Positions 1 through 44,142 of a stretch of 44,142 nt of DNA are shown here, one piece after another. The stretch is from positions 1 to 44,142 of the forward strand of contig JARRPX010000039.1 of assembly GCA_037382465.1 (NCBI GenBank). The letters are read 5' to 3'. The notes beneath the pieces are model-generated. The model worked only from the letters and a program-made list of their open reading frames with translations, was not told where the DNA came from and did not search any database. How positions within the stretch are numbered: the stretch's first letter is position 1; each line of letters starts with the position of its first letter. The translations under genes were made by a program, and so were the position numbers. This stretch comes from Anaerolineales bacterium (GTDB lineage: Bacteria > Chloroflexota > Anaerolineae > Anaerolineales > E44-bin32).

Positions 1-405
1 CCGGCATTGTATTGGGCGCGCTACATATTGATCGGCATGCCCATCCCCTATGGCGGCAACGACGTAATGCTGCACCCCATGGCCTGGGCCGGGTGGGCGG
101 GGCTTCTGGTGACGGCGCTCAATCTCATTCCCGCCGGCCAGCTCGATGGCGGTCACGTCGCCAACGTGCTTTTCGGGCGGCGGGCGATCAAGATGTGGCC
201 CTACATCGTGACGGCCTTGTGTCTGCTCGGCCTCGTGTGGACGGGCTGGTTTATATGGGCGGTGCTGATCTTTTTCTTGGGCCGCACCTATGCCCGACCT
301 TACGATTCGATCACCCCGCTGGACACACGCAGGAGAGCGATCGCAATATTCGGCTTGATCCTCTTCGTTTTGGTGTTCATTCCGATCCCACTGCAGATCA
401 TGTAG
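1..405 (+). CDS. M50 site-2 protease-like membrane metallopeptidase, C-terminal part (5' truncated by window)
   Basis: The reading frame is open from base 1 and ends at TAG 403-405, giving 134 visible residues; the start lies outside the window. The motif NLIPAGQLDGGH near visible residue 45 matches the NxxPxxxLDG signature of M50 (site-2 protease) enzymes, whose Asp is the third zinc ligand. The HExxH helix should lie upstream and is not visible. Several hydrophobic stretches follow, so this is an integral membrane protein with its active site in the bilayer. In the family these enzymes cut transmembrane substrates during regulated intramembrane proteolysis. The substrate here is unknown. 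It converges on the minus-strand ABC operon with a 37-bp gap. Confidence 0.8.
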   Translation, partial: PALYWARYILIGMPIPYGGNDVMLHPMAWAGWAGLLVTALNLIPAGQLDGGHVANVLFGRRAIKMWPYIVTALCLLGLVWTGWFIWAVLIFFLGRTYARPYDSITPLDTRRRAIAIFGLILFVLVFIPIPLQIM

Positions 406-442
406 CCTGCTGCGGGACGATGGGTGTGAAACACGGGGGAAA

Positions 443-1303
443 TCAGATGGCTTCCAGCGTGCCGCGGCGTTTCGCCTGCGTTTCGAACCAGCGGAACATC
501 ACGTAGCCGAGCAGGGTGTAAATAACCCCCAACAAGAGTTCGTTTGTCAAGGCAGGCAGGACCTGGATCAGGTCGGCGCCAGCGATGATGCTGCGTGCGG
601 CGGCGATGCCGCGCGTTAGGGGAAGGTAATCGGAAATGCTGCGCATCAGCGGAGGAAGGGATCCCAACGGGATGTTGGCGCCGCTCAATAACAACAAGAG
701 GAAATACATCGTGTTGTTGATGAAGAACGTATTGCGCGTGATCAGGCTGAAACATCCGAGCAGTAAGCCCATCCCCGAGGTGCTGATGGTGGTGACCAGA
801 ATAGTGACGATCAGAGCGAGGGGATCCGCCTGAGAAAGGTTCAGGCTGAAGAGCAAGACGCCCCATGCAAACCCCAGGAAGACGCCCAGCATGCCGTCGA
901 AAATATGAAAGAAGGCGCGGCCCACGATCATCGTCATGCGATTGGCCGGGGTGCCGAACAGATAGGGCAGCGTGCCCTCCCAGCGGTCGCCGCCGATGCT
1001 CATCGTGACCCCGAAGATACCGCTGAGGGCCGTCGTATGCATGGCGTTGCCGATCACGAAGAAAGTCGGATCGCTGCTGTTGGTGGCAAATTTCCCCAGG
1101 AAGACGAAAAACAGGATCTCGTTGAGGGGATTGACGACCTTGGTGGCGATGTAGTTGGCCGGACTCAACCAGCGGAAGAGCGCGATGTAGGAGAGGTAGG
1201 CGCCTTGAAAGAACAACCGCAGGTTCAGCCGCAGTTTATTCATCGCGGATACCCCCCAGGACCGGGTATCGTATAGCCAATCCGGAATCGTGAGTGCTCT
1301 CAT
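443..1303 (-). CDS. ABC-2 type transporter permease subunit (second of two)
   Basis: 286-residue integral membrane protein starting MRALTIPDW, with about six hydrophobic segments in the ABC-2 layout. The frame stays open upstream to 1735, but ATG 1301-1303 overlaps the TGA of the preceding permease (1300-1302) in an ATGA junction, which argues for translational coupling and for this start. A later in-frame ATG at 1243 (MNKLRLN) is an alternative. It is the third gene of a minus-strand operon of ATPase, permease, permease. By family analogy the two permeases form a heterodimeric channel for drug, lipid or polysaccharide export driven by the ATPase at 2097-3065. The substrate cannot be told from sequence. 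Confidence 0.82.
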   Translation of the reverse strand: MRALTIPDWLYDTRSWGVSAMNKLRLNLRLFFQGAYLSYIALFRWLSPANYIATKVVNPLNEILFFVFLGKFATNSSDPTFFVIGNAMHTTALSGIFGVTMSIGGDRWEGTLPYLFGTPANRMTMIVGRAFFHIFDGMLGVFLGFAWGVLLFSLNLSQADPLALIVTILVTTISTSGMGLLLGCFSLITRNTFFINNTMYFLLLLLSGANIPLGSLPPLMRSISDYLPLTRGIAAARSIIAGADLIQVLPALTNELLLGVIYTLLGYVMFRWFETQAKRRGTLEAI

Positions 1304-2100
1304 TGCATGCCAATCGTAGCGTCTTCGCGCACTTTGCGCAGCATAACGCGGAACAGGAGGCGCGATACGAGCAGCCCAAGAATGCTGAAGACGAGAAGCA
1401 TCATCAGGGAGAATACGATATCGGATACGGACGCACCGCCGCTGGATGCGCCGTGCAGGGCGCGTGCCGCCCAGTAAGGAGGGAGTAGGTAGCTGAAAGG
1501 CGTTGTCCAACCCGGCAGCAGGGCGATCGGAAATAGAAAGCCGGCCAAGATGTACACCGGGTATTCCAGTGCATTCTGCCATCGCTGTACACTGGGATTC
1601 AGCAGAAAGATGGGCGAGATGATCAAACCGAAACAGACGAAAGCGATAACCGTCATTGCCAGCGAAAGGACGAAGAACAACGGGTGCTCGATGGTTACCT
1701 GGTAACCAAAGACCCACGAGACGAGGGTGTAGCAAACAAACATCGAACCGAGGGATTGGGTGACGTTGGCAAGATTCTTACCAAATACGATGACCGATAC
1801 AGGTGTCGGCGTGGCAGTGATCATTTCCAGCGTTCCAGTCCAACGCTCCTGGGTAATGCTGTTACCGCTTTCGAAGAGCAGATTGGTCCACAACCCGGTC
1901 ATGCCGCTGCCGACGACGATGAAGATGATAGCCTCACTCACGCGATCCCCGATCATCCACAGCGCGAGGGTTGCAATGATCAGGGGCTGAATCAGAACAC
2001 CGAAGATGATGAACATATCGAAGACGTTCTGGCGAAATGTCATCACCGCTGCGGATTTCATCGCGCGCAGGTACTTGATTGCCAGCGATGTGCGCATCAC
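1300..2100 (-). CDS. ABC-2 type transporter permease subunit (first of two)
   Basis: 266-residue membrane protein with about six transmembrane segments; an early loop reads GMTGLWTNLLFESGNSITQE and is followed by RWTGTLEMI, a pattern common in ABC-2 permeases of the NatB/DrrB kind. The ATG overlaps the stop of the ATPase gene (ATGA, 2097-2100) and its own stop overlaps the start of the next permease, so all three genes are tightly coupled. It probably pairs with the neighbouring permease as the membrane half of an exporter. Confidence 0.82.
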   Translation of the reverse strand: MMRTSLAIKYLRAMKSAAVMTFRQNVFDMFIIFGVLIQPLIIATLALWMIGDRVSEAIIFIVVGSGMTGLWTNLLFESGNSITQERWTGTLEMITATPTPVSVIVFGKNLANVTQSLGSMFVCYTLVSWVFGYQVTIEHPLFFVLSLAMTVIAFVCFGLIISPIFLLNPSVQRWQNALEYPVYILAGFLFPIALLPGWTTPFSYLLPPYWAARALHGASSGGASVSDIVFSLMMLLVFSILGLLVSRLLFRVMLRKVREDATIGMQ

Positions 2101-3065
2101 GCACCTCCCACGAGGCGTACGTATGCGTCCTCGAGCGTGGGCTCGCGAACGACGACCTTACCGACGCGCACGCCGTCCATCGCGGCCAGCAGTTCGGGAA
2201 CGGCTTCCGACCCGATCGGAGAATGGGCGAGCAACAACTGTCTTTGATCCCGCTCCTCGACGTTGACGGTGTCGATGAACGGCAGGGTCCGCAGGCGTCT
2301 GAGAGTCTTCTCGGGTAAGCCGAAGACCTCGATCTCGATCACGGAAAGATCGCTCACCAGATCCTTGAGTCCCTTCGGCGTGTCCAGGGCGACGATATGA
2401 CCACGATCGATGACCGCGATGCGCTCGCACAACGCATCCGCCTCGAACATATAATGGGTCGTGAGCAGGATGGTTTTCTTCTCGGCCTGCAGGTTGCGGA
2501 TGACCTGACGCAGTTCACGCGCGCCGACGGGATCGAGCCCCATCGTGGGTTCGTCCAGGAAGAGCACTTCCGGATCGTGGAGCAGGGTGCGGGCGATGTG
2601 CAAACGCTGCTTCATGCCGCGAGAATAACCTTCGACGCGTTCCTGGCCTCGGTCTTTCAGCCCGACGAGATCGAGTAGATAGGGAATGCGTTCATCGCTG
2701 ACCTTTGGATCGACGTGGTACAGGCTGGCGAAGTAGCGCAGATTGTTAATCCCCGACAGGCGCCAATACAGGCCGCGCTCGCCGCCGAAAATGAAACCGA
2801 TGCGTCCGCGGATGGCGTCCGCCTGGTCGACGACGTCGTAGCCCAGCACGCGGGCCGTTCCCGACGTGGGAATGAGCAGCGTGGTCAGCATCTTTACCGT
2901 GGTCGTTTTTCCGGCGCCGTTGGGTCCAAGCATGCCGAAGAGGCTGCCTTGAGGCACGTTGAAGGAAATGCCGTCTACGGCGACGACCTCCTTGGTTTTT
3001 CTGCGGAAAATGCCGACCGTGGTTTTGAACACGCGGCGAAGATTGCTGATTTCGATGGCGTTCAC
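2097..3065 (-). CDS. ABC transporter ATP-binding protein (NatA/DrrA-like)
   Basis: 322 residues from GTG 3063-3065 (MNAIEISNLRRVF); GGAG lies six bases upstream. The frame is open to another GTG at 3086, which has a poorer ribosome site. Nucleotide-binding motifs are complete: Walker A GPNGAGKTT, signature YSRGMKQR, Walker B VLFLDEP followed by TMGLD, and the switch His in LLTTHYM. The region between Walker A and the signature (FGGERGLYWRLSGINNL) and the C-terminal ~80 residues match DrrA/NatA-type exporter ATPases. It is the first gene of the operon and energises the two downstream permeases. Confidence 0.9.
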   Translation of the reverse strand: MNAIEISNLRRVFKTTVGIFRRKTKEVVAVDGISFNVPQGSLFGMLGPNGAGKTTTVKMLTTLLIPTSGTARVLGYDVVDQADAIRGRIGFIFGGERGLYWRLSGINNLRYFASLYHVDPKVSDERIPYLLDLVGLKDRGQERVEGYSRGMKQRLHIARTLLHDPEVLFLDEPTMGLDPVGARELRQVIRNLQAEKKTILLTTHYMFEADALCERIAVIDRGHIVALDTPKGLKDLVSDLSVIEIEVFGLPEKTLRRLRTLPFIDTVNVEERDQRQLLLAHSPIGSEAVPELLAAMDGVRVGKVVVREPTLEDAYVRLVGGA

Positions 3066-3239
3066 GTGACACTCCACTACAAACACTGTTACAACAACCG
3101 TGTCGCTTTTGAGATTGTATTTCTCATTTTACCCACTAATTGTGTCAATACCTCAAATCATGGTCGAATAGAACAAAGAGATACCGCATCGCCGCGCCGC
3201 CCAGCGGTGCGCGGCACACCCGGTCGCCGCTGCAACGAT

Positions 3240-3668
3240 CTATAGTTGAGACGTGCAATGCGGGCAACGAGTTGCTTTAAGTGGAATCGTAGAGAGACAA
3301 TGCGGACACTCTTTTGTTGAAGGTGCTTCCGTTTCTTCCGGCTTCTGGAGACGGTTGGCCGTTCGGATGACCAGAAAGATGGTCAACGCGATGATCAGAA
3401 AGTTGATGATGGTATTGATGAACGTTCCGTAGTTGATCGTCGGCGCTCCGGCTGCCTGTGCGTCAGCCAGGCTGGAATAGGCAGTATCCGACAGATTGAT
3501 GTACAGCGAACTGAAATCGACCTTTCCGAAGAGCAGTCCGATGGGTGGCATGAGGATGTCATTAACGAGGGAAGTCACGATACCGCCGAACGCGCCTCCG
3601 ATGATGACAGCGACGGCCAAATCGAGAACATTTCCTCGCATCAAGAAATCCTTGAATTCCTTCAACAT
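3240..3668 (-). CDS. mscL: Large-conductance mechanosensitive channel MscL with C-terminal zinc ribbon
   Basis: 142 residues. The N-terminus [20 protein letters not shown] is the classic MscL amphipathic helix and TM1 entry; TM2 spans about residues 84-103. The protein forms a pentameric tension-gated pore that releases solutes on hypo-osmotic shock. AGGAGAA lies before the ATG. After TM2, where many MscL proteins have a charged helical bundle, this one ends in CPHC-x10-CPHC (C121, C124, C135, C138), a small zinc-ribbon-like motif. The gene is monocistronic on the minus strand. A GC-rich inverted repeat (3191-3215) lies downstream without a T-tract. Confidence 0.93.
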
Positions 3669-3790
3669 AATTATTCTCCTGGATGGCGTAAGTTCAATGA
3701 CTTTCCTGGATTGCTTTGGAAAAATTTCTCGGGATGATTTCTTTTTCCGTAACGAGTTAACGATCAGTCCTCTTTATTTTCTACTCCGTC

Positions 3791-4030
3791 TCATTTCCGC
3801 CACTTCGTGTTTACGTCACCCGCCAGGTCACCCAGAAACAATGGTTCCAGGAGTGAGATGGCGCTGGCGAAGAGTCCGATACAACCCAAAATAACGCCGT
3901 ACGTCGCGCCGGTTATCAGTCCCTCCTTAACTGCGATGAGAAAGCCAATCAATCCCAAGCCGGCGATCCCCGCGCCGAAGGTGATCAGCGTGTTGCGAAG
4001 AATCGCTTTGAGAAACGCTTTCCAATTCAT
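3791..4030 (-). CDS. Small two-helix membrane protein of unknown function
   Basis: 79 residues from ATG 4028-4030 (MNWKAFLKAILRN), with AAGG upstream; the frame extends to 4126 but those extra residues look non-coding. Two hydrophobic, glycine-rich segments (about residues 12-35 and 39-62) suggest a small integral membrane protein. I do not recognise a family. It lies upstream of mscL on the same strand with a 122-bp gap, so co-transcription is possible. Confidence 0.55.
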   Translation of the reverse strand: MNWKAFLKAILRNTLITFGAGIAGLGLIGFLIAVKEGLITGATYGVILGCIGLFASAISLLEPLFLGDLAGDVNTKWRK

Positions 4031-4192
4031 GCCTTCGTTACCTTTTTTACTGAGGAGAGATTGCGTGTAGTAATGTAGATCGGATACTCGAGAAGAGAAT
4101 GACATTCCACACCGGTGCTTACGCACAGACCAGGGCGGAGCTGTGAACTAAAAACTCACGGCCGCCATTCCGGCGAACCGTGATGATGAAGG

Positions 4193-4267
4193 TCGGGGCG
4201 GCCGGATTTGAACCGGCGACCTCACGGACCCGAACCGTGCGCTCTAGCCGGGCTGAGCCACGCCCCG
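4193..4267 (-). tRNA. tRNA-Pro (anticodon CGG)
   Basis: On the minus strand a full cloverleaf can be folded: acceptor stem CGGGGCG/CGCCCCG, D-stem GCTC/GAGC, anticodon stem CACGG/CCGTG around loop TTCGGGT (anticodon CGG, reading CCG), and T-stem GCCGG/CCGGC around loop TTCAAAT. The discriminator base is A. CCA is not encoded. Length is 75 nt with no intron. Confidence 0.95.
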
Positions 4268-4356
4268 ATTGGCTGTAGTGTACCGCTCTTTCGAAAGCAG
4301 GTCAACGCAATTTGAAAAGCGAAAGGGCTGCTCTGTGCCGCTGCGAGTGCGGCGCC

Positions 4357-5640
4357 TCACTCAGCCATGAAGACACTGGCGGCTGTCAGGTCTCGAGAAG
4401 ATTTGATGGGCAGGGCGAAGCAGAACAAACTGCCGGTTCCTTCGCGGCTTTCGCACCATATTTCCCCATCATGCAGCTCGACCATGGCGCGTGCAATGGA
4501 AAGACCCAGGCCCATACCACCGTGCTTGCGGGTGAGGTGAGATTCCACCTGGTAGAAACGGTCGAAAATACGTTCGATGTCGGCGGCCGGAATGCCGATT
4601 CCCGTGTCGACGATGAACACCTTGACTTTATCCCCCGCGCGCTCCGCTTTGATCCCCACCTGGCCGTTGGGGTCGGTGAAGATGACTGCGTTCTGCACGA
4701 TGTTGGACAAAGCCACGTCGATCTTTTCCCGCTCGCCGTCGATGGTCAACGTGTCTCCGTCCGGAACGTCATAGCTGAGATGGATCTTCTTCGCCGCCGC
4801 CACTTCTCGAAACCGCCCGGCCACTTCTTCCACCAGGGCGCTCATGGAGAATTCGGTGTTGCGGATTCTGGCGAGCCCCTCTTCTTTCTGCGCGATTGCC
4901 GACAGATCTTCGATGATCGACTTCAGGCGCATCGCGCTGCGGATGATGACTTCCATTTGATCGCTGAGGCCCTCACCGACGGTTTCCTTTAAAAAGGTAG
5001 CATGTCCGAGGATCAAACCCAGCGGCGTTCGCAACTCGTGGGAGGCGATGGCGATGAAGTCTGATTTCATGCGGTCCAGGTTGCGCAGATTGGCGTTCGA
5101 TTCTTGTAGTTTTCGTCCCAGGTCGGCGATGCGGATGGCCAGCGCAGTGTGGGCGCCGATGATCTCTAGTATCGCCAGATCATCTTCGGTATAATTGCTC
5201 TCGTCCTTTTTGTTGATCGCTTCGAGAACTCCGACGGTAACTTGTTCGACGACCAATGGGACGGCCATGATCGAATGGGTTTGAAAAGCGAGTCTTCGAT
5301 CGATCTCACGAAAGACGCGCGGGTCGTCTTCTGCATCCTGAATGACGAGAGGCATTGCGGTCGTGAAGACGTGGCCGGCAACGCTCGCATCGAGCGGAAC
5401 GCTCGTCTTGAGCAGCCTTAGACGCTTGTTGTTTGCGACGGCCTGAAAGCGAAGATCGCTGGACGTGCGATCATAGAGCAGAATGGAAGCTTCGTTGCTG
5501 TCGGTCAACTCGCAGGCGACAATGGTGATCTTGTTCAACATTGCGGGAAGATCTTCCATAGATGCGATGTTGCGGCTCAATTCGAGAATACGTTTCAACT
5601 TCTGAGATGAGTGGGTGACGGCTACATTTTCCGATGACAT
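4357..5640 (-). CDS. GAF-domain sensor histidine kinase (cytoplasmic)
   Basis: 427 residues from ATG 5638-5640 (MSSENVAVTHSS), with AAAGGA upstream. The open frame continues to 6030 but would overlap the inositol-phosphate synthase gene. Order: GAF sensor (about 30-175), short coiled coil, HisKA with SHELRTPL (phospho-acceptor H201), N-box Asn 313, and ATP lid DTGIGIP (345) and GMGLGL (375). No transmembrane segment is visible, so it senses an intracellular or diffusible signal through GAF. No response regulator is adjacent; it is an orphan kinase here, divergent from the inositol-phosphate synthase. Confidence 0.9.
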   Translation of the reverse strand: MSSENVAVTHSSQKLKRILELSRNIASMEDLPAMLNKITIVACELTDSNEASILLYDRTSSDLRFQAVANNKRLRLLKTSVPLDASVAGHVFTTAMPLVIQDAEDDPRVFREIDRRLAFQTHSIMAVPLVVEQVTVGVLEAINKKDESNYTEDDLAILEIIGAHTALAIRIADLGRKLQESNANLRNLDRMKSDFIAIASHELRTPLGLILGHATFLKETVGEGLSDQMEVIIRSAMRLKSIIEDLSAIAQKEEGLARIRNTEFSMSALVEEVAGRFREVAAAKKIHLSYDVPDGDTLTIDGEREKIDVALSNIVQNAVIFTDPNGQVGIKAERAGDKVKVFIVDTGIGIPAADIERIFDRFYQVESHLTRKHGGMGLGLSIARAMVELHDGEIWCESREGTGSLFCFALPIKSSRDLTAASVFMAE

Positions 5641-5781
5641 CCGTTCGATCCTTTCGCCTTGCGCCGATTTTAGCACAGCCGACCATCCTGGAAAAATTAC
5701 AGTTGGCTTACGTTGAGCGCAGACGATCCCACATACGGAGATCCAGGCCGAATGACTTCGGTCTGAAATAAGGAGGTAGGT

Positions 5782-6882
5782 ATGCCAGGCAGTAAGAAGG
5801 TACGTGTTGCGATCATCGGTATCGGCAACTGTGCCTCGGCTCTCGTGCAAGGGGTTCAGTATTACCGCAAGGCCAAGAAGACCGACCGGGTTCCCGGAAT
5901 CATGCACGTCGAGCTCGGGGGGTATCACATCAACGACATCGAATTTACGGCCGCGTTCGACGTCGTCAAGAGCAAAGTGGGTTTGGATTTGAGTGAAGCG
6001 GTCTTCGCCCACCCGAACAATACGGTTCACTTCTGCGACCTCCCGAACATGGGGGTACCCGTCTCACGAGGCATGACCCACGATGGGATCGGGAAATATC
6101 TCTCTCAGGTCGTCGAGAAGGCGCCCGGCCCCACGGATGACATCGTTGGGATCCTGAAAGATACGAAAACGGACATCGTGGTGAGTTATCTGCCGGTGGG
6201 ATCCGAAATGGCGACCAAGTGGTACGTCGAACAGATCCTTGAAGCGGGCTGCGCATTCGTCAACTGCGTGCCCGTTTTCATCGCCAGCTCGGACTACTGG
6301 GTCGGCCGCTTCGAGGAGAAGGGCCTCCCATTGATCGGCGACGACATCAAGAGTCAGGTCGGAGCGACGATCACCCACCGTGTCTTAACTTCCCTGTTCC
6401 TCGATCGTGGCGTGCACATCGACCGCACCTACCAGTTGAACTTCGGGGGGAACATGGACTTCTACAACATGTTGGAGCGCGAGCGCCTGGAGTCGAAGAA
6501 GATCTCGAAGACGGGTGCGGTGACCAGTTTGCTGCCCTACAAGATGCCCGATGAAAATATACACGTCGGACCGAGTGATTACGTGCCCTGGTTGACCGAT
6601 CGCAAATGGTGCCATATCCGCATGGAAGGAACGACGTTCGGGGACCTGCCTTTGAACCTGGAGTTGAAGCTTGAAGTGTGGGACTCCCCCAACTCTGCCG
6701 GTGTAGTGATCGACGCCGTGCGTTGTGCGAAACTGGCCCTCGACCGAGGCCTGTCCGGGCCGATACTGGCACCGGCATCCTATTTCATGAAGACGCCGCC
6801 GAAGCAGTACACCGACGACGTCGCCCGCCAGATGACGGAGGATTTCATACAGGGAAGGCCCACGGCGGCCGATGCGAGTTAA
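5782..6882 (+). CDS. ino1: myo-inositol-1-phosphate synthase (INO1 family)
   Basis: 366 residues; AAGGAGG sits a few bases before ATG. The N-terminal Rossmann motif [12 protein letters not shown] binds NAD, and later motifs ([24 protein letters not shown]) match the short prokaryotic form of this isomerase. It converts glucose-6-phosphate to 1L-myo-inositol-1-phosphate through an NAD-dependent oxidation, aldol cyclisation and reduction. The product feeds phosphatidylinositol-type lipids or inositol solutes. In bacteria this form is best known from actinobacteria, archaea and thermophiles. It is transcribed alone, with the alcohol dehydrogenase starting 103 bp downstream. Confidence 0.93.
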
Positions 6883-6985
6883 AAAAGCTGCAGAATGATC
6901 CGCTGCCTTCGGAGGCTTTGTCTTCCGATTAGCCAGCATCAGGCGTGAGGTGCGGGGGCTTTCCTTGAATACAGGCAGGTGTGCC

Positions 6986-7981
6986 ATGAAAGCCATGCGT
7001 TTAAACCAACCGGCCCCGATCGAGGATCGACCCCTCGAGCTGGTCGAGGTCGAAAAACCGCAGCCAGGGCCAGGCCAACTTCTCGTTCAAGTGCACGCCT
7101 GCGGTGTTTGCCGCACCGACCTGCACACCGTGGAAGGGGAAATCACGCCGCCGAAGTACCCCATCATTATCGGGCATCAAATCGTTGGCACTGTAGAAAG
7201 CGCTGCGGATGACGTCGAGGGTTGGGAGCCGGGGGATCGTGTGGGCATTCCCTGGCTGCATCGAGCTTGTGGGAAGTGCTTTTATTGTGAATCGGGCTTC
7301 GAGAATCTTTGCGAACTCGCCGAGTTCACCGGTTTCGACGTCGATGGCGGCTATGCGGAGTGGACTTTATCGGATGCCAGCTACTCCTTGCCGCTCCCCA
7401 AATCGCTGGAAGATCCACTGATCGCACCACTGCTCTGCGCCGGGATCATCGGATATCGTTCCTTGCGCAAGTCGGATTTGAATCCGGGAGAACGGCTGGG
7501 GCTGGTTGGTTTCGGTGCCAGCGCACATCTGGCCATTCAAGTCGCAACTCATTGGGGTTGTGATGTGTCCGTCTTCACCCGCAGCGAGGGGCATCGCCGC
7601 TTGGCCAGTAAACTGGGCGCCGCCTGGGTCGGTGGTATCGACGACGAAATCTCCGGGAAGTTGGATCGCGCCGTTCTATTCGCGCCTGTCGGCAATCTCG
7701 TCCCAGTGATTCTGGAGAAATTGCGCCGCGGGGGAACGCTGGCGATCAACGCCATCTACATGAGTCCCATTCCCAAGATGGATTACGATCTCATTTACGA
7801 CGAACGCACGTTGCGCAGCGTGGCCAACGCAACCTACCAGGATGGGATCGAATTCATGCAATTGGCCGATGAGATACCGTTCGAGATCTCGATCCAGAAG
7901 TATGCCCTTCGGGATGCCAACCAGGCACTCTTGGACTTGAAACATAGCCGGATCGATGGTGCAGGAGTGTTAATCATTTGA
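6986..7981 (+). CDS. Zinc-dependent alcohol dehydrogenase (MDR superfamily)
   Basis: 331 residues from ATG 6986 (MKAMRLNQPAP). The GroES-like half has the catalytic-zinc region CGVCRTDLH and GHQIVG, and a structural-zinc lobe CGKCFYCESGFENLC (four Cys). The Rossmann half has GFGASAHLAIQVA in the dinucleotide-binding position. It probably oxidises a primary alcohol or reduces an aldehyde with NAD(P)H; the substrate is not defined by sequence. The TGA (7979-7981) overlaps the TTG start of the DUF72 gene, so the two are translationally coupled. Confidence 0.88.
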   Translation: MKAMRLNQPAPIEDRPLELVEVEKPQPGPGQLLVQVHACGVCRTDLHTVEGEITPPKYPIIIGHQIVGTVESAADDVEGWEPGDRVGIPWLHRACGKCFYCESGFENLCELAEFTGFDVDGGYAEWTLSDASYSLPLPKSLEDPLIAPLLCAGIIGYRSLRKSDLNPGERLGLVGFGASAHLAIQVATHWGCDVSVFTRSEGHRRLASKLGAAWVGGIDDEISGKLDRAVLFAPVGNLVPVILEKLRRGGTLAINAIYMSPIPKMDYDLIYDERTLRSVANATYQDGIEFMQLADEIPFEISIQKYALRDANQALLDLKHSRIDGAGVLII

Positions 7982-8742
7982 TCCGTCTGGGGACTTCCGG
8001 TTTTTCGTACGACGATTGGATCGGCCCGGTGTATCCCCGGGACATGCCGCGCATCCAGTGGCTGCCTTACTACGCCACGATGTTCAATACCGTCGAACTG
8101 AACGTGACTTATTACCGGGTCCCCTCATGGAAAGTGGTGAAAGGTTGGGTTGAACGGACGCCTGCGGAGTTTCTGTTCACTGTCAAAGCGCACCGCAGTT
8201 TGACGCACGAACGCGAGGAACCTGATTTCGGCCAATTTCAGGCCGGCATCACGCCGTTGATCGAAGCGGGAAAGCTGGCCTGCATCCTGGTTCAATTCCC
8301 TCATTCGTTCCGGCCCAATCCGGAAAACCGGGATTACCTGGGCACCGTCCGGGAAGGTCTGGCTGACCTGTCCCTGGTAATCGAATTCAGGAACAGCGAT
8401 TGGGTCACGGAAGCCACGTTCGCGTTGTTGGAATCCCTCGACCTTGGGTTTTGCTGTGTAGACGAACCGGACCTGAAAGGATTGATGCCTTCCATCGTGC
8501 GTGCCACGGGACCGGTGGCTTACGTGCGCTTTCACGGACGGAATGCTGCACACTGGTGGCAGCACGAGCACGCCTGGGAACGCTACGACTACACGTACGA
8601 CGAATCCGAGTTGGCTGAATGGATCCCCAAACTGCGTGCCCTGGACTCCGCTGCTCCACTTACCCTGGTGTATGCCAACAATCACTACCGCGGACAAAGC
8701 GTGGATACGCTCCGCAAGCTGGAATCGCTCCTGGTTGGATAG
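7978..8742 (+). CDS. DUF72 domain protein (TIM-barrel fold, function unknown)
   Basis: 254 residues with a TTG start at 7978-7980 that overlaps the upstream stop (TTGA); GGAG lies about nine bases before it. The opening IRLGTSGFSYDDWIGPVYP, then FNTVELNVTYYRVPS and the late segment YVRFHGRNA are hallmark DUF72 (YecE-like) blocks. The family has a TIM-barrel structure and has been discussed as nuclease- or sugar-isomerase-like, but no biochemical role is settled. Coupling to an alcohol dehydrogenase is the only local clue. Confidence 0.88.
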   Translation: MIRLGTSGFSYDDWIGPVYPRDMPRIQWLPYYATMFNTVELNVTYYRVPSWKVVKGWVERTPAEFLFTVKAHRSLTHEREEPDFGQFQAGITPLIEAGKLACILVQFPHSFRPNPENRDYLGTVREGLADLSLVIEFRNSDWVTEATFALLESLDLGFCCVDEPDLKGLMPSIVRATGPVAYVRFHGRNAAHWWQHEHAWERYDYTYDESELAEWIPKLRALDSAAPLTLVYANNHYRGQSVDTLRKLESLLVG

Positions 8743-8780
8743 CGACGCGGGGTCTTCAGGCGGCCAACTGCCGTCGAAGA

Positions 8781-8810
8781 TTGTGATCGTAAAGGGGCGA
8801 ATGGTATAAT
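8781..8810 (+). promoter_or_regulatory. Probable sigma-70 promoter of yebC-ruvC-ruvA
   Basis: TTGTGA (8781-8786), an 18-bp spacer and TATAAT (8805-8810) lie 75 bp upstream of the yebC ATG. It is the only strong promoter-like pair in the gap after the DUF72 gene, so it marks a new transcription unit. Confidence 0.5.
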
Positions 8811-8885
8811 GAAGCCGATATCCTCGGAGAGGGATCTCCAGCACTAATGGATCGATCGACGTGCTTTACGATGGAAGGGTGAACG

Positions 8886-9638
8886 ATGTCTGGACACTCA
8901 AAATGGTCGACCATCAAGCGGAAGAAAGCGGCAAACGATGCGAAGCGAGGCGCGGTTTTCACTCGCCTGGCGCGTGAAATCGCGATCGCAGCTCGGGAAG
9001 GCGGCGGCGACGCGGAGACGAACTTCGCGCTGCGCTTAGCGGTCGATCACGCCAAAACCGAAAACATGCCCAAGGACAACATCGAACGGGCAATCAAGCG
9101 CGGGACGGGGGAGGACAAAGCAGGTGCCGACTTCGAACAGATTCTCTACGAAGGTTATGCTCCCAACGGCATCGCCCTGCTCATCGACGTGGTTACGGAC
9201 AATCGCAATCGTACGGTGGCGGAAGTTCGCCACGTACTCACCCGGGCGAATGGAAACCTGGCGGACGCCGGCTCGGTTTCCTGGCAGTTCAAGCGCGTCG
9301 CCTATTTCGCCTTTCCAGCGGAAGGTTTGGATGTAGACAAGGTTTTCGATGTCGCCGTGGAGGCGGGCGCCGATGATGTCGTCATCGAGGATGATGTCGA
9401 AATCTATGCTCCCGTCGAGGCCTTCAAGGAAATCGATGATCGTTTGATAGCCGCCGGTTTCACGCCGGAAGAAGCCAGTTTACGCATGGTTCCCAACTCG
9501 GTCATCGAATTACCAGCAGATGAAACGCTGAAGATCATGGGGATCATCGAAGAACTCGAAGACCTCGACGACGTTCGCACCGTGTATTCAAACCTCGAGA
9601 TTTCCGAGGAAGCCGTCGACATGCTCGCGGCGGCTTGA
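8886..9638 (+). CDS. yebC: YebC/PmpR family protein
   Basis: 250 residues, full length for the family. The N-terminus MSGHSKWSTIKRKKAANDAK is the near-invariant YebC opening and DNIERAIKRGTG is the second conserved block. Members were described as DNA-binding transcriptional regulators, and recent work ties some to relief of ribosome stalling at proline-rich stretches. The acidic C-terminal half is typical. It heads a yebC-ruvC-ruvA cluster, a widespread bacterial arrangement. The stop overlaps a possible TTG start of ruvC (TTGA at 9635-9638). Confidence 0.95.
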   Translation: MSGHSKWSTIKRKKAANDAKRGAVFTRLAREIAIAAREGGGDAETNFALRLAVDHAKTENMPKDNIERAIKRGTGEDKAGADFEQILYEGYAPNGIALLIDVVTDNRNRTVAEVRHVLTRANGNLADAGSVSWQFKRVAYFAFPAEGLDVDKVFDVAVEAGADDVVIEDDVEIYAPVEAFKEIDDRLIAAGFTPEEASLRMVPNSVIELPADETLKIMGIIEELEDLDDVRTVYSNLEISEEAVDMLAAA

Positions 9639-9667
9639 TCGCGAAAGTCGACGAGTTCGCACCCCGT

Positions 9668-10168
9668 ATGCTAGTCATCGGCATCGACCCCGGCACAGCG
9701 AGTACAGGATATGGCGTGGTACGGCAAACCCAGGATGGGGGATTAGAAGCGGTTGATTTCGGAATCATCGCCACGACGCCGGACGAGCCGATGCCGCAGC
9801 GCTTAACGAAACTCTTCCTTGAACTGCGCGTGTTGCTCGAAAAACACCGACCCGAAAGCAGCGCGGTCGAACAGCTCTTCTTTCAACGCAACGTAAAGAC
9901 GGCGATCACCGTCGGACAGGCGCGCGGGGTCGTACTACTGGCGCTGGCCGAGGCGGGAATCTCCATTGCCGAGTACACACCCATGGAAATCAAACAGGCG
10001 GTAATCGGTTATGGGGGCGCCGATAAACGTCAGGTACAGGACATGGTGAAAGCACTCTTGGGGATGACAGAACGACCGCAGCCGGATGACGCCGCGGACG
10101 CCCTTGCCGTGGCCATTTGCCATCTTCATTCGAGTGCAACGATACGCCGTATGGAGGAGATCAGTTGA
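9668..10168 (+). CDS. ruvC: Crossover junction endodeoxyribonuclease RuvC
   Basis: 166 residues from ATG 9668 (MLVIGIDPGTASTGYG). Catalytic carboxylates are visible: D7 in GIDPG, E in SAVEQLFF, and the C-terminal D-x2-D of PDDAADALAVA. It cuts Holliday junctions symmetrically after RuvAB branch migration. An in-frame TTG at 9635, overlapping the yebC stop, would add 11 residues. Family members begin just before DPG, so I prefer the ATG, though neither start has a clear ribosome site. The stop overlaps the TTG of ruvA. Confidence 0.93.
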   Translation: MLVIGIDPGTASTGYGVVRQTQDGGLEAVDFGIIATTPDEPMPQRLTKLFLELRVLLEKHRPESSAVEQLFFQRNVKTAITVGQARGVVLLALAEAGISIAEYTPMEIKQAVIGYGGADKRQVQDMVKALLGMTERPQPDDAADALAVAICHLHSSATIRRMEEIS

Positions 10169-10740
10169 TCGCTTCTCTAAGAGGAATCGTGCAGCACATC
10201 GGCGAGGACGAACTCGTGATCGAAGTGGGTGGCGTGGGCTTGCGCGTGTCCGTCCCACATAGTGTGATGGATGACGTGGCGCTGGGAAAGCCACTGTTTT
10301 TGTTGACTGAACTCGTCGTCCGGGAATCATCCCTCGGCCTGTACGGCTTCGGAAGCGCCGAGCAACGCGACCTGTTTGATTTACTCATGCAGGTGAGCGG
10401 TGTAGGACCTCGGTTGGCGCTCGCCATTCTCTCGAACCTTTCCGTCGACGTAATTAAAAGTGCGGTGGTCAACGACCAATCTGACGTACTTACCCGGGTT
10501 CCGGGGGTCGGGGGGAAAACTGCGGACAAGATTATTTTCTTTCTCAAAGACCGTCTAAAAGCACCGCTGGAAGCCGTGGGAATTCCGAGCGGAGTCGATA
10601 CCGAGGTGCTGGGCGTTTTGACGACCCTGGGCTACAGCCTGGTTGAAGCGCAATCCGCCATTCAATCCATTCCGGAAGATGCTTCGGAGGACATTGAAGA
10701 GCGAGTGAAATTGGCATTAAGTTACTTCGCCAGTCCGTAA
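10165..10740 (+). CDS. ruvA: Holliday junction branch-migration protein RuvA
   Basis: 191 residues from TTG 10165-10167 (MIASLRGIVQHI), with GGAGGAGA about six bases upstream; TTGA overlaps the ruvC stop. Domain I is an OB fold. Domain II has two helix-hairpin-helix motifs, VSGVGPRLAL and VPGVGGKTADK. Domain III is the short UBA-like domain that contacts RuvB. RuvA forms tetramers on four-way junctions and loads the RuvB motor. ruvB is not in the window: proC follows instead. Confidence 0.95.
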   Translation: MIASLRGIVQHIGEDELVIEVGGVGLRVSVPHSVMDDVALGKPLFLLTELVVRESSLGLYGFGSAEQRDLFDLLMQVSGVGPRLALAILSNLSVDVIKSAVVNDQSDVLTRVPGVGGKTADKIIFFLKDRLKAPLEAVGIPSGVDTEVLGVLTTLGYSLVEAQSAIQSIPEDASEDIEERVKLALSYFASP

Positions 10741-10823
10741 AAGCCGCGCAGCATGGGAATGCCGCACGTCGCTGCAAGCGGGAAAACTTTGCCAGACGGG
10801 CTGGGTATTTCAGGAGGAGAAAA

Positions 10824-11669
10824 GTGACATTAAAGGATCAATTGATAACATTCATCGGACCCGGGGCGATGGCTTCCGCTATGGCGTCTCGCTTGATCGA
10901 AGGCGGCACCCAAACGCCGGACAAGGTGCTAATGAGTGGACCGATCGTGGAACAATTGGAAAAGCTGGAGGAGCGGTTGGGCGTCTCCACGACGACGAAC
11001 AATCTCGAAGCGGTAAAAAATGCCGGCGTCGTCGTGCTCTCCGTGAAACCCCAAAGCATCCAGGAAGTCATGGATGAACTACACGGTGCCATCCCCAAAG
11101 ATGCGCTGGTGCTCTCGATCGTCGCAGGCGCTCGTTTAGATACTTTAGTGAAAGGCCTGAATCACAAAGCGATCGTGCGTTCGATGCCGAACACGCCGGC
11201 ACAGGTAGGTGAGGGCATCACGGTCTGGACGGCCACGGAAGATGTGACCGAAGAGCAGAAGGAACGCGCACGATTAATTCTCAAATCTTTCGGTGAAGAA
11301 GTATACGCCGACCACGAGGACTATCTCGACATGGCGACTGCGCTCTCCGGGACTGGTCCGGCATATGTCTTCTTACTGATGGAAGCAATGGTGGATGCAG
11401 GAGTCCATCTCGGATTTCCGCGTCGTATTTCGGAGCAATTGGTCGTGCAGACTTTCAAGGGCTCGGTGGCTTTCTACGAACACTCTCCTGTTCATCTGGC
11501 GCGGTTGAGAAACCAGGTGACATCGCCGGGTGGAACGAGCGCGGCAGCACTTTACTATCTCGAGAAAGCAGGCGTCAGGACCGCACTCTCGAGAGCGATC
11601 TGGGCAGCGTATGAACGTTCCGTCCAATTGGGGAAGGGCAAGAAACACGTCCAACCTGAAGACGATTGA
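10824..11669 (+). CDS. proC: Pyrroline-5-carboxylate reductase
   Basis: 281 residues with GTG start at 10824 and AGGAGGAG upstream. The N-terminal Rossmann motif reads FIGPGAMASAMASRL; the conserved substrate/dimer region is MPNTPAQVGEG, SGTGPAYVF and TSPGGTSAAAL. It reduces 1-pyrroline-5-carboxylate to L-proline with NAD(P)H, the last step of proline synthesis. The first glycine motif is GPGAMA where GxGNMG or GxGKMG is usual. The gene is separated from ruvA by 83 bp. Confidence 0.94.
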   Translation: MTLKDQLITFIGPGAMASAMASRLIEGGTQTPDKVLMSGPIVEQLEKLEERLGVSTTTNNLEAVKNAGVVVLSVKPQSIQEVMDELHGAIPKDALVLSIVAGARLDTLVKGLNHKAIVRSMPNTPAQVGEGITVWTATEDVTEEQKERARLILKSFGEEVYADHEDYLDMATALSGTGPAYVFLLMEAMVDAGVHLGFPRRISEQLVVQTFKGSVAFYEHSPVHLARLRNQVTSPGGTSAAALYYLEKAGVRTALSRAIWAAYERSVQLGKGKKHVQPEDD

Positions 11670-11849
11670 ACGCCGGTGATCCGAGTCGTGCGCGTTCGCT
11701 GTCGCTCGCACGCATTGGGACCACGTACATGAGATTCGGCGAGCGTGCACGCTGAATGGGAATAATGGCCAAAGAATTGCGCTTCGTTCTTTCGACCGGT
11801 GATATGGGCAATCCTAATTCATTGCCGAACCCGCAGAAAAGGGGTCGGC

Positions 11850-11878
11850 TGGACAAACGATGGGGGTTCGGGTATGAT
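11850..11878 (+). promoter_or_regulatory. Probable promoter of the atpAGDC transcript
   Basis: TGGACA (11850-11855), exactly 17 bp, then TATGAT (11873-11878); each box differs from the sigma-70 consensus at one base. A transcript would start near 11885 and carry a leader of about 165 nt before atpA. It lies in the 381-bp gap after proC. Confidence 0.5.
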
Positions 11879-11900
11879 TTCCGCGTACGTTCATTTGCCC

Positions 11901-11993
11901 TTGAGTATCGAACGCCCAAGTTCTTTTGGGATCATACGCTGGGGGACTCAAACGGCTTGGCCTTCGGGCAACACCCAGAAGTCGCCAGCCGTT
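11901..11993 (+). ncRNA. Structured 5' leader of atpA (candidate attenuator-like hairpins)
   Basis: The gap 11670-12050 holds no convincing gene. Two stem-loops lie in tandem. In the first, TTGAGT (11901-11906) pairs with ACTCAA (11946-11951) and encloses CCCAA/TTGGG (11915-11919 with 11926-11930). In the second, 11951-11993, there are 17 Watson-Crick pairs: AACGGCT with AGCCGTT, GGC with GCC, CTTC with GAAG, GGG with CCC, loop CAACA, and small bulges at 11958, 11977 and 11982-11983. A short T stretch (to 11995) follows, so it resembles a weak intrinsic terminator or an RNA control element 58 nt before atpA. I recognise no known riboswitch class. Confidence 0.45.
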
Positions 11994-12050
11994 TTACTTG
12001 CGCCAAGTTCTGGTCCAGCTTGAACAGCCCATACCCCTCATGGAGGAAGT

Positions 12051-13712
12051 ATGTCGGACATGATTGACGATCTTTCCTCGGAACTACGGCAGAAAATCGA
12101 AAAATTCGACACGCAGATCTCGTTGAAAGATATCGGCACGGTGCTCGAGGCCGGCGATGGAATCGCTCGCGTGTCAGGCCTGTCGGATGTTCGATCCCAG
12201 GAGCTGGTGCGTTTTGAAAACGGCGTAATGGGAATCGCCTTCAACCTGGAAGACGATTCGATCGGCGTGATCATCATGGGCGATTACACAGGCATCGAAG
12301 AAGGCACGACGGTCTACAGCACGAACCGCATTGCTTCAGTCCCAGTCGGAGAAGGCCTCATCGGCCGCGTGGTCAACTCGCTCGGCAATCCGATCGACGG
12401 CAAAGGATCCGTGTCGTACGAAGAATTCTTGCCCGTCGAACGTATCGCGCCGGGCGTCGTCAAACGTAAGGACGTCGACTCACCGGTGATGACGGGAATC
12501 AAGGCGATCGATTCGATGGTGCCGATCGGCCGTGGCCAGCGCGAATTGATCATCGGGGACCGGCAGACCGGAAAAACTGCGATCGCCATCGATACCATTA
12601 TCAACCAGAAGGGCAAGAATTTAATCTGCATCTACGTTGCGATCGGTCAGAAACGAGCCGGGGTCGCCCGTACGGTTGCGACTCTCGAAAGCTACGGCGC
12701 CATGAACCACACCATCATCGTCGTTGCGGCTGCGGATGAACCGGCTGCCCTGCAATACATCGCCCCCTACGCCGGCTGCGCGATCGGTGAGTACTTTGCC
12801 GAGAATGGCAAAGATGCGCTGGTGATTTACGATGACTTGACCAAACATGCCTGGGCGTATCGCCAGGTGTCACTCCTGCTGCGCCGCCCGCCAGGGCGGG
12901 AAGCCTATCCGGGTGACGTATTTTATTTGCACAGCCGCTTGTTGGAGCGCGCGGTCCGTCTTGCGGATCAATACGTTATCGCGGACGAGGGATTTGAAGG
13001 CGATGCAAGCGAATCCGACGCCGTAAACGATGTGCTTTACGGTGGCCCGCTGGCATACGAGGATGCCCAGAAGGCTCTCGAAGAAATGGGGGATTCTGAA
13101 AATTACAAGGTCGTCCACGTGAGCGGCTCCGGCGGCTCGTTGACGGCGCTGCCGATCATCGAGACTCAATTGGGTGACATGTCGGCGTACATCCCGACAA
13201 ACGTTATTTCCATCACGGATGGTCAAATTTATCTCGAAGCCGATCTGTTCAACGCCGGCATTCGACCGGCGATCAATGCCGGGCTCTCCGTCTCCCGGGT
13301 TGGCGGTGATGCGCAGACCAAGGCCATGAAGCAAGTCGCGGGGATGCTGCGGCTGGACATGGCTGCCTATCGTGAGGTCGCGGCTTTCGCTCAATTCGGA
13401 TCCGATTTGGATAAGACCACGTTGTCCCAACTGAACCGTGGCCAACGCCTGCAGGAAATTCTAAAGCAGCCGCAGTACCAGCCTTTGGCGTTGGCGCAGC
13501 AGATCGTCTTGCTCTTTGCAGGCACGAGTGGACTGGCAGATGATGTTTCTCTCGATCGCATGGGGGCGTGGCAAACTGCTCTGCTGCAGACCCTGGAGGC
13601 TTCGCATATTGACATCTTGCAAGAGATCAATGACCAGAAGGTGTTAACCGAGGACATCGAAAAGAAGCTCCGGCAGGCGATTGAGACTTTCAATCAAACC
13701 TGGGAGCCCTAA
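12051..13712 (+). CDS. atpA: F1-ATPase alpha subunit, with a ~40-residue insertion
   Basis: 553 residues; GGAGGAAGT precedes ATG. Walker A GDRQTGKT (169-176) and the C-terminal region after [13 protein letters not shown] are standard. The alpha subunit carries non-catalytic nucleotide sites and alternates with beta in the F1 head. The protein is about 40 residues longer than the roughly 510 usual. The extra length sits between LHSRLLERA (295-301) and GGSLTALP (361-368), where an acidic segment of about 60 residues replaces the usual 20. The gene heads atpA-G-D-C. The delta and F0 genes that normally precede it are absent and proC sits there instead. Confidence 0.97.
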
Positions 13713-13738
13713 CTAATAAGAAACAAGCGTGGGTGACG

Positions 13739-16079
<2,341 letters not shown>

Positions 16080-16115
16080 TTGTGTAAAGATGGGATCTGA
16101 AGGGTAAAATAATCG

Positions 16116-16565
16116 ATGTCGATCCGCTGCGAAATTGTCACCCAGGACAAATCATTATTTGAGGGTGATGTCGATATCGTGATCGTTCCCGGTTCGGAAG
16201 GGGAGATGGGCATTCTCCCCGGTCACGCACCGCTTCTGGCCACGTTGGGATACGGCATCCTGCGTGTTCGCACCGGGGACGAAGAACACGCTTTCACGAT
16301 CGCCGGAGGCGTGATCGAAGCCCGGCCCAATGTCGTCACGGTGCTGGCGGATATCGGCGAGAACGTCGAGGAAATCGATGTCCAACGTGCCGAAGCTGCA
16401 AAGACCAGAGCGGAGGAGCTGCTCAAGCGCGGACCTCCGCCGGATACGGATGAATATCTTTCGATTCAAGCCGCATTACGACGTTCAAAGATCCGCCTGG
16501 ATGCCGTGCGGCGTTATCGTCCAACCAAAGCGACGCGGCGAGAACCTACATATAAAGAAGAATAA
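16116..16565 (+). CDS. atpC: F1-ATPase epsilon subunit
   Basis: 149 residues. The N-terminal beta-sandwich (IRCEIVTQDKSLFEGDVD, then GEMGILPGHAPLLA) contacts gamma and the c-ring. The C-terminal helical hairpin (from about residue 88) can inhibit ATP hydrolysis in the family. It ends with a basic tail. It lies 36 bp after atpD and 5 bp before mreB, so mreB is probably on the same transcript. Confidence 0.95.
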   Translation: MSIRCEIVTQDKSLFEGDVDIVIVPGSEGEMGILPGHAPLLATLGYGILRVRTGDEEHAFTIAGGVIEARPNVVTVLADIGENVEEIDVQRAEAAKTRAEELLKRGPPPDTDEYLSIQAALRRSKIRLDAVRRYRPTKATRREPTYKEE

Positions 16566-16570
16566 AACTC

Positions 16571-17543
16571 ATGCCTATATTTGGTAAAGATCTCGGAATC
16601 GATTTGGGTACTGTCAACACGCTCATCTGTGAGGGTGGTGAGATCGTGCTTCACGAGCCAACGATCGTCGCCATCGACATCGACGAGCTAAAAATCGTAG
16701 ATGTCGGTCAATCGGCACGTGAAATGGAAGGCAAGGTGCCTGAATTAATCGAGGTCAGTCGCCCGATGCGCGACGGGGTCATCGCGGATTTCGAAGTCAC
16801 ACATCGCATGCTGGGTCATTTCGTGGAAAAGGTATGCGGCCCGGCGCGCTTGTTCAAGCCGCGCTCGATGGTCACTGTACCGCTCGGTGCAACGAGCGTG
16901 GAGAGTCGCGCCGTGCATGAGGCGGAGCTTCAGGCTGGGAACCGTGAGGTTTTTTTGATTCAGGAAACTCTGGCTGCGGCGATCGGCGTAGGTATGCCGA
17001 TCGGGGGGCGTCACGCAAGCAGCGGTGATCGCTATGAGCAGCATCGTGGCGCAGGATGCCACTCGCATCGGTGGGATCAAGCAGGACGAAGCCATTGCGT
17101 TTTACGTGCGCAAGAAGTACGGCTTGATCATCGGTCCCAGAACCGCGGAGCAGGCGAAAATACGCATCGGCGCTGCCATCCCACAGGATCAGGATCAGAC
17201 GCTGGAATTGCAGGGTCAGGACCAGGTGACCGGGTTGCCGCGTCCCGTAACGATATCTACGCGGGAAGTGACCGAGGCGATTCAAGAAGTGTTGATGCTG
17301 CAAATCAGCGCCATTCGTAACGTCCTCGAGCAAACGCCGCCCGAACTCGCTTCCGACGTCATTGATCGTGGAATGGTAATTTGCGGTGGCGGCGCGCTGC
17401 TTCGAGGTATGGACAAGTGGCTGACCAGGGAGACGGGCGTGCCGGTCTATCTGGCTGAGGAACCGGTTGCCTGCATCGCCAAGGGTGCTGCCAGAGCGAT
17501 GGGCATGCTGGACCGCCTGCACCGCACCCTGCCGCAGCCGTAA
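16571..17543 (+). pseudogene. mreB: mreB, broken by a frameshift and an internal deletion
   Basis: MreB is the actin-like ATPase that organises lateral cell-wall synthesis in rods. Frame 1 (16571-17002) encodes the first 144 residues, with phosphate-1 motif DLGIDLGTVNTL, ending GMPI. The remainder continues one base over, from about 17004 (GGVTQAAVIAM, then DEAIAFYVRKKYGLIIG) to the TAA at 17541-17543 and includes CGGGALLRGMD. Compared with MreB/Mbl, about 12 residues between GMPI and GGVT are missing (the usual EPTGSMVVDIG stretch), consistent with a ~35-bp deletion at a run of six G (17003-17008). That region is the phosphate-2 loop, so even a frameshifted product should not bind ATP. It is either a real pseudogene or an assembly error. 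Confidence 0.85.
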
Positions 17544-17916
17544 GTTGTTACATCCCCGATATAATTTCTCAAGCTGAGGATCGACAGCCGCGGAATACTG
17601 GCGATCCCCAAAGTCGGTTGCGGTTTGTCTACAATCGAAACGGGGAAGATTCGAATCTGTCTATCATTGTCAAATATCTCTCAAAAATTGATTCTGTCAT
17701 TGACCTCCTGTTTTGCACATCAAGGAGAGGAACGGATTGAAATCCGCATACACATTGCACCGGATAAATATCCTGCGCCAGCATCCCTTAATGCTCGTTG
17801 CGGTTAATCATGCGCAATCGATACAAGGCCGAGTAGCATCGTCGAAAGGTTTTCCTCCGATTGCAGCCCTCGTTTCACTCGATTTTCCGTTCAGGATGAG
17901 AGAGATAATTTAGCGA
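17544..17916. other. Intergenic gap between convergent mreB and rex; no gene seen
   Basis: Short open frames here lack ribosome sites and recognisable motifs. A 6-bp perfect inverted repeat (CGGATT-GA-AATCCG, 17733-17746) is the only structure I see, and it has no T-tract. Base composition is somewhat AT-richer than the flanking genes. Confidence 0.5.
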
Positions 17917-18534
17917 TTAGAGGTAAAAGGTCATGTGCTGCAGGTGCAGCACGGGGTCGATGTAGCTCACCCTTACCTTTTTGGGTACCGAAACCGACGT
18001 CGGAGCGTAGCACAAAATGGCTTGCACGCCGGCTTCCACCAATTGGTCGGCTACGCCTTGTGCGTCCGCTGCGGGAACGGCCAGCATGGCGACACGAATT
18101 CCGCGATCCCGAATCATGGGTATCATCTCCCTGGAATCGTAGATCGTAAACGGTCCGATGCGCTGGCCGATTTTCAAGGGATCATTGTCGAAGGCGAGTT
18201 CGATACGAAAACCGCGATCCAGGAAACCTGCGTAGTGCGCGACGGCGCGTCCCAGATCGCCAACCCCCACCAGCGCAACTTCCCACGCGCGGTTCACTTT
18301 AAGGATGCGCTGTAATTGTTCCATCAGGAATTGAATATCGTAGCCGGTGCCCTGCTTACCGAATTCACCGAACTGCGAGAGGTCTTTTCGAATCTGCGCC
18401 GAGGAAATGCCCAAGCGATTCCCCAGTTCCTGTGAAGAGGTGATGCTTTTTCCCTCCGCTTCCATTTCTGTCAGCGCACGCAGATAGAGCGGCAACCGTG
18501 CAATCACGATGTCCGGCACTTCAGACGCGGACAT
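17917..18534 (-). CDS. rex: Redox-sensing transcriptional repressor Rex
   Basis: 205 residues from ATG 18532-18534 (MSASEVPDIVIARLPLYLR), with GGAGG six bases upstream. The N-terminal winged helix reads SSQELGNRLGISSAQIRKDL; FGEFGKQGTGYD is the family signature linking to the Rossmann domain with GVGDLGRAVAHY. Rex binds DNA when NADH/NAD+ is low and lets go when NADH binds, controlling fermentation and respiration genes. A Rex-type operator lies 51 bp upstream (18585-18602), so autorepression is likely. It is divergent from obgE. Confidence 0.96.
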   Translation of the reverse strand: MSASEVPDIVIARLPLYLRALTEMEAEGKSITSSQELGNRLGISSAQIRKDLSQFGEFGKQGTGYDIQFLMEQLQRILKVNRAWEVALVGVGDLGRAVAHYAGFLDRGFRIELAFDNDPLKIGQRIGPFTIYDSREMIPMIRDRGIRVAMLAVPAADAQGVADQLVEAGVQAILCYAPTSVSVPKKVRVSYIDPVLHLQHMTFYL

Positions 18535-18571
18535 ACATCCCTCCTGGATCGAGTTGTTAGGCGCAGACTCT

Positions 18572-18602
18572 ATCATAAGACAAGTTGTGTTGCAAATCAC
18601 AA
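18572..18602 (-). promoter_or_regulatory. rex promoter with overlapping Rex operator (TTGTG-N8-CACAA)
   Basis: 18585-18602 reads TTGTGTTGCAAATCACAA on the plus strand, with perfect half-sites TTGTG and CACAA spaced by 8 bp, as in the known Rex operator consensus. On the minus strand TTGTGA (18602-18597) could serve as -35 and TATGAT (18577-18572) as -10, with a long 19-bp spacer. Rex bound here would cover the -35 box. The site is also about 48 bp upstream of a TATAAT facing obgE. Confidence 0.75.
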
Positions 18603-18649
18603 TCCCATTTCGGTGCTCCGCGCAGTCAGCCGGGTTCCAGGGCGCAAGG

Positions 18650-18655
18650 TATAAT
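18650..18655 (+). promoter_or_regulatory. Probable -10 box of obgE
   Basis: TATAAT lies 34 bp before the obgE ATG (18690). No good -35 box is seen at 16-18 bp, so this is a weak assignment. Confidence 0.35.
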
Positions 18656-18689
18656 CAAGCCAGGCATTGAAAGTAGGGAATGGAACGAA

Positions 18690-19955
18690 ATGTTTTTTGA
18701 CGAGGCGAAAATCTTTGTCTCCTCCGGGCGCGGTGGGGATGGAATCGTACATTTCCGACGGGAGAAATACGTGCCGCGAGGTGGGCCGGATGGCGGCGAT
18801 GGCGGCAAGGGGGGCGATGTGATACTCGAAGTGGACGGCAAACTCAACACGCTGTCTCCATTTCGCCGGGCGAGTCATTTTAAGGCGGAAGACGGCCGCC
18901 GGGGCGGCGGATCGAATCAAACCGGACGGAATGGAGAGGACGTCGTGATCGCTGTACCGCCGGGAACCCTGGTGCGCAAGGAAACATCCGGCGATTTACT
19001 CGGCGACCTGCTGGAGCCGGGCGAGCGATTGACTGTAGCCCAGGGTGGCAGGGGCGGGCGGGGTAATGCCCGATATGCAACCTCGCGCAATCAGACGCCG
19101 CGCATGGCGGAGAAGGGAGCGCCGGGGGAAGAACGCTGGCTGCTGCTGGAGCTGCGCTTGATCGCGGACGTCGGCATCATCGGCGTGCCCAATGCCGGAA
19201 AATCGACCTTGCTTTCCGTAGTCACGAACGCAAAACCGAAAATTGCCGATTATCCATTTACGACGCTGCAACCGAATTTGGGAGTCGCTCGAATGGAGGG
19301 CATCGATCTCGTTCTGGCGGACATTCCCGGTTTGATCGAAGGGGCACACAGCGGAGCGGGTCTGGGATTCGACTTCCTGCGTCACATACAACGCACGAAG
19401 GTTTTGATCCACCTCATCGATGGCCTGTCCGCCGATCCGATCGCGGATTATTCGCAGATCAACGCCGAGCTGGCTTTGTTCGACAGAAATCTGTCTCAGA
19501 AGCCGCAAATCCTCGCAGTGAGCAAGATGGATCTCCCACAGGTGGAAGAACGCTGGCCGCAGCTCGAGGAGGCGTTCAGCGCAATGGGCTGTCATGACGT
19601 GCATCCCATCTCTTCGGTAAACAAGAGAGGGCTGAGGGAACTGCTGTTCGGCGCCCAACGAGCGGTGGAGAGTGTGGAAGCCCAGCCTGAAGGCGACGAG
19701 GAACTGCCCATCTACCGAGCCGAACCCGATTCGACGCAGTTCGAAATCACTCACTTGGGGAGCGGGGATTGGCGAGTGAGGGGCAGCGCCATCGAGCGAG
19801 CCGCTGCAATGACTTACTGGGAATACGACGAAGCCGTGCGCAGGTTTCAGCATCTGCTCGAGCGGCTGGGGATCGAAGCCGCCTTGCGCGAAGCGGGAGC
19901 ATCGGAAGGCGACACGATTCACATCGGGGAGTATGAACTCGAATGGCGAGAATGA
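18690..19955 (+). CDS. obgE: GTPase Obg/CgtA
   Basis: 421 residues from ATG 18690 (MFFDEAKIFVSSGRGGDG). Three domains in order: the glycine-rich Obg fold (1-158), the G domain with GVPNAGKST (G1), DIPGLIEGAH (G3) and SKMD (G4), and a C-terminal OCT domain (about 345-421). Obg binds the 50S ribosomal subunit and links ribosome assembly to nutrient status. The open frame extends 35 codons upstream but without a family match. The 3' end overlaps nadD by 13 bp. Confidence 0.96.
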   Translation: MFFDEAKIFVSSGRGGDGIVHFRREKYVPRGGPDGGDGGKGGDVILEVDGKLNTLSPFRRASHFKAEDGRRGGGSNQTGRNGEDVVIAVPPGTLVRKETSGDLLGDLLEPGERLTVAQGGRGGRGNARYATSRNQTPRMAEKGAPGEERWLLLELRLIADVGIIGVPNAGKSTLLSVVTNAKPKIADYPFTTLQPNLGVARMEGIDLVLADIPGLIEGAHSGAGLGFDFLRHIQRTKVLIHLIDGLSADPIADYSQINAELALFDRNLSQKPQILAVSKMDLPQVEERWPQLEEAFSAMGCHDVHPISSVNKRGLRELLFGAQRAVESVEAQPEGDEELPIYRAEPDSTQFEITHLGSGDWRVRGSAIERAAAMTYWEYDEAVRRFQHLLERLGIEAALREAGASEGDTIHIGEYELEWRE

Positions 19956-20557
19956 TCGGGGTACTCGGCGGCACGTTCGATCCACCGCATCTTGGGCATC
20001 TGATCCTGGCCGAGTTCGGCCGGGCGGCTCTTGCGCTGGATGAGGTACTCTGGGTGCTTACCCCCGTTTCGCCTTTTAAACTCGACCGGCCGATTACACC
20101 TCTCGAGCATCGTTTGGCGATGGTCGCAGTGGTTGTGGCGGATCACACCTCGTTTTCGCTTTCGCGGGCGGACATCGATCGTTCGCCGCCGTACTACGCC
20201 ATCGGAACAATGGAAACCCTGCGCCAGCGCTATCCGGATGCGAACCTGGTTTACCTCATGGGTTCCGATTCTTTGCGCGATCTCCCGAGGTGGCATCAGT
20301 CCCGACGATTCGTCGCAGCGTGTAACTCGTTGGGTGTGATGATGCGTCCGGGCGCAGGTTACGATGCGGCACAATTGGAAAAGGACATCCCCGGGATAAC
20401 CGGGAAACTGCGTTTCTTCGATGCACCCTTCGTTGGCATCTCGGGCCACGACATCCGCCAGCGCGTGCGAGAGGGGAAGACGATCCGGTACGTGGTAATA
20501 GACCAGGTGCTGGCGTACATTAACGAACACATATTGTATGCGCCGGAATCGGAATAA
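19943..20557 (+). CDS. nadD: Nicotinate-nucleotide adenylyltransferase
   Basis: 204 residues; begins inside the last codons of obgE. The nucleotidyltransferase signature GGTFDPPHLGHL and the C-terminal ISGHDIRQRVREGK (ISxTxxR-like) are present. It transfers AMP from ATP to nicotinate mononucleotide, giving deamido-NAD in NAD synthesis. ATG 19952 (MIGVLGGTFDPPH) is an alternative start. The obg-nadD pairing is common in bacteria. It converges with the sulfurtransferase gene. Confidence 0.94.
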   Translation: MARMIGVLGGTFDPPHLGHLILAEFGRAALALDEVLWVLTPVSPFKLDRPITPLEHRLAMVAVVVADHTSFSLSRADIDRSPPYYAIGTMETLRQRYPDANLVYLMGSDSLRDLPRWHQSRRFVAACNSLGVMMRPGAGYDAAQLEKDIPGITGKLRFFDAPFVGISGHDIRQRVREGKTIRYVVIDQVLAYINEHILYAPESE

Positions 20558-20625
20558 AGCCCACAATCCCCAGCAATTCTCTCACTGAACACGAAGCGAT
20601 TGGAATAACCTGGTGCTTGGGAGGA

Positions 20626-21480
20626 TTATGGCTCTGGACCTACCGCAACCGGCCGATTCGGATCGGCGCACCATTCCGACCACGAGCCGGGGAGAAGGCG
20701 GGCGCCGGTCAGACCCAGGTGTTCCATCACGAGCAGGTTGAAGCAGCCGGTGACGCCCGATCCGCAGTAGACGACGAGGTCACCTGGTCGTTTGTCCCCA
20801 ATCAATTTCGAAAAACCTTCGAACAGCATTTTTTCGGGGAGAAGCCAGTCGTTCTCATCGAGGTTTGAAGCCCAGAAGCGATTTAGCGCCCCGGGGATGT
20901 GACCGGCGATGGGGTCGAGGGGTTCTTCATCACCACGATACCGTTCCGGCGCGCGCGAGTCGAGCAGACGCTGCGCGTAGCCATCCAGGTCTGCCTGGAG
21001 CTCTTCTACGCTGATACGCATCTCGGGGCGAACGTCGGCCACGAATTGCGCGGCGTCGCGTTTTTCCGTGCCCTTCCTGGTCGGAAAATCGTCTCGTTCC
21101 CACGCAGGGAAACCGCCTTCTAAAATGGCGACGTTCTCGTGTCCCAGGTAGCGCAGCGACCACCAGAGACGAGCGGCGAATCCACCGCCTCGCGAATCGT
21201 ACGCCACGACCTGGGTGCGGGAATCGATTCCCCACTGGCTGAAACGTGCAGCCATCTCTTCCGCTGACGGCAGTGGATGCCGTCCATTCGTGCCGCTGAG
21301 CGGCGCGGATAAATCTCGTTCGAGGTGTGCGTAGATCGCCCCGGGGATATGCGCCTCCTGGTGGGCGCGTTCCCCTGCTGACTTGTCATTTAGGTCGAAG
21401 CGGCAATCGACGATGGCCCAGGCCGGATCGTCGAGGTGAGTCAGAATATCATCCGGCCGGATGAAGGTCGAGTACTTCAT
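20626..21480 (-). CDS. Thiosulfate/3-mercaptopyruvate sulfurtransferase (two rhodanese domains)
   Basis: 284 residues with GGAGG before ATG. Two rhodanese modules: an inactive N-terminal one (to about 145, containing VVAYDSRGGGFAARLWW) and a catalytic C-terminal one with VVYCGSGVTGC. The active Cys is followed by GSGVT, the loop typical of mercaptopyruvate-type enzymes. It moves a sulfane sulfur from thiosulfate or mercaptopyruvate to cyanide, thioredoxin or another acceptor. It is the last of three same-strand genes with short gaps. Confidence 0.9.
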   Translation of the reverse strand: MKYSTFIRPDDILTHLDDPAWAIVDCRFDLNDKSAGERAHQEAHIPGAIYAHLERDLSAPLSGTNGRHPLPSAEEMAARFSQWGIDSRTQVVAYDSRGGGFAARLWWSLRYLGHENVAILEGGFPAWERDDFPTRKGTEKRDAAQFVADVRPEMRISVEELQADLDGYAQRLLDSRAPERYRGDEEPLDPIAGHIPGALNRFWASNLDENDWLLPEKMLFEGFSKLIGDKRPGDLVVYCGSGVTGCFNLLVMEHLGLTGARLLPGSWSEWCADPNRPVAVGPEP

Positions 21481-21537
21481 TCACGCCTCCGAGGGTGTGA
21501 TGTTCCTGGTGGGTAGTTTCGCGGTCGTGCGGTTTCG

Positions 21538-21735
21538 TCACTCTGTAGAATCTTCGTCCTCCCGGGGAACGGCTCGTTGGAGCTGTTCGAGGGAAATCGG
21601 CGTGTTGCGGCGGCAGCGTGGGCATTTGGCATCGTAATGCGTACCGCCCGATTTTTCGAGTTCTTCGAGCGCAAATTTTAATTCCTCTTGTTTAACGGCG
21701 AAGCTGAAATTGCATCGAAAGCAACGGATCTGCAT
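21538..21735 (-). CDS. Small zinc-ribbon protein of unknown function
   Basis: 65 residues from ATG 21733-21735 (MQIRCFRCNFSFAVK), with AGGAGGAGA directly upstream. Two Cys pairs (CFRC near residue 5 and CPRC near 38) form a probable zinc ribbon, followed by a helical region ISLEQLQRAVPRE. It may bind nucleic acid or a protein partner. It lies between an EamA transporter and a sulfurtransferase. I know of no assigned function. Confidence 0.75.
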   Translation of the reverse strand: MQIRCFRCNFSFAVKQEELKFALEELEKSGGTHYDAKCPRCRRNTPISLEQLQRAVPREDEDSTE

Positions 21736-21776
21736 TTTCTCCTCCTTGATCCATCCGATTTTACCCGCAAAATGGA

Positions 21777-22643
21777 TCAAATGCCCGGTTTTTCTGCGGA
21801 TGGTGGTCTCCATGCTGCGACGGCAATCCCCATCAATACCAAAACCGCACCGAGGATGCGCAGCGCAGGGGGAGTCTCTTCCAGGAATATGTAAGCCCAA
21901 ATGGTGGACGCTACCGGCTCGCCGGATGAAAAAGCCGTCAATTTCGCTCCCGAAACGAATGCGGCGATCAACAGCCAGAAAGCAGAAGTGGAGTAGACCA
22001 GGAAGATGTATACGATCAAGTCCAGGTTCTCCTGAATCTTGCGTCCGATGAGCAGATAACCGGCGGCGCCCAGGGCGCCGAATATCGCCAGCATATCGCC
22101 GCGGACGGCCTCGGCTTCTATGAAAGTAGCGATAGACGGACACTGCAGTCCTGCCTTCCAGGTGCACGCGTCACTCGCGGCGATGATCATGCTGCCCAGA
22201 ATCGATATCAGCAGACCTGCGGCGACCTTTCGCCCTACCGTTTCCTTTAAAAGAAGCGGAGAGAAGATGGCCACGAACAGCGGGGTGGTTTGAACCAGCG
22301 CGACGGAGCTGGCGACGGAGGTGAACTCCAGGGAGGAAATCCAGGTGGCAAAGTGTAGGGCGAGAAACGATCCGGCGGCGAAAGCCAGCAGCCAATTGCG
22401 CACCCCCACATGGAGGAGTTGACGCCGGTATCTGGCGAGGACGAAGGGCGTGAGAATCAGCGAGGCAAAACTCAAGCGCAGCGCCGCGATGGTCATGGAG
22501 GAAGCCTCGACCTGAGCGTAGCGTATGAATATCGAAGCCGTGGACGACGCCAGCACCCCGAGTAGTAATCCATGCATCGGAGTCATGAATCCAGGTTGGC
22601 GGGCTAAACCTGCGGATGCTCGTCCTTGCGAGATTTTCGACAT
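21777..22643 (-). CDS. EamA/DMT family transporter
   Basis: 288 residues from ATG 22641-22643 (MSKISQGRASA); the frame also allows a GTG at 22676 without a ribosome site. Ten hydrophobic segments in two EamA repeats are visible, with LRLSFASLILTPFV in the first and GEPVASTIWAYIFLEETPP in the second, the family's typical block. The drug/metabolite transporter superfamily exports amino acids and other small metabolites. The substrate is not predictable here. Confidence 0.88.
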   Translation of the reverse strand: MSKISQGRASAGLARQPGFMTPMHGLLLGVLASSTASIFIRYAQVEASSMTIAALRLSFASLILTPFVLARYRRQLLHVGVRNWLLAFAAGSFLALHFATWISSLEFTSVASSVALVQTTPLFVAIFSPLLLKETVGRKVAAGLLISILGSMIIAASDACTWKAGLQCPSIATFIEAEAVRGDMLAIFGALGAAGYLLIGRKIQENLDLIVYIFLVYSTSAFWLLIAAFVSGAKLTAFSSGEPVASTIWAYIFLEETPPALRILGAVLVLMGIAVAAWRPPSAEKPGI

Positions 22644-22687
22644 AGGCTTCTTGACAAATGACCATCCAGCGGTCACAATTTTATATG

Positions 22688-22729
22688 CCGGGTAAGCGAT
22701 TTCGATGGTACTGGATTTGAATTACCCGG
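22688..22729. repeat. 8-bp perfect inverted repeat upstream of the superoxide dismutase
   Basis: CCGGGTAA (22688-22695) and TTACCCGG (22722-22729) are exact reverse complements 26 bp apart, in the gap between the divergent EamA and sod genes. It could be a two-site operator or a hairpin; the regulator is unknown. Confidence 0.4.
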
Positions 22730-22768
22730 TCAATCATAAACGGTATTTTATTGAGAGGGAGGTTTACC

Positions 22769-23374
22769 ATGTCTTTTCAGTTGCCGGAGCTTGCTTATTC
22801 ATACGAATCTCTAGAGCCACACATCGATGCACGAACGATGGAAATCCATCATTCGAAACACCACGCAGGATATGTCAAAAAATTGAATGCCGCCCTGGAG
22901 GGGCATGTGGACCTGCAGGACAAGTCGATCGAAGAACTGCTCGCAGACTTGAATGCCGTTCCCGAATCCATTCGCACTGCCGTACGCAACAACGGCGGCG
23001 GCCACGGCAACCACTCGCTATTCTGGCGCGTCATGTCGCCGAACGGCGGTGGTACACCGAGCGGCGCGCTGAAGTCTGCGATCGACGCCGGTTTCAGCGA
23101 CTTCGAATCGTTCAAAGCTCTCTTTTCCAAGACGGCGGCCGCCCGATTCGGAAGCGGCTGGGCGTGGCTGGTGAAAAATGCGGATGGCGGTCTTGAGGTA
23201 TTTTCGACGGCAAATCAGGACTCCCCGATTTCATCGGGACAGACTCCCATACTCGGCCTGGACGTTTGGGAGCACGCCTACTATTTGAAATATCAGAACC
23301 GGCGGACGGATTACATTTCCGCATGGTGGAACGTCGTGCATTGGGAAGAAGTCGCTAAATTGTTTGCAGCCTAA
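22769..23374 (+). CDS. Superoxide dismutase (Fe/Mn family, probably Mn-type)
   Basis: 201 residues from ATG 22769 ([20 protein letters not shown]), with GAGAGGGAGG upstream. Metal ligands are in place: His in [13 protein letters not shown], His in GHGNHSLFW, and Asp and His in [12 protein letters not shown]. The TANQDSP segment places Gln where Mn enzymes have it, so Mn or dual-metal use is likely. It turns superoxide into oxygen and hydrogen peroxide in the cytoplasm. No signal peptide is present. A ferredoxin gene follows 60 bp downstream. Confidence 0.95.
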
Positions 23375-23434
23375 GGAATATAGCGATATAAATAGGGCAT
23401 CGTATAATCTATTTCAAAATTGGAGGATCAAAAC

Positions 23435-23845
23435 ATGACCCATATCATCACCAGTTTATGCCTCCGCGATTCCGGATGCGTCGATGTGTGTCCGGTGGAG
23501 TGCATCGTGCCTGGGAAACCAGTCGACAAGTGGCCGTGGTATTACATCGACCCCGACACTTGCATCGACTGCGGTGCCTGTATCCCGGAGTGCCCTTATG
23601 AGGCGATTTTCGTCGAAGAAGAGGTTCCCTCGGATTACAGCGCCAGAGGCGGTGAGTACCAGAGCATGCCGGCTGGGGCGGACGGATTCGATACCGTTTA
23701 CGACGGGGAGAATCACGGCGGTGAAGCAGTCCACCTCGAGCACACACGCGTTCTTGAGGCAGGTGCAGTAGTCGATCTCACGGCGGACATTCAGCCGAAC
23801 TACGACTATTTCAGCGGCGGTCCAGGGTACGACGCCTTAGATTGA
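23435..23845 (+). CDS. Ferredoxin with two iron-sulfur cluster motifs
   Basis: 136 residues from ATG 23435 (MTHIITSLCLRDSGCVDVCP), with GGAGG upstream. The first cluster region (C9, C15, C19, C23) resembles the N-terminal cluster of seven- or eight-iron ferredoxins. The second is a classical CIDCGACIPECP for a 4Fe-4S cluster. An acidic tail of about 75 residues without Cys follows. It carries single electrons between oxidoreductases. TATAAT at 23403-23408 may give it its own promoter, separate from sod. Confidence 0.9.
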   Translation: MTHIITSLCLRDSGCVDVCPVECIVPGKPVDKWPWYYIDPDTCIDCGACIPECPYEAIFVEEEVPSDYSARGGEYQSMPAGADGFDTVYDGENHGGEAVHLEHTRVLEAGAVVDLTADIQPNYDYFSGGPGYDALD

Positions 23846-23929
23846 CCGAAAGCGGATCATCGCGAGGGAGCCGAAAGGCTTCCTCTTTCTTTAGGGAATA
23901 TCAGAGTAACTCTATCTAATAAGGAAGAT

Positions 23930-23971
23930 ATGAGCAAGTTTCTTATCTCTTCATTGCAAGCCGGTGGTTGA
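23930..23971 (+). CDS. Possible 13-codon leader peptide coupled to the downstream lyase
   Basis: ATG 23930 is preceded by AAGGAAG with good spacing and opens a frame reading MSKFLISSLQAGG, which stops at TGA 23969-23971. The stop overlaps TTG 23968-23970, the probable start of the lyase, in a TTGA junction. The lyase start itself has no good ribosome site, so translation may arrive through this mini-ORF. It is too short to be sure it is translated. Confidence 0.4.
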   Translation: MSKFLISSLQAGG

Positions 23972-25410
23972 GAGTGTCTCCGAAAACACGCAGAGAATCC
24001 GATTCGCTGGGCGAGATTGACGTACCGTCCGAGGCGCTATACGGCGCTCAGACCCAGCGCGCCGTCGAGAATTTTCCGATCTCGGGGCTGCGTCCATGGC
24101 GTGCTTTCATCTGGTCGATGGCGACGATCAAGCGCGCGGCGGCCGCAGTAAACCGTCAATTGGGACTGCTCGACGCAGAGTTCGCCGAAGCGATAATCCG
24201 CGCGGCCGACGAAGTGATCGAAGGGAAGTGGGACGATCAATTCGTGGTAGATCCCTTTCAAGCCGGCGCCGGTACCAGCCACAACATGAATACCAACGAG
24301 GTCATCGCCAATCGTGCCACGCAGCTGATGGGTGGCGAACTGGGGGAGTATCTCGTTCACCCCAACGACCATGTCAACATGGCACAATCGACGAACGACA
24401 CCATCCCGACCGCCATACGCCTGGGCTGTCTCTGGCGTCTGGATGAACTGCTGGACGCGATGCGCGGATTGGCCTCCGCGCTTCGCACCAAGGCGGAGGA
24501 ATTCGACGACGTGGTCAAATCCGGACGTACGCATCTGCAGGACGCGGTCCCCGTGCGTCTGGGACAGGAATTCGGCGGTTATGCACGCGCCGTGGAACGG
24601 GACGCCGAACGCATCCAGGTCGCCGGAGATCGGCTGCGTTATCTGGGTATCGGGGGCACGGCGACGGGAACCGGATTGAACGCACACCCGCAGTATCGCC
24701 GGCGGATGGTAGCCACCCTGAAGGAACTTAGCGGTTTGGAGCTGTACGCTGCGGAGAACTTATTCGAGTCGATGCAGTCGATGGCCGACATGGCGGATTT
24801 TTCCGCTTCACAGCGAACGCTGGCGATCAGCCTGACGCGCATCGCCAACGATTTCCGTTTGCTCTCCTCCGGTCCTGCTACCGGCTTGGATGAAATCCAT
24901 CTACCAGCCGTGCAGCCGGGTTCGAGCATCATGCCCGGGAAGGTGAACCCGGTCATGGCGGAAATGCTCAACATGGCCATGTTCCACGTTATGGGCTGCG
25001 ACGCGACTGTGACTCTGGCCGCGCAGGCCGGCCAGCTCGAATTGAACGTTATGATGCCCATCATCGCACACAATCTTTTCGAGATGATGCAGGTTGCCAT
25101 CGGCTCGATTCGCGCCTTCACGGAAAGATGTGTCCTAGGCGTTCAGGCCAATCCCGAGAAGGCTGAAAAATGGTTGCAGCAGAACAGCATCGTGGTTACG
25201 GCGTTGAATCCACTCATTGGCTATCGCGCCGGCGCAGAGTTGGTGAAGCAGGCCCTGTTGAGGAAGGAAACCGTGCGGTCGATTGCGTTGGAGCAGGCCA
25301 GGGCCGGTAAATTGATACACCGCGAGGAGAACCGGCCGGTTCGAGTCGATGAGGTGGAAGCTGCGCTGGGCAATTTACGCAGGCTCACCGAAGGCGGGAT
25401 TCTGAGTTGA
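23968..25410 (+). CDS. Class II fumarase/aspartase family lyase, probably aspartate ammonia-lyase
   Basis: 480 residues from TTG 23968, or GTG 23974. The superfamily signature GSSIMPGKVNP (SS loop) is present with HPNDHVNMAQSTNDT, GAGTSHNMNTNEVIANRA and GRTHLQDAVPV. Residues in GAGTSHNMN and QSTND, plus AAQAGQLELNVM, are closer to aspartase (aspartate to fumarate plus ammonia) than to fumarase C (GSGTQSNMN, SSND), but some features such as IMPGKVNP and VTALNPLIGY are shared. Either way it makes or uses fumarate. It converges with the feo operon. The start is uncertain because of the leader ORF just upstream. Confidence 0.85.
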   Translation: MRVSPKTRRESDSLGEIDVPSEALYGAQTQRAVENFPISGLRPWRAFIWSMATIKRAAAAVNRQLGLLDAEFAEAIIRAADEVIEGKWDDQFVVDPFQAGAGTSHNMNTNEVIANRATQLMGGELGEYLVHPNDHVNMAQSTNDTIPTAIRLGCLWRLDELLDAMRGLASALRTKAEEFDDVVKSGRTHLQDAVPVRLGQEFGGYARAVERDAERIQVAGDRLRYLGIGGTATGTGLNAHPQYRRRMVATLKELSGLELYAAENLFESMQSMADMADFSASQRTLAISLTRIANDFRLLSSGPATGLDEIHLPAVQPGSSIMPGKVNPVMAEMLNMAMFHVMGCDATVTLAAQAGQLELNVMMPIIAHNLFEMMQVAIGSIRAFTERCVLGVQANPEKAEKWLQQNSIVVTALNPLIGYRAGAELVKQALLRKETVRSIALEQARAGKLIHREENRPVRVDEVEAALGNLRRLTEGGILS

Positions 25411-25519
25411 TCCGGGCAGCATCATTCGAGTTCGGTCTACAACCGCAGCCCGCAAATCACGATTGACTTCAACCTACGCTCGAAATCCGAAAAGTATCCG
25501 AAAAATTTTAAAGCAACGT

Positions 25520-26959
25520 TCATGTTATCGCGGCGATCAACCGCCACAAATGAGCCACCAGGAAGGTGACGATAAAGCCCATCGCCAGGGGGAGCGCTGC
25601 GGACAGGATCGTCCATTTCTTGCTGCCGGTTTCCTTGAAGATCGTGAACAAGGTCGTGCTGCAAGGATTATGGATGAGGCTGAAGAGCATCATGTTGACC
25701 GCTGTGAGCAGCGTCCAACCGCCGGCTTGCAATACCCCGAGTGTCGCCTGATTGGATTCGAGTTCGAACATGACGCCGGCGCCGCTGCCAACGGAATTTA
25801 TGCCGGTAAGCAATACCGTGAGCATGAGAATCGTTGGGATGACGATTTCGTTCGCCGGTATGGCCACGATGTAGGCGACCAGTATGACCCCGTTGAGTCC
25901 CAGGAACAGGCCAATCGGATTCAGGATGTCGATTAAATGTTCGGCGACGCTCAGGCCCCCGATGTCAATGTTAGCCGCAAGCCAGATCACTGCGCCTGCG
26001 GGCAGGGCAAATACCACGGCTCGCCAGAGCACGAAAATGGTCCGGTCGATGACGGAGGTGTAGATCGTCTGCAAGATCCGCGGCGGACGATAGGGTGGCA
26101 GCTCGAGACTGAAGGTAGAGACTTCGCCTTTCAGCCAGGTGCGTGAGAGGAACCAGTTCACGAGGAAGGTCAGGAGAACGCCGAGCAGCGCTACGCCAAC
26201 CACCGTGAGTGCAGAGATCAGTCCCGCCAACTCTGCAGGTACCAACGCGCCGACGAAAAGAGTCGCCAGAAGAATTTGTGTCGGCCAGCGGCCGTTGCAC
26301 AGGGCGAAATTGTTGGTGATGATGGCGATCAGCCGTTCTCGCGGGCTGTCGATAATGCGGGTGGCGATGACGCCGGCGGCGTTGCATCCGAAGCCCATCA
26401 TCATGCTCAATGCCTGACGGCCGTGCGCGCCCGTACGCTTGAAAACCCGGTCCAGATTGAAAGCCACGCGCGGAAGATAGCCGAAATCCTCCAAAAGCGT
26501 GAAGAGTGGAAAGAAGATCGCCATCGGCGGCAGCATCACACTGACGACCCAGGCGGTCGATAAATACATGCCATCGACGAGCAGACCCTGAATCCAGACG
26601 GGCAGGATGGAGTTCGCAGCGAGGTTTTTCAGCAGCGGATGGAGCTTGTCGAGCAGCAAATGGGCGATCCAGCCCGACGGGATGTTGGCACCCGATATCG
26701 TGATCCAAAATATGAGCGTAAAAAGCAGCAGCATGATCGGGAAACCCCAGATGCGGCTTGTCACCAAACGATCGATGGTGCGGTCGAGGTCGAAGCGGGG
26801 CGGAGAATCCGGACGGCTGACTGCGCGTTCGGCCAAACGTGATGCTTCAGTGTATATCCCCTCGAGCAACCTCTCGTGGAGATTCCCGCTTATCTTCCAA
26901 CGCAGATCGCGCGCCTGCGCGAGCACTTGTTCTGCACCGGGCTGTATCGGTTCGTTCAT
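25520..26959 (-). CDS. FeoB membrane domain as a separate protein (ferrous iron permease)
   Basis: 479 residues, starting at ATG 26957-26959, which overlaps the stop of the GTPase gene (ATGA). After a ~60-residue cytoplasmic start it has about ten transmembrane segments in the FeoB/Gate-type arrangement. Conserved motifs are [15 protein letters not shown] and [12 protein letters not shown], whose Cys residues correspond to the GFGCN and CxGR motifs of the FeoB channel. It should carry Fe2+ across the membrane under control of the separately encoded G protein. In most bacteria the two halves are one ~700-residue protein; here they are split at the start of the membrane region. Confidence 0.9.
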
Positions 26960-27801
26960 TTTACTTGTCCCCTGGATAGTTGTGGTTGCAGTTCGACGGT
27001 TTCCGTTGTGTTCTGGGACAATTCGCCCAAGTCCCCCTTCTTGAAAGCTTCGATGATCCGTTCGTCGCCATCAAGCAACCGGATGGCAACCCAGCGCGGG
27101 TTGGGAAGATTCGGGAAAACAGCACGCACCTTCTTGGCCAATTCCGATATGGTTCCTTCCAGTTCTTTGGAGAACTGTTGAATTCTGTGGGGCTTCGTGC
27201 GAAGTTTTCCCGTGGCGACATCGTGGATCGATTGCAGCATTGCATCGAGGCCTTTCCCGTAGCGGGCACTCGTGGGAACCACCGGTACGCCGAGATCACG
27301 TGCCAGTCGTCGATCGTCGACGGTCAGGCCGTGGCGCTTCGCTTCATCCATCAGATTCAGGCATATGACCACCCGGTCCGTGATTTCCAAAACTTGTAAC
27401 ACCAGGTTCAAGTTCCGTTCCAGGCGCGTCGCGTCCACCACGACGATGGTTACGTCCGGCTGACCGAAGAGGATGAAATCGCGGGCGATTTCCTCATCGA
27501 CGGAGGTGGATAGCAGGGAATAGGTTCCCGGAAGATCGACGAGTTTATAACGGCTCCCGGCGTATTCCATACCGCCTTCTGCGCGGGCGACGGTTTTACC
27601 CGGCCAGTTGCCGGTATGCTGGCGCAGGCCGGTGAGGGCGTTGAAGACGGTGCTCTTCCCGGTATTCGGATTTCCGGCCAGGGCGACGACGTAATCCCAG
27701 TCTTGCATGTCTACGCCCAGTTTGAGTAAATTCGCGGCGTGATGGGCGGGACAGCTCTCACATCCGGTTTGAATCGTTTCAATCGGTTTACGCTCGTTCA
27801 T
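26956..27801 (-). CDS. feoB: FeoB GTPase domain as a separate protein
   Basis: 281 residues from ATG 27799-27801 ([13 protein letters not shown]). G1 GNPNTGKS (43-50), G2 region TGNWPGKT, G3 DLPG (89-92), G4 NLMD (149-152) and G5 TSARYGKG follow FeoB order, then a helical GDI-like domain. There is no transmembrane segment. The N-terminus has 35 extra residues with CESCPAHH (C14, C17, H20, H21) ahead of the G domain, a possible metal site that FeoB proteins usually lack. It overlaps both neighbours (14 bp upstream, 4 bp downstream), so the three genes form one coupled operon. Confidence 0.9.
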
Positions 27802-28843
27802 GGCTGACCTTTGGTACTTTCTCGATGAAAATGTAATCTGCTTGTTCTTTCCGTAAGGCGATGAGTGCATCCCGGATGCGGTACGCGGTCGGATCGCCGG
27901 ATGGACTGCGATACTCCGCTTGGACGGTGGCACCCTGTAATACGCCCAGATCGAACAGGCGACGGCGTTCGGCGCCGCGGCACGCAGGTGAGATGCCGAG
28001 TACGACGCCCTGCTCGCCCAGTTCCAGACAGGCCAGGGTTTGACAAGAATACGGGGCCGCGTTCGCTTTTTCGTCGGGTTCGGGAATCACCGAGAGGTTG
28101 TGGGCGACGATCGGCGCGAGAATGTGCTCGTCGCCATCGGCCCAGAATCGTATACGCTCATGTGATTTTTCGATGATCTGCACCTGCATCCCCGGATACA
28201 GGCCCTCGGCGACCAGTTGGGCGTAGATCATCCCGGGTTCATCTTCGACGTGGACGATGCGCAGGCGTGTTCCGCTTTCGTAGCTGGGGAGGGGTTTTCC
28301 ACCGTGCGATACGTATTCTCCTGCTGCGTCCGGTATGGGATCGCCATGGGGATCGTGCGTGGGGTGACCCAGACGCTCTGAGAGGAGATCGATATCTTCC
28401 GCTGAGAGGAAGTGTTCGCGTTCTTCGGCCAGATCGTGCCATTCTGCTTCCCCGAACCCCGTCTCATCTGCGAGGTAGCGTTCCCAGAGACGGTGGGCGC
28501 GAAGGTTGTGCAGCGCCGCTCGTTCCCCTTTTGGTGTATATATAAGCCGCTCCTCTTCGTAATTCAGCAAAACTACCGCTTCCATCTTGGCGAGAATGTC
28601 GCCTGCGTGGTTTGTGGACGTTTGCAGCACACCGGCGATGCTCTGTAGTGTCGATTGTTGGGCTTCCATCTCGCGACTGTGGATGTGCTTCAATGTATCT
28701 TCGATCTGTATTCTTTCGGTATACTGCCTGGTTTTACGAAGGCGTGGCAGCAGTCCCGATTTCGGCCACAGAAGCACGATGAATAAGAGGGCAACCCCAA
28801 TCGTGATTAATACAGGCTGTATCGAGTTCATTTCAGCGTTCAT
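27788..28843 (-). CDS. Membrane-anchored DtxR-like regulator fused to two FeoA-like domains
   Basis: 351 residues. Order: transmembrane helix (about 8-26) followed by basic RLRKTR, which puts the remainder in the cytoplasm; DtxR/MntR winged helix (about 46-106); metal-binding dimerisation domain (about 107-175) with [18 protein letters not shown] and [14 protein letters not shown]; an SH3/FeoA-like domain (about 185-255); and a second FeoA-like domain (about 268-342). Ligands matching MntR D8, H77, E99, E102 and H103 appear as D49, H117, E140, E143 and H144; the E11 position is Lys. It is first in the feo operon, behind a DtxR-type palindrome (28900-28919). It is probably the iron sensor, the FeoA partner of FeoB, or both. 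Confidence 0.85.
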
Positions 28844-28899
28844 CCCCGGCGCTCCACCGATGCCATTTTAGATACAAAGCTGGCCACTCACAACGTTTA

Positions 28900-28919
28900 A
28901 AGTTAGGCTAGCCTAACTT
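28900..28919 (-). promoter_or_regulatory. DtxR/IdeR-type operator (perfect 20-bp palindrome)
   Basis: AAGTTAGGCTAGCCTAACTT is an exact palindrome. Its core TTAGGCTAGCCTAA closely resembles the DtxR box (TTAGGTTAGCCTAACCTAA). It begins 7 bp after the -10 box, so it should cover about +1 to +20 of the feo transcript and block initiation when the repressor is metal-loaded. Confidence 0.85.
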
Positions 28920-28925
28920 CTTTGA

Positions 28926-28954
28926 ATTATAGAGACTCCGCATAGTATTGTCAA
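28926..28954 (-). promoter_or_regulatory. Perfect-consensus sigma-70 promoter of the feo operon
   Basis: On the minus strand TTGACA (28954-28949), a 17-bp spacer and TATAAT (28931-28926) match the ideal sigma-70 promoter at every base and at the ideal spacing. A strong promoter with an operator at the start site is a typical tightly repressed design. Confidence 0.85.
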
Positions 28955-29053
28955 GTCTTGGGGAAATCCTGAGAAACTGCGGACGATCTACGAGCTTTTG
29001 TTCTCTTTCAGCGGTCCACCCAGATGCCATTGGACGGCTATAATAATACGACA

Positions 29054-29482
29054 ATGAATCTCGCAACGATTTTCTTGCGGCAGAATCAATGGGAAAGAAT
29101 GGAAGCCCATGTGCGGGCGATGTTCCCAAAAGAAGCCTGCGGTGTATTGGCCGGTAAGGAGTCTGGCGTGCATTGGGTCCAGCCGATCACCAACGTCGAA
29201 GAGGACCGTCGTCGCTTCCGTATGGATCCCCAAGAGCAATTGGATGCGCTGTTGCGCATCGAGGAGGAGGGACTGCATTTGATCGGCATCTACCACTCTC
29301 ATCCGGATGGACCGGCTGAACTCTCCATGAGTGACATCAGCGAGGCGGCGTATCTCGAGGCGGCCCATCTGGTGTGGTTCCCTGCCGCCGAAAAATGGGC
29401 GTGCAAAGCTTTTATCATCGAGCACAAAACCACACGGGAAATCCCAATTCAGATCGTCGCTAAAGGAACTCTATCAGGGTAG
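29054..29482 (+). CDS. M67 family (JAMM/MPN) metallopeptidase
   Basis: 142 residues from ATG 29054 (MNLATIFLRQNQWERME). The JAMM zinc site is complete: Glu in FPKEACGVL, then HSHP followed by SMSDISEA (H-x-H-P-x7-S-x2-D). Bacterial stand-alone JAMM proteins cut isopeptide or C-terminal peptide bonds, for example releasing sulfur-carrier proteins from tails. No ubiquitin-like or ThiF-like gene is next to it here. TATAAT at 29039-29044 lies nine bases before the ATG, and no ribosome site is seen, so a leaderless message is possible. Confidence 0.88.
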   Translation: MNLATIFLRQNQWERMEAHVRAMFPKEACGVLAGKESGVHWVQPITNVEEDRRRFRMDPQEQLDALLRIEEEGLHLIGIYHSHPDGPAELSMSDISEAAYLEAAHLVWFPAAEKWACKAFIIEHKTTREIPIQIVAKGTLSG

Positions 29483-29532
29483 TGGTGTTTTGTGTATTGA
29501 ATTCTGAATGTTTGTAAAGACAAAGGAGTGAA

Positions 29533-30234
29533 ATGCAATTCAACATCATCGCAGCTTTGTTCGCCGCTTATTTGCTCGGATCCGTACCGGTGGGCTTGTT
29601 GGTCGTAAGATTAGTGCGGGGCAGAGACATCCGTTTATGGTTCAGCGGACGAACGGGTGGCACGAACGTGATGCGTATGGCCGGATTTTGGGCCGGCCTG
29701 TCAACCGCCATCCTGGATCTGGCCAAAGGAGCATTGGCGGTTTACCTCGCCCGCTATCTGACGGACGGAAATCCGTGGGTGGAGATGGGCGCGGGCCTGC
29801 TGGCAGTACTGGGCCACAACTACTCGATCTTTCTTGTGGAACGTAAAGATGGCAGACTTCGTTTGCGAGGCGGTGCCGGCGGTGCGACCACAGCCGGTGC
29901 GGTGTTTGCCTTTTGGCCGCCCTCACTGCTCATCTTGGTGCCGATCGGAGCCGCGATTCTTTATTTCGTGGGATACGCCTCGGTGGCCACGATGTGCCTC
30001 GGCATCGAAGTGGCCGCGCTGTTCCTTTGGCGCGCACTTTCGGGCCAGGCGCCATGGGCGTACGTCGTCTTTGGCGTCCTCATCGAAGTGATTTTACTGC
30101 TGGGTTTACGGCCGAACATCCAAAGGCTGCGTAAAGGGGAAGAACGTTTGATCGGCTATCGTGCCCGTAAGGCCGCGCAGAAGGCGCTTAACTCGGAGAA
30201 TTACAACGCAGCGCGAGAAACCAATCGAGAATAA
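29533..30234 (+). CDS. plsY: PlsY-like glycerol-3-phosphate acyltransferase with altered motifs
   Basis: 233 residues, AAAGGAG before ATG, and about six transmembrane helices. The start LLGSVPVGLLVVRLVRGRDIR and GHNYSIFL are clear PlsY features. PlsY moves an acyl group from acyl-phosphate to glycerol-3-phosphate, the first step of phospholipid synthesis. Two catalytic motifs deviate: the usual GSGNxGATN is FSGRTGGTN and the usual GGKGVAT is GGAGGAT, after an insertion KDGRLRLR. It may be a specialised paralogue. The C-terminal tail is long and basic. Confidence 0.8.
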   Translation: MQFNIIAALFAAYLLGSVPVGLLVVRLVRGRDIRLWFSGRTGGTNVMRMAGFWAGLSTAILDLAKGALAVYLARYLTDGNPWVEMGAGLLAVLGHNYSIFLVERKDGRLRLRGGAGGATTAGAVFAFWPPSLLILVPIGAAILYFVGYASVATMCLGIEVAALFLWRALSGQAPWAYVVFGVLIEVILLLGLRPNIQRLRKGEERLIGYRARKAAQKALNSENYNAARETNRE

Positions 30235-30327
30235 TCCGGACCGGCTGCCGGCAGACCGCTGATGTGGATGGCGTCCTCCGGTCCTGGAAGTGGGTCTTGT
30301 GAATGCGATTCGAGAGGTGCAAGATCC

Positions 30328-30346
30328 CCTTCTGCTTCGCAGAAGG
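30328..30346. terminator. Hairpin between convergent plsY-like gene and membrane protein gene
   Basis: CCTTCTGC-TTC-GCAGAAGG is a perfect 8-bp stem with a tight loop, in the 153-bp gap between two converging genes. No T-tract follows on either strand, so it may only pause or stabilise transcript ends. Confidence 0.4.
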
Positions 30347-30387
30347 CCAATTCCTGTTCGGAAGTCAGTCAACAAAATATTGGAACG

Positions 30388-31203
30388 CTAGGTGAACGTG
30401 AGGATCGCCGTGACGGCGATCGCAAACAACGCAGCGAACTCGATAATCCGCCCGCGTACGAGCCCCTTTTTTCGGTGTAAGAGCGTGAGCCCGTTGGTCA
30501 GATACACCAGCATGCCAAGCAGCAGCGCGCCCCGCAGCGGAGGGAGCGGCCAATAGTGCAGCGCCCACGCCAACTGTGCGTTGAGCAAGCTGATCAGAAG
30601 CGCATATTCCACCGCCCGGTCACTCAGTTGGTTCAGATGCAGCAGACGCCAGATGACCAAAAAACTGACCAGGAGGATCAAAGGGACGGAGAATACGGCC
30701 CGCAAATCGGAAGCAAGAATGGCGAAAAGCACGCCGATCAGGAGAAGGTATGCAAGAGCGGAAAGACCGACCGAAGCCACATCGAAACGTGGGTCCTTGG
30801 GGTCGACGACCACAAACTCCGCCATGACGACGGCCAGCAGCAGCAAGGCGGTGAGAACGATTCCGATCCACAGGCCCGGACCATCGGGTATGCGGGTAAG
30901 CACTGCGCCGGTCGCCGCCGCCGCCAGGCCGGGTATGACCCAATGTATCGGTTGAATCTTGGTGGAGGTTGACTTCGGATGGGAGTGAATTAACCAGTCC
31001 GCGCCGGCAGCCGCAAGGGCCGCGGCCAACGAGATCATGATGAGGCTGGCATTGACTTCGAAACGGATGAGTAATCCAAGAATGGCAAACTTCGCTTCGA
31101 AGACCGGCAGCGCTACGATACGGATCAGGGTATTGGTTAGTAGGATCAGGGCCGTGAGCGTACTCAAACGATCGCGATCCGGTCGCGGCAATCTGCCATC
31201 CAT
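30388..31203 (-). CDS. Polytopic membrane protein of unknown function
   Basis: 271 residues with about eight hydrophobic segments and short polar loops (HSHPKSTSTK near 75, VVDPKDPRFD near 133). I do not recognise a catalytic motif; it resembles uncharacterised membrane proteins of Chloroflexota (possibly DUF5656), which is a guess. The ATG at 31203 has no ribosome site. TGGACA-N17-TAGAAT (31238-31210) ends six bases before it, so the message is probably leaderless. It is divergent from the prepilin peptidase. Confidence 0.7.
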   Translation of the reverse strand: MDGRLPRPDRDRLSTLTALILLTNTLIRIVALPVFEAKFAILGLLIRFEVNASLIMISLAAALAAAGADWLIHSHPKSTSTKIQPIHWVIPGLAAAATGAVLTRIPDGPGLWIGIVLTALLLLAVVMAEFVVVDPKDPRFDVASVGLSALAYLLLIGVLFAILASDLRAVFSVPLILLVSFLVIWRLLHLNQLSDRAVEYALLISLLNAQLAWALHYWPLPPLRGALLLGMLVYLTNGLTLLHRKKGLVRGRIIEFAALFAIAVTAILTFT

Positions 31204-31209
31204 GGACGC

Positions 31210-31238
31210 ATTCTAGCATTCGATTCCTCGTATGTCCA
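31210..31238 (-). promoter_or_regulatory. Promoter directly abutting the start codon of the membrane protein gene
   Basis: On the minus strand TGGACA (31238-31233), 17 bp, TAGAAT (31215-31210), then six bases to ATG at 31203. Transcription should start at or next to the A of ATG. Confidence 0.55.
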
Positions 31239-31301
31239 TGCAGGTGAGGGTGCGTCGCTCGTTCCCGGAAATAGGCCTCAGCGCATACGCTGCGATACGT
31301 G

Positions 31302-31307
31302 TATAAT
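31302..31307 (+). promoter_or_regulatory. -10 box directly upstream of the prepilin peptidase start
   Basis: TATAAT ends eight bases before ATG 31316, and no ribosome site lies between. The -35 region is poor. It suggests a leaderless transcript. Confidence 0.4.
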
Positions 31308-31315
31308 GCTTGCCA

Positions 31316-32107
31316 ATGATCGTCGCTGTCGCAGCTCTGGGATTGGCTTGTGGTTTCCTCGTAAACCTGCTCGCGGACAATCTTCCGCACCGCCAGCCGA
31401 TCCAATCTCCACATTGTCCTGCCTGTGGGGCACCCCGTGAGACCGCCAATTGGTTGGCAATATTGGCTCTCATTCGCTTCAGGCTGCGTTGTCCGTATTG
31501 CGGTACGCGGCGGGCTTGGCGGGAAGTCGTGATCGAATTATCCCTCATCGTAATCGCTCTTTGGCTCTATTTCCGCAATCCGACCCCCGGTGTGTTCTGG
31601 CCTGCTTTGACCGTCGCCACGATCTTTACTTTGATCGTCGTGATCGACGTCGAGCATCGTTTGATCCTGCACGTGGTCAGCGTGCCGTCCGGAATATTGA
31701 TCTTGATCATGAATTCTCTCGATCCCAGCCGCGGTTTCATCAAATCGCTCGCAGGCGGCGGGGCTGGTTTTATCTTCGTGCTTTGCATGTACCTGCTGGG
31801 AGGTATCTTCGGCCGTCACATCGCCAGAGCCCGGGGGAACGGTGAAGACGAGGTCGCATTCGGATTCGGAGACGTGATGCTGGGTACGATGCTGGGTCTG
31901 ACGGTGGGATGGCCTGGAATTATCCTGGCGCTCATCTTTGCGGTCTTCGCCGGCGGTGTTTTCAGTTTGTTTTACATGCTGGTGATGACCCTGCGCGATC
32001 GTTACGACGCTTTTCAACCCATTCCGTACGGTCCGTTTCTCATTTTCGGAGCGTCTCTGGTTTACTTTTTTCGTGAGGCGATCGTTCATCTCATGCCTGT
32101 CGGATGA
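31316..32107 (+). CDS. Type IV prepilin peptidase (A24 family)
   Basis: 263 residues from ATG 31316 (MIVAVAALGLACGFLVNLLAD). The N-terminal cytoplasmic zinc-binding loop has CPACG and CPYCG. The catalytic aspartates of this membrane aspartyl protease are seen in VVIDVEHRLI and in FGFGDVMLG. About seven more transmembrane helices follow. It cleaves the leader of type IV prepilins and pseudopilins and often methylates the new N-terminus. It stands directly upstream of three TadE/TadG-type genes, although their N-termini are not classic class III prepilin leaders. Confidence 0.9.
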   Translation: MIVAVAALGLACGFLVNLLADNLPHRQPIQSPHCPACGAPRETANWLAILALIRFRLRCPYCGTRRAWREVVIELSLIVIALWLYFRNPTPGVFWPALTVATIFTLIVVIDVEHRLILHVVSVPSGILILIMNSLDPSRGFIKSLAGGGAGFIFVLCMYLLGGIFGRHIARARGNGEDEVAFGFGDVMLGTMLGLTVGWPGIILALIFAVFAGGVFSLFYMLVMTLRDRYDAFQPIPYGPFLIFGASLVYFFREAIVHLMPVG

Positions 32108-32303
32108 GAGAGCAACCGCGTAGAAAATGTCCCAATTTCGTTAAAATAAAGCTCCCACAATGTGACAAACACACAGATTTCACCCGGATTAACCCCTGCG
32201 TACTACCAGAAACGTTTTACACTGCCATGTACAATTGCGTGTGAATGAGCGATCCGCTTTAACGCTACCTCAAAATTCGAGCAATCTAGGACAAGGAATA
32301 TCT

Positions 32304-33143
32304 ATGAACGACACCCAACGATTTCAAAAGGTGAGGCATGCAATGTCCTCATGGCGAGGTCGGTGCATTCGATCTCTCAAACGCGGCCAGGGCATGGTCG
32401 AGTTTGCCCTTGCGCTGCCGATCCTGCTTTTCATCGTTTTAGGATTCATTGAAGTGGCGAGGTGGTTCCAGGCGTACCTTTCCGTCCAATACGCCGCCCG
32501 GGAAACGGCTCGGTATGCGGTAAGCGGACAACCTCCGATGTTGATCGACGATGGGGAAGACTCCTGCGAGGAAGTGGGTCAGCCAGAAACAGGCGATCCG
32601 TATACCTTACCCGGTGATTACATCCAGTGTCGCGTGGATTGGATCAAACACGTCGGCGCCAGGTTGGCCGGCTTGGCGCTCATGGCCGACCCGACGCAAA
32701 CGGATATTCGCAAGCCGTACTATCTCGGAGTATTTCTTCGGGGAAGCCCCACGTTTGGCTCTGTACCGGTTGATGATAATCCTGGAGCGGCGCGAACCAA
32801 GGTCGAAATAACGATCGTCTACAACCATCCCGTGACAAATCCCTTCTTCGCCAAGATGCTGCCGACGATCCGGGTCGTCGGACGCGTCCAAATGGTCAAC
32901 GAGCCGTGGGAAGGTGGAGGCGCAGATCCGCCACCTGTGGTGCCGACGGCGACGCCGCTTCCTCCGTTGGACTCAGACGGTGATGGCTGGAGCGATATTG
33001 AAGAACGCGAGATATACGACACTTTTCCGTCCAATCCAGATACCGACGGTGACGGCTACGATGAGGGACCGGGCGGAGCGGATAACACCTCCGAACGAGC
33101 GCTGGATCCCTGTTATCCCGATCCGGGCGCTTGTGAAACGTAG
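32304..33143 (+). CDS. TadE-like protein with a C-terminal calcium-binding tail
   Basis: 279 residues from ATG 32304 (MNDTQRFQKVRHAMSS), with AAGGA upstream. Residues 27-70 (RGQGMVEFALALPILLF, then an aromatic amphipathic stretch) are the TadE signature: a single membrane helix with Glu near its start. The extracytoplasmic part ends in a Pro/Thr linker (208-221) and two acidic loops, DSDGDGWSD and DTDGDGYDEG, of the thrombospondin type 3/EF-hand-like kind that bind Ca2+. Such a tail is unusual on TadE. It is the first of three Tad-type genes with gaps of 21 and 72 bp. Confidence 0.85.
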   Translation: MNDTQRFQKVRHAMSSWRGRCIRSLKRGQGMVEFALALPILLFIVLGFIEVARWFQAYLSVQYAARETARYAVSGQPPMLIDDGEDSCEEVGQPETGDPYTLPGDYIQCRVDWIKHVGARLAGLALMADPTQTDIRKPYYLGVFLRGSPTFGSVPVDDNPGAARTKVEITIVYNHPVTNPFFAKMLPTIRVVGRVQMVNEPWEGGGADPPPVVPTATPLPPLDSDGDGWSDIEEREIYDTFPSNPDTDGDGYDEGPGGADNTSERALDPCYPDPGACET

Positions 33144-33164
33144 CGCGGTATACCAAAGGAGTAG

Positions 33165-33812
33165 ATGGTGAATATGATGAGGAAGATAAAATTCCTTCGA
33201 GACAACCAACGAGGTCAAAATTTCGTTGAGATTGCGCTTACCTTGCCGCTCTTGGTCGCCCTGCTCATGGGCATGATGGAGATTGGTTTTCTCGTGCATA
33301 GCGTTTCCACTGTAGCCACGGCCGCGCGCGAGGGCGCTCGTTATGGCGCGCGGGGCATGCACCTCCCATTGGATGAAATTGCCGACGTTACCAAGATTGC
33401 TATGGAATTGAGTCTGGATGTCGATTTGGACAGCCCGGATGCGAATACGCGTATTATCGTAACCTCAGTGGATATCGATCCCGATGGAAGCTATGCCTTC
33501 CAGGACACATATATTTTGGGAGATTTAGATGTTGCCTCCCGGATTTGCTACGACGATCCTTGCGGGGAGGACACGATCGATGTCGACGCGATTGCGGCCG
33601 AAAATGTGGATTTCAACAACGACTCGGAGCGATGTAATGAGGTTGTCTATGGATGCCGGAACGATCTTGTGATCGTAGAGGTATTCTTCGCACATCATCT
33701 AAAGATGGGAAACATGCTGGAAAGCTTCACGAAATACGTGATCCCCACTCCAATCATCATCGATCAACAAAGTATCATGCGCGTCTTGATCCGGCGTAGT
33801 CCCTGGAGTTAA
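33165..33812 (+). CDS. TadE-like pilus/surface assembly protein
   Basis: 215 residues with AAAGGAG before ATG 33165; GTG 33168 and ATG 33174 are alternatives. The N-terminus QRGQNFVEIALTLPLLVALLM is a TadE membrane segment followed by the usual helix (AAREGARYGARG). The remainder is an acidic extracytoplasmic domain with Cys pairs (near CYDDPC and CNEVVYGC) that could form disulfides. TadE-family minor pseudopilins help anchor Tad (Flp) pili. No flp pilin or TadA/B/C motor is in the window. Confidence 0.85.
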   Translation: MVNMMRKIKFLRDNQRGQNFVEIALTLPLLVALLMGMMEIGFLVHSVSTVATAAREGARYGARGMHLPLDEIADVTKIAMELSLDVDLDSPDANTRIIVTSVDIDPDGSYAFQDTYILGDLDVASRICYDDPCGEDTIDVDAIAAENVDFNNDSERCNEVVYGCRNDLVIVEVFFAHHLKMGNMLESFTKYVIPTPIIIDQQSIMRVLIRRSPWS

Positions 33813-33884
33813 TTTCTGGTCTCCCCGACTCGATCTTCTGGGCGACAGTGAACGAAATATGAGGAAACAGGAAAGGAAAAATCC

Positions 33885-35879
33885 ATGAGAGACTGGACTG
33901 AAGAACTTATCCGTCGCTCTACGAACGCCATCCGTAAGGTGATACATAGTAGGCATGCCAGTCCGCCTGGCGCGAGATCATTGCAGCGCAGCAGGAATTC
34001 GCGATCCGGTCAAAGCCTCATCATCATCGCGGTGGCCTTTATCGGAATTGTCGCTTTTATTGGTTTCGCCGTTGACACGGGAATCATGTACCTGCATCGA
34101 GTTTGGCTGGGTCAGGCCATCGATGCGGCGGCTCTCGCGGCGGGATACGAGCTTCCGGATATCGAGGGTGCGTGCAGCCGGGCCGTCGAGTACTTGGGCA
34201 CGAACGGCTATGTCGAGGGAGATGAGTTCCATTTCCAGATCGTTTTTACGGCGGACGAACATGCGCCCGGCGGGCCGGTAGGTGAATTCGCCCTCGATTC
34301 CGATATTGACAATCTCACGACCCCGGAGGACTGTACGACGATGACGGTTCCTTCAGAACACGTGAACACACACTATCACGTGCGCATTGCAGGTGAGTTG
34401 ACGGTGCCCGTCGTCTTCATGCGCGTCTTGGGTTTCGAGACCATTCAGGTCGGGACTCCAGCGACGGCGAAACGAACCGCCCAGTATGACGTTGCGCTTG
34501 TGTTGGATGTCTCCGGTTCGATGAATTACGACAGTTGCACCTGGCTTACGGACGAACCCGAATATACCGAGCCGTATGCATGCGAAAACGTTCATAGCGA
34601 GTGCAGTGCCGCATTCGGCGAAGTGGACTTCGATGGCTACGCCGACATCGATGCGATGATTGCCGACGGTTGGGACATCAACAGCACCGACGCGGTGGAA
34701 TTCCAACCTTTGAATGGTCACGATAACGCCGGCGTTCACATCTATGAAGATCCGGCGACCGGCACCGAAGGATCGCTCAGTTGGCAATGGAACGTCACCA
34801 TTCCTGCAGACGAACGTCTCGCCGTCTATTTTTGGGTGAAGAATGATCCTGCATATAAGATGGACGCTTACAGCTGGTCTGGTGATCACAGTGCTGACTA
34901 TGCCAGGTTGGCCTGGCGTGCTTCTCCCACGGATGGCTGGAGTACGGTTATGGGGATCGAGGGCGGCAATGCTTTCGATACCGGTTGGGAGCAATACGCA
35001 GTCGTGATCGATACGGATGAAATTACGGATTACGTAGAACTTCGTTGGGAGGTTGAAGATACGGAGAGCAACGAAGGGTATATGCTCGACGATATCACCT
35101 TGCGAACTTGCCCATTCCAGCGTGGACCAAGCATTACATGGCAAAGCGGTTGCTCTGGGTCAAATCCAAAATCCTGCGACGACGAACAACCCGGTACGCT
35201 GCTTCCGGGTGAATCGGTTGGACCAAATGAAGTGCCCCGACCTAGGCTGTTATCGCAGCCCATGACGGACGTGATCCGCGGGGCGGAGACCTTCGTAAAC
35301 ATTATCAGAGATCGGGCTGACGATTCAGGCATGCCGCGCGAGGATCAAATCGGCCTGGCGAAATATGAACGATGGGCAAGCAAGGTGCTGGATCTCACGA
35401 TCGACTACGAAACCATTGTTGAAACGATGTACACGTCTCTCTCCGCCAATGGTTATACCAACATCGGTGGTGGCATGCGTGTTGGGCTGAGCATCCTCGG
35501 AGACGGCCGGCCAAACACGACCCATTTTATGATCCTTCTGACGGACGGTGTACTCAACACGTACGATTATCCTTATGACGGGTTAGGATCGACGGGCGTT
35601 TACGGCGGAACGGCTTGTTCGCGTTGCCTGGAGTACGTCGATGCCATGATTGCGGAGGCCCAAGATCAGAACGTGATCATCTTCACCATCGGTCTTGGTA
35701 GCGACGTTGTCAATGATACTTTTTCCGCATACGGTGATCCCAATTACACGGGCATGAAACTGATGGAACGAATTGCGACCCTGACCAACGGTCAATCCTA
35801 CTTCGCACCGACGTCGGAGGAACTCGAGGAGATTTTCGAGTGGATTGCGGAGGCGATTTTCGTACGGTTGACTCTCTGA
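33885..35879 (+). CDS. TadG-like protein with a von Willebrand A domain split by a large insert
   Basis: 664 residues; GGAAAGGAAA before ATG. An N-terminal TadG/TadE-type membrane segment (41-66) is followed by a pilus-associated region, then a vWA domain. The MIDAS residues are D208-x-S210-x-S212 (LDVSGSM), T525 (GYTNIGGGM) and D554 (LLTDG). Between the first MIDAS loop and the next vWA helix (about 455, MTDVIRGAETFVNII) sits an insert of about 240 residues rich in aromatic beta-strand patterns, with paired Cys at both ends, resembling a jelly-roll/MAM-like domain. It is probably a metal-dependent adhesion protein on the cell surface. It is the last gene of the Tad-type cluster. Confidence 0.85.
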   Translation: MRDWTEELIRRSTNAIRKVIHSRHASPPGARSLQRSRNSRSGQSLIIIAVAFIGIVAFIGFAVDTGIMYLHRVWLGQAIDAAALAAGYELPDIEGACSRAVEYLGTNGYVEGDEFHFQIVFTADEHAPGGPVGEFALDSDIDNLTTPEDCTTMTVPSEHVNTHYHVRIAGELTVPVVFMRVLGFETIQVGTPATAKRTAQYDVALVLDVSGSMNYDSCTWLTDEPEYTEPYACENVHSECSAAFGEVDFDGYADIDAMIADGWDINSTDAVEFQPLNGHDNAGVHIYEDPATGTEGSLSWQWNVTIPADERLAVYFWVKNDPAYKMDAYSWSGDHSADYARLAWRASPTDGWSTVMGIEGGNAFDTGWEQYAVVIDTDEITDYVELRWEVEDTESNEGYMLDDITLRTCPFQRGPSITWQSGCSGSNPKSCDDEQPGTLLPGESVGPNEVPRPRLLSQPMTDVIRGAETFVNIIRDRADDSGMPREDQIGLAKYERWASKVLDLTIDYETIVETMYTSLSANGYTNIGGGMRVGLSILGDGRPNTTHFMILLTDGVLNTYDYPYDGLGSTGVYGGTACSRCLEYVDAMIAEAQDQNVIIFTIGLGSDVVNDTFSAYGDPNYTGMKLMERIATLTNGQSYFAPTSEELEEIFEWIAEAIFVRLTL

Positions 35880-35970
35880 TCGGAATGTAGAAATCACTGC
35901 AGTTGGTCACACGAAAAGTCGAGGAGGTGAGGTCGATCATCGACGAATTCTGTGACACGAAAGCGGAACC

Positions 35971-36008
35971 AAGTCGCTGGGTACGAATCCAAGTATCCAG
36001 CGACTTTT
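35971..36008 (+). terminator. Intrinsic terminator after the Tad-type cluster
   Basis: AAGTCGCTGGGTAC (35971-35984) pairs with GTATCCAGCGACTT (35993-36006) over 14 bp with one G-T pair; loop GAATCCAA; then TTTT. It lies 91 bp after the TadG-like stop, in the 353-bp gap to the next gene. The rest of that gap (35880-36232) contains no convincing gene; small open frames there have no match I recognise. Confidence 0.7.
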
Positions 36009-36232
36009 CCATGGGCCGATCGTTGATCGTCCTCATCGGACGAGTACGAACGTACGAAGCATTTTCCATCCCAATCCTTATCGGAGGACCGTCCATCGAC
36101 ATCTTTTTCTTCTCGGCTTTCTGCGAAGAAGTGAGTAACTGCGCTTTGTAAAAAATAATTTGGCGATATGAGTCGATATTGCTTTGATATATCGGCTTGC
36201 TCAATATTCGATCTGCGGCTAGGATTTCTGTG

Positions 36233-38419
36233 ATGACCGGAATCGAACGAACTGACCAAGATCACAGCAAATGGTTTGTCGGTTTATGGATCGCCATCGT
36301 GGTGTTTTACTTCGCCTGGGTGATCGTTGAACCACATTCTGATGCGCGCCCTGCCTGGTCCCTGCTGATCACGTTTGGCTTGCGAAGTTGGACCACGGGC
36401 GCGTTGATACTCGCATCCGTGCGTGCGAATAAACCTTCCCGAATACGAACCTGGCGATTTATCTCCTTGGCGTTCGTGTGCTGGACGATCATTGACGGAA
36501 TGTATTTGACTTACTGGCTGACGGACGCTGACCTGCCGGGAGTTCCCCATTGGACCGATGCAGTCCGGCTTTGCGCCTATCTCGCGACGATGATCGTGAC
36601 CTTCAGTTATCCGACGGCACCCGTCGAACGATTAGGCCGCACGCGCGATCAACTCGACATCGTTCTGACGGGCGCCGCTGTGATGGGATTGGCCTGGCTG
36701 ACATTCCTTTTGCCCATCCTTTCAGTCCGCTTCCTCAATCCGGTCGCAGTGTTTTGGCGGTCTCTGTTCCCCATATTCGATCTCCTGCTTTTCGTCTATT
36801 TCGCTCGTTTGTTTCTATTGGCTGAAGCAGAAAGGGATCGAAAGATACTTGCTATGTTGACATTGGCGACGCTATTTTTAGGGATTTCCGATTTACTCTT
36901 CGGTGTCCTTTCGCTGCAAGGAAGCTATTCACCCGGTGGTCTGGTCGAAGTCGGATGGATGATCGGTAGCGGTTTCTACTACTTCGCGGCATTGATCACA
37001 ATCCGTGATTCCAGGCCTCGAACCGAACCTGAAAAGAATCAACACACGTTAAGTCGTCGGATTGGGAGATTGATACCGGTCGGCCTTACGGGCATGGTGA
37101 TCGGCTATTTACTGCTGGACTGGTGGATGGGGGGCCAGATCGAGCTTGTCGGTGTAGCCCTGGTGGCGTTGTTGGGCGCCTTGTTCGTAGCTCGTCAGGG
37201 TGTAATTGCGGGGCAAATGGAATTCCTGCAGTATGCCTCTTTGGTCACGAATTCAGAGGACATGGCTTTCGTCTGCGACCTCGAGGGTAAACTGCTGCTC
37301 GCCAATCCGTCGCTGCTGCGCGATCTGGGATTGGAAGTTGGGGATTGGAAGACCCGGAAAATCCAGGATCTGGTCCGCAATCCCACGCGTTGGGAGCGCG
37401 TGGGGGAGCAAGCCCGAGAAAATGGTTGGTCAGGCGAACTTACGTTTCGAAGAAAAGATGGTTCCACTTTCCCTGCTGCACTGGCCATACGGCCGATCGA
37501 AGATGAACGTAAATCCCAGGTTCTGTTGGCGGGCACGGCGCACGACTTGACCCAGGTCAAAGAGCGCGAGAATGCGCTGCACGACGCCCTGCGCCAGGTG
37601 GCCGCTGCGCGTGCCGAGCTTGAAGGCTTGAACATTGCCCTCGAGGAAAAGGTGGAGCATCGTACGCAGGAACTGGAACAGACAATCAAAGACCTAGCTC
37701 GCCTGAACAAGGAGTTGAAAGAACTCGATACCCTAAAAACCGAATTTGTTGCCTTGGTCTCCCACGAATTGCGGGCACCGCTCACCAACATCAGCGCGGG
37801 AATTGAGTTGATTCTAAGCGGTCATCCCAAGATGAAAGTGCAGACTGCAGATTCACTCAAATTGGTCCAGGCAGAGATCAAACGATTATCCAAATTGGTC
37901 GATACGATCCTCGACATTTCTTCGCTCGAAGCCGGACGATTTCCCTTCGATTTGTGCGGCGTTGCGATCGGCGAAATCGCCAAACGAGTATGTGATCGGT
38001 TTACAGATGGGGATCATGCGGACAGGTTCGAGATACGTATCCCTGATGGACTCACGCCGGCGCTCGCGGACGAACATGCACTGGAGAGCATTTTTCAACA
38101 TCTATTGGATAATGCGCTGAAGTATGCTTTGGAAGGCGATATCATTCTCGAAGGCTGGTCCGATGAAAATTATCTATGGATCGCCGTCGACGATGGGGGC
38201 ATGGGGATACCGGAAACCGAACGCGAACGCATATTCGATATGTTCCACCGCCTCGATACACGCGACGATCGAGACGTTTACGGCTACGGATTGGGCTTAT
38301 CGATGGTGAAACGTTTACTCGAAGCGATGCAGGGTGGCATCCGAGTCGAGGAGAGTCAGCGCGGCGGGGCGCGTTTTGTGTTCTGGCTGCCCATCCAGGA
38401 AGAAGTCGAAGACATTTGA
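36233..38419 (+). CDS. Multi-pass membrane PAS sensor histidine kinase
   Basis: 728 residues from ATG 36233 (MTGIERTDQDHSK), AGGA eight bases upstream; the frame opens at TTG 36197. About ten transmembrane helices (to ~335) form the sensor, followed by a PAS domain (~345-450), a coiled coil, HisKA with SHELRAPL, and an ATPase domain with DNALKYAL, DDGGMGIP and GYGLGLSM. The long membrane sensor points to detection of a membrane-associated or membrane-permeable signal. An OmpR-type regulator follows 111 bp downstream and is the likely partner. Confidence 0.9.
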   Translation: MTGIERTDQDHSKWFVGLWIAIVVFYFAWVIVEPHSDARPAWSLLITFGLRSWTTGALILASVRANKPSRIRTWRFISLAFVCWTIIDGMYLTYWLTDADLPGVPHWTDAVRLCAYLATMIVTFSYPTAPVERLGRTRDQLDIVLTGAAVMGLAWLTFLLPILSVRFLNPVAVFWRSLFPIFDLLLFVYFARLFLLAEAERDRKILAMLTLATLFLGISDLLFGVLSLQGSYSPGGLVEVGWMIGSGFYYFAALITIRDSRPRTEPEKNQHTLSRRIGRLIPVGLTGMVIGYLLLDWWMGGQIELVGVALVALLGALFVARQGVIAGQMEFLQYASLVTNSEDMAFVCDLEGKLLLANPSLLRDLGLEVGDWKTRKIQDLVRNPTRWERVGEQARENGWSGELTFRRKDGSTFPAALAIRPIEDERKSQVLLAGTAHDLTQVKERENALHDALRQVAAARAELEGLNIALEEKVEHRTQELEQTIKDLARLNKELKELDTLKTEFVALVSHELRAPLTNISAGIELILSGHPKMKVQTADSLKLVQAEIKRLSKLVDTILDISSLEAGRFPFDLCGVAIGEIAKRVCDRFTDGDHADRFEIRIPDGLTPALADEHALESIFQHLLDNALKYALEGDIILEGWSDENYLWIAVDDGGMGIPETERERIFDMFHRLDTRDDRDVYGYGLGLSMVKRLLEAMQGGIRVEESQRGGARFVFWLPIQEEVEDI

Positions 38420-38530
38420 TGCCTGCGCCTGCTTCGGTGCAGTGAATCGAATGGGCAAAGCCGAATTTCATTGAGGTGGCGAACGGTAACGGGATCGACT
38501 ATAGTTGGATGTGATTGTTGGAGGTCGATA

Positions 38531-39214
38531 TTGTCCCTCAAAGTCTTGGTGGTAGATGACGACCGCACCTTGCTGCGTTTTCTCGGGGAGTATCTCGAGC
38601 GAGAGCGATACGCCGTTATCACCTCGGATCGGGGCTCGAAGGCCCTGCGTGCGTTCTATCAGGAAAAGCCAGATCTCGTCATCCTCGACGTGATGATGCC
38701 CGGCATGGATGGCTGGGAAGTGTGTGCCCGCATCCGTGAAATGGCCGACACGCCGATCATTTTTCTGACGGCCAAGACCGCGGAAACGGACAAATTGCGC
38801 GGATTCCGGCTGGGGGTTGATGATTACATAACCAAGCCGTTCAGCTTGCCCGAAATGGCGGCAAGAGTGTCCGCTGTGCTGGCACGGTCGCATACCACCG
38901 GGCTTGAAAAACCGAAGATCATTCGGGTGGGAAGTCTGGCCGTCGATATACGGAAACGGCTGGCCACGATTGATGAAAAGTCGATCGATCTGACTCCCAC
39001 TGAATTCCGGCTGCTCGCTGCATTGGCGAAGCGCTCGGGAGAAGCAATCTCCAAATCGGAACTCATCGAGGAGGTTTGGGGATCGGAACGGCGCGAGGGT
39101 GGAAACGCATTACGCCGCTACATTTCGATGCTCCGAGAAAAGATTGAAGCGGATGCACGCCAACCCGAGCACCTCGTCACCGTGCGCGGTTATGGTTATC
39201 GCCTCGAGGCATAA
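38531..39214 (+). CDS. OmpR/PhoB-family response regulator
   Basis: 227 residues from TTG 38531 (MSLKVLVVDDD), with GGAGG seven bases upstream. The receiver domain has the acidic pocket DDD (9-11), phospho-acceptor D53 (LILDVMMPG type), T in FLTAKT and K in ITKPF. The C-terminal winged helix has DLTPTEFRLL and TVRGYGYRLE, the OmpR-family signature. It probably receives phosphate from the membrane kinase just upstream and acts as a DNA-binding activator or repressor. Confidence 0.94.
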   Translation: MSLKVLVVDDDRTLLRFLGEYLERERYAVITSDRGSKALRAFYQEKPDLVILDVMMPGMDGWEVCARIREMADTPIIFLTAKTAETDKLRGFRLGVDDYITKPFSLPEMAARVSAVLARSHTTGLEKPKIIRVGSLAVDIRKRLATIDEKSIDLTPTEFRLLAALAKRSGEAISKSELIEEVWGSERREGGNALRRYISMLREKIEADARQPEHLVTVRGYGYRLEA

Positions 39215-39439
39215 CCCTCGATCTTTCTCCAACAGCCACATTCCTGCATCGAACTGACCTACTTCGATACGTTCATCAGTGCCGCAGGTCTTTCCTGCCT
39301 GTAGGACGAAGGTCACATACATCGGTGTAGGTAGATTGCAAGGTAAATTCCAAAGACTATCTATTATCATAAAAACGAGATTCTGCAGGTGTGAAGTACA
39401 CCGTCCGTTGGTTGGTTCTTTTGGGTAGGTGATGAAGAG

Positions 39440-40387
39440 ATGCAGCCCGAACATGCGAAGATCGAATCCGCAGAGGATGCGAATACTGGGCGCGTAGAAA
39501 ATATATTAATCGCCGATGACGATAAAGACTTTCGCAACATCCTGGTCCGGCGAACGCAACAAATGGGTCTGGAAGTGACTGAAGCAGAAGACGGTGAACA
39601 GGCAATTACGGCCCTAAAAACCGCATCGTTCGATCTGATGCTGCTCGATTTGTGGATGCCCAAGTGTTCCGGTCTGGAAGTCTTTCAAGCTGCGCAAGAA
39701 ATCGATCCCGATCTTCAAGCCATCGTCTTGACCGGCAGCGCCACTCTGGAAACCGCTGTGGAAGCGCTGCGTTGCGGGGTTTACGACTATCTTACGAAAC
39801 CCCTCGATTCACTGGCTGAACTCGAATTGGCAATCAAACGAGCGCTTGCCCATCGCCGCTTACTGCAGGAGAACGCACGTCTTTTCGCTGAAGTGCAGCG
39901 GCTGGCGATCACCGATCCACTGACGGGTTTGTTCAACCGCCGCAAGCTGGATGAGATGTTGACGATTGAAGTTGAAAGAGCGCATCGCTACAACCGCCCG
40001 CTCTCATTAATTATGCTCGACCTGGATGGAATGAAATCACTGAACGATCAATACGGTCATCCCGCCGGCGATGAAGCGCTCAGGCTCGTCGCTGATAAGA
40101 TACGCAAACAAATTCGATCCGTGGATCTGCCGACACGGTACGGTGGAGACGAGTTCGTCATACTTCTACCGGAGGCGGATCTGGAAGCGGCCCGCAGCGT
40201 CGCGAAACGGATTTGTGCCAAGATCACCAGCACGAGTTTCCACGGGGAATTTTTATCCGTGAGTGCGGGTGTCGCACAATGGTCGGCCGATTATCCGAAG
40301 GCAACACAGTTCCTCAAATTGGCCGATCAAGCGATGTACCAGGCGAAGCGTGCGGGCGGCAGACGTCTGTTCGTGCTTTCACCTTAA
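39440..40387 (+). CDS. Receiver-GGDEF diguanylate cyclase (PleD-like)
   Basis: 315 residues. The receiver domain (about 20-140) has ADDDKDF, phospho-acceptor D70 (LLDLWMP), T in VLTGSA and K in LTKPLD. A short helix leads to a GGDEF domain with ITDPLTGLFNRR, LDLDGMKSLND and the active-site YGGDEF, so synthesis of cyclic di-GMP is expected. No RxxD inhibitory site is obvious just before it. It lies between two sensor kinases and could be driven by either. A 225-bp gap upstream holds a GCAGG/CCTGC hairpin (39284-39298) and probably its promoter. Confidence 0.93.
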   Translation: MQPEHAKIESAEDANTGRVENILIADDDKDFRNILVRRTQQMGLEVTEAEDGEQAITALKTASFDLMLLDLWMPKCSGLEVFQAAQEIDPDLQAIVLTGSATLETAVEALRCGVYDYLTKPLDSLAELELAIKRALAHRRLLQENARLFAEVQRLAITDPLTGLFNRRKLDEMLTIEVERAHRYNRPLSLIMLDLDGMKSLNDQYGHPAGDEALRLVADKIRKQIRSVDLPTRYGGDEFVILLPEADLEAARSVAKRICAKITSTSFHGEFLSVSAGVAQWSADYPKATQFLKLADQAMYQAKRAGGRRLFVLSP

Positions 40388-40658
40388 CAACAGGATTTTG
40401 GTCCTATTAGGAAGAAGTACCTGCTTTAAGGCATTGGTGGTCATGATAACCTCAGTGCAGCGAAAGCAGGATTGTCGAAGAATACCGCTTTGGTTTGGCG
40501 CTATGGGGGTGCCCTAAGCGAGTTTCGAACAATCGTAGGTGACAAAGTTCCAGCTAGAGGGATGGATACCTCGCGATGGCGGCAGGAGTGTCGCGGGTGG
40601 TCCGCGCCATGTGTGGCGGATGAATATTAAATCGCAATCCCGAAATTTGGGAGGACTG

Positions 40659-42611
40659 ATGGATGCGATACGAAAGAACCTGCTAAAACATACCGAAGAA
40701 TCGGGTGAAGCGAATTCGAGCGCTCACTCGTGGGCGAAGTTACTGCTCCAATTCGTTTCAGGATTGCGGGCAAAGCTGATCGTACCGTATGTCCTGCTTA
40801 CCCTGGTGATCGCCATGGTAGGGGTGTACGTGGTCACGCGTTTGGTGACTTCGTCGATACGCGAGCGTTTCGTCAATCAAGCTTTCGAAGCCAGCCGTGT
40901 GGCCGCTGATGGGATCGTGCGCAAAGAAAGGGAGCATCTCGAAAACCTGCGTCTGATGGCCTATACCGAAGGTGTACCGCAAGCTACTCTCGATCGAGAC
41001 GTCAAGAGTTTACAGTCGCTCCTCTTGCCTCTGGTGTTGAACAACGGCGTTGAGGCTATGACCGTCATCGACCTCGCGGGCACGGAAATATTGACTTTAG
41101 CCATCGATCCTACATCCGGGATCTACAGGGAATCGAGCGGTGGTGATTTTTCGGCGTACAACCTGGTCGCACGTGTGCTTATCGGTCAGGTCGATTCAGT
41201 GGGGGACAAGTATGTGGATATTCTGGTTACGACGCACGGCGCCTATTTGTTTACGAGTACACCGATCCGTGCGGAAGACGGTGAATTGGCCGGTGCCCTA
41301 CTCATTGGCTCTCGCCTTGATTCACTCATCGAAGAGATCAAGAACCAGGCTTTGGCTGACGTAGTGATTCTAAATCAAGATGGAAATCTGATCTCGACGA
41401 CGCTCGTAATTCCGGACGAAGGATCTGAAATTCTCGAAGTCGATCCGGACATCATCTCCGGAGATCAATCCGCCATCACCCAGGATATTGAATTGTACGG
41501 ACGGGATTACCAGACGGTAATCGCACCTTTGATCATACGCCAGCAAGAGATGGGAATCTTGTCTGTCGTTTTACCGAGTAACTACATCGTATCTACCATG
41601 GCGACGAGCCGCAACATATTCAGCATTATTTTTTCACTGGGCACTGTGGCGACCATCGTCGTGGGTTACGCACTCGCACAAAGTATCGCCAAACCCATCC
41701 TGCGTCTGCGTACCATTTCCCAGGCCGTGGCTTCCGGAGATCTTAATCAGTCTACCGGATTGGATGGGTCGGACGAAATTGGGGAACTCGCCAGTGCGTT
41801 CGACACCATGACACACCGTCTGCGTGAGCGCACCGCCGAAGCCGCGAGGTTGTATGCCGAAACGGTTAAGCGCAACGAGGAGCTGGCCGACGCCAACGCT
41901 CGCTTACAGAGCACGCAGGCCCAGCTGGTCCAATCTGAGAAACTGGCCTCCGTCGGGCAGTTGACGGCCGGCATCGTGCACGATGTCAAGAATCCCCTGG
42001 CGGTGATCAAGGGTATGGCGGAAGAACTGCAGGAAGAGGTCGGCCTGGATCCGTCCACTCGCGACCAACTGAAGACCATTCGGCAGAGCGCCGCGCGCGC
42101 AAGTACCATCGTGGGGGATCTACTCAAGTTCGCCCGTCAATCCACGCCCGAAATGGAAACACGGGACATTCGAGAAACGCTCGAATCGTCGCTGCGTTTG
42201 ACGGAATACCTGGTACGCAAGGCGGGCGTCGAATCTCATATGGATTTGCCCGATGAACCCGTGCGGGTGACGTACGATGCGACGCAAATCGAACAGGTGC
42301 TGATCAACCTGATCACCAACGCGGTCCAGGCCATGCCTGACGGCGGTAAACTGCGACTCAGTCTCGGCCAGGCCGAAGAAGCGGTCGCAATCGCCGTGCA
42401 AGACTCTGGCATCGGCATTCCCCGCGAGAATCTCTCACGTATTTTCGATCCCTTCTTCACCACCAAGCCGGAAGGACAGGGAACCGGATTGGGGCTATCC
42501 GTAAGTTTCGGGATTGTGGCCCGTCATGGTGGACGGATCGAAGTGGACAGCAAGATGGGCAAGGGTACGACCTTCACCGTGTTACTGCCGCGAACGCAGA
42601 ATGCGGATTAA
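40659..42611 (+). CDS. Cache-HAMP sensor histidine kinase (NtrB-like)
   Basis: 650 residues from ATG 40659 (MDAIRKNLLKHTEES), with GGGAGG close upstream; the frame opens at 40539. TM1 (about 38-60), a ~260-residue extracytoplasmic double-Cache-like sensor, TM2 (about 320-345), HAMP, a coiled coil, HisKA with GIVHDVKNPLAV, and an ATPase domain with NLITNAVQAM, DSGIGIP and GTGLGLSV. The H-box belongs to the NtrB/ZraS-like class. It senses an external small molecule. The 271-bp gap upstream contains an imperfect GC-rich hairpin (40564-40603). A secreted-protein gene begins 25 bp after its stop. Confidence 0.92.
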   Translation: MDAIRKNLLKHTEESGEANSSAHSWAKLLLQFVSGLRAKLIVPYVLLTLVIAMVGVYVVTRLVTSSIRERFVNQAFEASRVAADGIVRKEREHLENLRLMAYTEGVPQATLDRDVKSLQSLLLPLVLNNGVEAMTVIDLAGTEILTLAIDPTSGIYRESSGGDFSAYNLVARVLIGQVDSVGDKYVDILVTTHGAYLFTSTPIRAEDGELAGALLIGSRLDSLIEEIKNQALADVVILNQDGNLISTTLVIPDEGSEILEVDPDIISGDQSAITQDIELYGRDYQTVIAPLIIRQQEMGILSVVLPSNYIVSTMATSRNIFSIIFSLGTVATIVVGYALAQSIAKPILRLRTISQAVASGDLNQSTGLDGSDEIGELASAFDTMTHRLRERTAEAARLYAETVKRNEELADANARLQSTQAQLVQSEKLASVGQLTAGIVHDVKNPLAVIKGMAEELQEEVGLDPSTRDQLKTIRQSAARASTIVGDLLKFARQSTPEMETRDIRETLESSLRLTEYLVRKAGVESHMDLPDEPVRVTYDATQIEQVLINLITNAVQAMPDGGKLRLSLGQAEEAVAIAVQDSGIGIPRENLSRIFDPFFTTKPEGQGTGLGLSVSFGIVARHGGRIEVDSKMGKGTTFTVLLPRTQNAD

Positions 42612-42636
42612 CGGCGCGGGAGCGTAAGGGAGCATC

Positions 42637-44142
42637 GTGGAAGAAGAAGTAGGACGGCAAGAAGAAGAGCGTAAAGAGAAGCGCAACGAGTTGGCGCAGT
42701 GGCTGCTGCTCGTCCCGCTCATTCTTCTACTGCTTTTTGGCTGCGGAACGTGTGGGATGATGCGCGGCCAGACCGCCCATGCCGATACGCGTTCCCAGAT
42801 GAACGCGGATTACAGTCCGTGGCCCTTCATGGTGCTGCATCCGGTCAATCCTGATATCATCGAGGAAATCCGCCGAGATGCGGAATATTACCCAGGTCCG
42901 GGCAGCGAATCTGGTGACCCCATCGTTGAGCCCGGGGACTTCTGGGAGACCTCGACACCAACCTCCGCTGCGACCCTTGCGGACACACCGACGGCGACCG
43001 AGCTGGCGAGTGCCACGACCACGTCGACGGCGACTGAGCCGGCGAGTGCCACGGCCTCGTCGACGATTACCGCCACAAGCTCACCAAGTTCGACCGCGAC
43101 CGCCACGGATACCGGCACGCCGGAATCGTCAAGCACGCCGAGTTCGACGCCATCACTCACGAACACTCCCACCGAGACGAGCATACCGTGGCCGCCGCCG
43201 CCGGTCCCGCCTCCCGGACCGCCTCCGAATACATACTGGTTTTATGACGACGTCACACCCTTCAGCTACATGATGTATTCCAGTATCCCCAATGGAAATT
43301 ATCGCAGCGGTTCAAGCGCGACGTTCTATTCCCCCCAATTCTTGAACGGTCAGCGCCTCCTGGGGGGAACGACGACCGTGCGTTTCTATGCCTACAATCC
43401 TTCCGCCAGTCCGGTCAGCTTGTCCGTTGAGCTGCGGGCAGGATCGACGGTTCTCGGATCCGCTTCCTTTGCCTTGCCGGCAAACGTCACTTCGGCCTAT
43501 TTCTTCTCCGCCTCGATCAGCACGATCGAGCATGATTTCATCACCGGTCAACGATTGATTCTGCGTTTGACCAGTGGTTCCCCCAGCGCAATATTCTGGG
43601 ATGGGGATTACCATTATTCCGGTGTGCAGATTCCTGCCGTCGTCACCGTACCCACGCCGACGTCTACGAGAACGCCTACGGCTACGCGGACGGCGACGAT
43701 CACGGATACACCTACGATCACGAATACGCCTTTGCCGACGAACACAACAGCTCCACCAGCAGCAACGGCCACCAACACGCCGGTGCCCAGTGACACGCCT
43801 GGCCCGACTTCAACATCTACGCTAACAGCTACGTCGACCGACACGCCGCTTGCAAGCGATACACCGACATCCACGGCCACGTCGACCGACACGCCTGCCT
43901 CGACGGCGACCCCTACGCCGACGGATACCGCGACGGCAGCGTCGACCGACACGCCGACCTCCACATCAACCGACACGCCAATAGCCACGTCGACCGAGAC
44001 ACCGACGGCCACGTCGACCGAGACACCGACGGCCACGTCGACCGAGACACCGACGGCCACGTCGACCGACACACCGACGGCCACGTCGACCGAGACACCG
44101 ACGGCCACGTCGACCGAGACACCGACGGCCACGTCGACCGAG
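42637..44142 (+). CDS. Membrane-anchored Thr/Pro-rich surface protein (3' truncated by window)
   Basis: The frame runs open from GTG 42637 (MEEEVGRQEEERKEKR; GGGAG upstream) to the window end: at least 502 residues. Order: charged cytoplasmic start, one hydrophobic helix (about 27-40, LLLVPLILLLLFGCG), a short extracytoplasmic segment, a Thr/Ser/Ala-rich linker (about 106-185), a Pro-rich hinge, a beta-rich domain (about 198-330, YWFYDDVTPFSYMMYSS) and a second Thr/Pro stretch with perfect 8-residue repeats. Such linkers are common in glycosylated surface proteins of Chloroflexota. The beta-rich domain has no family I recognise. It probably shares a transcript with the Cache kinase. Confidence 0.8.
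   Translation, partial: MEEEVGRQEEERKEKRNELAQWLLLVPLILLLLFGCGTCGMMRGQTAHADTRSQMNADYSPWPFMVLHPVNPDIIEEIRRDAEYYPGPGSESGDPIVEPGDFWETSTPTSAATLADTPTATELASATTTSTATEPASATASSTITATSSPSSTATATDTGTPESSSTPSSTPSLTNTPTETSIPWPPPPVPPPGPPPNTYWFYDDVTPFSYMMYSSIPNGNYRSGSSATFYSPQFLNGQRLLGGTTTVRFYAYNPSASPVSLSVELRAGSTVLGSASFALPANVTSAYFFSASISTIEHDFITGQRLILRLTSGSPSAIFWDGDYHYSGVQIPAVVTVPTPTSTRTPTATRTATITDTPTITNTPLPTNTTAPPAATATNTPVPSDTPGPTSTSTLTATSTDTPLASDTPTSTATSTDTPASTATPTPTDTATAASTDTPTSTSTDTPIATSTETPTATSTETPTATSTETPTATSTDTPTATSTETPTATSTETPTATSTE
43999..44142 (+). repeat. Six tandem 24-bp repeats encoding TPTATSTE
   Basis: Unit ACACCGACGGCCACGTCGACCGAG is repeated six times without spacers; only the third unit differs (final GAC for GAG). 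The array reaches the last base of the window, so its full length is unknown. Degenerate copies extend back to about 43650. It is in frame with the surface protein. Confidence 0.95.

Follow-up and report, generated by a model that had tools for sequence, protein, structure and literature searches.

Leader attenuators generally place a stable stem-loop and a run rich in T between a promoter and its gene. Regulation at the promoter itself has been described for an ATP synthase operon: in Streptomyces avermitilis, Rex binds the atp promoter across its −35 region (PMC5355995). In our survey of the literature, which covered titles and the openings of abstracts, nothing concerned the leader or the promoter described below.

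The DNA analysed here, termed the window, is a stretch of 44,142 nucleotides from an Anaerolineales (Chloroflexota) bacterium; it carries the F1-ATPase operon atpAGDC, whose 5′ end is the subject here. Along the window, ruvC, ruvA and proC are followed by a 381-nt gap, by atpA, atpG, atpD and atpC, and by an mreB-like frame, with rex on the opposite strand (Table 1). The closest relatives of atpA were found in metagenome-assembled genomes of Anaerolineales and other Chloroflexota. The F0 gene atpB was located on a different contig (G000:C77:9842-10609, the window being G000:C39), and the F0 and F1 genes therefore probably lie in separate clusters. The atpA product has 553 residues with an apparent insertion of ~50 residues near positions 308–359 (12972–13127), and alignments of more distant atpA copies were interrupted near the same residues. 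The mreB gene is seemingly broken by a frame change (16571–17543): PF06723 covers just the first part of the 16571–17320 frame, and the 17025–17543 frame continues mreB. This change may be real or an assembly error. A small protein from the frame at 11756–12067 was considered and rejected, as it had no Pfam match and its frame crosses the promoter and enters atpA.

Table 1. Features at and around the atpA leader, in window coordinates.
Feature	Position	Strand	Basis
proC, upstream neighbour	10824..11669	+	gene identification
−35 hexamer TGGACA	11850..11855	+	sequence and promoter scan; kept in relatives
17-nt spacer, end block GTTCGGG (order consensus TTTCAGG)	11856..11872	+	sequence and order alignment
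−10 hexamer TATGAT	11873..11878	+	sequence, promoter scan and order alignment
Inferred transcript start	11885..11886	+	~7 nt past the −10 box, from hexamer position
First stem-loop, weak	about 11905..11937	+	predicted fold
Second stem-loop, 18 Watson-Crick pairs	11950..11994	+	predicted fold; arms common to three sister-genus genomes
Shine-Dalgarno-like GGAGG	12042..12046	+	by-eye reading
atpA, F1 subunit alpha	12051..13712	+	gene identification
atpG, F1 subunit gamma	13733..14650	+	gene identification
atpD, presumably F1 subunit beta	14682..16079	+	open frame and translation
atpC, presumably F1 subunit epsilon	16116..16565	+	open frame and translation

The preliminary description, which was made from the sequence of this region, had proposed a TGGACA-N17-TATGAT promoter. 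This promoter is present at 11850–11878 and proved to be conserved upstream of atpA across the order. It was the sole promoter-like site between 11600 and 12200 (one found, 0.3 expected), and its hexamers match the sigma70-type sequence at 10 of 12 positions, with a spacer of 17 nt that falls within the 16–18 nt allowed. Across Anaerolineales, the promoter recurred as the string CTRGACAA-N9-TTTCAGGTATNATT. Scoring up to 1450 nt upstream of atpA with a threshold of 16 of 22, we found it at 77 of the 80 named Anaerolineales loci and at 13 of 17 further loci of the window's family, the window included, as compared with 2/400 and 0/85 shuffled control regions. The loci under the threshold were L051, L063, L064, L027 and the three loci of genus g6 (L016, L019, L021), where a TGGACA box stands ~44 to 52 nt before atpA and the −10 box is poor. 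Among the scored loci, the distance from the −35 box to the atpA start ranged from 63 to 1435 nt, and leader length is thus not fixed.

Searches with patterns of different stringency addressed how closely the promoter is tied to this operon. The strict pattern occurred at 25 places in 23 of 61 genomes of the order, and 23 of these places adjoined atpA or the M42 gene preceding it (the exceptions were L152 and L170). The window differs from the order consensus at three positions, spacer-end block and −10 box combined, in an alignment whose hexamer columns the search expression partly predetermined; because of these departures, its promoter is not among the strict-pattern matches. A looser pattern matched nine places in the window's own genome, and among the eight loci made from them the window's alone adjoins atpA. 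A degenerate pattern with a 17-nt spacer, run against 249 genomes of the class, matched 35 places in 33 genomes, including the window and all 12 sampled genomes of family f11 (probably Anaerolineaceae), in the latter beside atpA. Genome G038 had two places, one beside atpA by coordinates and one not, and G051 had none. In the 234 genomes outside the order, the degenerate pattern matched 20 places, spread over 19 genomes. Sixteen of these were checked: L229 was beside atpA, L230 was behind proC at a contig end, and 14 were neither, so part of the string is a general promoter preference of the class. Within the order, the matches show the promoter to be nearly confined to the F1-ATPase operon.

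Transcription from this promoter would give a leader of ~165 nt, in which ~56 nt separate the end of the second stem-loop from the atpA start codon. A start of the transcript beyond the stem, named earlier as an observation that would speak against a structured leader, is unlikely given the order-wide conservation of the promoter. Two tandem stem-loops had been described, the second with 17 pairs at 11951–11993 and a short T stretch after it. Both were found in the predicted fold. The first is weak and unexceptional (z −1.41 for 11886–11945). The second, on recounting, has 18 pairs at 11950–11994 and a predicted energy of −23.0 kcal/mol, with one bulged U and small internal loops. It is followed by TTTTACTT, the initial Ts of which belong to the stem. 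A consensus scan did not list this hairpin; the stem and TTTTACTT are both there.

The claim that the leader is much more structured than chance would allow held weakly. Two comparisons with shuffled leaders gave folding z-scores of −1.54 (p 0.067) and −1.33 (p 0.10), and the best hairpin had p 0.023, or p 0.066 with a longer span limit. The 201-nt region as a whole gave z −1.37, with 15 of 200 shuffles folding equally well, and 11903–12050 by itself gave z −0.82. When the window was cut into tiles of 166 nt on both strands, 71 of 1060 tiles contained a hairpin at least as stable. The excised hairpin reached z −4.7 to −5.1, but it had been chosen for its stability. At the gathering score, Rfam yielded one tRNA elsewhere in the window and nothing at the leader; below threshold, the best match (E 0.17, a snoRNA family) lay outside the hairpin. 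A repeated element was also considered and rejected, with no second copy found by BLAST.

To place the hairpin among relatives, we compared the leaders of the window's family. The sister genus g2 was represented by five genomes, and atpA was found in three of them (L033, L034, L036), all with a hairpin at the same place and with arms similar to those of the window. The 5′ arm ACGGCTTGGCCTTCG was matched at 14 of 15 positions in L033 (equalled by 0/200 shuffles), with p 0.015 in L034 and p 0.31 in L036; six leaders from other genera had no comparable match (p 0.13 to 1.0). Across the window and the three g2 genomes, 11 of 16 positions of the 5′ arm and 8 of 14 of the 3′ arm were identical, as compared with 10 of 64 and 7 of 40 positions in the flanking leader. 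On this alignment, the better preservation of the arms between the two genera hints at selection. A hairpin model built from the four genomes and run against 27 family genomes placed it at atpA in those four alone; five weaker places were on other contigs (E 0.017 to 0.70). BLAST of the gap against the same number of family genomes matched the gap itself alone.

Leaders of other genera differ from that of the window, and the relatives' leaders ranged from ~30 to over 280 nt. In a run of 18 family leaders with a match at the 17-nt spacer (genera g6 and g10 and locus L027 left out), the best hairpin had p < 0.05 in six (L034, L036, L012, L015, L113, L115), and the window's had p 0.066. Apart from the g2 pair, these six were unlike one another in sequence. 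Forty leaders from outside the family, many of them close relatives and none ≥350 nt or <90 nt, had a mean folding z of −2.4. Taken together, the six of 18 and this mean suggest that structure is common among the leaders of this operon, which, like the better kept arms, counts against a purely passive hairpin.

Our preferred reading, to which we assign a probability of roughly 0.55, is that an F1-ATPase promoter conserved throughout the order is followed here by a lineage-specific leader hairpin that is passive or mildly stabilising. Transcription would begin at the sigma70-type promoter, whose activity and start point we infer from its hexamers, and the ~165-nt leader would carry the predicted 18-bp hairpin. 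The hairpin is shared by the window's lineage and the sister genus g2, and the rest of the leader evolves fast. Most likely it serves as a passive or mildly stabilising 5′-UTR structure, and F1 synthesis would be controlled at the promoter. The earlier proposal of attenuation or of RNA or protein control fared poorly: there were no double changes, no such hairpin was found at atpA in any further genus of the family, and the leaders of other genera differ. A conserved attenuator or riboswitch at this leader is not supported. What had been suspected to be an attenuator is better viewed as a leader that follows a promoter of unusually high conservation, and this promoter provides a defined element through which the control of ATP synthase in a poorly studied group can be tested.

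It is doubtful that the hairpin is instead a conserved cis-acting RNA element, bound by a protein or a small RNA and sampled too narrowly for covariation to appear. The conservation of arms over flanks between g1 and g2 would fit such an element, as would the inner-stem differences within g2, which are G-U compatible at three positions. Against it, two of the three g2 sequences no longer pair at A17-U38 of the model, and the covariation check proposed in the preliminary description returned no compensatory change: 0 of 18 pairs had changed on both sides among the four genomes with the hairpin, a small set in which the pair alignment also puts one window bulge elsewhere, so that some pairs were lost from the count. 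In addition, when the window's genome was searched at E ≤ 10 with a model built from g2 alone, the window hairpin was missed, although that search had no positive control.

Another leader hairpin, strongly conserved and partly covarying, was found behind the same promoter and before atpA in family f11, with the form CCCGGATAA-n-TTATCCGGG. The motif CCCGGAT...ATCCGGG, with a 3′ flank resembling TTGTACGTAA, was present in 35 loci (L046, L050, L057, L070, L072–L074, L076, L077, L079, L080, L084–L094, L096–L105, L107, L111 and L112) with 33 distinct sequences, many of them from f11. The hairpin has 10 pairs and is closed by A-U, G-U or G-C. In the 33 sequences, 99.1% of cells pair and six of the 10 pairs are invariant. 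Two pairs showed double changes, in 11 cells; the number of double-change cells and the covariation score exceeded 500/500 shuffles, uncorrected for relatedness, and the number of double-change pairs was not above chance (reached by 222/500 shuffles). RNAalifold also predicted an outer helix in f11 leaders. Of 301 Anaerolineales genomes, 59 matched the f11 model at E ≤ 0.1. Thirty-six of the 37 genomes with E below 1e-5 belonged to f11 and one to f14, and in all 12 that were compared by coordinates the match lay just behind the atpA promoter. Rfam left the f11 hairpin unmatched in the six loci scanned. The f11 and window hairpins share the promoter, the operon and a similar place in the leader. 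They differ in sequence, and the f11 model had no match in the window, in the window's genome or in the other family loci given.

The f11 hairpin may have arisen from the M42 aminopeptidase gene that in other families lies between the promoter and atpA. When the f11 model was run on 66 other loci, the four best matches (L018, L040, L052, L042; E 0.05 to 3.1) each lay 39 nt into an M42 aminopeptidase gene or a truncated copy of it, as judged from the frame in L052. Using a protein profile of the M42 start on 63 leaders, we obtained 37.6, 14.6 and 8.5 bits in L030, L077 and L046 (null maximum 6.9). Among 45 leaders from outside the window's family, the corresponding DNA profile matched nine, and four of these exceeded the null maximum (6.4); leaders <60 nt were omitted from both profiles. 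Traces of the M42 gene start, from a 93-aa remnant down to a few codons, were seen in leaders L030, L046, L077 and L111 and in L040. The 93-aa remnant (L040:2634-2915) could represent an intermediate. By these matches, we interpret the f11 hairpin as what is left of the opening codons of an M42 aminopeptidase gene that has been lost, and it may then be an instance in which coding sequence was turned into a non-coding RNA structure. In 22 intact M42 genes, the f11-type fold had a mean z of −0.58, within the range of control windows (−0.58 to +0.21); Fisher's p for the same 22 genes was 0.002, and prior selection was not taken as shown. That Anaerolineales repeatedly gain leader hairpins behind one F1-ATPase promoter, with that of f11 derived from codons and fixed as non-coding and that of the window independent or diverged with a similar job, is an unlikely scenario.

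Attenuation proper is less probable still. In this reading, the 11950–11994 hairpin and TTTTACTT form an intrinsic terminator that is relieved by alternative pairing. The stem is GC-rich, its base is A/T-rich and its tail is rich in T, and the leader of genus g11 (L113) likewise has a hairpin followed by TTTTTATTTG. However, the tail is not kept beside the stem in g2, a count of terminator-like sites over the initial 20 kb of the window gave 19 compared to 20.3 in shuffled sequence (sd 5.0), and many relatives' leaders are too short or unrelated. On both the scan without terminator excess and the tail not kept in g2, attenuation lacks support.

An M42 origin is not supported for the window's family. 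Decay of an M42 gene start, as proposed for f11, would fit the operon position of the window hairpin: in L035, from another genus of the family, an intact M42 aminopeptidase gene separates the promoter from atpA. On visual inspection, the window frame near 11950 also looks similar to the first codons of that gene. The profiles make this origin very improbable: the protein profile gave p 0.47 for the window and p 0.11 or more for all 18 family leaders, and the DNA profile matched 0/18. Least credible of all is that the inverted repeat acts as operator DNA bound by a repressor and not as an RNA structure. Conservation of the arms without covariation between the window and the sister genus would fit an operator. 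Against it, the inverted repeat begins ~65 nt past the inferred start, its GC-rich arms are far apart around a long middle, and the four-genome model found one place in the window's genome.

Compared to leader attenuators, the window also has a stem-loop and a T-rich stretch between promoter and gene, but it lacks an established alternative fold, a conserved tail and, in its first 20 kb, an excess of terminator-like sites. As to the Rex-controlled atp promoter of S. avermitilis, a TTGTGAA-like half-site (at least 6 of 7) stands 11 nt before the −35 box in 24 of the 90 scored promoters (including L012, L025, L035, L044 and L114–L116) and also in the g6 loci L016, L019 and L021, whose promoters score below threshold. 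This half-site is placed as in an operator overlapping the −35 box (PMC5355995), and a rex gene lies within the window. In contrast to the Streptomyces promoter, the right half here is TGGACAA and not TTCACAA, the left half-site of the window matches at 2 of 7 positions, and no TTGTGAA-N4-TTCACAA-like palindrome was found near 11850 at up to three mismatches. Rex control of the atp promoter is a lead for the relatives and not for the window. At the start of rex (18585–18602) there is a Rex-operator-like palindrome with three mismatches; such palindromes in the window were not above chance (three matches, reached by 20 of 100 shuffles). Like a sigma70-type promoter, the window site has two hexamers and a 17-nt spacer, and it differs from that type in belonging to a set with an order-wide conserved spacer end, TTTCAGG, and with flanks that are also kept across the order: C before and A after the −35 box, and T after the −10 box.

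Follow-up and report, generated by a model that had tools for sequence, protein, structure and literature searches.

The product of the open reading frame at 33885-35879 in the window (the whole 44,142-nucleotide stretch of Anaerolineales DNA that was analysed) is a TadG-type minor pilin, in which a single predicted vWA domain is interrupted between strand beta1 and helix alpha1 by residues 214-455. We favour, with a probability of roughly 0.6, the reading that this protein is a TadG tip adhesin whose MIDAS-adjacent loop takes exchangeable binding modules, the module present here being a second binding head. The features on which this reading is built are the following, all on the + strand:

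31310..32107, + strand: prepilin peptidase (A24) (Pfam Peptidase_A24 and A24_N_bact; tblastn)
32235..33143, + strand: TadE-like minor pilin TadE1 with a DxDxDG-rich tail (Pfam TadE, E 5.6e-15)
33165..33812, + strand: TadE-like minor pilin TadE2 (Pfam TadE, E 8.5e-12; tblastn)
33885..35879, + strand: TadG-like minor pilin with split vWA, 664 aa (ORF; Pfam Tad and vWA; AF2 model with alignment)
34008..34145, + strand: Tad (PF13400) N-terminal membrane/pilin helix, residues 42-87 (Pfam)
34485..34523, + strand: vWA beta1 (201-208) and first MIDAS loop DVSGSM (208-213) (sequence, homologue alignment, AF2)
34524..35249, + strand: insert between vWA beta1 and alpha1, residues 214-455 (sequence and both models; family match absent)
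35250..35876, + strand: remainder of the vWA, from alpha1 (460-481) to the C-terminal helix (644-663), including MIDAS T525 and D554 (Pfam, homologue alignment, AF2, structural alignment)

The 664-residue frame starts with the ATG at 33885 and its stop is located at 35879, and the Pfam search showed the N-terminal Tad helix (PF13400, E 9.3e-7, above the cut-off). The Pfam vWA match was confined to residues 466-651, with an E-value of about 4e-7, and entered the profile only at position 23-27; the first strand of the profile therefore lies elsewhere, as expected with a strand located far upstream. The first-pass annotation had described a TadG-like frame with DVSGSM at 208-213 and a vWA broken just after this first MIDAS loop; coordinates, length and motif were exact, and Pfam, AF2 and structural alignment agree with this description. 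About 242 residues separate DVSGSM from the rest of the one vWA. The homologue alignment paired the stretch QPMTDVIRGAETFV...DQIGLAKY of the window protein with HPFEEVKRAALTFV...DRLAIVTF of the relatives, corresponding to helix alpha1 and strand beta2. An AF2 model of the whole protein from its single sequence, with a pLDDT of 39, was set aside. With an input alignment of 37 sequences, the window protein and 36 relatives, AF2 placed beta1 at 201-208, alpha1 at 460-481, beta2 at 488-494, beta3 at 499-505, beta4 at 546-553, beta5 at 597-604, beta6 at 638-641 and the final helix at 644-663; the pLDDT of the vWA core was mostly about 80-96 and lower at 559-577 and in the loop near 610-620. Structure prediction, which had been proposed as a check of the split, thus bore it out: solved vWA/I domains align across model residues 197-664 with Z 21-25 (VIA-align), and because these matches run across the insert, both segments are predicted to form one vWA. 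The pilus adhesins Mfa5 (Z 23.9) and PilB (Z 23.1, also the top Foldseek hit) were among the best structural matches, in a match list that is occupied by the vWA domain and says nothing on the fold of the insert. All the MIDAS ligand positions are filled (D208, S210, S212, T525 and D554), with T525 invariant and D554 nearly invariant in 20 homologues; judged from these residues the MIDAS set is complete, and metal binding is predicted.

The insert is acidic (20% D+E) and exhibits cysteine residues at 218, 233 and 240 on one flank and at 409, 423 and 431 on the other, around a strand-rich core of ~170 residues (about 240-412) with nine Trp in its 173 residues. Both AF2 models, from the single sequence and from the alignment, showed a strand-rich segment of about seven to nine strands, a predicted count compatible with a beta-sandwich; the pLDDT of the insert in the model with alignment, 32-62, is too low for naming the fold or for a fold search. 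When searched on its own, as had been recommended, the insert gave 0 matches in Pfam up to E 10, no match in NCBIfam and no credible match among PDB sequences. The earlier description of a Cys-flanked, strand-rich segment is thus correct, and its jelly-roll or MAM-like label remains a guess.

No paralogue of the insert was found in its own genome, and no copy of the insert in 27 genomes of the family or, together with its flanks, across 400 genomes of the order; the weak match obtained in the order genomes (E 0.0034) corresponded to an aldehyde-dehydrogenase-like frame and was rejected. Searches with the complete protein found no copies with the same insert in 400 genomes of the phylum and no match in plasmids (tblastn), and viral and genome contigs scanned for peptide patterns gave no match either. 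A horizontal acquisition of the insert DNA is unsupported by base composition, with a GC of 0.54 and a GC3 of 0.60 in the core compared to 0.53-0.57 and 0.64-0.65 in the flanks. The low pLDDT and the acidic composition could also point to a functionless spacer, unstructured or of low complexity, but the tryptophan residues and flanking Cys pairs, the regular strands predicted in both models and the folded-looking modules that occupy the same site in relatives make such a spacer very improbable.

In most TadGs of the family and of the order, whose homologue loci (Anaerolineales) include Bellilinea, Levilinea, Ornatilinea and Anaerolinea, a short Cys/Asp-rich loop is present at the insert site. 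This loop measures 30 residues or fewer in 25 of the 85 distinct homologues parsed, 31-70 residues in 29 and 71-120 in 4, a count that contains one parsing artefact (L081). The best full-length matches were located outside the order but within the class: L035-L038, L040 and L042 from Anaerolineae and Thermoflexales MAGs align over residues 35-231 and 441-662, and their insert of ~280-325 residues occupies precisely the position of the window insert. A class-wide profile search detected same-site inserts in at least eight families (f19, f24, f27, f30, f55, f59, f64 and f67), counts that are enriched for inserts, the search profile itself being insert-bearing. From Anaerolineae TadGs, 25 distinct inserts of 281-393 aa as cut were extracted at the beta1-alpha1 site, and all of them form one family with the pattern IEAE.YS ... 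RGAY ... PRLEYDF ... YIW.R.QGG ... W.W.RL ... LWAGS.GF.IDRIVIT. We found also a weak but repeated similarity to GH115_C in these relatives' inserts (7 of 18, best E 1.9e-6), and the comparison of a relative's insert with the PDB pointed to the GH115 enzyme AxyAgu115A with an E-value of 0.63; on this sequence likeness, the module of the relatives is likely carbohydrate-binding. Two further types of insert were located at the same vWA site. L093 (3965-7684) and L108 (3947-7795) code for giant TadG-like proteins of 1240 and 1283 aa with an unrelated insert of ~300 residues, for which no Pfam match was obtained with the L093 insert, and L149 (508-2019) and L150 (358-2013) code for TadGs from a different class of the phylum, whose insert is shorter and of yet another kind. 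The survey of TadG homologues for insertions at this place, another of the checks proposed earlier, therefore returned several, and the occurrence of relatives without the insert, or with a different module in its place, indicates that the segment is more than an ordinary vWA extension.

The Anaerolineae TadGs with a GH115_C-like insert (L035-L042 and L116-L139) have the gene family, the insert site, the vWA and the MIDAS in common with the window protein, but their own insert belongs to a recognisable module family that differs from that of the window. In an hmmsearch against this family, the window insert ranked 95th of 201, the other 200 sequences being shuffles of the window insert, and hhalign gave a probability below 1% (0.5% in one comparison). 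By sequence, the window insert thus falls outside the GH115_C-like family. These two results also argue against the view that it is the carbohydrate-binding-like module of the relatives diverged beyond recognition, which would imply one ancestral insertion and no exchange, and so does the absence of the E-A-E and W-x-W pattern that is invariant in the family. We consider such a divergence rather unlikely, with several observations on its side: the insert site is identical, the low pLDDT of the insert leaves room for a diverged copy, and MAFFT paired strand-like stretches in the same order (YFWVKN with YIWVRG, ARLAWRA with LRIFWNV and GYMLDDITL with GFALDRIVIT).

The phylogeny of the core bears on the same point. 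In a tree built with the insert excluded, the window protein branched off between the clade with inserts and the clade with short loops. Its firm position inside the insert clade, at 100% in a midpoint-rooted quick tree, was not retained, but rooting on L149/L150 placed the protein as sister to the insert clade with a support of 83/40 and a long branch, so that its proximity to this clade, which would favour divergence, is weak once the tree is rooted. The neighbouring genes were compared with 12 loci by tblastn: TadE2 matched only TadE genes adjoining insert-bearing TadGs, and the window prepilin peptidase matched the peptidase adjoining short-loop TadGs, with 47-52% identity. This pattern is compatible with a TadE2-TadG pair of the insert-bearing type residing in the usual locus of the order.

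A split vWA is already known from a Tad minor pilin. The Caulobacter crescentus CpaL, published in 2025, is a Tad minor pilin whose vWA (148-203 / 384-626) is split by two beta-rich domains (PMC12607857), and it resembles the window protein in combining a pilin-like module with one vWA split by a large beta-rich segment, a complete MIDAS and a Tad system. However, in CpaL ~43 residues of the first vWA segment follow D160 ahead of an insert (204-383) made of two six-stranded barrels (PMC12607857), whereas the insert of the window protein begins with the sixth residue after D208, ahead of alpha1, and does not show the CpaL-type spacing of ~40 residues. The first-pass annotation knew of no such layout for Tad proteins; this is only partly right, given the split vWA of CpaL, although its insert has another position, and inserts at the site of the window protein are also common in Anaerolineae. 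Streptococcus sanguinis PilB has a similar modular pilin with a C-terminal vWA and a functional MIDAS flanked by two arms, but it is a T4P and not a Tad minor pilin, its arms are smaller and sit elsewhere in the vWA fold, the second being a four-stranded sheet, and a full domain after DxSxS is not described (PMC8179133). Predicted Tad tips are formed by TadG and KilN minor pilins whose terminal domains vary, and models in the literature make TadG the large subunit of the tip (PMC12075869). Myxococcus KilN / TadG are comparable to the window protein as large TadG-type minor pilins with a variable domain customising the Tad pilus tip, but this domain is said to be C-terminal, and the available part of that paper describes no vWA insertion (PMC12075869). 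In the literature searched, composed mostly of papers accessible without subscription, we found neither a domain inserted directly after a pilin DxSxS loop nor a carbohydrate-module insert in a TadG.

The fimbrial tip adhesins RrgA, GBS104 and Mfa5, which are not type IV family pilins, also exhibit a vWA into which ARM subdomains are inserted next to the MIDAS, at other positions: ARM2 (98-123 aa) occupies the beta4-alpha4 connection and ARM1 (38 aa) is located inside strand C (PMC7835359). Since such ARM insertions form a MIDAS lid in pilus vWA domains (PMC7835359), and the window insert is likewise located directly beside the MIDAS, the insert could act mechanically or protectively, as a cap shielding or gating the site, with no role in ligand binding. 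We regard this as unlikely: the carbohydrate-module likeness of the relatives' inserts favours binding, and the insert of CpaL reportedly points away from its own MIDAS (PMC12607857).

The insert most likely serves as a second binding head, next to the MIDAS, at the pilus tip. In the corresponding arrangement, the prepilin-like helix and the pilin-like domain (about 40-196) would carry one vWA with its complete MIDAS; the beta1-alpha1 connection, directly after DxSxS, would tolerate and exchange foreign modules, and the Cys-flanked, strand-rich module of ~170 residues would project from the MIDAS face. The TadG-like protein would sit at the pilus tip and act in adhesion, with an insert that may bind glycan or protein and may cooperate with the MIDAS or shield it. 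The different modules found at the same site in relatives suggest, from their sequences, a spot where binding heads are exchanged. More tentatively, it is possible that the beta1-alpha1 connection serves throughout Chloroflexota as a general site of module exchange, into which the GH115_C-like module, the orphan module of the window and at least two other unrelated modules were swapped, giving bivalent or gated Tad tips of interchangeable specificity. The case goes beyond a single oddity, one MIDAS-adjacent site holding several unrelated-looking modules across Chloroflexota, and a tip adhesin may in this way shift its specificity by exchanging the module of its MIDAS loop while the pilin and vWA core remain unchanged. 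Tad pili occur widely, with few of their tip ligands identified so far; natural differences between modules at one site offer direct material on the ligands of TadG tips and on the gating of a MIDAS by a neighbouring module.

Upstream of the TadG-like gene are located the two TadE genes and the prepilin peptidase gene, and contig C75 of the same genome codes for CpaB, a CpaE-like ATPase, TadA, TadB and TadC together. A Tad pilus is plausible because of these TadE and prepilin peptidase neighbours and of the Tad machinery on contig C75. By eye, the tail of TadE1 (DSDGDGWSDIEEREIYDTFPSNPDTDGDGYDEGP) resembles calcium-binding repeats, and NCBIfam gave a weak CglD match. A second Tad-like cluster was found in the same genome on contig C23 (1-14500; L148), beside ParA/ParB-like genes; it contains a TadA-type ATPase, two T2SSF-type genes, one of them with a match below the cut-off, and a 156-aa Tad-domain protein without vWA, and is possibly a plasmid or mobile element. 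In other loci, Tad-domain proteins exhibited a PQQ/BamB-type beta-propeller in place of the vWA: two such genes are present in L081 (3926-5953 and 623-2581) and one in L024, on the reverse strand, with Pfam PQQ_2 at E 5e-19 in L081:3926-5953 and 1.8e-13 in L024, where the Tad match was below the cut-off. At the end of the window, tandem repeats with periods of 36 and 24 were observed at 42989-43065 and 43931-44142, with low-complexity frames on both strands.
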